A stretch of 64,000 nucleotides of DNA from Albidovulum sediminis (GTDB lineage Bacteria; Pseudomonadota; Alphaproteobacteria; Rhodobacterales; Rhodobacteraceae): the NCBI RefSeq assembly GCF_025380365.1, contig NZ_JAOCQF010000001.1, positions 496,001 to 560,000 on the forward strand, written 5' to 3'. Position 1 is the stretch's first letter. Each line of letters opens with the position of its first letter. Below, in pieces: positions 1-64,000 of the stretch. The translations under genes were made by a program, and so were the position numbers. Below the pieces are notes generated by a model. It saw only the letters and a list, made by a program, of their open reading frames with translations, did no database searches and was not told where the DNA came from.

Positions 1-1492
1 GGGGCAGGTCGAGCGGGCGCGGCGCGGGATCGGGCGCGGGCACGCCGTCGCGGGCCCGCACCAGGCGCGGGCTGACATCGGTGCCCGAGGCCAGGCGCGC
101 GGTCATCACCGCAAGCTGGAGCGGCGAGGCCAGCACATAACCCTGGCCGATCCCGGCATTGAGCGTGTCGCCCACCTGCCAGTCCTTGCCGTACTTGCCG
201 AGCTTCCAGGCGCGGTCGGGGGCGATCCCCTCGGTGATCGCCGACATCGGCAGGTCGTGGCGCACCCCGATCCCCAGCCGGCGCGCCATCGCGGCGATGC
301 GGTCGATGCCGACGCGCTGCGCGATCTCGTAATAATAGACGTCGCAGGACTGCTCCAGGCTTTGCGACAGGCCCACACGCCCGTGGCCGCCGCGTTTCCA
401 GCAGTGGAAGCGGCGGTTGCCAAGTTCGGTGAAGCCGGGGCAGTAGACGGTTTCGCCGGGGTCGATCACGCCGGCCTCCATCGCGGCGAGCGCGGTCACC
501 ATCTTGAAGGTGGAACCCGGCGGATAGGCGCCCTGCACGGTCTTGTCGGCCAGCGGCCGGTGGTCGTTTTCGGTCAGGGACTTGTAGTCGGCCGAGGAGA
601 TGCCGCGCACGAACAGGTTGGGATCGAAGGTCGGCGACGACACGATGGCCAGAATGTCGCCGTTGCGCACGTCCATCACGACGGCGGCCGCGCTTTCGTT
701 GCCCAGCCGCGCCTGCGCGTAGTTCTGCAGGTAGCGGTCGAGCGTCAGTTGCAGCGTGGTGCCGGGGATGCCCTCCTTGCGGTCAAGCTCGCGCATCACC
801 CGCCCGGTCGAGGTCACCTCGATCCGACGGGTGCCGGCCTTGCCGCGCAGGTCGATCTCGAGCTTGCCCTCGACGCCGACCTTGCCGATCTGGAACTTCG
901 GGATCTGCAGGAGCGGGTCGGGATTCTCGATCTTCGACAGGTCGTAGTCGCTGACCGGGCCGACGTAGCCCAGCACATGGGCGAAATCGCCCGCCTGCGG
1001 ATAGACGCGCGACAGGCCCACCTCGGTGGTGATGCCGGGAAGGGCCGGGGCGTTGACGGCGACGCGGGAGAAGTCTTCCCACCGAAGCTGGTCGGCGACG
1101 GTGATGGGCAGCGTCGGGCTGCGGCGCATCACCTCCTTGAGGGTGCGGGCGATGTCGTCCTCGGTCATCGGGATCAGCCGGGCAAGGCGGCGCAGAACCT
1201 CCTCGACCTCGCCCGCATCCTCGCGCGTGATGACGACGCGGTAGTTCTGGCCGTTGCCGGCCAGAACCCCGCCGTTGCGGTCGAGGATCAGGCCGCGCGC
1301 CGGTGGCAGAAGCCTGATCTTGATCGAGTTTTCCTCGGCCAGAAGGCGGAACTGGTCCGCCTGTTCGACCTGCATGAAGCGCATCCGGAGCGCAAGCGTC
1401 GCCACCGTCGCGGCCTGGACCCCGCCGATCACGAGCGCCCGCCGGCTGATCTTGCGCGCGCTTTCCAGACTGTCCTTGGGGGAGCGCCTCAT
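1..1492 (-). CDS. mrdA: Penicillin-binding protein 2 (peptidoglycan transpeptidase), 3' end outside window
   Basis: Cross-links peptidoglycan during lateral wall growth in the rod complex with RodA and the Mre proteins; inner-membrane anchored, periplasmic catalytic domain. About 497 codons are in the window and the frame stays open to base 1, so the C-terminus (with the KTG box) is missing. The start is short and basic (MRRSPKDSLE), followed by a hydrophobic anchor and the PPARGLILDRNG segment typical of class B PBPs. The active-site box STFK falls at residues 327-330 and the second box, SCD, at 382-384, as expected for a roughly 630-residue PBP2. The ATG overlaps the mreD stop (ATGA), so translation is probably coupled. 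Last visible gene of the mreBCD-mrdA operon. Confidence 0.95.
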   Translation of the reverse strand, partial: MRRSPKDSLESARKISRRALVIGGVQAATVATLALRMRFMQVEQADQFRLLAEENSIKIRLLPPARGLILDRNGGVLAGNGQNYRVVITREDAGEVEEVLRRLARLIPMTEDDIARTLKEVMRRSPTLPITVADQLRWEDFSRVAVNAPALPGITTEVGLSRVYPQAGDFAHVLGYVGPVSDYDLSKIENPDPLLQIPKFQIGKVGVEGKLEIDLRGKAGTRRIEVTSTGRVMRELDRKEGIPGTTLQLTLDRYLQNYAQARLGNESAAAVVMDVRNGDILAIVSSPTFDPNLFVRGISSADYKSLTENDHRPLADKTVQGAYPPGSTFKMVTALAAMEAGVIDPGETVYCPGFTELGNRRFHCWKRGGHGRVGLSQSLEQSCDVYYYEIAQRVGIDRIAAMARRLGIGVRHDLPMSAITEGIAPDRAWKLGKYGKDWQVGDTLNAGIGQGYVLASPLQLAVMTARLASGTDVSPRLVRARDGVPAPDPAPRPLDLP

Positions 1493-2028
1493 AGCCGCTG
1501 CCCCATCGCGTCGACCTCGCCGGGTGCGGCGCGGCGCAGGCCAAGCAGCGCCTGAAGGGCGAAGGCAAGGAAGGGATAGGCGGCCATCGACACGATCAGC
1601 TGAAGCAGCGATATCCCGAACCCCGCCTGCGGTACGACGAAGAGCGCAAGCAGGGCGCGGTTGACCAGCATGATGGCAAACATGGCCAGAGATGCAATCA
1701 GCCATTCGAGCAGGAAGTTCACCTCGCGCAGGCCGATCCGGTGCGAGCGCAGGAATTCCGTCACCACGAGCACGAGCGCCGCCCAAAGCCCGGGCGGGCG
1801 CATCGTCAGGATGTCCTCGACCAGGATCACCGCGGCAATCAGGGGCGCGGGCACGTGGTCCGGCCGCCGGATCACCCAGAGGAGGGTGAGCAGGAGCACG
1901 AAGTCCGGCCCCGGCACGCTGACCGGAAGGGTCGACAGCGGCAGAAGCCGCAGGAACAGGAAGCCCGCGCAGAGAAGCGCGTAGATGACACGGTAGCCAA
2001 GCCGGCGGGCGAGCAGCGGATCAACCAT
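1489..2028 (-). CDS. mreD: Rod shape-determining protein MreD
   Basis: Small integral inner-membrane protein of the elongasome. The 179 residues are strongly hydrophobic, with about five membrane segments (for example residues 13-32, 43-50, 80-90, 105-125 and 140-160), as in the MreD family. It starts inside the end of mreC (8-base overlap) and ends over the mrdA start codon, so it is embedded in a translationally coupled mreC-mreD-mrdA run. Identification rests as much on position as on sequence, because MreD diverges fast. Confidence 0.9.
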   Translation of the reverse strand: MVDPLLARRLGYRVIYALLCAGFLFLRLLPLSTLPVSVPGPDFVLLLTLLWVIRRPDHVPAPLIAAVILVEDILTMRPPGLWAALVLVVTEFLRSHRIGLREVNFLLEWLIASLAMFAIMLVNRALLALFVVPQAGFGISLLQLIVSMAAYPFLAFALQALLGLRRAAPGEVDAMGQRL

Positions 2029-2938
2029 CGGCCGGCACCTCGACCGCGGGGGCCTCGGGCTCCTGCATCAGAAGGGGCGGCAGGGGTGGCGGGATCAGCA
2101 CGCCCGGCTCGGTGATCTGCTCCGCCGGGTGGCTGCGCAGCACGCGCAGGAACTCGAGCCGCTGGTAGTCTGCGGCAAGCCGCACCCTCAGCCTCAGATC
2201 GGTGCCCTGCGCCACCTCGCCCACCAGAAGTCCCGAGGGAAAGACACCGCCATCGCCCGAGGACACCACCCGGTCGCCGGGGCGCACCTCGTCCGGGCTT
2301 TCGAGAAAGTCGATCAGCGGCGTCGGGCTGTTGTCGCCCACCAGCATCGCCTTCTGGCCCGAGGGCTGGATCGTCACCGGGATCCGGCTTGAGGCGTCGG
2401 TCAGAAGGATCACGCGGGACGTTGTCTGCCCGACGCCGGAAATGCGCCCGACGACGCCCAGCCCGTCCATCGTCGCCCAGCCGTCGACGATGCCGTCGCG
2501 CGCGCCCACGTTCAGAAGCACCGACTGGCGGAAGGGCGACCCCGCATCGGCCAGCACCACGCCCGACACCGTCGTCAGCTTCGGGTCGAGGCGGACCTGG
2601 TTCTGCGCCAGAAGCTTGGCGTTCTGCTGTTCCAGCTGGACCGCCGCCTCTTTCCACGCCTTCATCTGCTGCAACTCACGCCGGAGTTCCTGGTTCTGTT
2701 CGTAAAGGCTGGCGTAGGACTGGAAGCCCTCGACCATCGCCGCCAGCCTTGTGACGGGCACCATCGCCCAGTCGAAGCCGGGCACCACCCGGTCGATGAG
2801 CGCGGCGCGGAAGCGTTCGACCCGCGGGCTGTCGATACGCCAGACCAGGAAGATGCCCGCCAGCACAAGCAGGAGAAGCGCGATCAGCACGCGGCGGACC
2901 GGTCCCTTGTAGTCGGCGCTCTCGCGTTGGCGTGCCAT
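2021..2938 (-). CDS. mreC: Rod shape-determining protein MreC
   Basis: Bitopic inner-membrane scaffold of the cell-wall elongation complex, linking cytoplasmic MreB to periplasmic PBP2. The 305-residue protein has a short basic N-terminus, one membrane segment at about residues 15-32, a coiled-coil stretch at about 72-105 (YEQNQELRRELQQMKAW and following), then the beta-rich MreC core with GARDGIVDGWATMDGLGVVG. The proline-rich C-terminal tail (PPPLPPLL) is common in Rhodobacterales MreC. It lies 35 bases downstream of mreB and overlaps mreD by 8 bases. Confidence 0.95.
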   Translation of the reverse strand: MARQRESADYKGPVRRVLIALLLLVLAGIFLVWRIDSPRVERFRAALIDRVVPGFDWAMVPVTRLAAMVEGFQSYASLYEQNQELRRELQQMKAWKEAAVQLEQQNAKLLAQNQVRLDPKLTTVSGVVLADAGSPFRQSVLLNVGARDGIVDGWATMDGLGVVGRISGVGQTTSRVILLTDASSRIPVTIQPSGQKAMLVGDNSPTPLIDFLESPDEVRPGDRVVSSGDGGVFPSGLLVGEVAQGTDLRLRVRLAADYQRLEFLRVLRSHPAEQITEPGVLIPPPLPPLLMQEPEAPAVEVPADG

Positions 2939-2973
2939 GCGCGGCCTTTTTCCGGGGGCGCCGGGCAGGCGCC

Positions 2974-4061
<1,088 letters not shown>

Positions 4062-4198
4062 AATTCGTTGGCGTTTCTTATAGGCGCTGGCGGAGGAAAG
4101 CGGAAGGGGGCACCGCTGTTGGGTCTGGCAGGAAACCGCCGGATTTCACTTTTCGAACATTTCCGGGGGCAGGGGTTCAACACCACCCCCGGAAACTT

Positions 4199-5782
4199 TC
4201 ACGAAGCCGACTTGACGTCCTCCGCGGGCTTGGTCTTGGCCCGCCGCACGACAAGGTTGTTCAGCGCATTGACATAGGCCTTGGCCGAGGCAACGACGGT
4301 GTCGGTGTCCGACGACTGGCCGGTGACGATCTTGCCGCCCTCCTCCAGACGCACGGAAACGGTGGCCTGCGCGTCGGTTCCTTCGGTCACCGCGTGGACC
4401 TGGTAGAGCGCCAGCCGCGCGGTATGCGGGAACAGCTTCTTGACCGCGTTGAAGGTCGCGTCCACCGGCCCGTCGCCCTGCGCCGTCACCTGGTGATCGA
4501 CCCCGTCCACGGTCAGGATCAGGTCGGCGGACTGCGGCGCCTCGGTCCCGCAGATCACGCGCAGGAACTTCACCTGCAGGTGGTCGCCCGCCGCTTCCGA
4601 GGCGGTGTCGGTCATCAGCGCGACCAGGTCGTCGTCGTAGACCTCCTTCTTGCGGTCGGCGAGCGCCTTGAAGCGCACGAAGACATCGTTGAGCTGGTTG
4701 TCGGCCAGCTCGTAGCCCAGTTGCCGCAGCTTGTCGCGCAGCGCCGCGCGGCCCGAATGCTTGCCCATGACGAGGTTCGAGGCCGACAGCCCGATATCCT
4801 CGGGGCGCATGATCTCGAAGGTCTGGGCGTTCTTCAGCATCCCGTCCTGGTGGATGCCGCTTTCGTGGGCGAAGGCGTTCTTGCCGACGATGGCCTTGTT
4901 GAACTGCACCGGGAAGCCCGACACCGCGGCGACCCGGCGCGAGATGTTCATGATCTTCGTGGTGTCGATGCCGGTGCGGTAGGGCATGATGTCGTTGCGC
5001 ACCTTCAGCGCCATCACCACCTCTTCGAGCGCGGTGTTGCCGGCGCGTTCGCCCAGGCCGTTGATCGTGCACTCGATCTGGCGCGCGCCCGCCTCGACCG
5101 CGGCCAGCGCGTTCGCTGTCGCCATGCCGAGGTCGTTGTGGCAATGGGTGGCGAAGGTGATCGTGTCGGCCCCCGGCACGCGGTCCAGCAGCATGCGGAT
5201 CAGGTCGGCCGATTCCCTGGGCGCGGTGTAGCCCACGGTGTCGGGGATGTTGATCGTGGTGGCGCCCGCCCTGATCGCGATCTCCACCACCCGGCAGAGG
5301 TAGTCGTGTTCGGTCCGCGTGGCGTCCATCGGCGACCACTGCACATTGTCGCAGAGGTTGCGCGCGTGGCTGACCGTCTCGTGGATGCGCTCTGCCATCT
5401 GGTCCATGTCCAGATTGGGAATCGCGCGGTGCAGCGGCGAGGTGCCGATGAAGGTGTGGATGCGCGGACGCTTGGCGTGGCGCACCGCTTCCCAGCAGCG
5501 GTCGATGTCCTTGTAGTTCGCGCGTGCGAGGCCGCAGATCACCGCGTTGCGGGATTGCCGGGCGATCGCGCTGACCGCCTCGAAGTCGCCCTCCGAGGCG
5601 ATGGGAAAGCCCGCCTCGATGATGTCGACGCCCATCTCGTCGAGCATCTCGGCGATCTCGAGCTTTTCGGCATGCGTCATGGTCGCGCCGGGCGACTGTT
5701 CGCCGTCCCTCAGCGTGGTGTCGAAGATCAGGACGCGGTCCTGTCGGGACTTCGCGTCGGCGGTTCTGGTGTCGTTGGTCAT
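4199..5782 (-). CDS. leuA: 2-isopropylmalate synthase
   Basis: First committed step of leucine synthesis: condenses 2-oxoisovalerate with acetyl-CoA; cytosolic homodimer, normally inhibited by leucine. The 527 residues fit the long LeuA form, with an HMGL-like TIM barrel first (DTTLRDGEQSPGATM near residue 22; metal site HCHNDLGMATAN near residue 214), then the regulatory LeuA dimer domain in the last 140 residues (ATVSVRLEEGGKIVTGQSSD). GGAAG upstream of the ATG supports the start. A leucine-rich leader peptide and stem-loop lie 47-162 bases upstream, pointing to leucine-dependent attenuation. No other leu genes are adjacent. Confidence 0.97.
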   Translation of the reverse strand: MTNDTRTADAKSRQDRVLIFDTTLRDGEQSPGATMTHAEKLEIAEMLDEMGVDIIEAGFPIASEGDFEAVSAIARQSRNAVICGLARANYKDIDRCWEAVRHAKRPRIHTFIGTSPLHRAIPNLDMDQMAERIHETVSHARNLCDNVQWSPMDATRTEHDYLCRVVEIAIRAGATTINIPDTVGYTAPRESADLIRMLLDRVPGADTITFATHCHNDLGMATANALAAVEAGARQIECTINGLGERAGNTALEEVVMALKVRNDIMPYRTGIDTTKIMNISRRVAAVSGFPVQFNKAIVGKNAFAHESGIHQDGMLKNAQTFEIMRPEDIGLSASNLVMGKHSGRAALRDKLRQLGYELADNQLNDVFVRFKALADRKKEVYDDDLVALMTDTASEAAGDHLQVKFLRVICGTEAPQSADLILTVDGVDHQVTAQGDGPVDATFNAVKKLFPHTARLALYQVHAVTEGTDAQATVSVRLEEGGKIVTGQSSDTDTVVASAKAYVNALNNLVVRRAKTKPAEDVKSAS

Positions 5783-5828
5783 GGCTTGTCTTCCGTCTGT
5801 GTCCCTAGCGTTGGCTTGGCGCTGGTCA

Positions 5829-5864
5829 CCTCTGAGCGGTCGCGCCGGAGGGCACGCTCAGAGG
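5829..5864 (-). promoter_or_regulatory. Attenuator stem-loop in the leuA leader
   Basis: Perfect 10-bp inverted repeat: CCTCTGAGCG at 5829-5838 and CGCTCAGAGG at 5855-5864, with a 16-base loop, 46 bases upstream of the leuA start. On the transcript the 5' arm contains the stop codon of the leader peptide, so a ribosome finishing the peptide would block the stem. A second, smaller hairpin (CGCGCC/GGCGCG, 5897-5911) lies inside the leader coding region. No U tract follows the 3' arm, so the mechanism may not be classic intrinsic termination. Confidence 0.65.
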
Positions 5865-5944
5865 CAGCTAAGGAGGAGAAGGCCACGGCGGCAGCCCGCG
5901 CCGAGGGCGCGCGAAGGCAGAAGGATATGCCGGATCCGTGTCAT
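5858..5944 (-). CDS. Leucine-rich leader peptide of leuA (28 aa)
   Basis: A 28-codon ORF starting ATG at 5944 and stopping TGA at 5858, just upstream of leuA. Eight of 28 codons are leucine, including four in a row (CTT CTC CTC CTT, residues 22-25) seven codons before the end of the reading frame, stop included. The stop lies inside the 5' arm of the attenuator stem. The design is that of a transcription-attenuation leader: leucine starvation stalls the ribosome at the leucine run and changes downstream folding. There is no Shine-Dalgarno sequence before the ATG, and a TATAGT box lies only 7 bases upstream, so the mRNA may start at or next to the AUG. The same leaderless arrangement is known for trpL in Sinorhizobium meliloti. 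Confidence 0.75.
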   Translation of the reverse strand: MTRIRHILLPSRALGAGCRRGLLLLSCL

Positions 5945-5951
5945 GGGCGCG

Positions 5952-5957
5952 ACTATA
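5952..5957 (-). promoter_or_regulatory. -10 box of the leu leader promoter
   Basis: TATAGT on the minus strand, matching the sigma-70 -10 consensus in five of six bases. It ends 7 bases before the leader-peptide ATG, so the expected start site is about 5944-5946. The pyrimidine-rich stretch upstream shows no strong -35 box. Confidence 0.5.
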
Positions 5958-6029
5958 CGTGCCGCGAAGGAAAGGAAAAGCGAAAAATGACACCGTCGGG
6001 CGCCGGGCCTGTCGGCCCCGCGCGCGCCT

Positions 6030-7514
6030 TCAGTTGCCGGTGCCTTCGGCCGGCGCGGCGGGTGCGGCGGGTGCAGTTCCCTCGGGCGCCGTTCCCTCGG
6101 GGGTTGCGGCCGGGGCCGCGTCGGGCGCGGTCAGCGCATCCCCGTCCCAGGTGCCGGTCGCCACCTCGCCGGTGGCGTAGCGCAGCGTGCCCTGGCCCTG
6201 GCGGCGGCCGTTCCTGAAGGTGCCTTCGTAGACGTCGCCGTTGGGATAGGTGGCCACGCCCTTGCCGTCGATCTCGCCCGCCTTCCACTGGCCGGAATAG
6301 CGGAAGCCGTCGGTCATCACGATGTCGCCCTCGCCCTCCCGCTTGCCCGCCACGAAACCGCCGGTATAGACGGTGCCGTCGGCATAGACCGCGATCCCCT
6401 GACCCTCGCGCGCGCCGTCCTTCCAGTCGCCGTCATAGGAATAGCCGTCGGGGTAGGTCATCTTGCCCTTGCCGTGGTTCTTGCCGTCCTTGAACCCGCC
6501 TTCGTAGACAAGGCCGTTGGCATAGACCGCCTTGCCCTGTCCCTCGATCACGCCGGCCTTCCAGTCGCCCTCATAGGTGGCGCCGTCGGCGTAGGTGATA
6601 TTGCCCTTGCCGTCGGCCTTGTCGGCCTTGAACTGGCCCTCGTAGACCGAGCCGTCCGGGTAGGTCGCCTTGCCCTGGCCCTCGATCCGCCCGCCCGCCC
6701 AGTCGCCGTCGTAGACATAGCCGTCGTGGCCGCGGAAGGTGCCCTTGCCCTGGCGCGCGTCGTTCGCGAAGCCGCCTTCGTAGACATCGCCGTTGGCATA
6801 GGTGACCTTGCCGGTGCCGTGGCGCTTGCCATCGGCCAGAAGCCCCTCGTAGACGTCGCCGTTGGGCTGGGTCAGCTTGCCGAGGCCGTTGATCTGGCCT
6901 TCCTTCCAGGCGCCTTCGTAGATCAGCCCGTCCGCGGTCGTCAGCTTGCCCTGTCCGGCGCGCTGGCCGCGCAGCATGTCGCCCTCGTAGACGGCGCCGT
7001 CGGGGTAGGTGATGCGGCCCTTGCCTTCCTTCACCCCCATCACCCAGTCGCCTTCGTAGACATAGCCGCCGGGGCTTTCCATCCGGCCCTTGCCGTGGTG
7101 CAGCGCCTTGACGAAGCCGCCGGTGTAGGTGACGCCATTGGCATAGCGGGCCACGCCCTCGCCCTCGATCTCGCCTGCGACCCAGTCGCCCTCATAGGTG
7201 CCGCCGTCGGCGAAGGTGATCTTGCCCTTGCCCTGCGGCTTGCCCTTGACGAAGGCGCCCTCGTAGACCGAGCCGTTCGGATAGCGCGCGATGCCCTGGC
7301 CGAGGATCTCGCCCTCGACCCAGTCGCCGGAGTATTCGTAGCCGTTGGGCAGCCGGTAGGTGCCGCGTCCGTGCTGCTTGCCGTCCTTGAAGGTGCCTTC
7401 GTAGATGCCGCCGTCCTCGTACTGCTTGGACACCACATCCTGCGCCGCAGCCGGGCCCCAGGCGCAGGCAAGCGCCAGCGCCAGACCACAAGCCGCAATA
7501 CCCTTCGTCACCAT
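6030..7514 (-). CDS. Secreted MORN-repeat protein
   Basis: Function unknown. The ATG at 7514 gives 494 residues with a signal peptide (GIAACGLALALACAWG, cleavage near AAAQ), so the protein is probably periplasmic or outer-membrane associated. From about residue 35 it is almost entirely MORN repeats of 23 residues (consensus VYEGDW...GKGKVTYPDG): 18 clear units plus a degraded last unit (VATGTW). An Ala/Pro/Glu-rich tail of about 30 residues follows. MORN arrays form elongated beta structures, in some proteins binding lipids or dimerising. The repeats are similar at DNA level, so copy number may vary between strains. An in-frame upstream start at 7553 would bury the signal peptide and is less likely. 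Confidence 0.85.
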   Translation of the reverse strand: MVTKGIAACGLALALACAWGPAAAQDVVSKQYEDGGIYEGTFKDGKQHGRGTYRLPNGYEYSGDWVEGEILGQGIARYPNGSVYEGAFVKGKPQGKGKITFADGGTYEGDWVAGEIEGEGVARYANGVTYTGGFVKALHHGKGRMESPGGYVYEGDWVMGVKEGKGRITYPDGAVYEGDMLRGQRAGQGKLTTADGLIYEGAWKEGQINGLGKLTQPNGDVYEGLLADGKRHGTGKVTYANGDVYEGGFANDARQGKGTFRGHDGYVYDGDWAGGRIEGQGKATYPDGSVYEGQFKADKADGKGNITYADGATYEGDWKAGVIEGQGKAVYANGLVYEGGFKDGKNHGKGKMTYPDGYSYDGDWKDGAREGQGIAVYADGTVYTGGFVAGKREGEGDIVMTDGFRYSGQWKAGEIDGKGVATYPNGDVYEGTFRNGRRQGQGTLRYATGEVATGTWDGDALTAPDAAPAATPEGTAPEGTAPAAPAAPAEGTGN

Positions 7515-7706
7515 GACTGCCCCCGCAATACCCGATTGCTCCGCCGGAACCATCCCCGGCGAAGCGTCTTGCCGGAAGCCTATTGAAGGGTAGAGGCAGA
7601 GGCAAGCACCCCGCGCCTCGTGCCCCGGTCCCGCGCCGGGTGGCCGCCTTGCCGCTTCCGCTGGCGCGCCAGTCTGCTAAGAGGGGGCAAACGCATGGGG
7701 TGCCGC

Positions 7707-9368
7707 ATGTCCGACACGTTCCGCCTGACGCTCGCGCAGCTCAACCCGACGGTGGGCGCGATCGCGGCCAATGCCGCGAAAGCTCGCGCCGCCTGGGAGG
7801 CCGGCAAGGCCGCGGGTGCGGCCATGGTCGCGCTGCCCGAGATGTTCGTCACCGGCTACCAGACCCAGGACCTGGTGAAGAAGAACGCCTTCACCCGCCA
7901 CGCCATGCGCGCGGTCGAGGAGCTTGCGCGCGATTGCGCCGATGGGCCGGCACTGGGCATCGGCGGGCCCTGGCTGGACGACGAGGGACGGCTTTTCAAC
8001 GCCTGGTACGTGTGCGAAGGCGGGCGCGTCGCGGCCCGCATCCTCAAGCACCACCTGCCGAACTACAGCGTCTTCGACGAAAAGCGGCTGTTCGAATCGG
8101 GCCCGGTCTCCGGCCCCTACCGGATCGGCCCGCTCCGCATCGGCACGCCGATCTGCGAGGACGCGTGGTTTCCCGACGTCTGCGAGACGCTGGCGGAGAC
8201 GGGGGCCGAGATCCTTCTGGTCCCCAACGGCTCGCCCTATTACCGCGGCAAGTTCGACCGGCGGGTGAACCTGATGGTGGCCCGCGTGGTCGAGACCGGC
8301 CTGCCGATGGTCTACCTGAATTTCGTCGGCGGCCAGGACGACCAGCTGTTCGACGGCGGGTCCTTCGTGATCAACCCCGGCGGCGCGCTGGCCGCCCAGC
8401 TGCCGGTCTGGGAAGAGACGATCGCGCATGTCGATTTCACCCGCCATGCCGACGGCTGGCGGGCCGAGACGGGCGCGCGTGCGGTCCACCCCGGCGAGTG
8501 GGAACAGGACTATCGCGCGATGGTCCTGTCGCTGTCGGACTACATGGCGAAAAGCGGCTTCGGGAAGGTGCTGCTTGGCCTGTCGGGCGGGATCGACAGC
8601 GCCCTTGTCGCCACCATCGCCGCCGACGCGCTCGGCCCCGGGAACGTCCGCTGCGTCATGCTGCCCTCGGAATTCACCTCCGCCGATTCGCTCGAGGATG
8701 CCGCCGCTGTCGCAGCCGCGCTGGGCTGCCGGCTTGACACCGTGCCGATTTCCGGGCCCCGCGCGGCGGTGACCGAGGCGCTGGGGCCGCTCTTCGAGGG
8801 CACGCCCTTCGGCGTGGCCGAGGAAAACGTGCAGTCGCGCCTGCGCGGCCTTTTGCTGATGGCGATCTCGAACAAGTTCGGCGAGATGCTGCTGACCACC
8901 GGCAACAAGTCCGAGGTGGCGGTGGGCTATGCCACGATCTACGGCGACATGGCGGGCGGCTACAACCCGATCAAGGACCTTTACAAGATGCGGGTGTTCG
9001 AGACCTGCCGCTGGCGCAACGCCAACCACCGCCCCTGGATGAAGGGGCCGGCGGGCGCGGTCATCCCCGGGCGCGTGATCGACAAGGCGCCCTCGGCCGA
9101 ACTGCGCGCGAACCAGAAGGACGAGGATTCGCTGCCGCCCTATCCGGTGCTGGACGCCATCCTAGAACGGCTGATCGAGGGCGACATGGCGGTGGCCGAG
9201 ATCGTCGCCGAGGGCTTCGACCGCGCCACGGTGAAGAAGGTCGAACACCTCGTCTACATCAGCGAGCACAAGCGCTTCCAGGCCGCGCCGGGGGCGAGGA
9301 TCACGCGCAAGGCGTTCTGGCTCGACCGGCGCTATCCGATCGTGAACCGCTGGCGCGACGAGGGCTGA
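7707..9368 (+). CDS. nadE: Glutamine-dependent NAD+ synthetase
   Basis: Last step of NAD biosynthesis: amidates deamido-NAD using ammonia released from glutamine. The 553 residues have two domains. The N-terminal nitrilase-type glutaminase carries the Glu-Lys-Cys triad (E45 in ALPEMF, K114 in ILKHHLPNY, C150 in ICEDAW). The C-terminal synthetase has the PPi-loop SGGIDS at residues 293-298 and the substrate region TTGNKSEVAVGYATIYGD. An in-frame ATG at 7695 has a GAGGGGG motif 7 bases upstream and is a plausible alternative start; 7707 matches the usual family N-terminus. Divergent from the MORN gene. Confidence 0.96.
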   Translation: MSDTFRLTLAQLNPTVGAIAANAAKARAAWEAGKAAGAAMVALPEMFVTGYQTQDLVKKNAFTRHAMRAVEELARDCADGPALGIGGPWLDDEGRLFNAWYVCEGGRVAARILKHHLPNYSVFDEKRLFESGPVSGPYRIGPLRIGTPICEDAWFPDVCETLAETGAEILLVPNGSPYYRGKFDRRVNLMVARVVETGLPMVYLNFVGGQDDQLFDGGSFVINPGGALAAQLPVWEETIAHVDFTRHADGWRAETGARAVHPGEWEQDYRAMVLSLSDYMAKSGFGKVLLGLSGGIDSALVATIAADALGPGNVRCVMLPSEFTSADSLEDAAAVAAALGCRLDTVPISGPRAAVTEALGPLFEGTPFGVAEENVQSRLRGLLLMAISNKFGEMLLTTGNKSEVAVGYATIYGDMAGGYNPIKDLYKMRVFETCRWRNANHRPWMKGPAGAVIPGRVIDKAPSAELRANQKDEDSLPPYPVLDAILERLIEGDMAVAEIVAEGFDRATVKKVEHLVYISEHKRFQAAPGARITRKAFWLDRRYPIVNRWRDEG

Positions 9369-9441
9369 GGCTTTGCCCCCGGCTTGACCCCGCTGAGGGG
9401 GCGGGCCAAGGTCGCGCGGACACAGCCGAACCGGGGGACAC

Positions 9442-10485
9442 ATGCGAACGACAAGACTGGGGGCGGGTGGGCCGGAGGTGTCGGCCCTCTGCTTGGGAAC
9501 GATGACCTGGGGCAACCAGACGCCCGAGGCCGAGGCGCATGCCCAGATCGACCGGGCGGGCGAGCGCGGGGTGACCTTCATGGACACCGCCGAGATGTAT
9601 CCGGTCAACCCGGTCCGGCGCGAGACGGTGGGACGGACGGAAGCGATCATCGGCAACTGGATCGCGAAGGGCGGGCGGCGCGACGACTGGGTCATCGCCA
9701 CCAAGATCGCGGGCGAGGGGGGGCTTGCACGCGATCCGGGCGAGATCATCGATGGCCCGACGATCCGAAAGGCGCTCGAAGGGTCGCTCCGCCGGCTCAG
9801 GACCGACCATGTCGACCTCTACCAGTTTCACTGGCCGAACCGGGGCAGCTACTTCTTCCGCAAGCACTGGGCCTATGACCCCTCAAGCCAGGACCGCGCG
9901 GCGACGCTGGCGAACATGGCGGAGTGTCTGGAGACGATCGCGGCCCTGGTGCGCGAGGGCAAGATCGCCCACTGGGGCCTCTCGAACGAGACCGCCTGGG
10001 GCATGGCGCAGTGGCTGCGGCTGGCCGATCAGGGGCTTGGGCCGCGTCCCGTATCGCTGCAGAACGAATATTCGCTGCTCTGCCGGCTTTACGACACCGA
10101 CCTGGCCGAGCTTGGCCACAACGAGGCGGTGACGCTCATGGCCTTCTCGCCGCTCGCCACCGGACTTTTGACGGGCAAGTATGCGGGCGACGTGACGCCG
10201 CCGCTGTCGCGCCGGTCGCTGAACCCCGATCTGAGCGGGCGGATCACGCCGCGCGTCTGGGGGGCCGTCGACGCCTACCTGGGTATCGCGCGGGACGCAG
10301 GGCTCGACCCGGCGCAGATGGCCATCGCCTGGACGCTGACGCGGCCCTTCCCGGCCTTGCCGATCATCGGCGCGACGACGCTGGCGCAGCTTGACGTGGC
10401 GCTGGGTGCTGCGGACCTGGCGTTGCCGGCCGAGGTGCTGGCGGCGATCGCGGGCGCCCACCGGGCCCATCCCCTGCCTTACTGA
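9442..10485 (+). CDS. Aldo/keto reductase (Tas-like)
   Basis: NADPH-dependent oxidoreductase of the aldo/keto reductase superfamily; natural substrate unknown. The 347-residue length and the insert after the catalytic tyrosine (DTAEMYPVNPVRRETVGRTE) resemble the Tas subgroup. The tetrad is visible: Asp and Tyr in DTAEMY, Lys in VIATKIAG, His in LYQFHWPNR. The cofactor-binding region (SPLATGLLTGKY) is present near residue 235. A good GGGGGA motif precedes the ATG. The 3' end overlaps the convergent AraC-type regulator by 7 bases. Confidence 0.92.
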   Translation: MRTTRLGAGGPEVSALCLGTMTWGNQTPEAEAHAQIDRAGERGVTFMDTAEMYPVNPVRRETVGRTEAIIGNWIAKGGRRDDWVIATKIAGEGGLARDPGEIIDGPTIRKALEGSLRRLRTDHVDLYQFHWPNRGSYFFRKHWAYDPSSQDRAATLANMAECLETIAALVREGKIAHWGLSNETAWGMAQWLRLADQGLGPRPVSLQNEYSLLCRLYDTDLAELGHNEAVTLMAFSPLATGLLTGKYAGDVTPPLSRRSLNPDLSGRITPRVWGAVDAYLGIARDAGLDPAQMAIAWTLTRPFPALPIIGATTLAQLDVALGAADLALPAEVLAAIAGAHRAHPLPY

Positions 10486-11456
10486 GGCGGCCCGGCCCGG
10501 AGCGCGCTGGCGGTACCGCCGAAACGGGCGCGGAAGGCGCGGGCAAAGGCGGCCTGGCCCGAAAACCCGGTACGCAGGGCGATCTCCTGCAGCGGCAGGC
10601 GGCTGTCGGTCACCATCCGCCGCGCCTCCTCGAGCCGGAGGTCAAGGAAGAAGCGCCCAGGCGAGGTTCCGAGGCGGGCGCGGAACAGCATCTCCAGCCG
10701 GCGCGGCGACAGGCCGATCCGGCGCGCGATCTCGGCCACCGGCAGGGGGTCTTCGACCGCGGCCTCCATCATCGCCACGGCGCGGCCGAGCGCGGGGTCG
10801 GCGCGGGCGATGCGGGCGGCCGACATCGTGCGCTGCGGCGCCGCGGCGGCGTGGACGGGTTCGTAAAGAAGCGTGCCCGCGACGCTCAGCGCCAGTTCCG
10901 CCCCCTGCCGCGCGCGGATCAGGTCGAGCATCAGCTCAAGGCTCGGCGCGGCGCCCCCGGTGGTGATGCGGTCGCCGGAGACGACGTAGCGGTCGCGGCG
11001 CACGTCGATGGCCGGGAAGGCGGCGGCGAAGGCTTCCAGATCCTCCCAGTGGACGGTGGCGCGGACGCCGTCGAGAAGGCCCGCGCGGGCGAGAAACCAG
11101 GCCGCGCCGTCGACCGCCGCCATGGCGCGCAGGCGCGGTGCCAGACGGCGGAGACGCGCCAGCAGCGCCGGCGTGGCCTGTTCGGCCAGCCGGAAGCTCG
11201 CCACCAGCACCAGCAGGTCGCAGTCGATGCGCTCGCCTAGCGGTTCGGTCGGCACCTCGATCCCGGCGGTCAGGCGGACCGGGCCGCCCGCGACCGAGTA
11301 GTAGCGCCAGAGGTAGTGGCTGCGCCCGGCGCGACGGTTGGCCACGCGCATCGGGTCAACCACCGAGGCGAGGGCAAGCGCGTTCGTCTCCTCCATCACC
11401 AGGAGGCCGACGTTGAGGGGGGCGTGATCGGCGGCGAAGATGGTTGCGGGTTTCAT
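10479..11456 (-). CDS. GlxA-type AraC family transcriptional regulator
   Basis: DNA-binding regulator, 325 residues from the ATG at 11456. The N-terminal half is a DJ-1/PfpI-like domain (residues about 12-190, VGLLVMEETNALALASVVDPMR), as in GlxA regulators. The C-terminal 100 residues hold the double helix-turn-helix of AraC proteins (LPVAEIARRIGLSPRRLEMLF and LPLQEIALRTGFSGQAAFAR). In several Rhodobacterales such regulators control choline or betaine metabolism, but the ligand cannot be read from the sequence. The longer frame upstream of 11456 is antisense to the lipocalin gene and was discarded. Confidence 0.88.
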   Translation of the reverse strand: MKPATIFAADHAPLNVGLLVMEETNALALASVVDPMRVANRRAGRSHYLWRYYSVAGGPVRLTAGIEVPTEPLGERIDCDLLVLVASFRLAEQATPALLARLRRLAPRLRAMAAVDGAAWFLARAGLLDGVRATVHWEDLEAFAAAFPAIDVRRDRYVVSGDRITTGGAAPSLELMLDLIRARQGAELALSVAGTLLYEPVHAAAAPQRTMSAARIARADPALGRAVAMMEAAVEDPLPVAEIARRIGLSPRRLEMLFRARLGTSPGRFFLDLRLEEARRMVTDSRLPLQEIALRTGFSGQAAFARAFRARFGGTASALRAGPPQ

Positions 11457-11570
11457 CAAGCGATTTCGTATTGCGCAAAGGCAGGTGCACGCAAGCCCGG
11501 ATGGCATCCGCCCTTGCGCTTTTCGCCCGCGCGTGCGGAGACTGCGACAAACAGGCAAGGGGGCGGGGCG

Positions 11571-12083
11571 ATGCGCAAGGGGCTGAGGTTGGCCGTGGTT
11601 CTGGCACTGCTGGCGGGGTGCAGCGTTGGCCCGGTGGCGCCTCTGCGCGACCCCGGCGTGCCGCTGACGTCGCTCGCACTCTTCGACCCGGCGCGGATGG
11701 CGGGCGAGTGGCATCTGGCGGCGGCCTTCGCGGGCGATGTCGGCTGCGGGCCGGTCTCCGAACGCTGGGTGCCAAGGGGCGACGGATCGCTTGCGGTGAC
11801 GGGCAGCGCCTGCCGCGACGGCCGCAGGGTCGCGCTCGACACGGTGGCGATGCCCTCCGGTCCGGGGCGGTTCACCCGCCGCGGCGCGCTGGGGGCAGAG
11901 TCGCTGTGGATCCTCTGGGCCGATGCCGACAACCGGGTTGCGGTCGTGGGAACCCCGGACGGAAGCTTCGGGCGCGTGCTGACGCGCGAACCGGTGCCAC
12001 GCGGCGACCTGATGCAGGCGGCGCGCGACGTGCTGGACTTCAACGGCTACGATCTGGCCCGGCTGGTCGCGGCGACGCCCTGA
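11571..12083 (+). CDS. Lipocalin-like lipoprotein
   Basis: Predicted lipoprotein of 170 residues: signal peptide MRKGLRLAVVLALLAGCS with lipobox LAGC (Cys at residue 17), so probably anchored in the outer membrane. The GxW signature of lipocalins follows (MAGEWHLAAAF), then a compact beta-barrel-length domain with conserved cysteines (DVGCGPVSERW; GSACRDG). This matches bacterial lipocalins of the Blc type, which bind fatty acids or other small hydrophobics, but the barrel is diverged. GGGCGGGG precedes the ATG. The last 44 bases overlap the convergent XRE gene. Confidence 0.75.
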   Translation: MRKGLRLAVVLALLAGCSVGPVAPLRDPGVPLTSLALFDPARMAGEWHLAAAFAGDVGCGPVSERWVPRGDGSLAVTGSACRDGRRVALDTVAMPSGPGRFTRRGALGAESLWILWADADNRVAVVGTPDGSFGRVLTREPVPRGDLMQAARDVLDFNGYDLARLVAATP

Positions 12084-12936
12084 CCTCGTCCTGCAAGGTC
12101 TTGAGGAGCGCGGGGAAATCCCGCGCGCCGACTTCGGCCTCGCGCACCAGCCAGTCGAAGTGCTGGGTGATCGCGCCGACCCGCTGGCTGTCGCGAAAGG
12201 CGACATAGTGGCGGCCGAGGTAGATCACCGCCAAGAGCGGGCCGAAGACGGTGACGGGCGCCGAGAACACCCGCCGCGCGTCGAAGACGTAAAGCCTCAG
12301 GCGCGGATAAAGCTGGTCGCTGATCTGGGCCAGCCGGTCCAGTTGCGCCGCCCGGACCGGGGCGGGCAGGCCGGCATAATAGCCCTCGGCCCGGGCGAAG
12401 GCGCGCAGTTCGTGGAGCGGCATGGCAATCTCGTAATCCGAGCGCGCCGAGCGCATCCACTCCAGCCGGTCCTCGCTCGCCCCTATGGCCTGATCGGCGC
12501 TGCGGCCCAGTTGCGGCTCGTACTCCCAGCGCAGCATCTCTCGGGTCTTGAGCATGTCGGGCAGGGTCGCGGGCACATGGCGCACCTTGTAGCCGGCCGC
12601 CTCCTGGTGCCAGCCGAAAATCGTCTCGTCGATGAGCGCGCGCGGCGCCTCGGTCAGGGTGAGCGAGGTCGCCAGCAGGTTCGCCAGCGGTTCGGGCCGT
12701 TCGGTCAGGCCCAGCAGCCAGTCGGCCGAGACGGCCAGCGCCGCCGCGCATTCGGCCACCACCTGCGCGTTCGGAAGCCGCGCCGTGCCGCCCGCCAGAA
12801 GCTGAGAGATCGTGGACCGGTCCACCCCCACCTTGCGGGCCAGGCCGCTTTGCGTCTCGGCCTTGTCGGCCATGGCCTGAGAGAGCCGTTCGCGGAACAG
12901 CGCGGCGCGATCTCGTTTGTCTGTCTTTTTCAGCAT
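12040..12936 (-). CDS. XRE-family transcriptional regulator
   Basis: Cytoplasmic DNA-binding protein of 298 residues. Residues about 25-75 form a Cro/C1-type helix-turn-helix (TQSGLARKVGVDRSTISQLL). The remaining 220 residues form a larger, probably ligand-sensing domain with no motif I can name. It is divergent from the DUF2061-desaturase pair and starts directly next to an inverted repeat, which suggests it regulates that pair and itself. Its 3' end overlaps the convergent lipocalin gene by 44 bases. Confidence 0.85.
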   Translation of the reverse strand: MLKKTDKRDRAALFRERLSQAMADKAETQSGLARKVGVDRSTISQLLAGGTARLPNAQVVAECAAALAVSADWLLGLTERPEPLANLLATSLTLTEAPRALIDETIFGWHQEAAGYKVRHVPATLPDMLKTREMLRWEYEPQLGRSADQAIGASEDRLEWMRSARSDYEIAMPLHELRAFARAEGYYAGLPAPVRAAQLDRLAQISDQLYPRLRLYVFDARRVFSAPVTVFGPLLAVIYLGRHYVAFRDSQRVGAITQHFDWLVREAEVGARDFPALLKTLQDEVRASPRPAGPDRSR

Positions 12937-12953
12937 GTGATGATTTTAATCAC
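12937..12953. promoter_or_regulatory. Inverted repeat, candidate operator of the XRE/desaturase divergon
   Basis: GTGAT at 12937-12941 and ATCAC at 12949-12953 form an inverted repeat abutting the XRE start codon. A nested palindrome (TGATT, two bases, AATCA) lies at 12941-12952. The surrounding 12937-12990 is unusually AT-rich for this genome, as expected of a shared promoter region. Confidence 0.4.
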
Positions 12954-13036
12954 GGATGATGAGAATTGTTAATCATATTCCGGATACGAAATCTTCGCCC
13001 GCCGTCCTAACACGGAAAAAACGGCAGAGGGGCAAC

Positions 13037-13264
13037 ATGGACACGCGCGGGCGCACGATTCTGAAGGCGATCTTGTGGAACCTGCTGGGGCTGGTGTCGA
13101 TGTCGCTGGTCGGGCTTTTGATGACGGGGTCGGCCGCGCTGGGCGGGGCGCTTGCGGTTGCGAACACCGCCCTGGGGTTCGCCGCCTATGTCCTTTACGA
13201 ACGCTGCTGGGCGCGAGTGTCCTGGGGGCGCCTCGGCGCGGCCGGAGGGCGACGCCATGTCTGA
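13037..13264 (+). CDS. DUF2061 small membrane protein
   Basis: 75-residue protein of unknown function with two predicted membrane helices (about residues 10-30 and 36-55). The pattern RTILKAILWNLLGLVSMSLVG resembles the start of DUF2061 proteins, whose members are often next to lipid or sulfate genes. GAGGGG lies 5 bases before the ATG. Its end overlaps the start of the fatty acid desaturase gene by 8 bases, so the two are co-translated. Confidence 0.75.
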   Translation: MDTRGRTILKAILWNLLGLVSMSLVGLLMTGSAALGGALAVANTALGFAAYVLYERCWARVSWGRLGAAGGRRHV

Positions 13265-14165
13265 GCGCCAGGGCGGGGTCGAGTGGCCGACGTTTCTTCT
13301 GCTGGTGGCGGTGCACCTGGGCTGGGTGCTTGCGACGACGGTGCTGGCAGATATCTGGTTGCCGCTCGCGCTGGCCGTCCTGGTGCTGGCGATCGTCCTT
13401 CATTCCTCGCTTCAGCACGAGGTTCTGCACGGCCACCCGTTCCGCATCCGCTGGCTGAACGAGGCGCTGGTCTTCCTGCCGGTGGGGCTCGCCTATCCCT
13501 ACGGGCGTTTCCGCGATACGCACCTCGCGCATCACCGCGACGAACGGCTGACCGATCCCTATGACGACCCGGAGTCGAACTTCCTCGACCCCGCGGTGTG
13601 GGATCGGCTGCCGCGCTGGCGCCAAAGGCTCCTGCGGTTCAACAATACGCTGGCCGGGCGGATGCTGGTCGGGCCGGGGATCGGGGTGGTGTCCTTCATC
13701 GCCGGCGACCTGCGCACCCTGCGTTCGGGCGACCGCGTGGCCGCGCGGGCCATCGCGCGCGACTGGGCGCTGCATGGCGCGGGGCTGGTGCTGGTCGCGC
13801 TCTGGATCGGCGCCACCGGCTTTCCCTGGGGGGCCTACCTTCTGGCGACCTACGCGGGCATGTCGATCCTGAAGATCCGCACCTACCTGGAACATCGCGC
13901 GCACGAACTGGCGCGCGGTCGCACGGTGATCGTGGAAAAGGGGGGCATCCTGCCGTTCCTCTTCCTCAACAACAACCTCCACATCGTCCACCACACCAAG
14001 CCCGGCGTCGCCTGGTACCGCTTGCCACGACTTTACGCGGAGAACCGCGCGGCGTTCCTGCAGCGCAACGACGGATATTTCTACGCCTCGTACGGAGAGA
14101 TCTTCCGCCGCCACCTGCTGAAGGCGAAGGACCCCGTGCCGCATCCGCTGATGCGGCGGAAGTGA
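13257..14165 (+). CDS. Fatty acid desaturase-family protein
   Basis: Membrane-bound di-iron enzyme family that desaturates or hydroxylates acyl chains. The 302-residue protein has the three histidine boxes: HEVLHGH at about 54-60, HLAHHRDE about 30 residues later, and HIVHHTKP in the C-terminal third. Hydrophobic pairs of helices lie before the first box and between boxes two and three. The substrate cannot be told; related Rhodobacterales proteins are annotated only as desaturases. Coupled to the upstream DUF2061 gene and divergent from an XRE regulator. Confidence 0.88.
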   Translation: MSERQGGVEWPTFLLLVAVHLGWVLATTVLADIWLPLALAVLVLAIVLHSSLQHEVLHGHPFRIRWLNEALVFLPVGLAYPYGRFRDTHLAHHRDERLTDPYDDPESNFLDPAVWDRLPRWRQRLLRFNNTLAGRMLVGPGIGVVSFIAGDLRTLRSGDRVAARAIARDWALHGAGLVLVALWIGATGFPWGAYLLATYAGMSILKIRTYLEHRAHELARGRTVIVEKGGILPFLFLNNNLHIVHHTKPGVAWYRLPRLYAENRAAFLQRNDGYFYASYGEIFRRHLLKAKDPVPHPLMRRK

Positions 14166-14214
14166 CCTTTCCCCCCGCGCCGCCGCGTGCGACAAGCGTC
14201 GGGCGGGAGGGGCC

Positions 14215-15108
14215 ATGGAACTCTGGATCGTCTTCACACTGGCCGCGGCGGCGATGCAGACGCTGCGCTTCATGCTGCAGAAGGTGCTGCAGGGCGCGGG
14301 CCTGTCGACCGGGGGGGCCACCTTCGCGCGGTTCCTTTTCGCCGCGCCGGTCGCCTGCGCCTGTGCAGGGGGCGCGCTCTGGCTCGGCGGGGAGGGGCTT
14401 CCGGCGCCCTCGGCGCGGTTCTGGGGCTTTGTCGTGGTGGGTGGCCTCGCGCAGATCGTCGCGACCTTCCTGACCGTGGCGCTGTTCGCGCTGCGGAACT
14501 TCGCCGTCGGCGTTGCGTTTACCAAGACCGAGACGGTGCAGGTCGCGCTTTTCTCCGCGCTGGTGCTGGGCGAGCCGGTCAGCGCCTTCGGCTGGGTGGC
14601 GATCGGCATCGGCCTTCTGGGCGTGCTGATGCTGTCGCGCGGGCCGGGTGCGGGGGCGCGGATCATCGGCCGCCCCGTCGTCTACGGGGTGCTGGCGGGC
14701 GGCCTCTTCGGCATCTCCGCCGTCGGCTACCGCGGCGCCACGCTCGACCTTCTGCCGCTGCCGTTCCTGACCCGCGCGGTCGTGGCGCTGGCGGCGGCGA
14801 CGGTGCTGCAAAGCCTGGCCATGGGCCTCTGGCTGATCTGGCGCGAGCCTGGGGAGTTGTCGCGCGTGCTGGCGCGCTGGCGGCGCACCGTGCCGGTCGG
14901 GCTGACCGGCGTTTTCGGCTCAATGGGGTGGTTCGCGGCCTTCTCGCTCCAGAATGCCGCCTATGTCCGCGCGGTGGGGCAGGTGGAGATTGTCTTTACC
15001 CTCATCGCCTCGTCGTTGTTCTTCCGCGAACGGCTCAGGCTGCGCGAAGGCGCGGGCATCGCGCTTGTCGTCGGCTCGCTCCTCCTGATCGTGCTCGCGC
15101 TCGGCTAG
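14215..15108 (+). CDS. EamA-family (DMT) transporter
   Basis: Inner-membrane protein of 297 residues with about ten hydrophobic helices in two EamA halves (residues about 1-140 and 155-290), typical of drug/metabolite exporters. Substrate unknown. A strong GGGAGGGG precedes the ATG. Convergent with the Nudix gene, with two bases between the stop codons. Confidence 0.88.
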   Translation: MELWIVFTLAAAAMQTLRFMLQKVLQGAGLSTGGATFARFLFAAPVACACAGGALWLGGEGLPAPSARFWGFVVVGGLAQIVATFLTVALFALRNFAVGVAFTKTETVQVALFSALVLGEPVSAFGWVAIGIGLLGVLMLSRGPGAGARIIGRPVVYGVLAGGLFGISAVGYRGATLDLLPLPFLTRAVVALAAATVLQSLAMGLWLIWREPGELSRVLARWRRTVPVGLTGVFGSMGWFAAFSLQNAAYVRAVGQVEIVFTLIASSLFFRERLRLREGAGIALVVGSLLLIVLALG

Positions 15109-15110
15109 GC

Positions 15111-15803
15111 TCAGGCGAGGCGGCGGAACGTCGGCCGGTCGGTCGAATTGTCGAAGAAGGGCACGCTGTCGGGCCGCCCGCCGCGCGCCAGAAGCGCGCC
15201 GACCTCGGCCAGAACCACCTCGGTGATGAAGGGCAGGTTCAGCCGCCGCGCCTCGGTGATTGGCACCCAGTGCAGGTGCGACAACTCGTCCGAGGCGCGG
15301 GAAAAGTTGTCGGGATCGCCCACGATATCGTCGGCGGAGGCCAGGAAGAAGCGCGCGTCGAAGCGGCGGGTGCGGCCCGGCGGGGTGATCGCGCGGAAGA
15401 CGAAGGCGAAGGGCCCGGCATCGGGGCGGTGGCCGCTTGCGGCAAAGCCCCGCCAGTCGTCGGGAACCGCGCCGGGCCAGTCCCCGCGCGCGCCGAGGAT
15501 CAGGCCGGTCTCCTCCCACAGCTCGCGCACGGCGCAGGCCGCGAGCGCCGCGCCAAGGCCGGGTTCCGCGACCTCGCCAAGGCGGCGCTGGCAGGTTTCC
15601 GGCAGCGGCCGCGCCAGCGGCACGGCGGCATCGGTCGGGTCGAGCGCGCCGCCCGGAAAGACATATTTCGAGGGCATGAAGGCCGCACCGGCGCCGCGCT
15701 GGCCCATCAGGACCGAGGGACCGGCCCCCGCGTCGCGCCACAGGATCACCGTGGCCGCGTTGCGGATGGCGGTCTTGTCGGGCGCGGTCGACGCCTCAGA
15801 CAT
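15111..15803 (-). CDS. Nudix hydrolase
   Basis: Hydrolyses nucleoside-diphosphate-linked metabolites; 230 residues. The Nudix box core RELWEETGL is present at about residues 93-101. An insert between the first glycine motif (YVFPGGALDPTD) and the RExxEE helix resembles the NUDT19-like subgroup, some members of which cleave CoA. The start overlaps the end of the DUF983 gene by 8 bases, indicating one transcript. Confidence 0.9.
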   Translation of the reverse strand: MSEASTAPDKTAIRNAATVILWRDAGAGPSVLMGQRGAGAAFMPSKYVFPGGALDPTDAAVPLARPLPETCQRRLGEVAEPGLGAALAACAVRELWEETGLILGARGDWPGAVPDDWRGFAASGHRPDAGPFAFVFRAITPPGRTRRFDARFFLASADDIVGDPDNFSRASDELSHLHWVPITEARRLNLPFITEVVLAEVGALLARGGRPDSVPFFDNSTDRPTFRRLA

Positions 15804-16185
15804 GCTCTGGCAGGCCGAAGCCGTGCATGCGCTTGGCCCACTGGATCGCGACGAAGACGCCCTTGAGCCGCGGCAGGAGGTAAAGCGACAGCGCGACGCA
15901 GCCGATCGCGAAACTGGTCGAGAGAATCCAGGGGTCGGGCTGGTACTTGGTGAAAACCCAGAGCAGGAGCGGCGCCATCAGGTGGCCGACGATGATGATG
16001 GTGACATAGGCCGGGCCATCGTCGGCGCGGTGATGGTGCAGTTCCTCGCCGCAGACGGCGCAGCTTTCGCGCACCTTCAGATAGCCGGTGAGCAGCGGGC
16101 CCGATCCGCAGTTCGGGCAACGGCGGCGCCAGCCGCGCAGCATGGCCGGCTTGATCGGCCGTTCGGTTTCGTCGGTGTCGGTCAT
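15796..16185 (-). CDS. DUF983 membrane protein
   Basis: 129-residue protein of unknown function. It has an N-terminal zinc-ribbon-like region with two Cys pairs (CPNCGSGPLL; SCAVCGEEL) followed by two membrane helices (about residues 62-80 and 88-105), the DUF983 arrangement. The ATG at 16185 was preferred over in-frame upstream starts that run into low-complexity antisense sequence. Overlaps the downstream Nudix gene by 8 bases. Confidence 0.85.
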   Translation of the reverse strand: MTDTDETERPIKPAMLRGWRRRCPNCGSGPLLTGYLKVRESCAVCGEELHHHRADDGPAYVTIIIVGHLMAPLLLWVFTKYQPDPWILSTSFAIGCVALSLYLLPRLKGVFVAIQWAKRMHGFGLPEHV

Positions 16186-16353
16186 GATCTCGCGTATCCC
16201 TGTGCGGCGCATGTAGCACCCGCCGCCCGTTTTGGGAAGCGCGACCGCCTTGCGCCGGAATGTCGCGGGCCTTGGCGACGGAAACCGGGCGCCGGTGCGT
16301 TTGACTTGCTGAGGGCGCACAGGACGTCCGGCGATTGCAAGCAGGAGATGACG

Positions 16354-17079
16354 ATGAAGACCAGAACGATTCTCGTGGCGCTGACCTTGGGTGGCGCAAT
16401 GATCGGTGCGGGGATTGCCGGTGCGCAGGGCATGGGCCAGGGGATGGGCCAAGGCCAGGGCATGGGCCAGGGAATGGGCATGGGTCAGGGACTGGGCCAG
16501 GGCATGGGCATGGGCATGGGCATGGGCTTTGGCCCCGATGACGAGATGATGGGGGGCATGATGGGCGCGATGATGCCGGATTTCGCGACCCTTGACGCCG
16601 ACGGCGACGGCAAGGTCAGCGCCGAGGAGTTCGCGGCGTACCGGCTGGCCATGGTGTCGGGGATCGACGCCGACAAGGACGGAAAGATTTCCGCCGCAGA
16701 GCTTGAGGCGCACATGACCGCCCGCATGGCCGAGCGCGTGAAGGCCATGGCCGAAGCGCGGATCGCCGCGCAGGACCTTGACGGCGACGGCGCGCTCGGC
16801 CTTGAGGAGCTGATGGCTCCGCCGATGCCCGCGCGCATGTTCGACCGCGCCGATGCCGATGGTGACGGCGCGGTGAGCGCGGACGAGTTCGAGGCGGCAA
16901 AGGCGCGCATGCAGTCGATGCGCGAGGGCCGCGGCCGCGGCGACCGCCAGGGGCACGGCTACGGCCACGGCGGCGGGCACGGCCACGGCATGCATGACGG
17001 CGGCATGGGATACGGCGGCCACATGCATGACGGCGGCGGCTGGTTCGGGTGGGGTGCGCCCGACATGTGGAACCGCTAG
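16354..17079 (+). CDS. Secreted EF-hand protein with Met/Gly- and His/Gly-rich ends
   Basis: 241 residues, probably periplasmic: signal peptide over residues 1-24. A run of GMGQGMGMGQ-type Met/Gly repeats follows (about 25-58). Four EF-hand loops come next (DADGDGKVSAEEF, DADKDGKISAAEL, DLDGDGALGLEEL, DADGDGAVSADEF) at about residues 76-185. The tail is rich in Gly and His (GHGYGHGGGHGHGMH). EF-hands bind calcium; Met- and His-rich segments can bind Cu, Ni or Co. The start at 16354 has CAGGAG 6 bases upstream. Same strand as, and 55 bases before, an ECF sigma factor and a metal-sensor gene, so a metal-related role is inferred. Confidence 0.85.
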   Translation: MKTRTILVALTLGGAMIGAGIAGAQGMGQGMGQGQGMGQGMGMGQGLGQGMGMGMGMGFGPDDEMMGGMMGAMMPDFATLDADGDGKVSAEEFAAYRLAMVSGIDADKDGKISAAELEAHMTARMAERVKAMAEARIAAQDLDGDGALGLEELMAPPMPARMFDRADADGDGAVSADEFEAAKARMQSMREGRGRGDRQGHGYGHGGGHGHGMHDGGMGYGGHMHDGGGWFGWGAPDMWNR

Positions 17080-17134
17080 GATCGCGGCATGAGGTTTCCC
17101 TTCCCGTGTGCCGGACCTGCCGGCGCACGGGGCT

Positions 17135-17761
17135 ATGAACGAAGGGCGGGGCAGTCGCGTGCAGTCGGCGGCAGGACGGAAGGCGCGGGAAGGCGCGGGC
17201 GAGGCTGCCTCGGACGAGGTGCTTCTGGCGCTTTACGGCGCGGGCGATCCCGCCGCGGCCCGAAGCCTGGCAGACCGGCTTGCCCCGCTCGCCTTCCGGG
17301 TTGCGCAGCGCATGCTGGGCGATGCCGCAGAGGCCGAGGACATCGCACAGGAAGCGATGCTGCGGCTCTGGCGGGCAGCACCCGGATGGCAGCCGGGCGG
17401 CGCGCGGGTGTCGACCTGGCTTTACCGCGTGGCGGTGAACCTGGCGACCGACCGGTTGCGCCGCCGCCGCACGGGCCCGCTCGACGAGGCGGGCGAGGTG
17501 GCGGACGGAAGGCCCGGCGCGGTCTCGGCGCTGATCGAGGCGGACCGGGCCCAGGCCTTGGGCGCGGCGCTGATGTGTCTGCCCGAACGGCAGCGTCAGG
17601 CGGTGGTGCTGCGCCATCTGGAGGGCCTCGCCAACCCCGAGATCGCCGAGATCATGGACGTGGGCGTCGAGGCGGTGGAAAGCCTGACCGCGCGCGGGCG
17701 GCGCGCCTTGCAGGCGGCACTGTCGGGACGGCGCGATGAACTGGGATACGAGGAGGGCTGA
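17135..17761 (+). CDS. ECF sigma factor
   Basis: Alternative RNA polymerase sigma factor of the extracytoplasmic function group; 208 residues from ATG 17135 (a GTG at 17108 is possible). Region 2 (LAFRVAQRMLGDAAEAEDIAQEAMLRLW, from about residue 55) and region 4 (LPERQRQAVVLRHLEGLANPEIAEIM) are both present. It is followed after one base by a small membrane-protein gene and then a periplasmic sensor, the order of anti-sigma plus sensor seen in the metal-responsive cnr/ncc systems. Confidence 0.9.
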   Translation: MNEGRGSRVQSAAGRKAREGAGEAASDEVLLALYGAGDPAAARSLADRLAPLAFRVAQRMLGDAAEAEDIAQEAMLRLWRAAPGWQPGGARVSTWLYRVAVNLATDRLRRRRTGPLDEAGEVADGRPGAVSALIEADRAQALGAALMCLPERQRQAVVLRHLEGLANPEIAEIMDVGVEAVESLTARGRRALQAALSGRRDELGYEEG

Positions 17762-17762
17762 G

Positions 17763-18119
17763 ATGCCTGAAGAGATGGAGCTTGAGACGTTCTTCGCCGC
17801 GGCGCGGGCCGATCCGCCGGCCCCCTCGCAGGCGCTTCTGGCGCGCATCGCGGACGAGGGACGCGCGCTGCAGCCGCGGGGGCGGCCCCTTGTGGCTCCG
17901 GTACCGCCGCGCGGGAAAGGCACCTTCAGGTCGGTGCTGGACAGCATTGGCGGCTGGCCGGTCCTTGGCGGGCTGATGACGGCGGGATGTGCGGGGTTGT
18001 GGCTTGGCCTGTCGGATGCCGGCGGGCTTGGCGGTTATGTCTATGCCGGGGGGTCCGAGGGCTGGCTTTACGGGCCGGCGGACCTGGTCGCGCTGGCGGT
18101 GACGGAGGATGGGGTATGA
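17763..18119 (+). CDS. Putative anti-sigma membrane protein
   Basis: 118-residue protein. The N-terminal 65 residues are cytoplasmic-looking (MPEEMELETFFAAARADPPA), followed by one membrane helix at about 68-90 (GGWPVLGGLMTAGCAGLWLG) and a short periplasmic tail. I recognise no named domain. Size, single helix and position directly after the ECF sigma gene suggest a sigma-sequestering protein comparable to CnrY. GAGGAGG precedes the ATG; its stop overlaps the sensor gene's start (ATGA). Confidence 0.6.
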   Translation: MPEEMELETFFAAARADPPAPSQALLARIADEGRALQPRGRPLVAPVPPRGKGTFRSVLDSIGGWPVLGGLMTAGCAGLWLGLSDAGGLGGYVYAGGSEGWLYGPADLVALAVTEDGV

Positions 18120-18592
18120 ACGAGACGCTCAAGGCCGGGGGCGGTGCCGGGCGCGGCGTGACGGTGGCGCTTGTGGCCTCGCTCGCGCTCAATCTGCTGC
18201 TCGGCGGGCTTGTCGCCGGGGCCGCGGTCCGGCATCACCGCGACATGGGGCCGGGCGACCGCGGCGGGCTGGCCTTTGCGCCCTATTTCGAATCGCTCGG
18301 CCGTGCAGACCGCGCCGCGATGCGCGAAGAGATGCTGCGCCGGATGCCCGCCCTGCGCGAGATGCACCGCGAGCGGAGCGATGATGTCCGTGCCTTCCTT
18401 GAGGTGATCCGCGCCGACCCCTTCGACCCCGAGGCCGCCGGGAAGGTGCTGGAGCACCAGCTTGGCCGCGCGTCCAGGCGGCTTGACGAAGGGCGGGAAC
18501 TTTTCCTCGAACGTCTGGCCGCGATGACGCCGGAAGAACGGCTGGCCTATGCCGACCGGCTGGAGCAGGCGCTGGGTCGCAAGCGCGACTGA
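18116..18592 (+). CDS. Periplasmic heavy-metal sensor family protein
   Basis: 158 residues: one N-terminal membrane helix (about 16-38, VALVASLALNLLLGGLVAG) and a periplasmic, mostly helical charged domain (REEMLRRMPALREMHRERSD; FLERLAAMTPEERLAYADRL). This is the layout of the CnrX/metal-resistance sensor family. It ends the EF-hand, sigma, membrane-protein, sensor unit and is translationally coupled to the gene before it. The expected role is to sense a periplasmic metal and release the sigma factor. The metal is unknown, and the histidines RHHRD next to the membrane are candidate ligands. Confidence 0.75.
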   Translation: MNETLKAGGGAGRGVTVALVASLALNLLLGGLVAGAAVRHHRDMGPGDRGGLAFAPYFESLGRADRAAMREEMLRRMPALREMHRERSDDVRAFLEVIRADPFDPEAAGKVLEHQLGRASRRLDEGRELFLERLAAMTPEERLAYADRLEQALGRKRD

Positions 18593-18775
18593 CACCGGGC
18601 AGATCGCCGGTCGCGCCGTGGCGCGGGCCGGCGGGCGGCCAGGGATACGGCCAGGGGAGCGGCCGGGGGTGCGGCGCCGGCCGAGAGAAGGGCGGCGAAG
18701 GTCGTGCCTTTCCCGCCGGTGCCGCGCGGCCGGGTTTGCCCCGAAACATTTCGATGGACGACCCTTCCGCAGGGT

Positions 18776-20155
18776 TCAGGCGGCGCTGCGGCTGACCGTC
18801 ACCTGGTTGCGCCCTTCGGTCTTTGACCGCAGGAGCGCGCGGTCGGCCGCGTCGAGCAGGACGTCGACCGAGGGCGATGCCTGCGCCGCGCCGCCCATCG
18901 CCAGCCCGATCGAAAGGGTGACGCGGGCGCTGTCGCCGTTGGGCAGGCGCACTGGCAGTTCCTCGACCGCGCGCCGGATGCGCTCGGCCAGGGTGCGCGC
19001 CGCGCCGGGCGCGGTTTCGGGGGCCGCGACCACGAATTCCTCACCCCCGATGCGGGCGGCAAGGTCGTCCGGGCGCAGGTTGGCGCGCAGGCGCCGGGCC
19101 ACCTCGACCAGGACGGCGTCGCCCGCGGCATGGCCGAAGCTGTCGTTGACCGCCTTGAAGCGGTCGAGGTCGAGGACCATCACCGCCAGCGCCGTGCCGG
19201 AGCGGCGCGCGGCCTCGTCCATCCGCGCCAGCTGGGGCAGGGCGTAGCGGCGGTTGTGAAGGCCCGTCAGCGGATCGGTCACCGCCAGCCGCAGCCCGTC
19301 GGCGAGCGAGGTGCGAATCCGGTCCGCGCGCCGCTTGCGCGCCAGCTGGCAGGAGAGTCTCAGCGCGATCTCGGCGGGCGGCGCGGCGCCGTCGATCAGG
19401 TCGTCGGCCCCGAGATCGAGCGCGATGGCCGCCAGCGATCCGGCCGAGCGGGGCAGAAGCAGGCAGACCGCCGAGTGGCGGCTGGCCGGGCGCGAGCGCA
19501 GGTCCGACAGAAGTCGCAACGTCGCCTCCGGCCGGTCAGCCTCCATGGCGACGAGAAAGACGTCGGGCACCGGGCCAGCGGCCGAAAGGCCGAGTGCGGC
19601 GGTGTCGTCGAGCACGACGATGCGGTCAGCCGTCGCCCGCGCCAGCGCTCGGCGAAGGGCAAGGCCGCGGTCGAGCCGCGGGGTGACGATGGCGACCTGT
19701 CCCGGCGCGTCGAACCCCGGTTCGGTTTCTCCGAAGCCGGGAACCGGACACATGGCGCCCCCGATGCCGAACTGCGCGCCGGCATCGCGCGCGCGCAGGA
19801 GCGAGCGCAGGCGGGCGAGAAGGAGCGAATCGTCGATCGGCTTCCAGAACACCTCCGCGGCGCCGGCGCGCAGCGACTCGATCCGGCGCGCCTCGTCCTG
19901 CCGCGCGGTCACCATCACCACCGGAATCTCGCGGGTGAGCGGGTCGGCCTTCAGCCGCGCGCAGACCTCCGGCCCGCTCATGTCGGGCAGTTCGACGTCG
20001 AGGAGGATGAGATCGGGCCGCGCCTGGCGGGCCAAGGCGATCGCCTCGCCCCCGCAAGCGGCCTGAAGCGTCTCGTAAAAGGCCGAGGCAAGCTTGACCT
20101 TGAGCACGATCCGGTTCGTCGCGATGTCGTCCACGATAAGGATGCGCTCTGCCAT
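18776..20155 (-). CDS. pleD: PleD-type response regulator diguanylate cyclase
   Basis: Makes cyclic di-GMP under control of phosphorylation. The 459 residues hold a REC domain with phospho-acceptor D53 (LILLDVELPD), a second, degenerate REC-like domain (about 150-270), and a GGDEF domain with the active motif GGEEF at 370-374. The allosteric inhibition site RPDD sits exactly five residues before it, so product inhibition is expected. Domain order and length match Caulobacter PleD. No divK is adjacent. Divergent from the DUF3572 gene. Confidence 0.93.
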   Translation of the reverse strand: MAERILIVDDIATNRIVLKVKLASAFYETLQAACGGEAIALARQARPDLILLDVELPDMSGPEVCARLKADPLTREIPVVMVTARQDEARRIESLRAGAAEVFWKPIDDSLLLARLRSLLRARDAGAQFGIGGAMCPVPGFGETEPGFDAPGQVAIVTPRLDRGLALRRALARATADRIVVLDDTAALGLSAAGPVPDVFLVAMEADRPEATLRLLSDLRSRPASRHSAVCLLLPRSAGSLAAIALDLGADDLIDGAAPPAEIALRLSCQLARKRRADRIRTSLADGLRLAVTDPLTGLHNRRYALPQLARMDEAARRSGTALAVMVLDLDRFKAVNDSFGHAAGDAVLVEVARRLRANLRPDDLAARIGGEEFVVAAPETAPGAARTLAERIRRAVEELPVRLPNGDSARVTLSIGLAMGGAAQASPSVDVLLDAADRALLRSKTEGRNQVTVSRSAA

Positions 20156-20244
20156 GATACCCGTCTACCCGCTTTACTTGTTTGCACTGTCCGCACATCC
20201 TGCGCCCGAACTGGTTAACAAAAGATTTCGGGGCGGCGGCGAAA

Positions 20245-20535
20245 TTGAGCAAGATCCGGCAGGAAGGGGCAGGTGCCGAAACCGTGGCGATCGGGGCGCT
20301 GGGCTGGATCGCGGGCGACGCGGAGTTGCTCTCGACCTTCCTCGGATCGTCGGGGTTGATGCCCGAGGATCTTCGCCGGCGCGCGGGCGAACCCGAAGTC
20401 CTGGCCGCGGTCCTCGATTTCCTGCTTCTGGACGACGCCTGGGTAATCGCCTTCTGCGATTCCGCGGGGCTGGGCTATGACCGGGTTCGGCAGGCGCGCG
20501 CCGCCCTGCCGGGGGCCGCACCCGACTGGGGATGA
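20245..20535 (+). CDS. DUF3572 family protein
   Basis: About 96 residues, function unknown. The sequence (AIGALGWIAGDAELLSTFLG...VLDFLLLDDAWVIAFCDSAG) matches the DUF3572 pattern of small helical alphaproteobacterial proteins, which often lie beside pleD. There is no ATG in the plausible N-terminal region; TTG at 20245 gives the usual family length, with TTG at 20182 as a longer alternative. Divergent from pleD with about 90 bases between. Confidence 0.75.
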   Translation: MSKIRQEGAGAETVAIGALGWIAGDAELLSTFLGSSGLMPEDLRRRAGEPEVLAAVLDFLLLDDAWVIAFCDSAGLGYDRVRQARAALPGAAPDWG

Positions 20536-20652
20536 TCGCCGCGTGCGGCGGGGGCTGATCGCCGCGAGCGGCAGGGGCTGATCACCCGGTCGGCCCTTGC
20601 CAGCCCTGGGCGAATCCGCCAGTGTCGCGCGGCTTTCAGGGCGGAGGAACCG

Positions 20653-21369
20653 ATGCGCGCGATCCGGGGTCTGGTGTTCGACAAGGACGGAACGCTCTTT
20701 GATTTCCGCGCGACATGGAGCGTCTGGACCCGCAGGCTTCTGCTGGAACTGACCGCGGGCGAGGAAGCCCGTGCCGCGGGAATCGGCCGGGCGATCGGCT
20801 ATGACCTCGCCACCGGCGATTTCGCGCCCGACAGCTACGTCATCGCCCACACCCCGTCCGAGATCGCGGATGCGATGATGCCGCATCTGCCGGGGACGGA
20901 TCGCGCCGCACTTGTGGCGCGCATGTCCTCGCTGGCGACCGAAACCGACCTGGTCGCCGCGACCGACCTGCCGCCGCTCTTTGCCACGCTGAAGGGGGCG
21001 GGGCTCAGCATCGGCCTGGCCACCAACGATTTCGTCGTGCCCGCGCGCGCGCATCTCGAACAGGCCGGGGTGACGCGCTATTTCGATTTCGTGTCGGGCT
21101 TCGACAGCGGCTATGGCGCCAAGCCGGAGCCGGGGCCGCTTCTGGCCTTCGCAGCCAGCGCGGGCCTGGACCCGGCCGAGGTGGCGATGGTCGGCGACAG
21201 CGTGCATGACCTTGTCGCGGGGCGTGCCGCCGGGATGCAGACCGTCGGTGTCCTGACCGGGATCGCGGGACCGGACGAGCTTGCCCCCCATGCCGACGTG
21301 GTCCTTCCCCACATTGGCCACCTGCCGGACTGGGTCGCGCGTGCCGGCGCGGCGGCTGCGGCGGGCTGA
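20653..21369 (+). CDS. HAD-family hydrolase (phosphoglycolate phosphatase-like)
   Basis: 238-residue phosphatase of the haloacid dehalogenase superfamily. Motif I is DKDGT at residues 10-14, motif II is the Thr in LATND, motif III Lys is in YGAKPEPGP, motif IV is VGDSVHD. The helical cap between motifs I and II resembles Gph-type phosphatases; the substrate is not determined. GGAGG lies before the ATG. A 90-base gap holding a palindrome separates it from mttB. Confidence 0.9.
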   Translation: MRAIRGLVFDKDGTLFDFRATWSVWTRRLLLELTAGEEARAAGIGRAIGYDLATGDFAPDSYVIAHTPSEIADAMMPHLPGTDRAALVARMSSLATETDLVAATDLPPLFATLKGAGLSIGLATNDFVVPARAHLEQAGVTRYFDFVSGFDSGYGAKPEPGPLLAFAASAGLDPAEVAMVGDSVHDLVAGRAAGMQTVGVLTGIAGPDELAPHADVVLPHIGHLPDWVARAGAAAAAG

Positions 21370-21380
21370 AAGCGCAAATA

Positions 21381-21395
21381 CGACACATTCTGTCG
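21381..21395. promoter_or_regulatory. Palindrome upstream of the MttB-family gene
   Basis: CGACA, five bases, TGTCG: a perfect 5-5-5 inverted repeat 62 bases before the mttB start codon. Position and symmetry suit a regulator binding site; the protein is unknown. Confidence 0.35.
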
Positions 21396-21457
21396 CGAAA
21401 GTTGGCGAACCCCGCGCACCGGCCTTCGATTGTGCAGGAAAGACGGGGGAGGCCGCG

Positions 21458-23011
21458 ATGTCCGACGATCTGAAACGCAAGCGCAGCGGGGGACGCACCG
21501 GCAACGCGCGGCGCGCCGGTGGCCAGGCGATTTCGCAGATGTCCTGGCGCATCCCGGTCAACCCCGACCGGCCGATCGAGCCGATGGGACCGGAGGGGGT
21601 CGAGGCGATCCACAAGGGCGCCATGCGCATCCTCAAGGACATCGGCATCCGCTTCCTCAACGACGAGGCGCTGGGCCTGTTCGCGCAGGCGGGATGCCGG
21701 GTCGAGGGCCAGACCGTTCGGATGGACGAGGATTTCGTGATGGAGATGGTGGCCCGCGCGCCGGCCGAGTTCACCATCACCCCGCGCAACCCCGACCGGA
21801 TCCTGCCGATGGGCGGCAAGCACATCCTGTTCGGCAACGTCTCCTCGCCGCCGAACTACTGGGATCTGGAGCGCGGCAAGGTCTCGGGCTTCATGGACGG
21901 GTTCCGCGACTTCATCAAGCTGACGCAGTATTTCAACTGCATCCACTTCGCCGGCGGCTACCCGGTGGAGCCGATCGACATCCACCCCTCGGTGCGCCAC
22001 CTCGACTGCGTCTACGAAAAGCTCGTCCTGACCGACAAGGTCGTGCATGCCTACAGCCTCGGCAAGGAGCGGGTCGAGGACGCGATGGAGATGGTGCGCA
22101 TCGCCGGCGGCCTCAGCCATGAGGAGTTCCGTGCGACGCCGCGGATGTTCACCAACATCAACTCCGTCTCGCCGCTCAAGCACGATTTCCCGATGATCGA
22201 CGGCGCGTTGCGGCTGGCACGGGCGGGGCAGGCGGTGATCGTGACGCCCTTCACGCTGGCAGGAGCGATGGCGCCGGTGACGATGGCGGGCGCGGTGACG
22301 CTCTCGATCGCCGAGGCGCTCGCGGCCATCGCGCTCATCCAGTATGTCGCCCCCGGTGCGCCGGTGATGATCGGCACCTTCACCTCCAACGTCGACATGA
22401 AGTCGGGCGCGCCCGCCTTCGGCACGCCCGAATACATGCGCGCGACCCAGATGACCGGGCAGATGGCGCGTTTCTACGGGCTGCCGCTCCGGTCTTCCGG
22501 CGTCTGCGCGGCCAACATCCCCGACGGCCAGGCGATGTGGGAAACCTCGAACAGCCTCTGGGCGGCGGTGCAGTCGGGCACCAACCTCGTCTATCACGCC
22601 GCCGGCTGGCTCGAGGGTGGGCTGATCGCCAGCCCCGAGAAGTTCATCATGGACTGCGAAGTGCTGCAGATGATCCAGCGCTACATGGAGCCCGAGGTCT
22701 GGGCGACCACGCCCGAGGACATCGCCATCGGCACCATCGCCGAGGTGGGCCCCGACGGCCATTACTTCGGCTGCCAGCACACGCAGGACCGCTACACCAC
22801 CGCCTTTTACCAGCCCTTCGTCAGCGACTGGCGCAACTTCGAGGCCTGGCAGATCGACGGCGCGGTGTGGACGCCCGAACGCGCCCACCGGATCTTCCGC
22901 GCGATCATGGCCGAGTTCGAGGCTCCGCCGATGGATCCGGGTGTGCACGAGGAACTCAGCGCCTTCGTCGCCCGCCGCAAGGCCGAGGGCGGCGCGCCCA
23001 CCGACTTCTGA
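21458..23011 (+). CDS. MttB-family (non-pyrrolysine) methylamine/betaine methyltransferase
   Basis: 517-residue member of the trimethylamine methyltransferase superfamily, whose members move a methyl group from a quaternary or tertiary amine to a corrinoid protein. The frame is uninterrupted, with no in-frame TAG, so this is a non-pyrrolysine homologue. Characterised ones use glycine betaine, proline betaine or carnitine. A full barrel is visible (PVEPIDIHPSVRHLDCVYEK; NPDRILPMGGKHILFGNVSS). No corrinoid protein, second methyltransferase or reductive activator lies in this window, so partners must be elsewhere. GGGGGA precedes the ATG. Confidence 0.85.
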   Translation: MSDDLKRKRSGGRTGNARRAGGQAISQMSWRIPVNPDRPIEPMGPEGVEAIHKGAMRILKDIGIRFLNDEALGLFAQAGCRVEGQTVRMDEDFVMEMVARAPAEFTITPRNPDRILPMGGKHILFGNVSSPPNYWDLERGKVSGFMDGFRDFIKLTQYFNCIHFAGGYPVEPIDIHPSVRHLDCVYEKLVLTDKVVHAYSLGKERVEDAMEMVRIAGGLSHEEFRATPRMFTNINSVSPLKHDFPMIDGALRLARAGQAVIVTPFTLAGAMAPVTMAGAVTLSIAEALAAIALIQYVAPGAPVMIGTFTSNVDMKSGAPAFGTPEYMRATQMTGQMARFYGLPLRSSGVCAANIPDGQAMWETSNSLWAAVQSGTNLVYHAAGWLEGGLIASPEKFIMDCEVLQMIQRYMEPEVWATTPEDIAIGTIAEVGPDGHYFGCQHTQDRYTTAFYQPFVSDWRNFEAWQIDGAVWTPERAHRIFRAIMAEFEAPPMDPGVHEELSAFVARRKAEGGAPTDF

Positions 23012-23107
23012 GCGCCGGAGCCGCAGCGGGCCGCATGGGGCCGCAGCGATCTTTGCCTTTTCTTAACCCGGCGGACGCTAGGCTTGCGCGAGGAGGGCAG
23101 GCTGGCC

Positions 23108-23677
23108 ATGCACGGACTCATCAATCGCTCGATCCAGTGCTTCCTGCGCGACACCTACGGGGCCGCGCTATGGACGCGCGTGGCCGCGGCTACGGATGTC
23201 TCGGCCGAGGGGTTCGAGACCATGCTGACCTATGCCGAGGCGCTGACAGACCGGGTGATCGACGTGGCCGCGCGCGAGCTTGACCGGCCGAGGGAGGCGC
23301 TGCTGGAGGATCTCGGGACCTACCTCGCCTCGCTCGAACCGCTGCGCCGGCTTCTGCGCTTCGGCGGCGTCGACTACATCGATTTCCTTCATTCGCTCGA
23401 CGAACTGACCGAACGCGCGCATCTTGCGGTGCCCGAACTTGATCTGCCCGACATCCGCTTGATCCCGGTCGGCCCCGACCGCTACCGCCTCGCCTGCGCG
23501 GGGCGTCGCGGCTATGGCGCCGTCTTCGCGGGCATCCTGCGCGCGATGGCCGACGATTACGGCGCGCTCGCGCTCATCGACGCCGAGGAGGGGGCGGAGG
23601 CGGTCGGGATCGAACTGTTGCAGTCCCGCTTCGCCGAGGGGCGGCGGTTCGACCTCGCACTCGGGAGCGGGCGATGA
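23108..23677 (+). CDS. H-NOX-like (heme NO binding domain) protein lacking usual heme ligands
   Basis: 189 residues with the H-NOX fold signature (MHGLINRSIQCFLRDTYG; FETMLTYAEALTDRV; VDYIDFLHSLDEL). The family binds heme and senses NO or O2. Aligning by eye to Thermoanaerobacter H-NOX, the proximal histidine position is T101 and the YxSxR heme-propionate motif reads YRLAC at 126-130, so both normal anchors are absent. H95 and H105 are nearby. The start ATG 23108 has AGGAGG 11 bases upstream. The stop overlaps the start of the downstream cyclase gene (ATGA), the usual H-NOX plus effector pairing. Confidence 0.85.
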   Translation: MHGLINRSIQCFLRDTYGAALWTRVAAATDVSAEGFETMLTYAEALTDRVIDVAARELDRPREALLEDLGTYLASLEPLRRLLRFGGVDYIDFLHSLDELTERAHLAVPELDLPDIRLIPVGPDRYRLACAGRRGYGAVFAGILRAMADDYGALALIDAEEGAEAVGIELLQSRFAEGRRFDLALGSGR

Positions 23678-24696
23678 TGGATGGCCCGCCCCGCCCCGCG
23701 CCGGCCGCGATCCCGCTGGACGGGCTGGCGCGGCTCTTGCCGATGCACGCGGTCCTGTCCGAAAGCGGCCATGTCCGCGCGGCCGGCCCGACGCTGCGGC
23801 GCATCTGCGGCGACATCGACCTTGTGGGCCGCCGATTCCTCGACTTGTTCGAGGTCACGCGACCCCGGCCGGCCCAATCGCTGTCCGATCTGTTTGCCAT
23901 CAGTGACCGCAAGATCATGGTCCGCTTCCGCGCCGACCCCGCGCGCCAGCTTCGCGGGCACCTGGTGTGCCTGGGGCCGGGCGAGGGGGCGATCGTCAAC
24001 CTGTCCTTCGGCATCTCCGCCGCCGAGGCGGTGCGCGACCACGGGCTGAGCCATGCGGATTTCGCGCCCACGGACCTGACGGTGGAACTGCTCTACCTGA
24101 CCGAGGTCAAGGCGGCGGTGATGGGGGAGCTGAAATCGCTCAACCAGCGCCTGCAGTCGGCCCGCAGGACGGCCGAGGCGCAGGCGCTGACCGACCCGCT
24201 GACAGGGCTGTCCAACCGCCGCGCCTTCGACCTGGCGCTGGACCGCGCCGTCGCCGGGGTGGCGCGCGGCGCGACCTTCTCGGTCCTGCATCTCGACCTC
24301 GACCGGTTCAAGCAGGTCAACGATGCGCTTGGCCATGGCGCAGGCGACGTGGTCCTGACCGAGGTCGCCCGCATCCTGCGCGCGCAGTTGCGCCAGAACG
24401 ATGTCGTCGCCCGGGTCGGCGGGGACGAGTTCATGGCGATCCTGACCGGCGCGACCGAGATTGACACGTTGGCCGGGATCTCCGGGCGGATCATTGCGGC
24501 GCTGGAACAGCCGATCGACTACGACGGCGCCACCTGCCGGATCTCCGGCAGCATCGGCATCGCCCGTTCGGTCAGCTACGACCGCCCCGATCCGCGCCGC
24601 CTGATCGAGGATGCGGACGCGGCGCTCTATCACTCCAAGCACATGGGGCGCGGCCGCACGACGATCGATCGCCCCGACCGCGACGCCGCCGCCTGA
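23674..24696 (+). CDS. H-NOX-associated diguanylate cyclase
   Basis: 340 residues. The N-terminal region (about 15-135: LARLLPMHAVLSESGHVRAAGPTL...LSFGISAAEAV) looks like the HNOBA domain that pairs with H-NOX proteins, and a coiled-coil linker follows (MGELKSLNQRLQSARRTAEA). The GGDEF domain has the active motif GGDEF at 249-253 and the inhibitory site RQND five residues before it, so it is predicted to be catalytically active and product-inhibited. Translationally coupled to the H-NOX-like gene, which is its likely regulator. Confidence 0.93.
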   Translation: MMDGPPRPAPAAIPLDGLARLLPMHAVLSESGHVRAAGPTLRRICGDIDLVGRRFLDLFEVTRPRPAQSLSDLFAISDRKIMVRFRADPARQLRGHLVCLGPGEGAIVNLSFGISAAEAVRDHGLSHADFAPTDLTVELLYLTEVKAAVMGELKSLNQRLQSARRTAEAQALTDPLTGLSNRRAFDLALDRAVAGVARGATFSVLHLDLDRFKQVNDALGHGAGDVVLTEVARILRAQLRQNDVVARVGGDEFMAILTGATEIDTLAGISGRIIAALEQPIDYDGATCRISGSIGIARSVSYDRPDPRRLIEDADAALYHSKHMGRGRTTIDRPDRDAAA

Positions 24697-25281
24697 GGCT
24701 GGACCTGCGGTCGGTCTGCCGCGCGGGCGGCAGGCCGGACATGTCCGGAGCGGAGGGGAAGAATGGCCCGGCGCGGAGGGCGCCGGGTGTGGCCCCCGAA
24801 CGGGCATTCGCGTGGTATTCAACCGCGGCGGCGCGGGGAAGGGCGCGCCCGCCCACGCAGGTCGCGCGCGGTCTGGCGGCGCCTTTCTAGCGGCGGCCTT
24901 GCCGCACGACGGGGCCGGTGCCGGTGCGGTCGATCCACTCCGGGCCGTGACGGGAGCCGGTGCCGATGCCCCTGCCGGTGGCCGGCACGGGCGGGACCGG
25001 AGTGGTGCGCCCCCGCCCCCCCTTCTGCCTCTCGCCTCTTCCCGGTCGCGTCCGCGCGTTGCCCGCCCTCGAACGGTCCCGTCCCCGCTCGCCGGCGGGG
25101 CAGCCGGTGTGCCCTGGCAGCGGCGCGGGGCGGGGCAGGAACGGGGCCAACTGCGCGCGCCGCGCGGTCTCGCGCCGCCCGCAGCCGCAGAGCGTCGACC
25201 CGAAAGGGGCGAATCCGGTTGCCATCGTCGTCGGTTCGTGACGGATTTACCCCTGCGGGCGCGCAGCGGCGGAGGATGGCG
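24697..25281. other. 585-base GC-rich gap without a supported gene
   Basis: Very GC-rich sequence with short degenerate repeats of CCGGTGCC and GGCGG type around 24900-25010. All open frames here are Arg/Pro/Ala-rich frames without stop codons rather than proteins with recognisable patterns. I see no tRNA, clear promoter or transposase remnant. The only functional element I can name is the GGAGG ribosome binding site of the SDR gene at 25271-25275. Confidence 0.6.
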
Positions 25282-26055
25282 ATGGGGAACACGGGCGGCG
25301 GCACGGGCGGCGGCACGGGGCGACTGCGGGGCAAGACGGTGGTGATGACGGCCTGCGGGCAAGGCATCGGGCGCGCCGCCGCGATCGCCTGCGCAGGCGA
25401 GGGCGCGCGCGTGATCGCCACGGATGTGAACACGGAGCTTCTGCGAGGCCTTCAGGGCATGGAGACCGCACGGCTCGACGTGACCGATCCCGCGGCGATC
25501 CTCGCCTTCGCGGCCGAGGTGGACGGGATCGACGCGCTTTTCAACGTCGCGGGCTTCGTCCACCACGGCAGCATCCTTGAACTGACCGACGCCGACTGGG
25601 ACGCCGCCTTCACGCTCAACGTCACCTCGATGATGCGGATGACGCGGGCCTTCCTGCCGGGGATGCTGGCGCGCGCAGAGGCCACGGGAACGGCCGCGAT
25701 CCTCAACATGGCCTCCATGGCGTCCTCGATCAAAGGCTTTCCGAACCGCACCGCCTATGGCGCGACAAAGGCCGCGGTGATCGGGCTTACCAAGGCGGTG
25801 GCGGCGGATTACGTCCGGCAGGGGCTGCGCGTGAACGCGATCTGCCCCGGCACGGTCGACACGCCGTCGCTGCGCGGGCGCATCGCCGCGCAGGCCGACC
25901 CGGCGCAGGCGGAGCGCGACTTCATCGCCCGCCAGCCGATGGGGCGGCTTGCCACGGTTGACGACATCACCCCGCTTGTCGTCTATCTGCTGTCGGACGA
26001 AAGCCGCTATGTCACCGGGCAGGCGATGCTGGTGGACGGTGGTGCCACGATCTGA
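25282..26055 (+). CDS. Short-chain dehydrogenase (sugar-acid/hydroxy-acid dehydrogenase)
   Basis: NAD(P)-dependent oxidoreductase of 257 residues. The nucleotide site is TACGQGIG, a variant of TGxxxGIG; the acidic residue in VIATDVN favours NAD; the catalytic Ser lies in NMASMAS and YGATK supplies Tyr and Lys. The sequence is like the DHRS6/2-keto-3-deoxy-sugar-acid dehydrogenase group. The next gene is an FAH-family hydrolase and a sugar-acid dehydratase follows on the other strand. This suggests the non-phosphorylative L-fucose/L-rhamnose type route through a 2,4-diketo-3-deoxy acid. Start 25282 chosen because GGAGG is 6 bases upstream; ATG 25276 is too close. Confidence 0.88.
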   Translation: MGNTGGGTGGGTGRLRGKTVVMTACGQGIGRAAAIACAGEGARVIATDVNTELLRGLQGMETARLDVTDPAAILAFAAEVDGIDALFNVAGFVHHGSILELTDADWDAAFTLNVTSMMRMTRAFLPGMLARAEATGTAAILNMASMASSIKGFPNRTAYGATKAAVIGLTKAVAADYVRQGLRVNAICPGTVDTPSLRGRIAAQADPAQAERDFIARQPMGRLATVDDITPLVVYLLSDESRYVTGQAMLVDGGATI

Positions 26056-26077
26056 GAACAGCGACGGGAACGGGACG

Positions 26078-26935
26078 ATGAAACTTGTGCGCTTTGGCCC
26101 GGCGGGGCAGGAACGGCCGGGGATGCTCGACGGCGCGGGCCGCGTGCGCGACCTGTCGGGGCGGATCGACGACCTTGCGGGGGCCGCACTTCTGCCCGAA
26201 GGCCTTGCCGCACTTGCCGCGCTCGACCCCGAAAGCCTGCCGCTGGTGCCCGGAACCCCGCAGGCCGACCTCAGGCTTGGCCCCTGCGTCGGCCGGATCG
26301 GCAAGTTCGTCTGCATCGGGCTGAACTATGCCGACCACGCCGCCGAAAGCGGCCTGCCGGTGCCGCCGGAGCCGGTGATCTTCAACAAGTGGACCTCGGC
26401 GGTCATCGGGCCGGACGACGACGTGGAGATCCCGCGCGGATCGGTCAAGACCGACTGGGAGGTGGAACTGGCCGTCGTCATCGGCAGGCCCGGCCGCTAC
26501 ATCGAGGAGGCGGAGGCACTGTCGCATGTCGCCGGCTACTGCGTGGTCAACGACATTTCCGAACGCGATTTCCAGATGAATCGCGCCGGCACCTGGGACA
26601 AGGGCAAGGGCTGCGACACCTTCGGGCCGATCGGCCCCTGGCTGGTGACACCGGATGAGGCGGGTGACATCGACGCCCTGCCGATGTGGCTTGAGGTCGA
26701 TGGACACCGCTACCAGGACGGATCGACCGCGACGATGGTCTTCCGCGTGCCCTTCCTGATCCACTACGTCAGCCAGTTCATGTCGCTCCAGCCCGGCGAC
26801 GTGATCTCCACCGGCACGCCGCCGGGGGTGGGCATGGGCCAGAAGCCGCCCGTCTACCTGAAGGGCGGCGAGGTCATGCGCCTCGGCATCGCGGGGCTGG
26901 GCGTGCAAACCCAGAGGGTCCGGCCGCCCCGCTGA
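26078..26935 (+). CDS. FAH-family hydrolase (diketo-sugar-acid hydrolase-like)
   Basis: 285 residues of the fumarylacetoacetate hydrolase fold. Metal ligands lie in DWEVELAVVIG (E-x-E) and NDISERDFQ (Asp), and the catalytic region includes CIGLNYADHAAE. This type cleaves C-C bonds of diketo acids, for example 2,4-diketo-3-deoxy-L-rhamnonate or -fuconate to pyruvate and a hydroxy acid. It follows the SDR gene by 22 bases, so the two steps are probably consecutive. The exact substrate is inferred from context. Confidence 0.88.
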   Translation: MKLVRFGPAGQERPGMLDGAGRVRDLSGRIDDLAGAALLPEGLAALAALDPESLPLVPGTPQADLRLGPCVGRIGKFVCIGLNYADHAAESGLPVPPEPVIFNKWTSAVIGPDDDVEIPRGSVKTDWEVELAVVIGRPGRYIEEAEALSHVAGYCVVNDISERDFQMNRAGTWDKGKGCDTFGPIGPWLVTPDEAGDIDALPMWLEVDGHRYQDGSTATMVFRVPFLIHYVSQFMSLQPGDVISTGTPPGVGMGQKPPVYLKGGEVMRLGIAGLGVQTQRVRPPR

Positions 26936-26944
26936 TCGGGCCCG

Positions 26945-28189
26945 TCAGTCCGGCCGTTTCGTCGTCGGCGCGCCACCCTCGAACCAGTTGGGCCTTGAAT
27001 AGTCGCAGGGCGCCTCCTGCATCTGCAGGTGAAGGCCGGTCCCGGTGTAGGGATGGGCGCGGGCCAGATCCTCGTCGAACTCGATGCCGAGGCCGGGCGC
27101 GTCGGGGACGATGACATGGCCGTCCTCCCACCGGATCGAGTTCTTTATAAGCTTGAGGTGGAAGGCGCCGCCGGTCTCGATCGTCTCGACCATGAGGAGG
27201 TTGGGGATCGAGGCGCCAAGATGGATGTTGGCCGCCCATTCGACCGGCCCGGCGTAAAGGTGCGGCGCCATCTGGGCGGTGAAGACCTCGGCGATGGCGG
27301 CGATCTTCTTGCATTCCCAGATACCGCCTGCGCGGCCGAGTGCCGGTTGCAGGATGCGCGCGCCGCCGGTGCGGAGCACGGTGGCGAACTCGGCCTTGGT
27401 GGTGAAGCGTTCGCCGGTGGCGACGGGAATGCGCACCGCCTTCTGCACCTCGGCGAAGTCCAGGAGGTTGTCGGGCGGGATCGGTTCCTCGTACCAGAGC
27501 GGTCCGTAGGGTTCGATCGCCTGCGCAAGCCGCACCGCGCCCGCCACGTTGAACTGGCCATGCGTGCCGAAGAGAAGGTCGGCGCGGTCGCCCACCGCCT
27601 CGCGGATGCGCTTGCAGAAGAGGGCGGAGCGGCTGATGTCGGACTGGCTCGGATCGTGCCCGCCGCGGATCGTGTAGGGACCGGCGGGGTCGAACTTCAC
27701 CGCGGTGAAGCCCATGTCGACGAAGCGCGCCGCGGCCTCTGCGGTCATGTCGGCATTGACCCAGAACTCGCCCGATTCCTTGCCCGGTTCGGGGTAGAGA
27801 TAGGTGTAGGAGCGCAGGCGTTCGTTGATCTTGCCGCCGAGAAGCGCGTGGACGGGCCGCCCGCGCGCCTTGCCGAGGATGTCCCAGCAGGCGATCTCCA
27901 GTCCCGAGAAGGCGCCCATGACGGTCAGGTCCGGCCGCTGGGTGAAGCCCGAGGAATAGGCGCGGCGGAACATCAGCTCGATCATCTCGGGGCTTTCGCC
28001 CGCCATGTGACGGTTGAAGACGTCGGTGATCACCGCCTCCATCGCCTTCGGCCCGACCGAGGAGGCGTAGCATTCGCCGTAGCCCGTGATGCCGTCGTCG
28101 GTCGTCAGCTTGACGAAGATCCAGTAGCGCCCGCCCCAGCCGGGGGCAGGGGGGGCGACGGTGAAGATCTCGAGATCCTTGAGACGCAT
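26945..28189 (-). CDS. Mandelate racemase/muconate lactonizing-family sugar-acid dehydratase
   Basis: Enolase-superfamily enzyme of 414 residues that removes water from an aldonic or aldaric acid. Metal and catalytic motifs are in order: LLFGTHGQFN, WYEEPIPPDN, VATGERFTTKAEF, LQPALGRAGGI, MAPHLYAGPVEWA. These resemble galactonate dehydratase-like members with a histidine after the second metal ligand and a histidine in the APH motif. Convergent with the FAH gene (9 bases apart) and downstream of a zinc alcohol dehydrogenase. Likely supplies the 2-keto-3-deoxy acid that the SDR and FAH enzymes process. Confidence 0.87.
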   Translation of the reverse strand: MRLKDLEIFTVAPPAPGWGGRYWIFVKLTTDDGITGYGECYASSVGPKAMEAVITDVFNRHMAGESPEMIELMFRRAYSSGFTQRPDLTVMGAFSGLEIACWDILGKARGRPVHALLGGKINERLRSYTYLYPEPGKESGEFWVNADMTAEAAARFVDMGFTAVKFDPAGPYTIRGGHDPSQSDISRSALFCKRIREAVGDRADLLFGTHGQFNVAGAVRLAQAIEPYGPLWYEEPIPPDNLLDFAEVQKAVRIPVATGERFTTKAEFATVLRTGGARILQPALGRAGGIWECKKIAAIAEVFTAQMAPHLYAGPVEWAANIHLGASIPNLLMVETIETGGAFHLKLIKNSIRWEDGHVIVPDAPGLGIEFDEDLARAHPYTGTGLHLQMQEAPCDYSRPNWFEGGAPTTKRPD

Positions 28190-28213
28190 GGTTCCTCCGG
28201 TTCTGGCGGGGAG

Positions 28214-28276
28214 CGGGGGGCTTCGCGCCCCCCGGGACTGGGTTCCCCAGTCCCCCCCCCCCCGCGGGATATTTGG
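28214..28276. repeat. Double-hairpin intergenic element with GGATATTT tail (copy 1)
   Basis: Two adjacent hairpins: CGGGGGG (28214-28220) with CCCCCCG (28228-28234), and GGGACTGG (28234-28241) with CCAGTCCC (28247-28254). They are followed by a run of C and GCGGGATATTTGGG. A similar unit occurs after metK at 47035-47090, and elements ending in GGATATTT plus AAGAAGAAG are common between Rhodobacteraceae genes. It separates the alcohol dehydrogenase and dehydratase genes and may act as an mRNA end or stabiliser. Confidence 0.6.
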
Positions 28277-28288
28277 GAAAAGAAGAAG

Positions 28289-29368
28289 TCAGAAGATCAG
28301 GACATTGCGGCGGGCAGCTCCCGATCGGGTGTCGGCGATGGCGTCGTTGATCGCGTCGAGGGGCCAGCGGCCGGAGACGAGTTCGTCGAGCCGGAGGCGG
28401 CCCTGGCGGTAGAGATCGAGGATCCAGGGGATGTCGCGGGCAAGGACCGTGTCGCCCATGAAGGAGCCGGCGATGGCCTGGCCGGTGGCGGCGAGGACCA
28501 CCGGTTCCCAAGCCGATGTGGCGCCCGAATGCGGCATGCCGACCGCGACGAGGCGGCCACCGGGGGCGAGGTAGCGGGGGGCGGTGTCGTAGGCGGGGAT
28601 GGCGCCGACGGTGACGAGGACGGCGTCGGCGCCGCGGCCGGCGATCTTTCGGGCGGCGGACCAGGGCTTCGGGTCGGTGGCGAGGATCCCGTCGGTGGCG
28701 CCGAAATCGCGCGCGGCCGCGAGCTTGGCGGGGTTGGTGTCGACGGCGATGATGCGTGCCGCGCCGGCAAGCCGCGCGCCCTGGATCGCGTTCAGCCCGA
28801 CCCCGCCCGCGCCGATGACCACCGCGACCTCGCCCGGGCGGATGCGGGCGGTGTTGACCGCGGCGCCGAGTCCGGTGATGACTCCGCAGGAGAGGAGGGC
28901 CGCCGCCGCCATCGGGATGCCCTCGGGCAGGGGGGCGATCTGGCTTTCATGCACGACCGTGCGTTCGGCGAAGGCGCCGCAGTCGAGGCCCTGCACCACC
29001 GGCGATCCGTCGGCGCGGGTGAAGGGCGGCGGCGTCCGTGGCGGATCGGCGCAGAGGGTCGGCCGTCCCGAGGCGCAGCGCGCGCAGCGGCCGCAGGCGC
29101 GGATCAGCGTGACGAGGACCGCATCGCCCGGTGCTGCGCCGGTGACGCCCGGACCCACGGCGGTGACACGGCCCGCTGCCTCATGTCCGAAGACGGCCGG
29201 AAGGTCGCCGCCCCAGCCGCCGTCGATATAGGTGATGTCGGAGTGGCAGATCGCGCAGGCCTCGATCGACACCTCGACCTCGCCGGGGCCGGGCGCGCGC
29301 AGGGTCAGGGTCTCGACCCCGAGGGGCGCGCCGAAGGCATTGCAGACCGCCGCTTTCACCTGAGTCAT
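28289..29368 (-). CDS. Zinc-dependent alcohol dehydrogenase (class III-like)
   Basis: 359-residue medium-chain dehydrogenase. The catalytic zinc site is in CAICHSD and GHEAAG, the structural zinc cysteines are in CGRCARCASGRPTLC, and the cofactor loop is VIGAGGVGLNAIQ followed by an Asp (IIAVDTN) that favours NAD. The sequence resembles the S-(hydroxymethyl)glutathione/mycothiol-type subgroup, but no formaldehyde genes are near. The start at 29368 follows GGGGGAGC; an upstream in-frame start is inside the MFS gene. On the same strand as the sugar-acid dehydratase, so possibly part of the same pathway. Confidence 0.9.
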   Translation of the reverse strand: MTQVKAAVCNAFGAPLGVETLTLRAPGPGEVEVSIEACAICHSDITYIDGGWGGDLPAVFGHEAAGRVTAVGPGVTGAAPGDAVLVTLIRACGRCARCASGRPTLCADPPRTPPPFTRADGSPVVQGLDCGAFAERTVVHESQIAPLPEGIPMAAAALLSCGVITGLGAAVNTARIRPGEVAVVIGAGGVGLNAIQGARLAGAARIIAVDTNPAKLAAARDFGATDGILATDPKPWSAARKIAGRGADAVLVTVGAIPAYDTAPRYLAPGGRLVAVGMPHSGATSAWEPVVLAATGQAIAGSFMGDTVLARDIPWILDLYRQGRLRLDELVSGRWPLDAINDAIADTRSGAARRNVLIF

Positions 29369-29390
29369 GGCCGCTCCCCCCCGTTCCGCC

Positions 29391-30614
29391 TCAAGTCTGG
29401 CGGGTGGGCAGGGCGGCCGCGCGCGCGGGCGCGACAAGGATCAGGACGCAAACGACCATGATCGCGGCCGAGAGCATGAACGGGGCGCCGGGCCAGTGAT
29501 GGGGGGCGCCGGCGCGGGTGAAATGGGCGAAGATCCAGGTCATCAGGAGCGGCGAGGCGGTGGAGGCCACCGCCGAGACCGAGGCGATCACGCCCTGCAG
29601 CTCTCCCTGCTGGTCCTCGGGGGTGAGGTTGGTCATGCGGCCCTGCATCGCCGGGCCCGCGACATCGCCGAGTGCCGCGACGGGGGTGAAGGCGATGGCC
29701 CAGAAGCCCGAGGTGACGAGGCCGTAGAAGCCGAAGGTCAGCACATGCATGGCCGATCCGTAGACGGCCGTCCGCTCCTCTCCCCAGATGCGGGTGGCGG
29801 GGCCGACGCCGAGGCCCTGGACCAGCGCCATGAAGATGCCGAAGAAGGCGAGCGAGAGGCCGTTCCACCAGCCGTCCCAGCCGAACTGCGCGGCGCCGAA
29901 GTAGGACCAGACCGCCGGGTAGGCGGTGAAGCAGACGGTGTAGAGGAACATGACCACCAGGTAGCGGCGCAGTCCCGGCAGGTGGCCGATGGCGCGGAAC
30001 GAGGCGAAGGGATTGGCGCGGGCGATGCTGATCGCGCGGCGGCGGTTTTCGGGCAGGCTTTCGGGCAGGATGAAGTACCCGAAAACGAAGTTCGCGGCGG
30101 CAATCGCGGCGGCGGCGTAGAAGGGCGCGCGCACGTCGAGGACCGAGGCCGCGCCGCCGATCAGCGGGCCGAGGACGAAGCCCACGCCGAAGGCCGCGCC
30201 GATCAGGCCGAAGTTGCGGGCGCGCGCCTCGGGGCCGGAGACGTCGGCCACGTAGGCGCCCGCGGTCGCATAGGTGGCTGCGGTCGCGCCTGCGACGACG
30301 CGCGCGGCCAGCAGCAGCCAGACCGACTGCGCCAGCGCCATCACCAGGTAGTCGAGCGCCATGGTGGCAAGTGCGGCCAGCATCACCGGCCGGCGGCCGA
30401 AGCGGTCCGAAAGGTTGCCGACGACCGGGCCGCAAAGGAACTGCATCGCCGCGAAGGCGGTGGCGAGAACTCCGCCCCACAGCGCCGCATCGGCAAGCGA
30501 GGCGCCGGTCACGTCGCGCATGAGGTCGGGCATCACCGGAAAGATGATGCCGATGCCGATGGAATCGATGGCGACGGTCGCCAGGATGAAGATGAGGGCA
30601 AGGCGGTTCTGCAT
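29391..30614 (-). CDS. TetA-like MFS transporter
   Basis: 407 residues with 12 hydrophobic helices and the major facilitator signature between helices 2 and 3 (GNLSDRFGRRPVML). The N-terminus (LALIFILATVAIDSIGIGIIFPVMPDLMRD) is that of the TCR/Tet family of proton-driven exporters. Tetracycline resistance is not implied; the substrate is unknown. It precedes the alcohol dehydrogenase on the same strand by 22 bases. Confidence 0.9.
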   Translation of the reverse strand: MQNRLALIFILATVAIDSIGIGIIFPVMPDLMRDVTGASLADAALWGGVLATAFAAMQFLCGPVVGNLSDRFGRRPVMLAALATMALDYLVMALAQSVWLLLAARVVAGATAATYATAGAYVADVSGPEARARNFGLIGAAFGVGFVLGPLIGGAASVLDVRAPFYAAAAIAAANFVFGYFILPESLPENRRRAISIARANPFASFRAIGHLPGLRRYLVVMFLYTVCFTAYPAVWSYFGAAQFGWDGWWNGLSLAFFGIFMALVQGLGVGPATRIWGEERTAVYGSAMHVLTFGFYGLVTSGFWAIAFTPVAALGDVAGPAMQGRMTNLTPEDQQGELQGVIASVSAVASTASPLLMTWIFAHFTRAGAPHHWPGAPFMLSAAIMVVCVLILVAPARAAALPTRQT

Positions 30615-30656
30615 GGGGGTCCCGGCCCGCGGAAATGCTCGCCGGGCGGGGCCACG

Positions 30657-31412
30657 CTAGCGAAGGCCGGGCGCGGAGGGAAGGGGGGCCGTGCCGGCGA
30701 TGTCCGAGAGCATCCGTGCCAGGCGCGCGGGCGCGGTCAGGAAGGGGGAATGGCCGCAGGGCAGGCGGCTGACGGCGGGGCCGAAGGGGCGCGCCATTTC
30801 GGCCTGGTACTCGGGGGGGATGGTGTGGTCGTCCTTGCACAGGATGTAATGGCGCGGCTGCGGCGGGGTCTCGGTTCCGGCGGGCAGCGGGGTTGCCTGC
30901 GGGGCGATCGGCTCGGGGCAGAGGCGGGGCAGGGCGTCTGCGACCGCGCCTTCGGGGCAGTCGTGGTAGAAGGTGCGCCGGGCGCCCGCGGGATCGGCGG
31001 AATAGGTCACCCCGCCCGAATCGGCGCGGACCACGCCGGCAAGCGGCTGGCGCGGCCCGGCGCGGCGCAGGTCGATCATCGACCGGCCGGGGACGGGGAC
31101 ATAGGCGCAGAGGTAGATCACCTGCCCGATGCGGCCGGGCGCAAGGGCTGCGGCCAGCGTGGCCGGATAGCCGCCGGCGGAATGGGCGACGAGAACGGCC
31201 GGACCGTCATGGAAACAGGGGTCGTCGGTGGCGGCGAGGATCGCGTCGGCGTAGCCCTGAAGCGTGGCCACCGCCGCGGGCGTCGGGTCGCTGCCGTGGG
31301 CGGGCAGGTCGATGGCGCGGGCGGCATGGCCAAGGCGCGCCAGCGCCTCGGCGGTCGCCCGCCAGCACCAGGCGCCGTGGCAGGAGCCGTGGATCAGCAG
31401 GAAGCGTGCCAT
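30657..31412 (-). CDS. Alpha/beta hydrolase (esterase, hydroxynitrile lyase-like fold)
   Basis: 251 residues. The oxyanion region is LIHGSCHGAWCW, the nucleophile elbow AHSAGG (Ser), the catalytic His in CGHSPFLT, and a late Asp in KDDHTIPP. The short compact form matches the hydroxynitrile lyase/methylketone synthase-like esterases. It begins 9 bases after the preceding hydrolase gene, so it extends the four-gene catabolic operon upstream of it. Substrate unknown. Confidence 0.85.
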   Translation of the reverse strand: MARFLLIHGSCHGAWCWRATAEALARLGHAARAIDLPAHGSDPTPAAVATLQGYADAILAATDDPCFHDGPAVLVAHSAGGYPATLAAALAPGRIGQVIYLCAYVPVPGRSMIDLRRAGPRQPLAGVVRADSGGVTYSADPAGARRTFYHDCPEGAVADALPRLCPEPIAPQATPLPAGTETPPQPRHYILCKDDHTIPPEYQAEMARPFGPAVSRLPCGHSPFLTAPARLARMLSDIAGTAPLPSAPGLR

Positions 31413-31421
31413 GCCCGACCC

Positions 31422-32210
31422 TCAGACATGGCCGATCCCGCGCAGGAAACCGGCGAGGACCGCGGCAAAGTCCTCGGGCGCCTCGACCGGGGGCAGGTGG
31501 CCCGCGCCGCGGATCAGGTGGAAGCGGCTGCCGCGCACCAGGTCGGCGGTCTCGCGCACGAGGTCGGGCGGCGTCGATCCGTCCTCGGACCCGGCGAGGA
31601 CGAGTGTGGGGAGCGTCAGCCCAGAGGTGGGGGTGAGGAAGTCCGCCCCCGCGATGGCGGCCGAACAGCCGGCGTAGCCGTCGGCCGGCGTGCGCACCAG
31701 CATCGCGCGCCAGCCCTTCAGCTCCGCGGTTTCACGAAACCGGCGCGAGAACCAGCGCTGCATGACCGCGTCGGCGATACCCTCGATCCCCTCGGCTCGG
31801 ACCGCCGCGATGCGGTCGGCCCAGATCTGCGGCGTCCCGATCTTGGCGGCGGTGTTCGACAGGACCATGGCGCGCACGAGGTCCAGCCGCTTGACCGCCA
31901 GCCCCTGCGCGATCAGCCCGCCCATCGACAGGCCGACGAAGGCGCAGTCGCGGATGTCCAGTGCCTCCAGCAGGCGTTCCGCGTCGCGGATGAGCGCGCC
32001 CATCGCGTAGGGCCCGGCGGGGCAGGCCGAAAGGCCGTGGCCGCGGGTGTCATAGCGGATCAGCCGGAGGCCCGCGGGCATCAGGGGCACGATCTTGTCC
32101 CACATCCTGAGGTCGCTGCCGAGCGCGTGGGAGAAGACCACCGGCGCTCCGGCGAGGTCGCCATCCTCGCGCCAGTGGATATGGGTGTCGCCGAGGTCGA
32201 GGATGTTCAT
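31422..32210 (-). CDS. 3-oxoadipate enol-lactonase-like hydrolase
   Basis: 262-residue alpha/beta hydrolase: oxyanion motif HALGSDLRMWD, nucleophile Ser in GLSMGGLI, catalytic Asp in LAGSEDGSTP and His in IRGAGHLPP. The overall pattern (DTRGHGLSACPAGPY; NTAAKIGTPQIWADRI) closely resembles PcaD, which hydrolyses 3-oxoadipate enol-lactone in the beta-ketoadipate pathway. No other pca genes are here, so the true substrate may differ. The start overlaps the dehydratase stop (ATGA). Confidence 0.82.
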   Translation of the reverse strand: MNILDLGDTHIHWREDGDLAGAPVVFSHALGSDLRMWDKIVPLMPAGLRLIRYDTRGHGLSACPAGPYAMGALIRDAERLLEALDIRDCAFVGLSMGGLIAQGLAVKRLDLVRAMVLSNTAAKIGTPQIWADRIAAVRAEGIEGIADAVMQRWFSRRFRETAELKGWRAMLVRTPADGYAGCSAAIAGADFLTPTSGLTLPTLVLAGSEDGSTPPDLVRETADLVRGSRFHLIRGAGHLPPVEAPEDFAAVLAGFLRGIGHV

Positions 32211-33184
32211 GCGTCCCCCAGCATCGACAGGGCGCGAGAGAAGACGGCCGGATCGACGTTGCCGCCCGAACAGACGGCGATCACCGTATCGCCCTCGATG
32301 TCGTCGGAGTGGTAAAGGGCCGCCGCCAGCGCCACCGCGCCGCCCGGCTCCACCACGATGCGCAGATGGGCGAAGGCCATCGCCATGGCGCGCAGCGCCT
32401 CCTCCTCGGTCACGACAAGGCCGGGGCCGGCGAGACCGGCGAGGATCGGGAAGGTCAACTTGCCCGGCTCCGGCGTCACGATCGCATCGCAGAGCGAGCC
32501 GGACAGGCGGGTGTTGCGCAGGATCCGGCCCGCGGCGAGCGAGCGGGCGGTGTCGTCGAACCCCTCGGGCTCGGCGGTGCGCAGGCGAAAGCCCGGCGCC
32601 TCGGCCTCGAGCGCGAGCGCGATTCCGGCGGACAGGCCGCCGCCGCCGCAGGGCACCGCGACCTCGGCCCGCGTCACGCCAAGTGCCGCCGCCTGCCGCG
32701 CGATCTCGAGCCCGGTGGTCCCCTGTCCCGCGATCACCAGCGGGTCGTCGAAAGGCCGGATCAGCGTCAGGCCGCGCGCCGCGGCGATGGCGGTGCCGAT
32801 GGCGTCGCGATCCTCGGTCGCGCGCTCGTAAAGCACGACCTCGGCGCCCAGGGCGCGGGTGTTGGCGATCTTCACCGCCGGCGCGTCCGAAGGCATGACG
32901 ATGACGGCGGGCGCGCCATGCGCCGCGGCCGCGCGGGCAACGCCCTGCGCGTGGTTGCCCGAGGAATAGGCGATGACGCCGCGCCGGCGATCCGCCTCGG
33001 GCAGGGCGGAAACGGCCGACCAGCCGCCGCGCGCCTTGAACGACCCGGTGTGCTGAAGGCATTCGGCCTTCACCAGCACCCGCCGCCCGGCGATGGCGTC
33101 CAGCGCGGGGGAGGTCAGCAGCGGCGTTTCCCGCACTGCGCCCCTGAGGCGCGCCTCGGCCGCACGGATCATGTCGATGTTCAT
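32207..33184 (-). CDS. Threonine/serine dehydratase-like PLP enzyme
   Basis: Fold-type II PLP enzyme of 325 residues. The PLP lysine is in HTGSFKARGG, the phosphate-binding glycine loop is CGGGGLSAG and the C-terminal Ser/Thr region is VCSGGN. This size without a C-terminal ACT domain fits catabolic threonine dehydratase, serine racemase or hydroxyaspartate dehydratase types. It sits between two alpha/beta hydrolases with 4-base ATGA overlaps on both sides, so its substrate may be a beta-hydroxy amino acid produced by this operon rather than threonine. Confidence 0.87.
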   Translation of the reverse strand: MNIDMIRAAEARLRGAVRETPLLTSPALDAIAGRRVLVKAECLQHTGSFKARGGWSAVSALPEADRRRGVIAYSSGNHAQGVARAAAAHGAPAVIVMPSDAPAVKIANTRALGAEVVLYERATEDRDAIGTAIAAARGLTLIRPFDDPLVIAGQGTTGLEIARQAAALGVTRAEVAVPCGGGGLSAGIALALEAEAPGFRLRTAEPEGFDDTARSLAAGRILRNTRLSGSLCDAIVTPEPGKLTFPILAGLAGPGLVVTEEEALRAMAMAFAHLRIVVEPGGAVALAAALYHSDDIEGDTVIAVCSGGNVDPAVFSRALSMLGDA

Positions 33185-34008
33185 CGGATGCGCTCCAGCC
33201 AGGCCCGGATCGCCTCCAGGCTTTCGGGTTCGTCGAGGAACGGGACATGGGCGCGGCCGGGCACCTCGGCGAATATCATGTCGGGCCGACGGCGCCGCAT
33301 GTCGGCAGCCGTATCTGGGGTCAGCAGGTCGGAGTTCGCGCCCCGGACCAGCGCCAGCGGCAGGCCCGCGCAGGCGTCGAAGAGCGGCCAGAGATCGGCC
33401 ACCGGCGCGCGGTAGCCGGCCAGGAAGCTCTCGCGCAGCGCGGGGTCGTAGCGGATCGTCAGCCCGGCCGGCGTCTCCTCGTAAAGCTGGCGGGCGAAGT
33501 CGGTCCAGCGTTCGGGCGGGACGCCCTCGAACCCCGGCATGGTGCGGGGCAGCTTCGCCACCAGGTCGGCGATGGTGCGCGCCGCCGGGTTGCGCCCGAC
33601 ATAGTCGCAGATGCGGTCCAGCCCCGCGCGCTCGATCACCGGGCCGATGTCGTTCAGGCAAAGGCCCGCCAGCCGGTCCCTCGCGGTCGCGGCCAGCGCC
33701 ATGCCGATCAACCCCCCGCGCGAGGTGCCGAGGATCGCCGCCCGGCCGATCCCCAGGTGGTTGAGAAGCTCCAGTGCATCCTGCGCCTCGCGCGGGATGG
33801 TGTAGCTTTCCGCCCCCGTCCAGTCCGACGCGCCGCGGCCACGGTAATCCGCCCGGATCAGGCGGACGCCGGGGAGGTACGGCGCCAGGAAGTCGAAATC
33901 GGTCGAGGACCGGGTGAGGCCCGCAAGGCAGAGGACGGGCGTGCCCGAGCCCTCGTCCCGGTAGGCGAGGCGGGCGCCGTCCGAGGCGGTGAAATGCCGA
34001 AGCGTCAT
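33181..34008 (-). CDS. Alpha/beta hydrolase
   Basis: 275 residues with oxyanion motif LAGLTRSSTDFDFL, nucleophile Ser in GTSRGGLIGM, and catalytic His in PGRAHVPFLDEPE. The fold matches C-C or ester hydrolases related to haloacetate dehalogenase and PcaD. Translationally coupled (ATGA) to the HAD dehalogenase gene upstream and to the dehydratase gene downstream. Substrate unknown. Confidence 0.87.
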   Translation of the reverse strand: MTLRHFTASDGARLAYRDEGSGTPVLCLAGLTRSSTDFDFLAPYLPGVRLIRADYRGRGASDWTGAESYTIPREAQDALELLNHLGIGRAAILGTSRGGLIGMALAATARDRLAGLCLNDIGPVIERAGLDRICDYVGRNPAARTIADLVAKLPRTMPGFEGVPPERWTDFARQLYEETPAGLTIRYDPALRESFLAGYRAPVADLWPLFDACAGLPLALVRGANSDLLTPDTAADMRRRRPDMIFAEVPGRAHVPFLDEPESLEAIRAWLERIR

Positions 34009-34688
34009 GCGCGGGCGAGGTCCGGGATCGAGGTCAGATCGGCCAGCACGTGGTGCGGCCGTCCGGGCAGCCGGTCCATCGGCTGGCCTGCGCGGTTCAC
34101 CCAGGCCACGCGGAAGCCGTAGGCCGAAGCTGCCGCCGCGTCCCATCCGTTCGAGGAGACGAAGAGCACCTCGTCCGCGGAACAGCCGAAGCGGTCGGTG
34201 ACCAGACGGTAGACCGCCGGCGCGGGCTTGAAGACGCCCACGCTTTCGACCGACAGCATGTCGTCGAGCAATGCGCCAATGCCCGCCGAGGAGACCGCGC
34301 CGCGGAGCATGTCGGGCGAGCCGTTCGACAGGATCGCGGTGGCAAACCCCTCCGCCTTCAGCCGCGCGAGCATCGCCGGCACCTCCGGATAGGCCGGCAG
34401 TTCCCAGTAAAGCGCCAAGAGCCGCTCCCGCGTTTCGAGGTCGGTCAGCCCCGAGGCCTCGAGCGCCCAGTCAAGCCCGTCCTGCGTGACCTGCCAGAAG
34501 GGGATATGGGCGCCCATGACCGCGCGCAGCCAGCTGTATTCCAACTGCTTGCGCCGCCAGTCGTCGGCCAGCCGCGGCCAGGCGGCGGCCAGCGCCCCTC
34601 GCCCCGGTTCGGCGGCGGCGAGCCGTGCAGCGGCCGCCACGTCGAAAAGCGTTCCATAGGCGTCGAAGATGCAGACCTTGATCGGCAT
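34005..34688 (-). CDS. Haloacid dehalogenase type II
   Basis: 227 residues from ATG 34688. Motif I DAYGTLFD (nucleophile Asp), the conserved Arg region and LSNGSPDM (motif II), KPAPAVY (motif III Lys) and SSNGWDAAAASAYGFRVAWVNR near the end are the hallmarks of L-2-haloacid dehalogenases, which turn L-2-halo acids into D-2-hydroxy acids. Some members act on other substrates. First gene of a tightly packed minus-strand operon of five hydrolytic genes. Confidence 0.9.
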   Translation of the reverse strand: MPIKVCIFDAYGTLFDVAAAARLAAAEPGRGALAAAWPRLADDWRRKQLEYSWLRAVMGAHIPFWQVTQDGLDWALEASGLTDLETRERLLALYWELPAYPEVPAMLARLKAEGFATAILSNGSPDMLRGAVSSAGIGALLDDMLSVESVGVFKPAPAVYRLVTDRFGCSADEVLFVSSNGWDAAAASAYGFRVAWVNRAGQPMDRLPGRPHHVLADLTSIPDLARA

Positions 34689-34861
34689 GGTGTCCTCCCT
34701 CGGGCGGCAGACTGACGGCGCCGCCGGGCAGGTGCAAGGGCGGAATCGCCCCGCGCGCAGCCTCGTGATCGCGCCGGCGGGCAGGATGGACGGGGCCACT
34801 GGCCCCAGCGCCGGTTCCGTGCTGAAACAACCTGGCAGGCAGAAGCGAAACGGAGGCCGCG

Positions 34862-35464
34862 ATGACCAGCCCGTTCGAGCGTCTGAAGGCGCTGCTGAGG
34901 GAATCCCGCGCAGAGATCGACCGCGATCTGGCCGAGGGGCGCGCGCGTCTGCGCTACCGGATGGAGCGGGGCCGCGCGGTCTTCGACACTGAGATCCGCG
35001 ACGCGCACCGCGCCATCCGCGAACGGCTGCCAGGCTACATCCTGCATGCCCGACCGCGCGTGGTCCTGACCGCGCCTGTCATCTACGGGCTGATCGTCCC
35101 CTTCGCAGCCCTCGACCTCTGCGTCGCGGTCTATCAGGCGATCTGCTTTCCCGTCTATGGCATCGCCAGGGTGCGGCGCGGCGACCACATCATCATCGAC
35201 CGCCACCGGCTGGCCTATCTGAACGGCCTGCAGAAGCTGAACTGCCTTTACTGCGGCTATGTCAACGGGGTGATCTCGCTGGTGCGCGAGGTGGCGGCGC
35301 GAACCGAGCAATACTGGTGCCCGATCCGCCATGCCGTGAACCCAGCCGACCCGCATGACCGCTACGGGGACTTCACCGACTACGGCGACGCCGAGGCGTT
35401 TCAGTCGCGAAACAAGGCGTTGCGCGAGGATCTTCACCCCGATCGCGACGCGCGCGAGCGCTGA
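34862..35464 (+). CDS. Conserved protein of unknown function with Cys motif and membrane helices
   Basis: 200 residues, function not recognised. A charged helical N-terminus (about 1-55) is followed by hydrophobic segments at about 68-90 (VVLTAPVIYGLIVPFAALDL), then a cysteine motif NCLYCGYVNG at about 125-134 and YWCPIRHA at about 150-157, which could bind metal. The last residues are hydrophilic. A clear start with GGAGG upstream and codon use like its neighbours suggest a real gene. It ends one base before the convergent fabI stop. Confidence 0.75.
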   Translation: MTSPFERLKALLRESRAEIDRDLAEGRARLRYRMERGRAVFDTEIRDAHRAIRERLPGYILHARPRVVLTAPVIYGLIVPFAALDLCVAVYQAICFPVYGIARVRRGDHIIIDRHRLAYLNGLQKLNCLYCGYVNGVISLVREVAARTEQYWCPIRHAVNPADPHDRYGDFTDYGDAEAFQSRNKALREDLHPDRDARER

Positions 35465-36253
35465 TCAGAGGTTTTCCGCCTGCGGCATGCCCAGGACGTG
35501 GTAGCCGCCGTCGACCCGGATGATCTCGCCCGTGGTGCAGACGCCGAAGTCGGAACAGAGATAGACCGCGGTGCCGCCGATCGCCTCAAGCGTCGCGTTG
35601 GCGCGCAGGGGTGCGTTCGCCTCGGTATGGCGGAAGGTCGCGCGCGCCCCGCCGATGGCCGCGCCGGCAAGCGTCTTCATCGGGCCGGGCGAGATCGCGT
35701 TGACGCGGATCTTCTGCGGGCCGAGGTCGTTGGCGAGGTAGCGTGTGGCACTTTCCAGCGCCGCCTTGGCCACGCCCATCACGTTGTAGTTGGGCGTCAC
35801 CCGGTTCGAGCCGCCATAGGTCAGCGTGATCAGGCTGCCACCGTCCGGCATCAGGTCGGCCGCACGGCGCGCGACGTCGATGAAGGAATAGCAGGAGATC
35901 ACCAGAGAATTGCAGAAGTTGTCCCGGCTGGTGTTGATGAAACGGCCGGTCAGCTCGTTCTTGTCCGAGAAGGCGATGGCGTGGACGAGGAAATCCATCG
36001 TGCCCCAGCGATCCTTCAGCGCGCCGAAGCAGGCCGCAAGGCTTGCGTCGTCGGTCACGTCGACATCGACCAGGAAATCCGACCCGACCGAGGCGGCAAG
36101 CGGTTCCACCCGTTTCCCGAACGCCTCGCCCTGGTAGGAGAAGGCAAGCTCTGCGCCCTCTGCCGCAAGCGCCGAGGCGATGCCCCAGGCGATGGACCGC
36201 TCGTTCGCGACGCCCATCACCAGACCGCGCTTTCCCGTCATCAGTCCTGCCAT
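35465..36253 (-). CDS. fabI: Enoyl-[acyl-carrier-protein] reductase (NADH), FabI
   Basis: Last reduction of each fatty-acid elongation cycle; cytosolic tetramer, target of triclosan-type inhibitors. The 262 residues show the FabI-type SDR signature: nucleotide loop GVANERSIAWGIA, SYQGEA, catalytic Tyr-x6-Lys in YNVMGVAKAALE, and substrate loop SPGPMKTLAGAAI. Six bases after fabB on the same strand, in the fabA-fabB-fabI order characteristic of this group. Confidence 0.97.
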   Translation of the reverse strand: MAGLMTGKRGLVMGVANERSIAWGIASALAAEGAELAFSYQGEAFGKRVEPLAASVGSDFLVDVDVTDDASLAACFGALKDRWGTMDFLVHAIAFSDKNELTGRFINTSRDNFCNSLVISCYSFIDVARRAADLMPDGGSLITLTYGGSNRVTPNYNVMGVAKAALESATRYLANDLGPQKIRVNAISPGPMKTLAGAAIGGARATFRHTEANAPLRANATLEAIGGTAVYLCSDFGVCTTGEIIRVDGGYHVLGMPQAENL

Positions 36254-36259
36254 GTCAGG

Positions 36260-37489
36260 TCACCCGAGATATTTGCTCATCACGAGGGTTGCGTTGGTCC
36301 CGCCGAAGCCGAAGCTGTTGGAGAGCACGCTGTCGATCTCGACGCCGTCGCGCCGTTCCGTCACGATCTCGGACGGGTCGAGCGCGGGGTCGAGCGTGGT
36401 GATGTTGGCCGAGGCGGCGATGAAGCCCTTGTTCATCATGATCAGCGAATAGATCGCCTCGTGCACGCCGGTGGCGCCCAGCGAATGGCCGGTCAGCGAC
36501 TTCGTCGAGGCGACGGGGGGTGTGGTGCCCTTGCCAAAGACGCGGCGGATCGCCTCCATCTCGGTCACGTCGCCCACCGGGGTCGAGGTGCCGTGGCTGT
36601 TGATGTAGTCGATCCGGCGCCCCTCGGGCAGGGTCGCGACAGCCAGCCGCATCGACCGTTCGCCTCCTTCGCCGGACGGGGCCACCATGTCGTAGCCGTC
36701 CGAGGTGGCGCCATAGCCCGTGACCTCGCCGTAGATCTTCGCGCCGCGCGCAAGGGCGTGGTTCAGCTCCTCCAGCACCACGACGCCACCGCCGCCGGCG
36801 ATGACGAAGCCGTCGCGGGTCGCGTCATAGGTGCGCGAGGCCGTCGTCGGCGTGTCGTTGTACTTCGAGGACATCGCCCCCATCGCGTCGAAAAGGCACG
36901 ACAGCGTCCAGTCCAGCTCCTCGCCGCCGCCGGCGAAGACCACGTCCTGCTTGCCCATCTGGATCAGTTCGGTGCCGTTACCGATGCAATGCGCCGAGGT
37001 GGAGCAGGCCGAGGTGATGGAATAGTTCACGCCCTTGATCTTGAACGGCGTGGCAAGGCAGGCGGAGTTGGTCGAGGACATGCAGCGGGTGACCATGAAG
37101 GGGCCCATCTTCTTCGGGCTGCCCTTGTTGATGACCGCGTCGAAGGCGACGAAGAAGTTCTTGGTCGACGGCCCGCCCGACCCCATGATGAGGCCGGTGC
37201 GGTCGTTCGACACCTCGGCCTCGGTCAGGCCGCTGTCGGCGATCGCCTGTTCCATGGCGATGAAGTTGAAGGCCGCGCCATCGCCCATGAAGCGCAGGTT
37301 GCGCTTGTCGATATGCTCCTCAAGCACGATCTGCGGCTTGCCGTGGACCTGGCAGCGGAATCCGTGTTCGGCGTATTCGGGGGCAAAGACGATGCCCGAG
37401 CGGCCCGCCCGAAGCGAGGCCTCGACCTCGGCGGCGTTGTTGCCGATGGGCGAGACGATCCCGATCCCGGTGATGACGACGCGGCGCAT
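36260..37489 (-). CDS. fabB: 3-oxoacyl-[acyl-carrier-protein] synthase I, FabB
   Basis: Condensing enzyme needed with FabA for unsaturated fatty acid synthesis. The 409 residues contain the catalytic triad of KAS I: Cys in [11 protein letters not shown], His in [11 protein letters not shown], His in [11 protein letters not shown], and the C-terminal [10 protein letters not shown] loop. The HH-C type active site and pairing with fabA support FabB rather than FabF. Lies between fabA and fabI. Confidence 0.96.
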
Positions 37490-37599
37490 GTAGGCTCCCC
37501 TGAACTTCTTTCAGCCTGTGTAGGGCAGAGGGTGGCGGTGGGCAAGCGGTGACGCGCGCCCGGTGACCCGCGGGCAAGTCGCGCGCGGGCCGGCCGCGC

Positions 37600-38109
37600 T
37601 CAGTTGGCGCTGAGCGCCACCTTCATGTCCTTGACCTGGTAGATGACCTCTCCGTCCGCCTCGACGATGCCGTCGGCCACGCCCATGGTCAGCCGCCGGG
37701 TCTGGATCGCCTTGGTGAAATCGACCTTGTAGGTCAGCATCTTGCGGTCGGGGCGGACCATGCCGGTCAGCTTGACCTCGCCCACGCCGAGCGCGTAGCC
37801 GCGCCCCTCCCAGCCGCGCCAGCCGAGGTTGAAGCCGGTCAGCTGCCAGAGCCCGTCAAGGCCGAGGCAGCCGGGCATGATCGGGTTGCCGGGGAAGTGG
37901 CAGGCGAAGAACCACAGGTCGGGGCGGATGTCGAATTCGGCCACCACATGGCCCTTGCCGTGCAGCCCGCCGTCTTCCGAGATGTCGGTGATGCGGTCCA
38001 TCATCAGCATCGGCGGTTCGGGCAGTTGCGCGTTGCCCGGCCCGAACAGCTCTCCGCGCGCGCATTTCAGCAGGTCTTCGCGACCGAAGCTCCTCGGGTA
38101 TGGTGACAT
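37600..38109 (-). CDS. fabA: 3-hydroxyacyl-[acyl-carrier-protein] dehydratase/isomerase, FabA
   Basis: Dehydrates 3-hydroxydecanoyl-ACP and isomerises it to the cis-3 product, the entry point of unsaturated fatty acid synthesis. The 169 residues from ATG 38109 ([16 protein letters not shown]) match the usual length. Catalytic His in [14 protein letters not shown] and Asp in [11 protein letters not shown] are present. A longer in-frame start is possible but unsupported. Divergent from irr. Confidence 0.96.
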
Positions 38110-38217
38110 CCGGTCAAGTCCCTGTCCGATCCATGTTTCCAACCCCTCTAGCACCGCCGCGCAAGGCCATGCAAGGTCGCTGGACAGGGGCGATGCGCCG
38201 GTTCCCGTCTGGAATGA

Positions 38218-38245
38218 TTGAAATTCGCATGCCTGTCGGTCTAAA
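38218..38245 (+). promoter_or_regulatory. Candidate sigma-70 promoter of irr
   Basis: TTGAAA at 38218-38223 and TCTAAA at 38240-38245 with a 16-base spacer, 28 bases before the irr start codon. This is the best -35/-10 pair in the fabA-irr gap; spacing is one base short of optimal. Confidence 0.35.
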
Positions 38246-38273
38246 TGGAGGCAGTCGAGGACGGGAGCGGCGA

Positions 38274-38690
38274 ATGGACGATATCGCGGTCGCGCGTGCG
38301 GAAAGCTGGCTGGCCGATGCGGGGCTGAGGCCCACGCGGCAGCGCCTTGCGCTGGCGACGCTGCTGGTCGGCGACGGAGAGCACCGGCACGTGACGGCCG
38401 AAAGCCTGCACGCCTCGGCCCGTCAGGCCGGCGAGGGGGTATCTCTGGCCACCGTCTACAACACGCTCCGCGCCTTCTGCGAGGCGGGGCTGATGGCCGA
38501 GATTACAGTCGACGGGTCGCGCAGCTATTTCGACACGCGGCTGGACGATCACCCGCATTTCTTCTGGGAAGAGACCTCGCAGCTTGTCGACGCCCCGAAA
38601 GAGGAGCTTGAGATCGCGCGCCTGCCCACGGCGCCGCAGGGCGGGGAGGTTTCTCGGGTGGATGTCGTGATCCGGCTCAGGCGGCGCTGA
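38274..38690 (+). CDS. irr: Iron response regulator Irr (Fur family)
   Basis: Heme-responsive repressor/activator of iron genes in alphaproteobacteria; 138 residues. The winged helix ([32 protein letters not shown]) is of the Fur family. The histidine patch [10 protein letters not shown] replaces the Fur metal sites as in Irr. No N-terminal heme motif is visible, as usual for Rhodobacterales Irr. The fabI-fabB-fabA/irr arrangement is conserved in this group. Its stop codon directly abuts the stop of the convergent DUF2238 gene. Confidence 0.9.
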
Positions 38691-39284
38691 TCAGCGCGGG
38701 TGCCTCAGGGCCAGTATCACGGCCGCAAGCGTCGCCCCCAGCGCGTTGAAGACCAGATCGAGCGCGGTGTTGTAGTAGCCGCCGACGTTGGTGTCGGCGA
38801 TGCCGAGGACGGCGACGAACTCGATGATCTCGTTCACCGAACCGAGCCCCATCGCCCCCAGTGCGGAATAGACCGGCAGCGTCCAGCCGCGCGCCGTGCC
38901 GGGGTGGTTGCGCTGCATCAGGTGCCAGAGCAGCCAGGCGGTGGTGCCGAAGCCGTAGGCGTGGACGACCTGGTCGTACTTGAGCAACCGCATCTCGCCG
39001 CTGCCGCCAAGCGGCAGGACGGTCAGGTTGTAAAGCACCGACCCATCCACCGGAACGCCGCCGCCGGCCATGTGCGCCAGCCCCCAGAGCGACAGCGCCC
39101 AGAGGAGCGCAGGCGGAAACTCCGCCCGCCGGATCGTCGCGCCCACCAGCGCGATCAGGCCGGCCATGGTGACGAGATACCAGATGAACTCGTGGTTGCC
39201 GATCGACAGGAACCAGGCCCCGAAACCGGCCGCATAGGCCAGCGTGAAGGCCAGGACCATCCATTCGCCGGCTCTTATCCGCAT
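38691..39284 (-). CDS. DUF2238/YjdF-like membrane protein
   Basis: 197-residue integral membrane protein with about six helices and the pattern KYDQVVHAYGFGTTAW...SVNEIIEFVAVLGIADTNVGGY...DLVFNALGA, characteristic of the DUF2238 family. Function unknown; conserved charged residues inside the membrane (Asp, His, Glu) suggest transport or metal binding. Sixteen bases after the gene upstream on the same strand. Confidence 0.8.
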   Translation of the reverse strand: MRIRAGEWMVLAFTLAYAAGFGAWFLSIGNHEFIWYLVTMAGLIALVGATIRRAEFPPALLWALSLWGLAHMAGGGVPVDGSVLYNLTVLPLGGSGEMRLLKYDQVVHAYGFGTTAWLLWHLMQRNHPGTARGWTLPVYSALGAMGLGSVNEIIEFVAVLGIADTNVGGYYNTALDLVFNALGATLAAVILALRHPR

Positions 39285-39300
39285 GCGGATGCCCCTTTCC

Positions 39301-40170
39301 TCAGAACCATTGCCCCGGCTCCATCAATCCCGCGTCCATCAGTTGCTGCGCCCGCCATTCGAAGCGGGCCGAGCGCGGCCAGACAAATCCCGTGACCGCG
39401 TGGCGCGAGGCCGGGTTGCGCCGCAACGCCTTGGCGGTGCGGAACGAGGCGATGGCGGCGGTCAGGTTGTGGTGCCACGGGCAGGCGAAGGTGTTCATTT
39501 CCTCGACCGACAGCCGGTGGTCGGGCAGGAGCCTGAGGCCCGGTTCGGTGCGGAAGAGCGCGATCCGGTCGATGCGCCGCCGCGTCCAGGGCACATGTTC
39601 CTCGAAGCGCCACTTCAGCCCGCCGAAAAGGTCGACCTGACGTTCCTGCTCGACCTCGGTCTCCTCGTCCCAGCGCGGCAGGGGGTAGTAGCCGGCGGTG
39701 TCGAACATCGCCTCCTCGACCGACACGCCCGAGGGCGCGCGGCCAAGATCGCCGGCGTAGAGGTCGACGACGGTGCAGAGCATCGCGCCGCGCCGTTCCT
39801 CGGTGTGGAAGGTCAGCATCTCGCCCACGCTGCGGGTCTCGGCGAAGGGGTAGAAAAGGTATTCGGCGTTGTAGCCGTAGTAGAGCCAGGTGCCCGGCGG
39901 GGCGGCGTCGATGACCGCGTTCACCGCCGCGGGCACCGCGCCTTCGGCCCGGGTGTCATGGCGGATCGCCCGCACGGTCGCGGCGAATTCATCGGGCAGG
40001 TCGATCCCCTCGGGCAGGAAGGCCAGCACCTGCCGGAAGCCCGCGGCGAGGTGGTGGCGCAGGGTCGAGGGCAGTTCCACCTCGTCCTCCGCGAAGAGGA
40101 GCGCGACCGGACCGCGCGCCAGAAGTGCGCGATCGCGGTTCAGGAAATGGGCAAGTCCCTGGGGTATCAT
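39301..40170 (-). CDS. Glycosyltransferase family 2-like protein (weak call)
   Basis: 289 residues. Near the N-terminus, EDEVELPSTLRHHLAAGFRQVLAF resembles the start of family 2-type glycosyltransferases (NEAxYLxEWxxHHxxxGF), but the usual aspartate cluster for sugar-nucleotide binding is not clear. The region TWLYYGYNAEYLFYPFAE occupies its place. No signal peptide or membrane helix is seen. It may be a degenerate transferase or a separate family. Confidence 0.6.
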   Translation of the reverse strand: MIPQGLAHFLNRDRALLARGPVALLFAEDEVELPSTLRHHLAAGFRQVLAFLPEGIDLPDEFAATVRAIRHDTRAEGAVPAAVNAVIDAAPPGTWLYYGYNAEYLFYPFAETRSVGEMLTFHTEERRGAMLCTVVDLYAGDLGRAPSGVSVEEAMFDTAGYYPLPRWDEETEVEQERQVDLFGGLKWRFEEHVPWTRRRIDRIALFRTEPGLRLLPDHRLSVEEMNTFACPWHHNLTAAIASFRTAKALRRNPASRHAVTGFVWPRSARFEWRAQQLMDAGLMEPGQWF

Positions 40171-40307
40171 GATGCTCCGATCCGCCTTTGCGCGCCAGAT
40201 TCCGGCATGCCGCGCGCCGTTGCAAGCCCCCGCGTGGGGTGCCCGGCATTGCGGGCGGGGGGCTTTGGCTGTAGGAAACGCCGGTCCGAAGCGCCGGGGC
40301 CCCCGCG

Positions 40308-41642
40308 ATGTCAGAACCGAAGAAGCTTTTCATCAAGACCTACGGCTGTCAGATGAACGTCTACGACAGCGAGCGCATGGCCGAGGCTCTGGGCGCGGAA
40401 GGCTATGTCACGACCGAGGTGGCCGAAGAGGCCGACATGGTGCTTCTGAACACCTGCCACATCCGCGAGAAGGCGGCCGAGAAGGTCTATTCCGACCTGG
40501 GCCGGCTGAAGCCCCTGAAGGCGGCGAAGCCCGACCTGAAGATCGGCGTCGCCGGCTGCGTCGCGCAGGCCGAGGGGGGCGAGATCCTGCGGCGGATGCC
40601 GCTGGTCGATCTGGTCGTCGGCCCGCAAAGCTACCACCGCCTGCCGGCGATGGCGAAGGCGGCGCTCAGGGGAGAGAAGCCGGTCGATACCGAGTTCCCC
40701 GAGGAGGACAAGTTCGACCACCTGCCCGACCGCCCGCGTGCGGCGGTGCGCCCGACCGCCTTCCTGACCGTGCAGGAGGGCTGCGACAAGTTCTGCGCCT
40801 TCTGCGTGGTGCCCTACACCCGTGGAGCCGAGGTCAGCCGTCCGGCCGCGCGCATCCTCGCCGAGGCGCGGGGGCTGGTGGAGAAGGGCGTGCGCGAGAT
40901 CACGCTGCTGGGCCAGAACGTCAATGCCTATCACGGCGCCGGGCCGGCCGATGCGGGCGGCGGCGACTGGTCGCTGGCGCGGCTGGTGCGGGCGTTGGCC
41001 CGGATCGACGGGCTTGAGCGCATCCGCTACACGACCTCGCACCCCAACGACATGACCGACGACCTGATCGCCGCGCATGGCGAGGAGGCAAAGCTGATGC
41101 CGTATCTGCACCTGCCGGTGCAGTCGGGGTCCGACCGCATCCTGAAGGCGATGGCGCGCAAGCACACGGCGGCCGACTACCTGCGCCTGATCGAGAAGAT
41201 CCGTGCCGCGCGCCCCGACATGATGATGTCGGGCGATTTCATCGTCGGCTTCCCCGGCGAGACGGAGGCGGATTTCGACGCGACGCTCGACCTGATCCGG
41301 GCGGTCGGCTACGGCATGGCCTATTCGTTCAAGTACTCCGCCCGCCCCGGCACGCCGGCCGCGGAAAAGGCGCCTGTCGCGGCCGATGTCGCCGATGCGC
41401 GGCTCCAGACGCTCCAGGCGCTGATCACCTCGCAGCAGCGCGCCGCGCAAGAGGCGATGGTCGGGCGCGAGGTCTCGGTCCTGTTCGAGAAGGCGGGCCG
41501 GCTGAAGGGGCAGATGGTGGGCAAGTCCGATTACCTGCACGCCGTGCACGTCAAGACCGACCTGCCCGCCGGAGCCATCGCGCGGGTGAGAATCGTTTCC
41601 TCCGCCCCGAACTCCCTGGCTGGCGAGGTTGCCGCGGCCTGA
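40308..41642 (+). CDS. miaB: tRNA-2-methylthio-N6-dimethylallyladenosine synthase MiaB
   Basis: Radical-SAM enzyme that adds a methylthio group to i6A37 of tRNAs. The 444 residues have an N-terminal cluster domain with three Cys ([30 protein letters not shown]), the radical-SAM motif CDKFCAFC at about 157-164, and a C-terminal TRAM domain ([21 protein letters not shown]). Full length. About 180 bases separate it from phoH; I see only weak sequence features there. Confidence 0.97.
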
Positions 41643-41822
41643 TCGGCGTCGCGAAAGTCCGCAGATCCCGCCGATTGGGCATGAAGCGGTGCATATGCGG
41701 CCGGCATGCCTCCGGCTTGATCGCTTTTGCGCAACAGTCCGCGATCCAAGGCCACAAGCCCTTGCGTGGCGCGCCAATGGGGGGCACCATTTCTGTATGG
41801 ACCCTCTCTCAAGGAGACACGT

Positions 41823-42842
41823 TTGGGCATCTCTGCCTTGACCCCCCCGCCGAGACCGGAAGATCTGCACGAGACGCTTCTGGAGTTTCCCGACAATCGA
41901 CTTCTGATCGACCTGTGCGGCGAGTTCGACCGCAACCTCGCCCAGATCGAACACCAGTTGGGGGTCCACATCCTGCGACGCGGCAATCACCTCGCGGTTG
42001 TCGGCGGGGCCGAGGGGCGGGGCAGGGCGGCGGCGGTGCTGCAAACGCTTTACGGTCGACTGGAAACCGGGCGCGGCATCGACGCGGGCGAGATCGACGC
42101 GGCGATCCGGATGGGGGACATGGGCATTCCCAATCCGCCAAGCCTTGACGAACAGCTCGAAATGTTCGCCGCTGGGCGGATGGAGATCCGCACCCGCAAG
42201 AAACAGGTCGAACCGCGCACCGAGGCGCAGAAGGCCTATGTGAAGAACCTATTCCAGCACGAGCTTGCCTTCGGCATCGGACCGGCGGGCACCGGCAAGA
42301 CCTATCTCGCCGTCGCCGTGGGTGTGACCATGTTGATCGGCGGGCATGTCGACAAGATGATCCTCAGCCGCCCGGCCGTCGAGGCGGGCGAGCGGCTGGG
42401 CTTCCTGCCCGGCGACATGAAGGAGAAGGTCGATCCCTACATGCAGCCGCTTTACGACGCGCTGAACGACTTTCTGCCCGCCAAGCAGGTGCAGAAGCTG
42501 ATGGAGGAGAAGCGGATCGAGATCGCGCCCTTGGCCTTCATGCGCGGCCGGACGCTCGCCAATGCCTTCGTCGTCCTCGACGAGGCGCAGAACGCCACCA
42601 CCATGCAGATGAAGATGTTCCTGACCCGCCTGGGCGAGGGCTCGCGCATGGTCGTGACCGGCGACCGCACGCAGGTGGACCTGCCGCGCGGCACCGCCTC
42701 GGGCCTGGCCGACGCCGAGCGCATTCTGGAGGGCGTGAGGGGCGTCAGCTTCAACTACTTCACCGCCAAGGATGTCGTGCGCCATCCCCTTGTCGCCCGC
42801 ATCATCGAGGCCTATGACCGCGACGATGGAGCCGCTGGTTGA
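41823..42842 (+). CDS. PhoH-like ATPase (YbeZ)
   Basis: Cytosolic ATPase associated with YbeY and RNA metabolism; 339 residues from a TTG start. AAGGAGA sits 5 bases before that TTG, a better fit than any ATG further upstream. Walker A is GPAGTGKT and Walker B FVVLDEAQN; the KH-like N-terminal part (HQLGVHILRRGNHLAVVG) precedes them. Followed by ybeY (17-base overlap), corC-like and lnt, the standard conserved order. Confidence 0.93.
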   Translation: MGISALTPPPRPEDLHETLLEFPDNRLLIDLCGEFDRNLAQIEHQLGVHILRRGNHLAVVGGAEGRGRAAAVLQTLYGRLETGRGIDAGEIDAAIRMGDMGIPNPPSLDEQLEMFAAGRMEIRTRKKQVEPRTEAQKAYVKNLFQHELAFGIGPAGTGKTYLAVAVGVTMLIGGHVDKMILSRPAVEAGERLGFLPGDMKEKVDPYMQPLYDALNDFLPAKQVQKLMEEKRIEIAPLAFMRGRTLANAFVVLDEAQNATTMQMKMFLTRLGEGSRMVVTGDRTQVDLPRGTASGLADAERILEGVRGVSFNYFTAKDVVRHPLVARIIEAYDRDDGAAG

Positions 42843-43332
42843 CACATTGATCGAGGACGCGCGCTGGGCCGCGTTCGGGCTGGAGGATCTGGCCGAGGCG
42901 GCGGCTGCCGCGACGCTGGCCGCCGCGGGCCTGCCCGCCGAGGGGTTCGAGATCAGCCTGCTGGGTTGCGACGACCGCCGGATCGCCGATCTGAACGCCG
43001 ATTTCCGCGGCAAGCCGCAGCCGACCAACGTGCTGTCCTGGCCTTCGGAGGAACGCGCGGCGGACACCGACGGGGCAAGACCCGCGCTGCCGCGGCCGGG
43101 GCCTGCCGGCATGCCCGAGGAACTGGGCGACATCGCCATCGCCTGGGAAACCTGCGAACGCGAGGCGGCAGAACAGGGCAAACCCCTGCGCGACCATGTC
43201 ACCCATCTTGTCGTTCACGGGACGCTGCACCTTCTGGGATACGATCACGTTCGCGATGGCGATGCCGCATTGATGGAGCGGACGGAAGTCCGCATACTTG
43301 AAGCCATGGGGCTCTCGAACCCATATGAGTGA
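42826..43332 (+). CDS. ybeY: rRNA maturation endoribonuclease YbeY
   Basis: Single-strand-specific metalloendonuclease for 16S rRNA maturation and ribosome quality control. The metal site HGTLHLLGYDH (H3 motif) is near residue 126, and FRGKPQPTNVLSWP is conserved. 168 residues from ATG 42826; an ATG at 42814 is a possible start. Both choices lie inside the end of phoH, so translation is coupled. Its end overlaps the next gene. Confidence 0.95.
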   Translation: MEPLVDTLIEDARWAAFGLEDLAEAAAAATLAAAGLPAEGFEISLLGCDDRRIADLNADFRGKPQPTNVLSWPSEERAADTDGARPALPRPGPAGMPEELGDIAIAWETCEREAAEQGKPLRDHVTHLVVHGTLHLLGYDHVRDGDAALMERTEVRILEAMGLSNPYE

Positions 43333-44254
43333 GCCGGGGCCGGATGGCCCTGCAATTCGGAAAGGACAGATGGGCGAATCCGCAGACGGGTCGCAGTTCG
43401 CAGACAGCGCTGACGACCCCGCAGACAGTAGCGCGCAGAAGGGCTTTTTCGGCCGGATCTTCAGCGCCCTCACCCCTTCGGAACCCGACAAGGACGAAGG
43501 CCCCGCCACCACAAAGGGCGAAACGCCGGCCGCACTTCCCGCGTTGCCGGGGATTGCGAACCTGCGCCGGTTGCGCGTCGACGACGTGGCGATTCCCAAG
43601 GTCGAGATCGTGGCGGTCCCGGTCACGATCAGCCTGACCGATCTTGTCGCGAAGTTCCGCGACAGCGGCTTTTCGCGCCTGCCGGTGTTCAAGGGCACGC
43701 TGGACAGCCCGCTCGGCATCATCCACCTCAAGGACCTAGCGCTGCAACAGGCGTTTTCGGATGCGAAACCGAAGTTCTCGCTCAGGAAACTGTTGCGGCC
43801 GCTGCTCTATGCGCCGCCCTCGATGCCGATCGGCGTGCTTCTCCAGAAGATGCAGAGCGAGCGGATCCACATGGCGCTTGTCATCGACGAATACGGCGGC
43901 GTCGACGGTCTCGTGACCATCGAGGACCTGATCGAGACGGTGATCGGCGAGATCGAGGACGAACACGACACCTCCGAATCGGGGCTCTGGACGCAGGAGA
44001 AGCCGGGGCAGTACCTGGTGCAGGCGCGCGCGCCGCTTGAGGAGTTCGAGGCAGAGATCGGCATGAAGCTTGCCGACGAGGAAGAGGGCGAGGAGATCGA
44101 CACGCTGGGCGGCCTTGTCTTCATGCTGACCGGGCGCATCCCCGCGCGGGGCGAGGTCGTGCCGCACGAAAGCGGGGCGGAGTTCGAGGTGGTGGACGCC
44201 GATCCGCGCCGGATCAAGCGGCTGCGCGTGCGGCTGCCGAAATCCCGGGGCTGA
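43325..44254 (+). CDS. CorC/HlyC-family CBS-domain protein
   Basis: 309 residues. After a variable acidic N-terminus (about 1-70), two CBS domains follow (VEIVAVPVTISLTDLVAKFRDSGFSRLPVF; IHMALVIDEYGGVDGLVTIEDLIE). A C-terminal CorC_HlyC domain comes last (GQYLVQARAPLEEFEAEIG). E. coli YbeX/CorC in the same position is linked to Mg/Co export and ribosome function. No membrane helices. The ATG at 43325 overlaps the ybeY stop by 8 bases. Confidence 0.92.
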   Translation: MSEPGPDGPAIRKGQMGESADGSQFADSADDPADSSAQKGFFGRIFSALTPSEPDKDEGPATTKGETPAALPALPGIANLRRLRVDDVAIPKVEIVAVPVTISLTDLVAKFRDSGFSRLPVFKGTLDSPLGIIHLKDLALQQAFSDAKPKFSLRKLLRPLLYAPPSMPIGVLLQKMQSERIHMALVIDEYGGVDGLVTIEDLIETVIGEIEDEHDTSESGLWTQEKPGQYLVQARAPLEEFEAEIGMKLADEEEGEEIDTLGGLVFMLTGRIPARGEVVPHESGAEFEVVDADPRRIKRLRVRLPKSRG

Positions 44255-44255
44255 A

Positions 44256-45776
44256 GTGCCGCTGATCCGCGCCTTCGCCCGCGCGGGCCGGCCCGGCCTG
44301 CGCCGGTTGGGCGCGATGGCCCTGCTCGGCGCCGGCGTGGCCGCGGGGCAGGCCCCCTTCGGCCTGTGGTGGCTTTCGCTCCCCGCGCTTGTCGTCCTGA
44401 CCGGGGCGGTCGCGGCGGAGGAGCGGCGCGCAGAGCGCCTCTGGCTCGCCTGGGCGGCAGGCACGGGCTATTTCGCGCTGTCGCTCTTCTGGATCGTCGA
44501 GCCGTTCCTGGTGGAGCCGGAAATCCACGGCTGGATGGCCCCTTTCGCCCTTTTCTTCATGTGCACGGGGATGGCGCTTTTCTGGGGGCTGGCCGGCTGG
44601 GTGGCGGGAATTGGCCGGTCGCGGGCCGGGCGGGCGGCGGGCTTTGCCCTCGGGCTGGCGCTCGGCGACCTCTTGCGCGGCTACGTTCTGACCGGGTTTC
44701 CCTGGGCGCTGCTGGGGCATGTCTGGATCGACACGCCGGTGGCGCAGGCCGCCGCCCTGATCGGCCCGGTCGGCCTGTCGCTGATGACCACGCTGGCGGC
44801 GGCGCTGCCGGCGCTGGGGCGCGACCGTGCGGGGCAGGTCCGGGCTTCTGCGGTGGCCCTGGCGGCCCTGGGCCTGGTCTGGGTCGCCGGCGATGCGCGT
44901 CTGAGCGCCGAGAGCCCCGCGCCCGAGCGACCCGTCCGCGTGCGCCTTGTCCAGCCCAATGCCGAGCAGTCGCTGAAATGGCAGGGCGAGATGTGGCGCG
45001 TCTTCCTCGAGCGTCAGATGACGCAGACGGCCGAACCCGCCGAGGCGCCGCTGGACCTGATCATCTGGCCGGAAACCGCGGTGCCCTACCTGCTGGAGGA
45101 TTCCTCTGCGCTGTTCCGGCAGATGGCGGCGGCCTCGGGCGGGGTGCCGATCGTGACCGGCATCCAGCGCGCCGAGGGCTCGCGCTATTTCAACAGCCTC
45201 GTCGCGCTCGACGGCGCGGGCGAGGTCGTGGCGCTGCACGACAAGGCGCATCTGGTGCCGTTCGGGGAATACATCCCCTTCGGCGACCTTCTGGTGCCCT
45301 TCGGCATCCGCGCCTTCGCCGCGCAGGAGGGGTTCGGATACACGCCGGGCGGGGGTCTGCGCACGCTCGACCTCGGGCGGGCGGGGCATGTGCTGCCGCT
45401 GATCTGCTACGAGGCGATCTTTCCCCAGGACCTGAACCGGGCCAAGGGCCGCGCCGACTGGATCCTCCAGATCACCAACGACGGCTGGTTCGGGGATGTC
45501 TCCGGCCCCTACCAGCACCTCGCCCAGACGCGGTTGCGCGCCATCGAACAGGGCCTGCCGGTGGTGCGCGTCGCCAATACCGGGGTCTCGGGCGTGATCG
45601 ACGCCGCGGGGCGGGTCGTCGCCACCATCCCGCTGAACAGCGTGGGCACGCTCGACATCTTGGTGCCTCCCGCGCGCCCGCGCCCGCCTTACGCCCGGAC
45701 GGGCGACGGGCCGATCGCGATCCTTATTCTTGCCGGCCTTCTGCTTCCGGTTGCGCGGCGGCGATTTGGCCGTTGA
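44256..45776 (+). CDS. lnt: Apolipoprotein N-acyltransferase
   Basis: Inner-membrane enzyme that adds the third acyl chain to lipoproteins. 506 residues from a GTG start two bases after the corC stop. About six N-terminal membrane helices precede a periplasmic nitrilase domain with Glu in IIWPETAVP, Lys in [12 protein letters not shown] and Cys in ICYEAIFP; a last helix ([16 protein letters not shown]) anchors the C-terminus. Confidence 0.95.
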
Positions 45777-45811
45777 CCACGGGCCATGGTCCGGATAGTC
45801 AATCTCGTCGT

Positions 45812-45858
45812 ACCGTCACAACGGCTTCCTGGCGTGACGGGGTAACCCCAATGGAGCA
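45812..45858 (+). promoter_or_regulatory. SAM/SAH riboswitch of metK
   Basis: The sequence carries the conserved core of the SAM/SAH class described from Rhodobacterales. Stem P1 pairs CCGTCAC (45813-45819) with GTGACGG (45834-45840), and the loop holds AACGGCTTCCTGGC. The downstream GGAGC (45853-45857) can pair with GCTTCC in the loop to make a pseudoknot. GGAGC is also the metK Shine-Dalgarno sequence, 6 bases before ATG 45863, so ligand binding would block translation start. The element lies exactly where the class is known to occur. Confidence 0.92.
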
Positions 45859-45862
45859 CTTC

Positions 45863-47029
45863 ATGTCCCGTCAGAATTATGTCTTCACCTCCGAATCCGT
45901 GTCGGAGGGCCACCCGGACAAGGTCTGCGACCGCATTTCCGATGCCGTCCTCGACGCCTTCCTGGCCGAGGAGCCGAATGCCCGCGTTGCCTGCGAGACC
46001 TTCGCCACGACGAACCGCGTGGTCGTCGGCGGCGAGGTGGGGCTGTCCAGCAAGGAAAAGACCAAGGCGATGATGGAGCGTATCGACGGGATCGTGCGCG
46101 CCTGCGTCAGGGACATCGGCTACGAGCAGAAGAAGTTCCACTGGGACAAGATCAAGGTCCACAACTACCTGCACGAGCAGTCGGCGCATATCGCGCAAGG
46201 GGTGGATCGCGACGGCGCGGGCGACCAGGGCATCATGTTCGGCTACGCCACGCGCGAGACGCCGGACTTCATGCCGGCGCCGATCCAGTATGCCCATGCG
46301 ATCCTGCGTCGCCTGGCCGAGGCGCGCAAGTCGGGCGCCGAACCGACGCTGGGCCCGGACGCGAAAAGCCAGCTCTCGCTGCGCTATGAAAACGGAAAGC
46401 CGGTCGAGGTGACCTCGATCGTGCTCTCGACCCAGCACACGTCGAAGCGCCAGACCTCGAAGGTGATCCGCGGCATCGTGGAGCCCTATATCCGCGCGGT
46501 CCTGCCCGACGGCTGGATCACCAGGAAGACCGTCTGGCACGTGAACCCGACCGGCACATTCGTGATCGGGGGTCCGGACGGCGACGCCGGGCTGACCGGG
46601 CGCAAGATCATCGTCGACACCTACGGCGGGGCGGCCCCCCATGGCGGCGGGGCGTTTTCGGGCAAGGACCCGACCAAGGTGGACCGTTCGGCGGCCTATG
46701 CCGCCCGCTACATGGCCAAGAACGTGGTCGCCTCGGGGCTGGCCGACCGCTGCACGCTCCAGCTGTCCTATGCCATCGGTGTGGCCAAGCCCCTGTCGAT
46801 CTACGTCGATACCCATGGCACCGGCCAGGTTCCCGACGCCCAGATCGAGAAGGCGGTGGCCGAGGTCATGGACCTGACCCCGCGCGGCATCCGCACGCAT
46901 CTGGGCCTTGACCGGCCGATCTACCAGCGCACGGCGGCCTATGGCCACTTCGGTCGCGCGCCGGAGGCCGACGGCGGCTTCAGCTGGGAACGCACCGACC
47001 TGACCGAGGCGCTGAAGAAGGCGGTCTGA
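45863..47029 (+). CDS. metK: S-adenosylmethionine synthetase
   Basis: Makes SAM from methionine and ATP. The 388 residues have the family motifs: ATP loop [23 protein letters not shown], the P-loop-like [22 protein letters not shown] and the flexible-loop region. ATG 45863 ([12 protein letters not shown]) is chosen over the in-frame ATG 45851, because the latter lies inside the riboswitch and the GGAG between them is the ribosome binding site for the former. Confidence 0.98.
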
Positions 47030-47034
47030 TCGGC

Positions 47035-47090
47035 GCGCGGGCGGGGGGGCTTTCTCCCCCCGGACCCGCGCAGGATATTCGCGCAACGAA
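47035..47090. repeat. Intergenic hairpin element with GGATATTC tail (copy 2)
   Basis: Outer arms GCGCGGG (47035-47041) and CCCGCGC (47065-47071) enclose an inner hairpin of GGGGGG (47044-47049) and CCCCCC (47056-47061). AGGATATTCGCGCAACGAAG follows at 47072-47091. Same architecture and tail as the element at 28214-28276. It begins 6 bases after the metK stop. Confidence 0.6.
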
Positions 47091-47092
47091 GA

Positions 47093-47116
47093 AAAGGCCG
47101 TTCGCGGGCGGCCTTT
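47093..47116 (+). terminator. Terminator-like hairpin between metK and queF
   Basis: AAAGGCCG (47093-47100) pairs with CGGCCTTT (47109-47116) around an 8-base loop; the 3' arm ends in TTT. It may end the metK transcript or reduce read-through into queF, whose ATG is 14 bases further on. Confidence 0.5.
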
Positions 47117-47129
47117 GCGGAGGGGTGAC

Positions 47130-47594
47130 ATGGCCAAGACGGATGTCTCGGGGCTGACGCAGCTGGGGTCGGAGACGAAGATGCCGGCCTCACCCGAGGA
47201 GGCGCTGCTGGAGCGCGTGCCGGCCGGGCACTCGGGAACGCAATACACGGTGCGCTTCACGGCGCCCGAGTTCACCTCGATGTGCCCGATGACCGGGCAG
47301 CCCGACTGCGCCCATATCGTGATCGACTATATTCCGCGCGACTGGCTGGTCGAAAGCAAGAGCCTGAAGCTCTACCTGCATTCCTTCCGCAACCACGGCG
47401 CGTTCCACGAGGATTGCACCATCGACATCGCCAAGCGCCTGGTGGCACTGCTCGATCCCGAATGGTTGCGCATTGGTGCCTATTGGTATCCGCGCGGGGG
47501 AATTCCGATCGACGTCTTCTGGCAGACCGGCGCGCCCCCCGCGGGGGTATGGATCCCCGATCAGGGGGTGGCGCCCTATCGCGGCCGGGGCTGA
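47130..47594 (+). CDS. queF: NADPH-dependent 7-cyano-7-deazaguanine reductase QueF
   Basis: Reduces preQ0 to preQ1 in queuosine biosynthesis. The 154 residues are the short unimodular QueF form: thioimide-forming Cys in [16 protein letters not shown], and the QueF motif [27 protein letters not shown] lies 5 bases before the ATG. No preQ1 riboswitch sequence is recognisable upstream, and no other que genes are adjacent. Confidence 0.96.
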
Positions 47595-47664
47595 GCGCCG
47601 CATCCCCGGCTTGACGGCCGCGCCGGCGCCCGCTAGGTCGCCGCATCCCTGCGCGAAGGTGCCG

Positions 47665-48372
47665 ATGACCGATCCCGTGCTCCCCCAGCCCGAGTGGCGC
47701 AACTTCTACGGCCGCCGCCACGGCAAGACGCTGAGGCCCAGCCAGAAGACCTACCTGTCGGAGGATCTGGCGACGCTCCGCCCTTCCGGAGTGGCGCGGG
47801 AAGAAAACCCCGACCGCCTGCCGATCGACCCGGCCGCGATCTTTGGCGACGCCCGGCCGGTCTGGCTCGAGGTGGGATTCGGCGGCGGCGAGCACATGGT
47901 CCACATGGCGGCGCGCTATCCGCAGGTGGGGATCATCGGCTGCGAGCCCTTCGTCAACGGCGTGGCGATGCTTCTGGGCAAGATACGGACGGCGGGGGTG
48001 GAGAACCTCGCGGTCTATCCGGGCGACGCGCGCGACGTGATGGAGGTGCTGCCCGCGGCCTCGGTGGCGCGCGCCTTCCTCAACTACCCCGACCCCTGGC
48101 CGAAGCGTCGCCACCACCGCCGCCGCTTCGTGACCGCCGAACATCTGGACCCGCTGGCCCGGGTGATGGCGCCGGGGGCGGAGTTCCGCGTCGCGACCGA
48201 CATTCCCGACTACGTGCGCCAGACGCTTGAGGAGGTGCCGCGGGCCGGCTTCCGGCTGGAGGCCGAGGGCGGCACGCCCTGGCCGGACTGGATCTCCACC
48301 CGATACGAGCAGAAGGCGCTGCGCGAGGGGCGGGTGCCGCACTACCTGACCTTCCGGCGCGACGGGGGCTAG
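47665..48372 (+). CDS. trmB: tRNA (guanine-N7-)-methyltransferase TrmB
   Basis: Methylates G46 of tRNAs with SAM. 235 residues; SAM motif LEVGFGGGEHMVHMA, the TrmB signature LNYPDPWPKRRHHRRR and PYTRYE-like end WISTRYEQKALREGR. An N-terminal extension (YGRRHGKTLRPSQKTYLSE) is normal in alphaproteobacteria. It shares the bases CTAG with the convergent ROK gene: both stop codons are read from the same four bases. Confidence 0.96.
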   Translation: MTDPVLPQPEWRNFYGRRHGKTLRPSQKTYLSEDLATLRPSGVAREENPDRLPIDPAAIFGDARPVWLEVGFGGGEHMVHMAARYPQVGIIGCEPFVNGVAMLLGKIRTAGVENLAVYPGDARDVMEVLPAASVARAFLNYPDPWPKRRHHRRRFVTAEHLDPLARVMAPGAEFRVATDIPDYVRQTLEEVPRAGFRLEAEGGTPWPDWISTRYEQKALREGRVPHYLTFRRDGG

Positions 48373-49556
48373 CCGAACAGCGGTTGCGCCAGCAGGTAGC
48401 GTTCAATCACCGGCAGCGCCGCGGCGCCGATGGCGCGGGCGTTGCGGCCGACGGCGGCCTCGGTGATGACGGGTTCGCCGATGCCCTGGGTATCAATGGT
48501 GCGCAGGGCCGCGCGCGTACGCGCGACGATGGCGGCGCGCACCGCGTCGGGGCAGTTGGCGTCGATGATCACCGTCTCGAAGTCGATCACCGACGACACC
48601 GCCACGGCGCCGAGGGCAAGGTGGCGGGCGGTGTGGTCGAGCCAATCGTCGAGCGGGGGGCCAAAGGCGGACCAGTCGGCGTCCGGGCGCCAGATCAGCG
48701 AGGGGTCGAGGCCCGACCGTTCCAGCCGGCGTTCGAGGAGATAGAGCGAGGCGTGGTGGATCAGTTGCTGCGCGCCCGTCTCCGTCGCCACCGGGATCGA
48801 GCCGAAGGCGCCGGCGTTGCCGGTGCGGCCGGCATAGACGGTATCGTTCAGCACCACGCCGCCGCCGATGAAGGAGCCGATGAAGAAATAGGCGTAGTCG
48901 GCGAACTCGCGCCCGCGGCCGAAGACGTGTTCGGCGGTGCAGGCGGCGGTGGCGTCGTTCTTGATCGTCACCGGCAGCCCGGTGATCGCGGCGACGGCCG
49001 CGGCCACGTCGAAGTCACGCCAGAGCAGCATGTCTTCCTTCGGGGCGTGGACAACGTCGAGCCAGTTCCAGAGTTCGAACGGTTCTGCCACGCCGATTCC
49101 AGCCACGCGGCGGCGTTCGTCGGCGGACAGCCCCGACAGGATCGCCTCGAAATGGTCGCGCAGGAAGGCGGTCAGCACCGCCGGGGTGGGGTAGGGATAG
49201 GTCCGCTTGATCTGCGCCCGGATGGTGCCGACAAGGTCGATGAGGACAAGGTCGATGCTTTTCCTGCCGATGTTCAGGCCGAGGGAGAGCACCCCGTCGG
49301 GCCTGAGCGTCATCGGGATCGAGGGTTTGCCGACCTTGCCGCGAATCGGTTCGCCGCGCACCAGCAAACCGTCCTTTTCAAGCGCGCGGATGATGATCGA
49401 CACGGTCTGCGCCGACAGGTTGGAGCGGCGCGCGATCTCGGCGCTGGGCAGGCCGCCATGCCGCTGGATCAGCGAAAGGACAAGCCTTTCGTTGTGATCG
49501 CGGATCCCGGACTGGTTGGCGCCCCCCATGGGGTCGCGGATGGTGGTGGCGTCCAT
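48369..49556 (-). CDS. ROK-family transcriptional regulator of the fructose transporter
   Basis: 395 residues. The N-terminal winged helix (SAEIARRSNLSAQTVSIIIRALEKDGLL) is followed by a ROK sugar-kinase-like domain (VAGIGVAEPFELWNW; NDATAACTAEHVFGRG; FIGSFIGGGVVLNDTVYAG). The cysteine-rich zinc motif normal in ROK proteins (CxCGxxGC) is missing after GNAGAFGSIPV, so its structure or sugar response may differ. Divergent from frcBCA and separated from it by an AT-rich palindrome; most likely represses that operon in the absence of the sugar. Confidence 0.88.
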   Translation of the reverse strand: MDATTIRDPMGGANQSGIRDHNERLVLSLIQRHGGLPSAEIARRSNLSAQTVSIIIRALEKDGLLVRGEPIRGKVGKPSIPMTLRPDGVLSLGLNIGRKSIDLVLIDLVGTIRAQIKRTYPYPTPAVLTAFLRDHFEAILSGLSADERRRVAGIGVAEPFELWNWLDVVHAPKEDMLLWRDFDVAAAVAAITGLPVTIKNDATAACTAEHVFGRGREFADYAYFFIGSFIGGGVVLNDTVYAGRTGNAGAFGSIPVATETGAQQLIHHASLYLLERRLERSGLDPSLIWRPDADWSAFGPPLDDWLDHTARHLALGAVAVSSVIDFETVIIDANCPDAVRAAIVARTRAALRTIDTQGIGEPVITEAAVGRNARAIGAAALPVIERYLLAQPLFG

Positions 49557-49608
49557 GGCCCGTGCCTGACCGGTTGCTTCGGCGAGGTCAAGTTTGACGA
49601 TGTTAATT

Positions 49609-49661
49609 AATAAATCAAGTTTATTTATTTATTGACAGGGACCCCCGACTCGGCCCATATC
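49609..49661 (+). promoter_or_regulatory. frcB promoter with overlapping operator palindrome
   Basis: AATAAA (49609-49614) and TTTATT (49620-49625) form an inverted repeat in a strongly AT-rich stretch (49600-49635). Overlap is close to a consensus -35 TTGACA at 49632-49637; a -10 candidate CATATC lies at 49656-49661 (18-base spacer). This gives a natural repressor site for the ROK protein encoded to the left. Confidence 0.6.
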
Positions 49662-49745
49662 TCGAGGCGGGGCAGGCCAGTGACGAATGGTCCGGAAAGC
49701 GGATCGGGGCAGGGGCCCGCCACGTTCGATCCACGGGAGGATGAC

Positions 49746-50759
49746 ATGACGAAATTTCTGACGGGCGCCGCGGTCGGCGCGCTTCTGATCGGTGCCGCCT
49801 CGGCCGCTTCGGCCGACAGCGCCTGCCTGATCACCAAGACCGACACCAACCCCTTCTTCGTCAAGATGAAGGAAGGTGCCGCGGCCAAGGCGGCCGAGCT
49901 TGGCATCGAGTTGAAGACCTACGCCGGCAAGATCGACGGTGACCATGAAAGCCAGGTTGCGGCGATCGAGGCCTGCGTGGCCGACGGCGCCAAGGGCATC
50001 CTGCTGACGGCGTCCGACACCAAGGCGATCGTCGACTCCGTGAAGGCCGCGCGCGACGCCGGCGTGCTGGTGATCGCGCTCGACACGCCGCTCGACCCGA
50101 TCGATGCGGCGGACGCGACCTTCGCCACCGACAACTTCCAGGCCGGGCTCCTGATCGGCCAGTGGGCGAACGCCACGCTCGGCGCCGATGCGGCGAACGC
50201 CAAGATCGCGCTTCTCGACCTCGCCATCTCGCAGCCCTCGGTGGACGTGCTGCGCGACCAGGGCTTCCTGCAAGGCATGGGCATCGACCTCGGCGACCCG
50301 AACAAATGGGGTGACGAGACCGATCCGCGCATCGTCGGCAACGAGGTGACCGCGGGCAACGAGGAAGGCGGGCTGAAGGCCATGGAGGCGCTTCTGGCCA
50401 AGGACCCCGACATCAACGTCGTCTACACCATCAACGAACCCTCGGCCGCGGGCGCCTACGAGGCACTGAAGGCGGTCGGCAAGGAAGGCTCCACGCTCAT
50501 CGTGTCGGTCGACGGCGGCTGCCCGGGCGTCGCGAACGTCAAGGACGGGATCATCGGCGCGACCTCGCAGCAATACCCGCTGCTGATGGCTTCGAAGGGG
50601 ATCGAGGCGATCGCGGCCTTCATCAAGGACGGGTCGAAGCCTGCGCCTACCGAAGGCAAGGACTTCTTCGACACCGGCGTGGCGCTTGTCACCGACAAGC
50701 CGGTCGAGGGCGTCGAGTCCATCGACACCGCCAAGGGCACCGAACTCTGCTGGGGTTGA
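49746..50759 (+). CDS. frcB: Sugar ABC transporter substrate-binding protein (FrcB-like, fructose)
   Basis: Periplasmic sugar-binding protein, 337 residues, with signal peptide [20 protein letters not shown] cut near SAD. Type I periplasmic-binding fold: [20 protein letters not shown] at the N-terminus, [20 protein letters not shown], and [20 protein letters not shown]. The sequence and the frcBCA order match the fructose/mannose transporter of Sinorhizobium. The start ATG 49746 has GGGAGGATG upstream. A hairpin-U5 structure separates it from the permease gene. Confidence 0.92.
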
Positions 50760-50792
50760 CCCACGGCAAGGACGTCGCATGATGATGGAAAG

Positions 50793-50817
50793 GGGCGGCC
50801 CGCGCGCCGCCCTTTTT
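50793..50817 (+). terminator. Hairpin plus T5 between frcB and frcC
   Basis: GGGCGGC (50793-50799) and GCCGCCC (50806-50812) around a 6-base loop, followed by TTTTT at 50813-50817. A good intrinsic-terminator shape inside an operon, which would make binding-protein mRNA more abundant or more stable than the frcC-frcA part. Confidence 0.7.
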
Positions 50818-50852
50818 CTCAGGTACCGATATCTGGACAGGGGAGGGCGGAG

Positions 50853-51926
50853 ATGGCCGCGCAACAGGACGCCGGGACGGGTTTCGAGGAGGGGCTGAAA
50901 GGCGCCTCGGAGAAGGTCGCCGAGTTTCACGAGCGCAAGAGCGCGCTGAAGCGTGTCCAGCACTGGCTGCACCAGACGCCCTCGGCGGTGCCGATGATCG
51001 TGCTTGTGGCTTCGGTCGTGGTCTTCGCCATCCTGTCGGAGAATTTCTTCAAGGCCGCGACGATGTCGACGATCCTCCAGCAGATCGCCATCGTCGGCAT
51101 CCTCGGCTGCGCGCAGACGATCGTCATCCTGACCGCGGGCATCGACCTGTCGGTGGGCGCCATCGCGGTCTTTTCCTCGGTGCTGATGGGGCAGCTCAGC
51201 TTCCGCTACGGCCTGCCCGCGCCGGCGGCGGTGGTGCTTGGCCTCGCGCTCGGCACCGCGATGGGGGCGATGAACGGCTATCTCATCGCGCGGCTCAGGC
51301 TGCCTCCCTTCATCGTCACGCTCGGCACCTGGCAGATCCTGCTGTCCTCCAACTTCATCTTCTCGGCCAACGAGACGATCCGCAGCCAGGACATCGCGAC
51401 ACAGGCGCCGCTGCTGCAGTTCTGGGGCGGAGCGATCCAGCCGGGCGGGGTCAAGGTGCTTTACGCCGTGTTCCTGATGATCGCGCTGGTGCTGGTCATG
51501 TCCTACGTGCTGCGCCACACCGCCTGGGGGCGCCATGTCTACGCCGTTGGCGACGACGCCGAGGCGGCCAAGCTTGCCGGGGTGCGGACCGATCGCGTCC
51601 TCATCCAGGTCTACGCGCTCGCCGGGCTTTTCTGCGCCATCGCGGGCTGGGTCATGATCGGCCGCTTCGGCTCGGTCTCGCCCACCGCCTCGACCGGCCA
51701 GTTGGGCAACATCCAGTCGATCACCGCCGTGGTGATCGGGGGCATCTCGCTTTTCGGCGGGCGCGGCTCGATCCTCGGCATGTTCTTCGGGGCGCTCATC
51801 GTCGGCGTCTTCGAGATGGGCCTGCGCCTTGTCGGCACCGACCCGCAATGGACCTTCTTCCTCATCGGCGCGCTGATCATTGCCGCCGTCGCCGTGGACC
51901 AGTGGATCAGAAAGGTGGCTGCGTGA
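50853..51926 (+). CDS. frcC: Sugar ABC transporter permease FrcC
   Basis: Inner-membrane permease of 357 residues with about ten helices and the sugar-permease motif TAGIDLSVGAIAVFSSVL. The conserved loop VYAVGDDAEAAKLAGVRTDRV contacts the ATPase. An N-terminal cytoplasmic extension of about 40 charged residues is as in FrcC. GGGGAGG precedes the ATG; the stop overlaps the frcA start (TGATG). Confidence 0.93.
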   Translation: MAAQQDAGTGFEEGLKGASEKVAEFHERKSALKRVQHWLHQTPSAVPMIVLVASVVVFAILSENFFKAATMSTILQQIAIVGILGCAQTIVILTAGIDLSVGAIAVFSSVLMGQLSFRYGLPAPAAVVLGLALGTAMGAMNGYLIARLRLPPFIVTLGTWQILLSSNFIFSANETIRSQDIATQAPLLQFWGGAIQPGGVKVLYAVFLMIALVLVMSYVLRHTAWGRHVYAVGDDAEAAKLAGVRTDRVLIQVYALAGLFCAIAGWVMIGRFGSVSPTASTGQLGNIQSITAVVIGGISLFGGRGSILGMFFGALIVGVFEMGLRLVGTDPQWTFFLIGALIIAAVAVDQWIRKVAA

Positions 51927-52702
51927 TGGAACCGATCCTGAAAGCCCGCAATCTCGTCAAGCGCTACGGCCGGGTCGTGGCCCTCGACCACTGCGACTTC
52001 GACCTGATGCCGGGGGAAATCCTTGCCGTGATAGGCGACAACGGCGCGGGCAAGTCGACGCTGATCAAGGCCGTATCCGGCGCGGTGACCCCGGACGAGG
52101 GCGAGATCTGGCTCGACGGGCGGAAGGTGTCCTTCGCCAGCCCGCTCGAGGCGCGGGGGGCGGGGATCGAGACCGTCTACCAGACGCTGGCCATGTCGCC
52201 CGCGCTGTCGATCGCGGACAACATGTTCATGGGGCGCGAGATCCGGAAGCCCGGCATCATGGGCAGCCTGTTCCGCCAGCTTGACCGCCCGGCGATGGAG
52301 AAGTTCGCGCGCGAAAAGCTGACCGAACTGGGGCTGATGACGATCCAGAGCATCAACCAGGCGGTCGAAACGCTCTCGGGCGGCCAGCGCCAGGGGGTGG
52401 CGGTCGCGCGTGCGGCGGCCTTCGGCTCGAAAGTGGTGATCCTCGACGAGCCGACGGCTGCCCTTGGCGTCAAGGAAAGCCGCCGGGTGCTGGACCTGAT
52501 CCGCGACGTGCGCGCGCGGGGTATTCCGATCATCCTGATCAGCCACAACATGCCGCACGTGTTCGAGGTCGCCGACCGCATCCACATCCACCGTCTGGGC
52601 CGCAGGTTGTGCGTGATCCGGCCGGGCGATCACTCGATGTCGGACGCGGTCGCGTTCATGACCGGCGCCAAGGACGCGCCGACGGAGGCTGCCGCCGCCT
52701 GA
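51926..52702 (+). CDS. frcA: Sugar ABC transporter ATP-binding protein FrcA
   Basis: 258 residues with a single ABC domain: Walker A GDNGAGKST, signature LSGGQRQ, Walker B VVILDEP, switch His in LISHNM. Most ribose/xylose-type importers carry a double ABC protein of about 500 residues; the single-domain form is typical of FrcA. Coupled to frcC by a TGATG overlap. Ends 26 bases before the convergent YeeE-family gene. Confidence 0.93.
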   Translation: MEPILKARNLVKRYGRVVALDHCDFDLMPGEILAVIGDNGAGKSTLIKAVSGAVTPDEGEIWLDGRKVSFASPLEARGAGIETVYQTLAMSPALSIADNMFMGREIRKPGIMGSLFRQLDRPAMEKFAREKLTELGLMTIQSINQAVETLSGGQRQGVAVARAAAFGSKVVILDEPTAALGVKESRRVLDLIRDVRARGIPIILISHNMPHVFEVADRIHIHRLGRRLCVIRPGDHSMSDAVAFMTGAKDAPTEAAAA

Positions 52703-52728
52703 ACGGCGGGCCGGTCAAATTGGCCGGG

Positions 52729-53772
52729 TTACTCGGGCTGGAAGCCGCCGATCAGTTGGCGCAGTCCGATCCAGGCGCCGACCGCGATTGCGGCCAGCGT
52801 CACCGGCCCCGACCAGGCCAGCGCGGCGGTCGCGGTCAGGCCCTGTCCGACCGAGCAGCCCATGGCGAGCACGCCGCCTATGCCCATCAGCGCGGCCCCG
52901 CCCACCTGCCGGCCCAGCTCTCGCGGGTCTTCGCAGGCTTCCCACTGGAAAAGCCCGCGGATCATCGAGCCCGCCAGCGCCCCGGCCATGACCCCCACCA
53001 CCGAGCCGACCGAGAATGTGATCCCGCCCGCGGTCGAGGTCATCAGGAAGATCAGCGTCCGGCCGACCGGCGCGGTGAAGGACGGGCCCTCGACCGCGAC
53101 CTCGTTCAGGCTCGCCTCGGCCAGCCAGCTTGTGCCGGCAAAGCACCAGACGACGGCCAGCCCCGCCGCGACACCCCAGGCGATCATCCGCGGCCGCGCC
53201 CGCAGGGGCGGGTAGGAAAGCGCCCAGGCCAGCGCAAGAAGCGCCGTCGCGGCGACGGTGACGGCGGCGGGTATGCCAAGGGTCGCCAGATCGTGCACCA
53301 CGCCCTGCGGCTCCAGCGCCTCGGGCTGCGGGAAAAGCGCGACGCGGAGCGGGGCCAGCGGCCCGGAAAGCGCGATGAAGCCGAAGATGCCCATCACCAC
53401 GACGACCACGAGCGAACGCAGGTCGCCGCCGCCAAAGCGCACCAGTGCCCCGAAGCCGCAGTTGCCCGCCATCGCCATCCCGTAGCCGAAGACAAGTCCG
53501 CCCACGACCGAGGCGAGCGGGTTCCAGGCGATGGCGTGATAGATGCTGCCGCCGATGTCGATCCAGCCCGCCATCGTGCCCGCCTGCGTGCCGAGGATGG
53601 CCGTGCCGAGGACGATGCCCCAAAGCCGCATCCGGCTCTGATCGCGGCCGTAGATCGCGCTTTCCAGCGCGCCGAGCGTGCAGAAATCCCCCAGCCGCGC
53701 GGCAAGGCCAAGGACAACCCCGCCCACCAGCCCGACAAGGGCTGCCATCAGGCCGAACGGCATGGATTCCAT
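52729..53772 (-). CDS. soxT: YeeE/YedE-family sulfur transporter (SoxT-like)
   Basis: 347-residue inner-membrane protein with about ten helices and the repeated glycine/cysteine motifs of YeeE/YedE transporters (GYGMAMAGNCGFGALVRFGGG; GGVLAMGCSVGQGLTATA). Family members import thiosulfate or other sulfur compounds. It is the third gene of a minus-strand soxS-soxR-soxT group, the arrangement known from Pseudaminobacter salicylatoxidans, which supports a role in thiosulfate uptake or signalling. Confidence 0.85.
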   Translation of the reverse strand: MESMPFGLMAALVGLVGGVVLGLAARLGDFCTLGALESAIYGRDQSRMRLWGIVLGTAILGTQAGTMAGWIDIGGSIYHAIAWNPLASVVGGLVFGYGMAMAGNCGFGALVRFGGGDLRSLVVVVVMGIFGFIALSGPLAPLRVALFPQPEALEPQGVVHDLATLGIPAAVTVAATALLALAWALSYPPLRARPRMIAWGVAAGLAVVWCFAGTSWLAEASLNEVAVEGPSFTAPVGRTLIFLMTSTAGGITFSVGSVVGVMAGALAGSMIRGLFQWEACEDPRELGRQVGGAALMGIGGVLAMGCSVGQGLTATAALAWSGPVTLAAIAVGAWIGLRQLIGGFQPE

Positions 53773-53806
53773 CGCGCTTCCTCCCTTGCTTCCGTCCGGC
53801 CTGCCG

Positions 53807-54133
53807 TCAGTCCGGTTCGCAGAACAGCCGTGACAGAAGATTGACCATCTCGGACACCTTCGGATCGAGGATCGAGTAGAAGATCGCCTGCCCCTCACGG
53901 CGGGCGCTGACCAGCCCCTCCAGCCGCAGGCGCGCAAGCTGCTGGCTGACCACAGCCTGCCGCGAGGACAGGAGGTTTTCAAGCTCGGTCACGCTTTTCG
54001 GGCCGCTCTTGAGGTGGCACAGGATGGTCAGGCGCCCGTCATGCCCCAGCGCCTTGAGGAAGGTCGCGGCCTCCTGCGCCCTGCCGACGAGGGCGGCCAG
54101 GTCGTCCGCTCCGCCCTGCGGCGTGGCTATCAT
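53807..54133 (-). CDS. soxR: ArsR-type repressor SoxR
   Basis: Winged-helix repressor of sox genes; 108 residues from ATG 54133 (AGGAG upstream). The helix-turn-helix is KSVTELENLLSSRQAVVSQQLARLRLEGLV. Cysteines in ILCHLKSG and near the end (LFCEPD) are positioned as in SoxR proteins that respond to sulfur species by disulfide or polysulfide formation. Located between soxS and soxT. Predicted to bind the AT-rich sites at 54634-54653 and 56023-56054. Confidence 0.9.
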   Translation of the reverse strand: MIATPQGGADDLAALVGRAQEAATFLKALGHDGRLTILCHLKSGPKSVTELENLLSSRQAVVSQQLARLRLEGLVSARREGQAIFYSILDPKVSEMVNLLSRLFCEPD

Positions 54134-54247
54134 GCGCTCCTCGCCCAAGCCCGTGGTTCCCCCTGCTGCTTCCCTTTCATGCCGGGGCGCGCCGGTTTGG
54201 GCAAGCCCGCGATTGCTGTCATCGGGTCGCAACGCGCCCGGCCGCCG

Positions 54248-54616
54248 CTAGTCGAGGGGCGATGCCCCGGCCCCGCGCAGCAGGGAGCCCAGAAGCGGCC
54301 AGAAGAAATCCTCGCCCGGGTAGCCTTCGAGACGCCCGGCCTCGACCCCGTCCGCGACGACGACGAAGGTCGGGGTGAATACGGGATGCGCCGCCAGCGT
54401 GATACCCGCGGGCAGGGCAGAATGCAGGTCGAGCCGCCTGAGCGGCGCGGCCCGCCCCTCGGCTGTCAGCGGGTATTCCGGGGCGACTTCCGCGTTCCAG
54501 CGGGCGCAGTAGAGACAGCCCGGCTGTTCGAACATCAGAAGCTCCAGCCCCGCCGCGCGGGCCGTCGCCGCGGGCAGCATCGCAAGCAGGAGGGCAAGGG
54601 TCGCGCGAAGAGCCAT
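54248..54616 (-). CDS. soxS: Periplasmic thioredoxin-like SoxS
   Basis: 122 residues, signal peptide over the first 22 and a thioredoxin-type active site CLYC in FEQPGCLYCARWNAEV. SoxS of Paracoccus reactivates SoxY by reduction in the periplasm. It is divergent from soxV, with the AT-rich control region between them, and is followed by soxR and soxT. Confidence 0.9.
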   Translation of the reverse strand: MALRATLALLLAMLPAATARAAGLELLMFEQPGCLYCARWNAEVAPEYPLTAEGRAAPLRRLDLHSALPAGITLAAHPVFTPTFVVVADGVEAGRLEGYPGEDFFWPLLGSLLRGAGASPLD

Positions 54617-54617
54617 G

Positions 54618-54653
54618 TTGACAGATCATATTAACATATAAATATTCTAATGT
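54618..54653. promoter_or_regulatory. soxS-soxV control region: -35 box and candidate SoxR site
   Basis: TTGACA at 54618-54623 reading toward soxV, with AATATT 17 bases further at 54641-54646 as -10 candidate. It overlaps an imperfect palindrome whose outer arms ACAT/ATGT lie at 54634-54653. The motif shares CATATA and AATATTC with the soxW-soxX gap. In Paracoccus and Pseudaminobacter SoxR binds these same two gaps. Confidence 0.6.
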
Positions 54654-54695
54654 AACCTGATCGCGCAGGCAAGCGTCACCGGGCGGGACCACGAC

Positions 54696-55433
54696 ATGAT
54701 CGAGATTTCCTTTGGCGGTGCGCTCCTGGCCGGGTTCCTGGCCTTCTTTTCGCCCTGCGTGCTGCCGATGGTGCCCTTCTACCTGTCCTATCTGGCCGGG
54801 GTCTCGGTCTCCGAGCTTGGGGCCTCGGGCGGGATCGCGCCCGCGGCGCGGCGGCGGCTGGTCCTGCGCACGGTTGCCTTCGCTCTTGGCGTGACCACGA
54901 TCTTCATGCTCCTCGGACTGGCCGCGACGGGCGTTGGCCGCGGGCTTGCGGCCTGGATGGACACGCTGTCCTGGGCCGCGGCGGCGGTGCTGATCCTCTT
55001 CGGGCTGCATTTCCTCGGCATCCTGCGGATCGGGCTGTTCTACCGCGAGGCGCGGTTGCAGTCCGACCGGCGCCCCACCACGCTTGCGGGGGCCTACGTC
55101 CTCGGCCTTGCCTTCGGCTTCGGCTGGACGCCCTGCGTGGGCCCCGCGCTCGCCGCAATCCTGATGATCGCGGGGGGCATGGGAGAGGTCTGGCGCGGCG
55201 GCGCGCTTCTGCTGGTCTTCGGGCTGGCGATGACCTCGCCCTTCGTCCTCGCCTCGGCCTTCGCCGGCCCGTTCCTGTCGTGGCTGGGGCGGCACCGCGC
55301 CATCGTGCGCCACGTCGAGACGGCGACGGGGATACTGCTCATCGTCTTCGGCGTCCTCATCGCCACCGACAGCGTCAACCTGATCGCCGACTGGATGATC
55401 CGCAATTTCGACTGGTCGGCCACCGTCACCTGA
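54696..55433 (+). CDS. soxV: CcdA-like thiol transporter SoxV
   Basis: 245-residue inner-membrane protein with six helices that passes electrons from cytoplasmic thioredoxin to the periplasm, where SoxW receives them. The two redox cysteines are in FSPCVLPMVPF (helix 1) and GWTPCVGPALAA (helix 4). First gene of the plus-strand sox operon, 13 bases before soxW. Confidence 0.93.
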   Translation: MIEISFGGALLAGFLAFFSPCVLPMVPFYLSYLAGVSVSELGASGGIAPAARRRLVLRTVAFALGVTTIFMLLGLAATGVGRGLAAWMDTLSWAAAAVLILFGLHFLGILRIGLFYREARLQSDRRPTTLAGAYVLGLAFGFGWTPCVGPALAAILMIAGGMGEVWRGGALLLVFGLAMTSPFVLASAFAGPFLSWLGRHRAIVRHVETATGILLIVFGVLIATDSVNLIADWMIRNFDWSATVT

Positions 55434-55446
55434 AAGGAGCACTGCC

Positions 55447-56007
55447 ATGAAGCCCCTTCGCACCCTTGCCGCGGCCCTGATGCTCGCCGCGACCCCGGTC
55501 GCGGCCGTCGAACTGGGCGACGACGGCCTGCACAAGCCCGACTGGCTGCGGGAAACCTTCAAGGACCTGCGCGAGGATCTGGCCGAGGCGAATGCCGAGG
55601 GCAAGCGCCTGATGGTCATCATCGAGCAGCGCGGCTGCATCTACTGCACAAGGATGCACGAGGAGGTGTTCCCCGATCCTGCCATCGACCGGCTGATCCG
55701 CGATCACTACTTCGTGGTGCAGATGAACCTTTTCGGCGATGTGGAGGTCACCGACTTCGACGGCACCGTCCTGCCCGAAAAGGACATGGCGGCACGCTGG
55801 GGCGCGATGTTCACGCCGACGCTGATCTTCCTGCCCGAAGAGGTGCCCGAGGGGCAGACCGCCGCCGATTCGGCGGTGGCGATGATGCCGGGCGCCTTCG
55901 GCAAGGGAACCACCGAGGCGCTGCTCGTCTGGGTGCGCGACCACGGCTACGAAAGCGGCGAGCATTTCCAGAAATTCCTGGCCTCGCGCGTGAATTCCGG
56001 CGGCTAG
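55447..56007 (+). CDS. soxW: Periplasmic thioredoxin SoxW
   Basis: 186 residues with a signal peptide (about 1-20) and a thioredoxin fold carrying CIYC in EQRGCIYCTRMHEEVF and the cis-Pro loop FTPTLIFL. Partner of SoxV. AAGGAG precedes the ATG. The 113 bases after it hold AT-rich operator-like repeats before soxX. Confidence 0.93.
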   Translation: MKPLRTLAAALMLAATPVAAVELGDDGLHKPDWLRETFKDLREDLAEANAEGKRLMVIIEQRGCIYCTRMHEEVFPDPAIDRLIRDHYFVVQMNLFGDVEVTDFDGTVLPEKDMAARWGAMFTPTLIFLPEEVPEGQTAADSAVAMMPGAFGKGTTEALLVWVRDHGYESGEHFQKFLASRVNSGG

Positions 56008-56016
56008 GCGCCTGAT

Positions 56017-56058
56017 TGATCAGCATATATAGGAATATTCACAGATGCATATATTTTT
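56017..56058. promoter_or_regulatory. soxW-soxX control region: AT-rich repeats, candidate SoxR sites
   Basis: GCATATAT occurs twice (56023-56030 and 56047-56054) flanking GGAATATTC (56032-56040), in an AT-rich island inside a GC-rich operon. CATATA and AATATTC also occur in the soxS-soxV gap. Position matches the second SoxR site known in related sox clusters. Confidence 0.6.
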
Positions 56059-56120
56059 GTTGCCTGCCGATGCCGATGGCGTCTAGTCTTCAGGGCAGGG
56101 AGAGATCAGGGAGGATCGCT

Positions 56121-56594
56121 ATGACAAGCCGGCTTTGGCTCGCGTCCTGGGTGGCTCTGGCGGCAACAGTGCCGGCAACCGCCGAAACCGCGCCGGGTGA
56201 GGTAAGCTATGTGGAGGGCGCGGTGGCCGCGTCCTTGAGCGGTGCGGCCGGTGATCCGGCGGCCGGCGTCAAGGTGATGACCACGAACGCGCAGGGCAAC
56301 TGCGTGGCCTGCCACCAGATCGCGGCGCTGCCCGACGTGCCGTTCCAGGGCAACATCGCCCCGGCGCTCGACGGGGTGGCAGACCGTTATGACGAGGGCC
56401 AGCTGCGCGGCATCGTCGCCAACGCGAAGATGACCTTCGATGGCACCTTCATGCCCGCCTTCTACAAGACCGCGGGCTTCGTGCGGCCGGGCGACGCCTA
56501 CACGGGCAAGGCCGCGCCGGAAGACCTGCCGCCGATCCTGACGGCGCAACAGATCGAGGACGTGGTGGCCTACCTGCTCACGCTGAAGGAGTGA
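56121..56594 (+). CDS. soxX: Sulfur oxidation c-type cytochrome SoxX
   Basis: Heme subunit of SoxXA, which joins thiosulfate to SoxYZ. 157 residues with a signal peptide (cut near ATA), one heme motif CVACH at 61-65 and a Met ligand at about 111 (TFMPAFYKT). GGGAGG lies before ATG 56121. A longer frame reaching 56016 is just the open leader region. Confidence 0.95.
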   Translation: MTSRLWLASWVALAATVPATAETAPGEVSYVEGAVAASLSGAAGDPAAGVKVMTTNAQGNCVACHQIAALPDVPFQGNIAPALDGVADRYDEGQLRGIVANAKMTFDGTFMPAFYKTAGFVRPGDAYTGKAAPEDLPPILTAQQIEDVVAYLLTLKE

Positions 56595-56636
56595 GGGGCG
56601 GGACATGACGGGCCAGAGGATTTCAAGGAGATGACC

Positions 56637-57056
56637 ATGAGGATTTCCAGACGCGATGCCATCCGGGTCGGACTTGGCGGCATGGCCGCGCTGGCGCTTC
56701 CCGGCGCCGGCATGGCCGCGACGGTCGAGGAACTGACCGCCGCCTTCACCGGCGGGGCCACGGCGGGCGAGGGCGGGATCACCCTGACCGCGCCCGAGAT
56801 CGCCGAGAACGGCAACACCGTTCCGGTCGAAGTCAACGCCCCCGGCGCGACGGCGATCATGCTCTTGGCGACGGGGAACCCGGAACCGGCGGTGGCGACC
56901 TTCACCTTCGGGCCGGCCGCCGGCAGCCAGCGCGCCGCCACCCGCATCCGCCTGGCCAAGACGCAGGACGTGATCGCGATGGCGAAGATGGCCGACGGGT
57001 CGATCGTGCAGGCTTCGGCCACCATCAAGGTTACCATCGGCGGCTGCGGCGGCTGA
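56637..57056 (+). CDS. soxY: Thiosulfate-carrier subunit SoxY
   Basis: 139 residues. A Tat signal (SRRDAIRVGLGG) leads to the periplasm with its partner SoxZ. The C-terminus is GGCGG, whose Cys (137) carries the sulfur substrate during oxidation. ATG 56637 was chosen because AAGGAG is 6 bases upstream; ATG 56631 directly abuts it. Confidence 0.97.
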   Translation: MRISRRDAIRVGLGGMAALALPGAGMAATVEELTAAFTGGATAGEGGITLTAPEIAENGNTVPVEVNAPGATAIMLLATGNPEPAVATFTFGPAAGSQRAATRIRLAKTQDVIAMAKMADGSIVQASATIKVTIGGCGG

Positions 57057-57074
57057 GGATCAGGAGCGAGAAAC

Positions 57075-57404
57075 ATGGCAAAAGACGCAAAACCCCGCGT
57101 GAAGGTTCCGAAGTCGGCGGCCGCCGGCGAGGTCGTCACGATCAAGGCCCTGATCAGCCACAACATGGAATCGGGCCAGCGCAAGGACAAGGACGGCAAC
57201 CTCATCCCGCGCTCGATCATCAACCGCTTCACCTGCGACCTGAACGGCGTGAACGTCGTCGACGTGACGCTGGAACCCGCGATCTCGACCAACCCGTATT
57301 TCGAGTTCGACGCGAAGGTCGATGCGGCGGGCGAGTTCAAGTTCACCTGGTACGACGATGACGGCTCCGTCTACGAGGACGTCAAGCCGATCGCGATCGC
57401 CTGA
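57075..57404 (+). CDS. soxZ: Thiosulfate-carrier subunit SoxZ
   Basis: 109-residue all-beta partner of SoxY with no signal peptide, exported as the SoxYZ complex on SoxY's Tat signal. Conserved family features are VVTIKALISHNMESGQRKD and FKFTWYDDDGSVYED. Nineteen bases after soxY. Confidence 0.97.
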   Translation: MAKDAKPRVKVPKSAAAGEVVTIKALISHNMESGQRKDKDGNLIPRSIINRFTCDLNGVNVVDVTLEPAISTNPYFEFDAKVDAAGEFKFTWYDDDGSVYEDVKPIAIA

Positions 57405-57435
57405 GCGCCGCGCAACACGTCGGGGAGGAGACGCA

Positions 57436-58302
57436 ATGCAACGCAGAACCACACGCCTTGTCGCAGCAGCGGCGTTCGGGATCGCCCTTGCGGGCGCGGC
57501 CGGTGCCGATCCGGTGGACGACACGCTGGAAGTCACGACCGAGGACGGCACGATCACGCTGACGACGACGGCGCCCGCGCCCGATCACCTGAAGGACGCG
57601 TTCGATACGATCTATTCGGGCTGGCATTTCCGCGACACCGACACGCGCGACATGCAGCGGGACGATTTCGACAACCCCGGCATGGTCTTCGTCGACCTCG
57701 GGCAGGAGAAATGGAACGCCGCGATCGGCGCGAACGGCGAAAGCTGTGCGGGTTGCCACGAAGGCCCGGAAAGCATGAAGGGGCTGCGCGCGGTCATGCC
57801 GCGGGTCGACGAGAAGACCGGCAAGCTGATGATCATGGAGGACTACGTCAACACCTGCGTGACCGAGCGCATGGGGCTGGAGAAGTGGGGCACCACCTCG
57901 GGCGACATGAAGAACATGCTTGCCCTCATCTCCATGCAGTCGCGCGGCGAGATCCAGAACGTCGCCATCGACGGCCCGGCCGCGGAATACTGGGAAAAGG
58001 GCAAGGAGATCTACTACACCCGCTTCGGGCAGCTGGAGATGTCCTGTTCCAACTGCCATCAGGACTACGCGGGCTACAACATCCGCTCCGACCACCTCAG
58101 TCAGGGGCAGATCTCGGGCTTTCCGGTCTACCGGCTGAAGGACGCGGGCCTGGTGTCCGCCCAGCAGCGGTTCGTCGGCTGCGTCCGCGATACCCGGGCC
58201 GAGACCTTCAAGGCCGGTTCGGACGAGTTCAAGGCGCTGGAGCTTTACGTCGCCTCGCGCGGCAACGGCCTGATGATCGAGGGCGTCGGCGTCCGGCACT
58301 GA
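57436..58302 (+). CDS. soxA: L-cysteine S-thiosulfotransferase SoxA (diheme)
   Basis: Catalytic subunit of SoxXA: couples thiosulfate to the SoxY cysteine. 288 residues: signal peptide to about residue 24, heme motifs CAGCH at 104-108 and CSNCH at 204-208, and the active-site Cys persulfide C249 in GCVRDTRAE. This is the two-heme form. GGGGAGGAG precedes the ATG. Followed by a strong hairpin before soxB. Confidence 0.97.
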   Translation: MQRRTTRLVAAAAFGIALAGAAGADPVDDTLEVTTEDGTITLTTTAPAPDHLKDAFDTIYSGWHFRDTDTRDMQRDDFDNPGMVFVDLGQEKWNAAIGANGESCAGCHEGPESMKGLRAVMPRVDEKTGKLMIMEDYVNTCVTERMGLEKWGTTSGDMKNMLALISMQSRGEIQNVAIDGPAAEYWEKGKEIYYTRFGQLEMSCSNCHQDYAGYNIRSDHLSQGQISGFPVYRLKDAGLVSAQQRFVGCVRDTRAETFKAGSDEFKALELYVASRGNGLMIEGVGVRH

Positions 58303-58308
58303 ACGACC

Positions 58309-58337
58309 GAAGGCCGCCGGTTCCGCCGGCGGCCTTC
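58309..58337 (+). terminator. Strong hairpin between soxA and soxB
   Basis: GAAGGCCGCCGG (58309-58320) pairs perfectly with CCGGCGGCCTTC (58326-58337) around a 5-base loop. It starts 6 bases after the soxA stop; a C run, not a U run, follows. It may be an mRNA stabiliser or partial terminator inside the sox operon, separating soxXYZA from soxBCDF. Confidence 0.55.
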
Positions 58338-58422
58338 CCCCCCAACGACCTCGCAGAACCGGCGGCCGGTCCGATGCGCAGGCGCGCAGGCTTTCGCATG
58401 TGCGGACCGCAAGGAGAAATAC

Positions 58423-60117
58423 ATGATCACGCGGCGGGAATTCCTTCAGGCCGGCATGGCGGCCTCTGCCATCGTCGGGGCCTCGGGCCTTGGCAACTGG
58501 TCGCGGCTCGCCGCGCAGCAGGCGCTGACGCAGGACCAGCTTCTGCAGTTCGACGACTTCGGCAACCTGACGCTGATCCACATTACCGACATCCACGCCC
58601 AGTTGAAACCCGTCTGGTTCCGAGAGCCGGAGTGGAACATCGGCGTGGGCGAGGCGAAGGGCCGGCCGCCGCATGTGGTGGGCCGCGCGTTCCAGGAGAT
58701 GTTCGGCATCGCCCCCGGCAGCCCGGAGGCCTATGCGCTGACCCATGAGGATTTCGCGGCCCTCGGCAAGACCTATGGCCGGATGGGGGGCATGGACCGG
58801 GTGGCGACTGTGGTCAAGGCGATCCGCGCGGCGCGGCCCGATTCGATCCTTCTGGACGGCGGCGACACCTGGCAGGGCTCCTACACCTCGCTGATGACTA
58901 AGGGGCAGGACTGCGTCAACGTGATGAACGCGCTTGGCGTCGAGGCGATGACCAGCCACTGGGAATGGACCTACGGCACCGGGCGGGTGAAGGAGATCGT
59001 CGAGACGCAGCTGAACTTCCCCTTCCTCGGCGCCAACATCTTCGACGTCGAGTGGGACGAACCCGCCTTTGAGCCCTACCGGATCTTCGAGAAGGCGGGG
59101 TTGCGCATCGCTGTCATCGGGCAGGCCTTCCCCTACATGCCGATCGCGAACCCCGGCTGGATGTTCCCCGAATACTCCTTCGGCATCCGTGAGGAGCGGA
59201 TGCAGGAAGTGGTGGACGAGGTGCGCGCGGCGGGTGTCGATCTGGTGGTCTGCCTCAGCCACAACGGCTTCGACGTCGACCGCAAGATGGCCGGCCGCGT
59301 CAAGGGCATCGACGTGATCCTGTCGGGCCACACCCATGACGCGGTGCCCGAGCCGATCCTTGTCGGCGACACCATCCTGATCGCCAGCGGCAGCCACGGC
59401 AAGTTCGTCAGCCGCGTCGATCTCGACGTGCGGGACGGCCGGATGATGGGCTTCCGCCACAAGCTGATCCCCATCTTCTCCGACGTGATCGCGCCGGACC
59501 CGGACATGGCCGCGCTGATCGACGCCGAGCGCGCGCCCTTCAGGGCCGAGCTTGAGGAGAAGATCGGGACGACCGAGAGCCTGCTCTACCGGCGCGGCAA
59601 CTTCCAGGGCACCTGGGACGACCTGATCTGCGACGCCATCCGCAACGAGCGCGACGCGCAGATCGCGCTCTCGCCCGGCGTGCGCTGGGGCGCCTCGCTC
59701 CTGCCCGGCGACGCGATCACGCGGGAAGACATCCACAACGTCACCTCGATGACCTATGGCGCCTGCTACCGCACGGAGATGACCGGCGAGACGCTGAAGA
59801 CCATCCTCGAGGATGTGGCCGACAACATCTTCAACCCCGATCCCTATTACCAGCAGGGCGGCGACATGGTGCGCGTCGGCGGAATGGCGTTTACCTGCGA
59901 CGTGTCCCAGCCGATCGGCAGCCGCATCGGCGCCATGACCCTGACCGACACCGGAGAGGCGATCGACGCGGCAAAGACCTACACCGTCGCCGGCTGGGCC
60001 AGTGTCAACGAGGGCACCGAAGGCCCGCAGATCTGGGACGTGGTCGAGGCGCATGTGCGCAAGCTCGGCACCGTCAGCCTGTCCCCCAACACCTCGGTCA
60101 GCGTGACCGGCCTCTGA
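58423..60117 (+). CDS. soxB: Thiosulfohydrolase SoxB
   Basis: Dimanganese enzyme that releases sulfate from SoxY-bound thiosulfonate. 564 residues with a Tat signal (RREFLQAGMAAS). It is a 5'-nucleotidase-type metallophosphoesterase: ITDIHAQLKP, LDGGDTWQGSYT, SHWEWTYG, CLSHNGFDVD and LSGHTHDAVPEP hold the metal ligands. Full length. Marker gene for the Sox pathway. Confidence 0.97.
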   Translation: MITRREFLQAGMAASAIVGASGLGNWSRLAAQQALTQDQLLQFDDFGNLTLIHITDIHAQLKPVWFREPEWNIGVGEAKGRPPHVVGRAFQEMFGIAPGSPEAYALTHEDFAALGKTYGRMGGMDRVATVVKAIRAARPDSILLDGGDTWQGSYTSLMTKGQDCVNVMNALGVEAMTSHWEWTYGTGRVKEIVETQLNFPFLGANIFDVEWDEPAFEPYRIFEKAGLRIAVIGQAFPYMPIANPGWMFPEYSFGIREERMQEVVDEVRAAGVDLVVCLSHNGFDVDRKMAGRVKGIDVILSGHTHDAVPEPILVGDTILIASGSHGKFVSRVDLDVRDGRMMGFRHKLIPIFSDVIAPDPDMAALIDAERAPFRAELEEKIGTTESLLYRRGNFQGTWDDLICDAIRNERDAQIALSPGVRWGASLLPGDAITREDIHNVTSMTYGACYRTEMTGETLKTILEDVADNIFNPDPYYQQGGDMVRVGGMAFTCDVSQPIGSRIGAMTLTDTGEAIDAAKTYTVAGWASVNEGTEGPQIWDVVEAHVRKLGTVSLSPNTSVSVTGL

Positions 60118-60139
60118 GACCAGGGAAGGAGCGTTCGCC

Positions 60140-61420
60140 ATGACCGACGAACCCGCCGACAACGACATTCCGGGCGCCTCGCGCCGGACATTCCTGAAAG
60201 GCGGCGCCGCCCTTGGCGCCGGCGCGCTGGCCGGTGCGGCCGCCCGCGCCGAAAGCCCCGATCCCCTGATCACCGAGGTGCAGGACTGGGCCACCTCCTT
60301 CGGCGAGGCGGTGGACGCGACGCCCTACGGGATGCCCATCCACTTCGAAAGCCACGTGGTCCGGCGCAACGTCGAATGGCTGACCGAAAGCCCGGTCTCC
60401 TCGATCAACTTCACGCCGATCCACGCGCTCGAAGGCACCATCACCCCGCAGGGCTGCGCCTTCGAGCGCCACCATTCGGGCGCGATCGAGCTGTCCAAGG
60501 CCGATTACCGGCTGATGATCAACGGGCTGGTCGACCGGCCCCTCGTCTTCACCTTCGAGGACCTGATGCGCTTCCCGCGCGCCTCGCTCGTCGCGTTCTG
60601 CGAATGCGCGGCCAACGGCGGCATGGAATGGGGCGGGGCGCAGCTTGAGGGCTGCCAGTTCACGCAAGGCATGATCCACAACATGGAATACGTGGGCGTT
60701 CCGCTCAGGCTCCTGCTGGCCGAGGCCGGGGTGCAGCCCGAGGGCAAGTGGATCTATGCCGAGGGGGCGGACGCCTCGTCGAACGGCCGCTCGATCCCGA
60801 TGGAGAAGGCGATGGACGATGTGATGGTGGCCTTCTACGCCAACGGCGAGGCGCTCCGGAAGGAGCACGGCTATCCGGCGCGGTTGGTGGTGCCGGGCTG
60901 GGAAGGCAACATGTGGGTGAAGTGGCTGCGCCGCATCGGCGTCTACGACCAGGCGGTCGAAAGCCGCGAGGAGACGTCGAAATACACCGACCTGATGCCC
61001 GACGGTCGCGCGCGCAAGTGGACCTGGGTGATGGACGCGAAATCGGTCATCACCTCACCCTCGCCGCAGGCGCCGGTGCGCCACGGCAAGGGGCCGCTCG
61101 TCATCACTGGCCTCGCCTGGTCGGGGCACGGAAAGGTCGCGCGGGTCGATGTCTCGCTCGACGGGGGGCGCAACTGGCAGGAGGCGCGCATCACCGGCGA
61201 GGCGAAGCCGAAGGCGCTGACGCGCTTCCACCTCGACATTGACTGGGACGGGTCGGAACTCCTGCTGCAATCCCGCGCGGTCGATGAAACCGGCTACGTG
61301 CAGCCGACCAAGGACGCGCTGCGCGCGATCCGCGGCCTCAACAACGTCTATCACAACAACGGCATCCAGACCTGGTGGCTGAAGCCGGACGGGGAGGTCG
61401 AGAATGTCGAGGTTGCCTGA
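60140..61420 (+). CDS. soxC: Sulfur dehydrogenase molybdenum subunit SoxC
   Basis: Molybdopterin subunit of SoxCD, which removes six electrons from the SoxY-bound sulfane. 426 residues with a Tat signal (SRRTFLKGG), sulfite-oxidase-type domain with Mo-binding Cys at about residue 156 ([12 protein letters not shown]), and a C-terminal dimerisation domain. Presence of soxCD predicts complete oxidation to sulfate without sulfur globules. Overlaps soxD by 17 bases. Confidence 0.97.
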
Positions 61421-62492
61421 GCGTCTTGCCGCCGCGGCACTTGCCGGCGGTCTTATGGCCGGGCCGGCACTGGCCGAAGGCCTGGGCCTTGGCCGCCCGG
61501 CGCTGCCCGAGGAGATTGCCGCCTGGGATGTGGCGGTGCTGCCCGACGGCACCGGCCTGCCCGAAGGGTCGGGCGATGTCCTGACCGGGGAAGAGGTCTT
61601 TGCCGACAAGTGCGCGAGCTGCCATGGCGAGTTCGCCGAGGGGCTGGACAGCTGGCCCGTCCTTGCCGGCGGCGAGGGCACGCTGACCGACCGCCGCCCG
61701 GTCAAGACCATCGGCAGCTACTGGCCTCATCTCTCGACGGTCTGGGACTATGTCCATCGCTCCATGCCCTTCGGGGCGGCGCAGACGGTCAGCGTCGACG
61801 AGGCCTATGCGATCACGGCCTTCCTTCTCTACTCGAACGGGCTGGTCGAGGATGATTTCGTCCTGACGCGGGCGAATTTCACCGAGGTCGCGCTGCCGAA
61901 CGCGGAAGGCTTCTACTCCGACGACCGGGCCGAGACGGAATATCCGCTGTTCAGCGCGGCACCCTGCATGGCCGATTGCGGCCCCGAGGTGAAGGTGACC
62001 AAGCGCGCGGTCGAGCTGAACGTGACGCCGGAAGACCCCGACGGCCGCCCGGCCGGGACGCTGCCCGCGCTGACCACCACCGCGGCGGCGGTCCCTGCCG
62101 AAGCGGCGACCGTGGAGGCCGCGGCCGAAGACCCCGCCGCCGAGGTGGCGGGCGAACCCGCCGCCGCCGATCCCGCGCTGGTCGAGGCGGGGGAGAAGGT
62201 GTTCAAGAAATGCGCCGCCTGCCACAAGGTCGGCGAAGGGGCGAAGAACGGCACCGGCCCGCACCTGAACGGAGTGCTGGGCCGCACCGCGGGCACTCTC
62301 GAGGGCTTCCGCTATTCCAAGGCGATGGCCGAGGCGGGGGCGGGTGGTCTGACCTGGGACGAGGCCGCGCTCAAGGCCTATCTCGAGAACCCGAAGGCCT
62401 TCGTGAAGGGCACCAAGATGACCTTCGCGGGCCTGAAGTCGGAGGAGGACCGCGCCGCCATCATCGCCTATCTGGCGACACTGGCGCCCTGA
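61404..62492 (+). CDS. soxD: Sulfur dehydrogenase cytochrome subunit SoxD (diheme)
   Basis: 362 residues with a signal peptide, two cytochrome c domains with motifs CASCH (first half) and CAACH (second half), joined by an Ala/Glu-rich linker ([18 protein letters not shown]). This is the diheme form found in Paracoccus. Passes electrons from SoxC to cytochromes. Its start lies inside the end of soxC. soxF follows 51 bases later with no soxE between. Confidence 0.95.
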
Positions 62493-62543
62493 CGGGGCGG
62501 GCGCATCCCGCGCCCGTCCGCAAGAGTGCAAGGGGGATCACCG

Positions 62544-63806
62544 ATGCGCCTGACCCGCAGGACCCTTGTCGCCGCCGGCGCATCGGCGGTCGGCCTTCTG
62601 GCCGCGCCCGCCGCCTTCGGGCAGGCGCGCGCGCGTGTCGTCGTGATCGGTGGCGGCGCGGGCGGGGCGAGCGTGGCGCGCCATCTGGCGCTCTCCGCCG
62701 CCGAAGCGGTCGAGGTCACGCTGGTCGAGGCCAGCCCGGTCTACACCACCTGCTTCTTCTCCAACCTCTACCTCGGCGGCCTGTTTCCCTTTGATAACCT
62801 GCAATTCGGCTACGACGGCCTGACGGCTGCGGGCGTGACGGTCATCCATGACCGCGCCACCGGCGTCGACCGCGACGCGCGGACGGTTACGCTGGCGGGC
62901 GGCGCGGTGCTGCCCTATGACCGCCTCGTCCTGTCGCCGGGGATCGACTTCCGCGACGGCGCCGTGCCGGGCTGGACGCTGGCCGACGCCGAGGTGATGC
63001 CCCACGCCTACAAGGCCGGGCCGCAGACCCTGCTCCTGCGCAGGATGGTGGACGCGATGCCCCAGGGCGGGCTTTTCGTGATGATCGCGCCGCCCAACCC
63101 CTACCGCTGCCCGCCCGCGCCCTATGAACGCGCCTCGATGGTCGCGCACCGGCTCCGCGCCACGAACCCGACGGCGAAGATCATGATCCTCGACCCCAAG
63201 GACAGCTTTTCCAAGCAGACACTGTTCGAGGACGGCTGGCTGAAGCATTACGACGGCATGGTAGAGTGGGTGAACCCCGAATTCGGCGGCGCCGACGTGG
63301 AGGTGCGCCCCGCCACGATGGAGGTGCTGATCGAGGGCGAGGCGCAGAAGGTCGATGTCTGCAACGTGATCCCCGCGCAGAAGGCGGGCGCCATCGCCGA
63401 TCTTGCCGGGCTGACCGACGACAGCGACTGGGCGCCCATCGACCCGGCCAGCATGCGCGCGCGGGACGATGCGGATGTCTGGGTGCTGGGCGACGCGGCG
63501 CAGGCCGCCGAGATGCCCAAGTCCGCCGTCGCCGCGCATTCGCAGGCGGGCGTGGCGGTGGCGGCGATCCTGGGCGACCTGAGTGGCCGGCCGGTTCCGC
63601 CCGCGCTTTACGTCAACACCTGCTGGTCGGCGCTGGCGCCGGACGATTCCGTCAAGGTTGGCGGCGCCTATGAGCCCGCGGCGGACCACATCGCCGCCGC
63701 CGAAAGCTTCATCAGCGCGGCGGACGAGGATGCCGAAACCCGCCGCCTGACCCATGCCGAAAGCTTCGGCTGGTATGCCGGCCTGACGGCCGAGATCTTC
63801 GGCTGA
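62544..63806 (+). CDS. soxF: FAD-dependent sulfide dehydrogenase-like SoxF
   Basis: 420-residue flavoprotein of the flavocytochrome c sulfide dehydrogenase (FccB) type, with a signal peptide whose start (MRLTRRTLVAAG) is Tat-like. FAD loop VVVIGGGAGGASVARHL; redox cysteines in TTCFFSNLYLGG and NTCWSALAP. In Paracoccus SoxF pairs with a cytochrome SoxE, but no soxE is present here. AAGGGGG precedes ATG 62544. Confidence 0.93.
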   Translation: MRLTRRTLVAAGASAVGLLAAPAAFGQARARVVVIGGGAGGASVARHLALSAAEAVEVTLVEASPVYTTCFFSNLYLGGLFPFDNLQFGYDGLTAAGVTVIHDRATGVDRDARTVTLAGGAVLPYDRLVLSPGIDFRDGAVPGWTLADAEVMPHAYKAGPQTLLLRRMVDAMPQGGLFVMIAPPNPYRCPPAPYERASMVAHRLRATNPTAKIMILDPKDSFSKQTLFEDGWLKHYDGMVEWVNPEFGGADVEVRPATMEVLIEGEAQKVDVCNVIPAQKAGAIADLAGLTDDSDWAPIDPASMRARDDADVWVLGDAAQAAEMPKSAVAAHSQAGVAVAAILGDLSGRPVPPALYVNTCWSALAPDDSVKVGGAYEPAADHIAAAESFISAADEDAETRRLTHAESFGWYAGLTAEIFG

Positions 63807-63830
63807 CCCCCCCCCCCGGAAGGACCGCCC

Positions 63831-64000
63831 ATGCTGACCCGCCGCCATTTCCTTGCCGCTTCCTCCGCCCTCATGGCCAGCCCCGTGACCCGCCTCTGGG
63901 CGGCGAGCACGCTCGACCTTGGCGGGGCGCGGCTCGACACGCTCTCGGACGGCAACCTGGTCCTGCCCGGCGACTTCATCCTCGGCGGCATGCCGCAGGC
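63831..64000 (+). CDS. SoxH/SoxG-like metallo-beta-lactamase-fold protein (5' part)
   Basis: 56 complete codons before the window ends. A Tat-type signal (LTRRHFLAASSALMAS) is followed by STLDLGGARLDTLSDGNLVLP, the N-terminus usual for periplasmic zinc metallohydrolases encoded after soxF. The active-site HxHxDH motif lies beyond the window, so the call rests on N-terminus and position. Spacing of 24 bases from soxF. Confidence 0.75.
   Translation, partial: MLTRRHFLAASSALMASPVTRLWAASTLDLGGARLDTLSDGNLVLPGDFILGGMPQ

Follow-up and report, generated by a model that had tools for sequence, protein, structure and literature searches.

Attenuators are commonly found by looking for terminators, and the leuL attenuator of Escherichia coli and Salmonella combines a leader led by a Shine–Dalgarno (SD) sequence with an intrinsic terminator and four-segment alternative folding. 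In the part of the source available, the leuL leader is a 28-amino-acid leucine peptide ahead of leuA, as is the one described here (PMC6123439). For trpL of Sinorhizobium meliloti, the available portions of two papers describe an RNA that begins at the AUG and carries consecutive codons for the end-product amino acid (PMC7298713, PMC10117765). In the actinobacterial LEU element, as far as the accessible text of its description goes, a leader open reading frame (ORF) with a run of Leu codons precedes leuA, a pseudoknot is present and a base stem is formed between the Leu codons and the leuA SD (Seliverstov et al. 2005, PMC1262725). Here we describe a leader in Rhodobacterales that is probably, in our judgement, a cis-acting leucine sensor controlling the initiation of leuA translation.

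In the window (the whole stretch of DNA analysed, 64,000 nucleotides from Albidovulum sediminis), the leader and leuA lie on the reverse strand, with the following features.

5952–5957, reverse (−) strand: −10 box TATAGT of the putative leader promoter, from sequence and conservation in the genus.
5944, (−): predicted transcription start, the A of the leader AUG, from the −10 spacing and the absent SD.
5858–5944, (−): leader ORF of 28 codons, MTRIRHILLPSRALGAGCRRGLLLLSCL, with its AUG at 5944 and its stop codon UGA at 5860–5858.
5936–5940, (−): 5′ arm of candidate helix P1, CACGG, pairing with 5888–5884.
5884–5888, (−): 3′ arm of candidate helix P1, CCGTG, from the genus alignment.
5867–5874, (−): 5′ arm of the base stem, UCCUUAGC, overlapping Leu codons 24–25 and the Ser codon.
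5855–5864, (−): 5′ arm of hairpin P3, CCUCUGAGCG, containing the stop codon.
5842–5846, (−): 5′ part of the pseudoknot, GGCGC, in the P3 loop.
5829–5838, (−): 3′ arm of hairpin P3, CGCUCAGAGG.
5818–5822, (−): 3′ part of the pseudoknot, GCGCC, downstream of P3.
5802–5809, (−): 3′ arm of the base stem, GCUAGGGA, with 19 nt between it and the leuA AUG.
5783–5801, (−): leuA ribosome-binding region, CACAGACGGAAGACAAGCC, with SD-like GGAAGA, from sequence.
4199–5782, (−): leuA, 2-isopropylmalate synthase, 527 amino acids (NF002087, 853.8 bits; TIGR00973, 669.1 bits; both above cut-off).

Read directly from the sequence, the leader holds eight Leu, four of them consecutive (codons 22–25), and its AUG stands 7 nt from TATAGT with no SD ahead of it. 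A stem of 10 perfect pairs (CCTCTGAGCG, 5864–5855, with CGCTCAGAGG, 5838–5829) includes the stop codon in its 5′ arm, and 46 nt (5828–5783) separate this stem from the leuA ATG at 5782. A first-pass annotation of this DNA had described the 28-codon, eight-leucine ORF ending in the 5′ arm of a perfect 10-bp stem before leuA, and also the TATAGT 7 nt before an AUG lacking an SD; both descriptions were borne out by the sequence, the second as a pattern that recurs across the leaders of the family, and the base stem and pseudoknot are additions to them. The upstream neighbour (6030–7553, reverse strand) encodes a 507-amino-acid protein with 13 MORN repeat stretches and is followed, upstream of the leader, by a terminator-like hairpin with ATTTTT at 6004–5989.

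Inverted repeats of 10 bp with a loop of 3–30 nt begin at 15 positions in the window, overlapping positions included; 20 mononucleotide shuffles averaged 6.9. Such repeats are not rare in this G+C-rich window, and the stem was therefore rejected as significant by itself and judged by its conservation, which is what gives this predicted hairpin (P3) its significance. Seven of nine P3 pairs are invariant within the genus, and the letters GAGCGUGCC...GGCGCG are kept in most of the family loci printed; from these sequences, P3 appears more conserved than pairing alone needs. For P1, seen in the genus alignment only, one pair was changed on both sides.

Comparison of the leader among relatives, which the first-pass annotation had named as a check, found both Leu codons and stem conserved. 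All 22 genus genomes searched hold leuA, and in all 22 TATAGTC stands 7–8 nt before the ATG of a 28–30-amino-acid leader, which closes with four or more Leu followed by S(R/C/L)L and stops within the 5′ arm of the hairpin. Further downstream come GCGCC (GTGCC in L017) and then, in most, a motif like GCTAAGGA. Covariation within the genus was uninformative because the sequences are too alike (397 of 500 shuffles reached the number of pairs changed on both sides). A covariance model of 21 genus sequences (R1) matched 237 of 248 family genomes at E ≤0.1 (236 of 247 by genus). Among its 11 misses, four carry the element in a divergent form (G421, G427, G458 and G524) and three have leuA with no clear element (G433, G492 and G611), both as judged by eye; three others have no leuA match at 1e-60 (G437, G574 and G646), and one has only the inner part of leuA (G549). 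A second model, of 100 loci (R2), matched 119 of 121 order genomes at E ≤0.05 (58 of 58 by genus), and both misses, G427 and G730, carry a version like that of Paracoccus. Eight order genomes gave two R2 matches: in two of them, G665 and G733, the extra match is the one hairpin read on its opposite strand, and those in G680, G660, G652, G670 and G671 were taken as chance, the two that were opened lying inside frames that are HflC-like and AroA-like, as named from their translations. Second model matches also occurred in G605, G609 and G617 (family) and in G184 (class).

The leader was also found on plasmids. In Phaeobacter inhibens NZ_CP081282.1 (L149) it precedes an annotated 2-isopropylmalate synthase on a 17.9-kb plasmid, on which leuA, leader and rlmJ lie together. 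Paracoccus denitrificans NZ_CP141053.1 and P. pantotrophus NZ_CP038206.1 have a divergent leader on large plasmids (L361 and L362; leuA and leader lie on 1.5–1.7 Mb replicons listed as plasmids). The LeuA proteins of these three species are 75–82% identical to that of the window, a likeness that suggests an origin of the window in or close to Rhodobacterales. In two further loci the leuA frame has an internal stop as assembled (TAA in L370 from G421; TGA in L019 from G017).

Leader ATGs were assigned by script in 95 of 97 family loci (L080 and L108 failed), one of the 95, at 237 amino acids, being an artefact. A −10-like hexamer 5–9 nt 5′ of the assigned ATG lies at 7 nt in 48 loci and at 8 nt in 28, the start having been picked among in-frame candidates partly through its match to such a hexamer and through being ATG. 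TATAGT itself is found upstream of 35 assigned leaders. At least five of six matches to it occur 4–10 nt before the AUG in 53 of 95 leaders, compared with none of 78 first-gene starts and, for ATGs at large in these loci, 1.4% of 2068. An SD-like tetramer stands ahead of 2 of 95 leaders and of 69 of the 78 first-gene starts, some of which are wrongly assigned. Because of the −10 spacing and the absent SD, we read the leader as leaderless; the circumstantial evidence in these sequences is strong, and the family leader RNA very probably begins at its AUG.

At least three Leu fall within the last ten codons in all 95 leaders, and the middle of the peptide varies in length and sequence among loci. 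Codons 6–7 are often His-Ile (window 5929–5924, reverse strand): CATATC stands at +16 to +21 in 43 of 95 leaders, and His codons in family leaders are CAT in 58 of 63. So strong a codon choice suggests conservation at the level of the nucleic acid, not of the peptide.

The predicted base stem and pseudoknot are backed by compensatory changes across the family. In an alignment of 100 loci fitted to the covariance model, 9 of 16 model pairs had both partners changed, the base stem contributing six, and none of 500 shuffles reached that total; the first base-stem pair changes from C-G to U-A or G-C and the fourth from U-A to A-U. Pairing was also scored without an alignment in a random 45 of 96 parsed family loci (two from the genus, and mostly from the better-scoring matches listed), by permutation with a null that leaves out phylogeny. 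The base stem scored 8.20 with true partners versus 6.88 with swapped ones (0 of 60 as high) and 6.15 with shuffled downstream sequence, and the pseudoknot 10.08 versus 9.21 with swapped partners (0 of 60 as high). The pseudoknot segment pairs downstream in 94 of the 96 loci, as GGCGC/GCGCC in 83, GGUGC/GCACC in 3 and G-U variants in 8; the pairing is absent in L133, and L113 was not parsed. Loci that we label Paracoccus-type, by likeness to P. denitrificans, have an altered P3 and loop, and in all 8 of them the letters differ yet remain complementary (CCGGGC/GCCCGG).

The 3′ arm of the base stem lies close to the next start codon. Eight of the 96 family loci have a cupin gene first in line, and all 8 have an arm that holds the SD and ends 5–9 nt before the ATG. 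The small gene directly after the leader in these loci is a Cupin_2 (Pfam) gene (L032, L035, L063, L070, L075, L077, L098 and L104); leuA stands behind it in L032, L035 and L063 and lies beyond the fetched stretch in the other five. Two of the 88 leuA-first loci had no base helix at threshold. The remaining 86 distances from arm end to start fell at 16–23 nt in 53 loci (19 in the window) and at 5–9 nt in 15; two values, 103 and 191, reflect start codons that were assigned wrongly, and chance accounts for some of the short helices. At 16–23 nt, an SD-like purine stretch lies between arm and start. The window belongs to this arrangement: 19 nt lie between the end of its arm and the AUG, and the SD-like sequence falls within them, outside the arm. 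By eye, UCCUUCUUC of the Leu codons CUC CUU CUU CUU in P. denitrificans (L361) can pair with GAAGAAGGA, which is the leuA SD; the script detected a 6-bp part only of this stem. With no SD in the arm of the window and of most leuA-first relatives, occlusion there would be steric.

We hypothesize that the leader acts as follows. The RNA would start at the leader AUG and be translated without an SD. When leucine is plentiful, the ribosome would reach the UGA in the hairpin and leave, after which hairpin, pseudoknot and base stem could form and hinder 30S binding, the base stem joining the Leu codons to sequence that precedes or overlaps the next gene's SD. When leucine is short, a ribosome held on the Leu codons would cover the 5′ half of the base stem and, we infer, free the leuA start region. 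With the stop codon inside the hairpin, a ribosome finishing the leader would open P3, and one at Leu22 need not. A stalled ribosome would thus cover a 5′ arm whose partner masks or abuts the next ribosome site, and for that reason we prefer control of translation.

Nested folds of the window, which omit the pseudoknot and assume a ribosome footprint, agree in direction with such an opening for a ribosome at Leu22 but not for one at Leu24. In the window, the probability that the base-stem arm is unpaired rises from 0.01 in the free RNA to 0.38 with a ribosome at Leu22, and that of leuA positions −19 to −1 from 0.57 to 0.78; with the ribosome at Leu24 the arm is at 0.36 and leuA −19 to −1 also at 0.36, less open than the free 0.57. 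Across 67 leuA-first loci, mean accessibility of −20 to +3 rises only slightly, from 0.55 to 0.61 (by more than 0.02 in 47 of 67), and that of the stretch just upstream by more, from 0.33 to 0.53. In 7 cupin-first loci accessibility goes from 0.46 to 0.56.

A possible but unlikely alternative is that the ribosome controls transcription termination of a Rho-dependent or otherwise non-canonical kind, release at the UGA leaving untranslated RNA and stalling preventing termination. The leader has the anatomy of an attenuator, its hairpin is stable and conserved in sequence, and a message on which leuA translation was blocked would by that alone lie open to Rho, which the available text of the actinobacterial paper raises for other terminator-less leaders (PMC1262725). 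The missing U tract counts against intrinsic termination only: there is no T run after the stem and no intrinsic terminator site between leader and leuA in the window (the sole site found is that at 6004–5989), and a U-rich tail (at least five T in the 8 nt after P3) is absent in 95 of 96 family loci and present in 1. The 10-bp stem was accordingly rejected as an intrinsic terminator, and the first-pass remark that no U tract follows it and that its mode may be non-classical fits this count. With a ribosome placed at Leu22, at Leu24 or on the stop codon, the window's minimum-energy folds showed no alternative antiterminator, and the base-stem arm holds the SD in the cupin-first loci and P. denitrificans. 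By contrast, S. meliloti trpL, in the available parts of its description, has a transcription terminator and an alternative antiterminator (PMC7298713, PMC10117765); here no U tract follows the hairpin, and it is the next gene's start region that is paired. The likeness to trpL drawn in the first-pass annotation thus held for the leaderless start, which is very probable, and was not supported for trpL-like transcription attenuation: besides the missing U tract and antiterminator, the pairing over the Leu codons engages the region where leuA translation begins.

It seems improbable that the element is chiefly a protein- or metabolite-binding RNA, with the near-invariant P3 as the binding site and the leader ORF secondary. 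Conservation of P3 beyond the needs of pairing would suit a binding site, and a protein partner was preferred by the authors of the actinobacterial LEU element, in the part of that paper available (PMC1262725). Against this, Leu codons and stop stand at a fixed place, with at least three Leu in the last ten codons throughout (95 of 95), and P3 and its loop differ in Paracoccus-type genomes. That the leader RNA or peptide acts in trans, like rnTrpL and peTrpL of S. meliloti, whose trpL is likewise leaderless and yields trans-acting products in the available text (PMC7298713, PMC10117765), is very improbable. The N-terminal codons do show some conservation (43 of 95 leaders have CATATC), but no intrinsic terminator is present that would set a separate RNA free, the middle part of the peptide differs between loci in both length and sequence, and the structure pairs in cis with the start of the next gene.

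Among known systems, the actinobacterial LEU element comes closest. As far as that description is available, the architecture is the same, a Leu-run ORF and a family-level pseudoknot both being present here; the LEU base stem pairs the SD, which is also paired in P. denitrificans and in 8 of 8 cupin-first loci, whereas the window arm lies upstream of the SD-like sequence (PMC1262725). We found no shared letters, the Rhodobacterales P3 core CTCTGAGCGTGCC occurring in none of 80 actinobacterial leuA loci fetched. Among the 22 of these loci that were printed, many have leaders like MQRALLLGRRDGV and a hairpin loop able to pair downstream, and several have a −10-like box close before the leader start; the stop codon, however, lies in the hairpin loop there and in the 5′ arm here (judged by eye). 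In the 43 of 80 loci that were parsed, loop pairing scored 10.30, above shuffles (7.68) though not above swapped partners (10.25), and pairing of Leu codons with downstream sequence scored 8.41, not clearly above either control (8.17 shuffled, 8.28 swapped). Actinobacterial LeuA is of the TIGR00970 type, against which the LeuA of the window scores 130.8 bits (cut-off 697.4). By analogy, then, the leader would work like the LEU element as described, and we do not file it as a homologous member.

A scan of window positions 5600–6200 with Rfam release 15 gave two matches at E ≤10, each falling well short of the gathering score and neither a leucine leader, and a scan of ten relatives gave none. 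In the literature searched we recognised no account of the element in Alphaproteobacteria, and an earlier description may exist: Vitreschak et al. (2004) and later work of the same group may list it.

Beyond the family, R2 matched 44 of 385 genomes of the class Alphaproteobacteria at E ≤0.05, five of them family members. When 25 non-family loci were opened, leuA (59–66% identical) stood directly downstream in 22; L178 had only a 27%-identical relative there, and L183 and L192 had none. A leuA match is present in 192 of the 385 genomes, and from about 150 listed matches we drew 79 further loci without regard to the model, a draw that skipped several genomes already found as model hits. At 53 of these 79 leuA genes, a frame open for at least 10 codons, with Leu near its end, stops in a hairpin beginning CC(C/T)C-stop. 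The same pattern was found in 6 of 1580 dinucleotide-block shuffles and in 21 of 79 reverse complements, a control that is not independent because hairpin arms have the same reading on either strand. Pro is the final residue of 50 of the 53 leaders. By eye, many non-family leaders (L321, L327 and L287 among them) carry CTN-CGA-CTT-A just before the hairpin, with the Arg codon CGA between two Leu codons.

In these 53 class leaders the base stem again exceeded swapped partners (7.54 versus 6.76, 0 of 60 as high), and the pseudoknot was unsupported (7.34 versus 7.01 swapped, 1 of 60 as high, and 7.15 shuffled). The base-stem arm often lies well before the SD, as judged by eye. Only one or two Leu occur in the last ten codons of 19 of the 53, and leucine sensing is therefore less certain outside the family. 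On balance we give roughly even weight to the view that this is an ancient, class-wide leucine switch of Alphaproteobacteria, in which the Leu codons of a leaderless leader build the stem that shuts off the start of leuA, and that its Rhodobacterales form, a pseudoknotted and SD-masking translational attenuator, represents a LEU-like design reached twice without shared sequence.

Together, these results point to a leader switch that lacks a terminator, is present in nearly every genome of a large family and has no Rfam release 15 match in the stretches scanned. If control of leuA translation works as proposed, it would account for the response of leuA to leucine in Rhodobacterales and would be a clear example of a sensor built on leaderless translation. 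It would also provide, in bacteria as tractable and harmless as Paracoccus denitrificans, a testable counterpart to the actinobacterial LEU element, which is itself unexplained.
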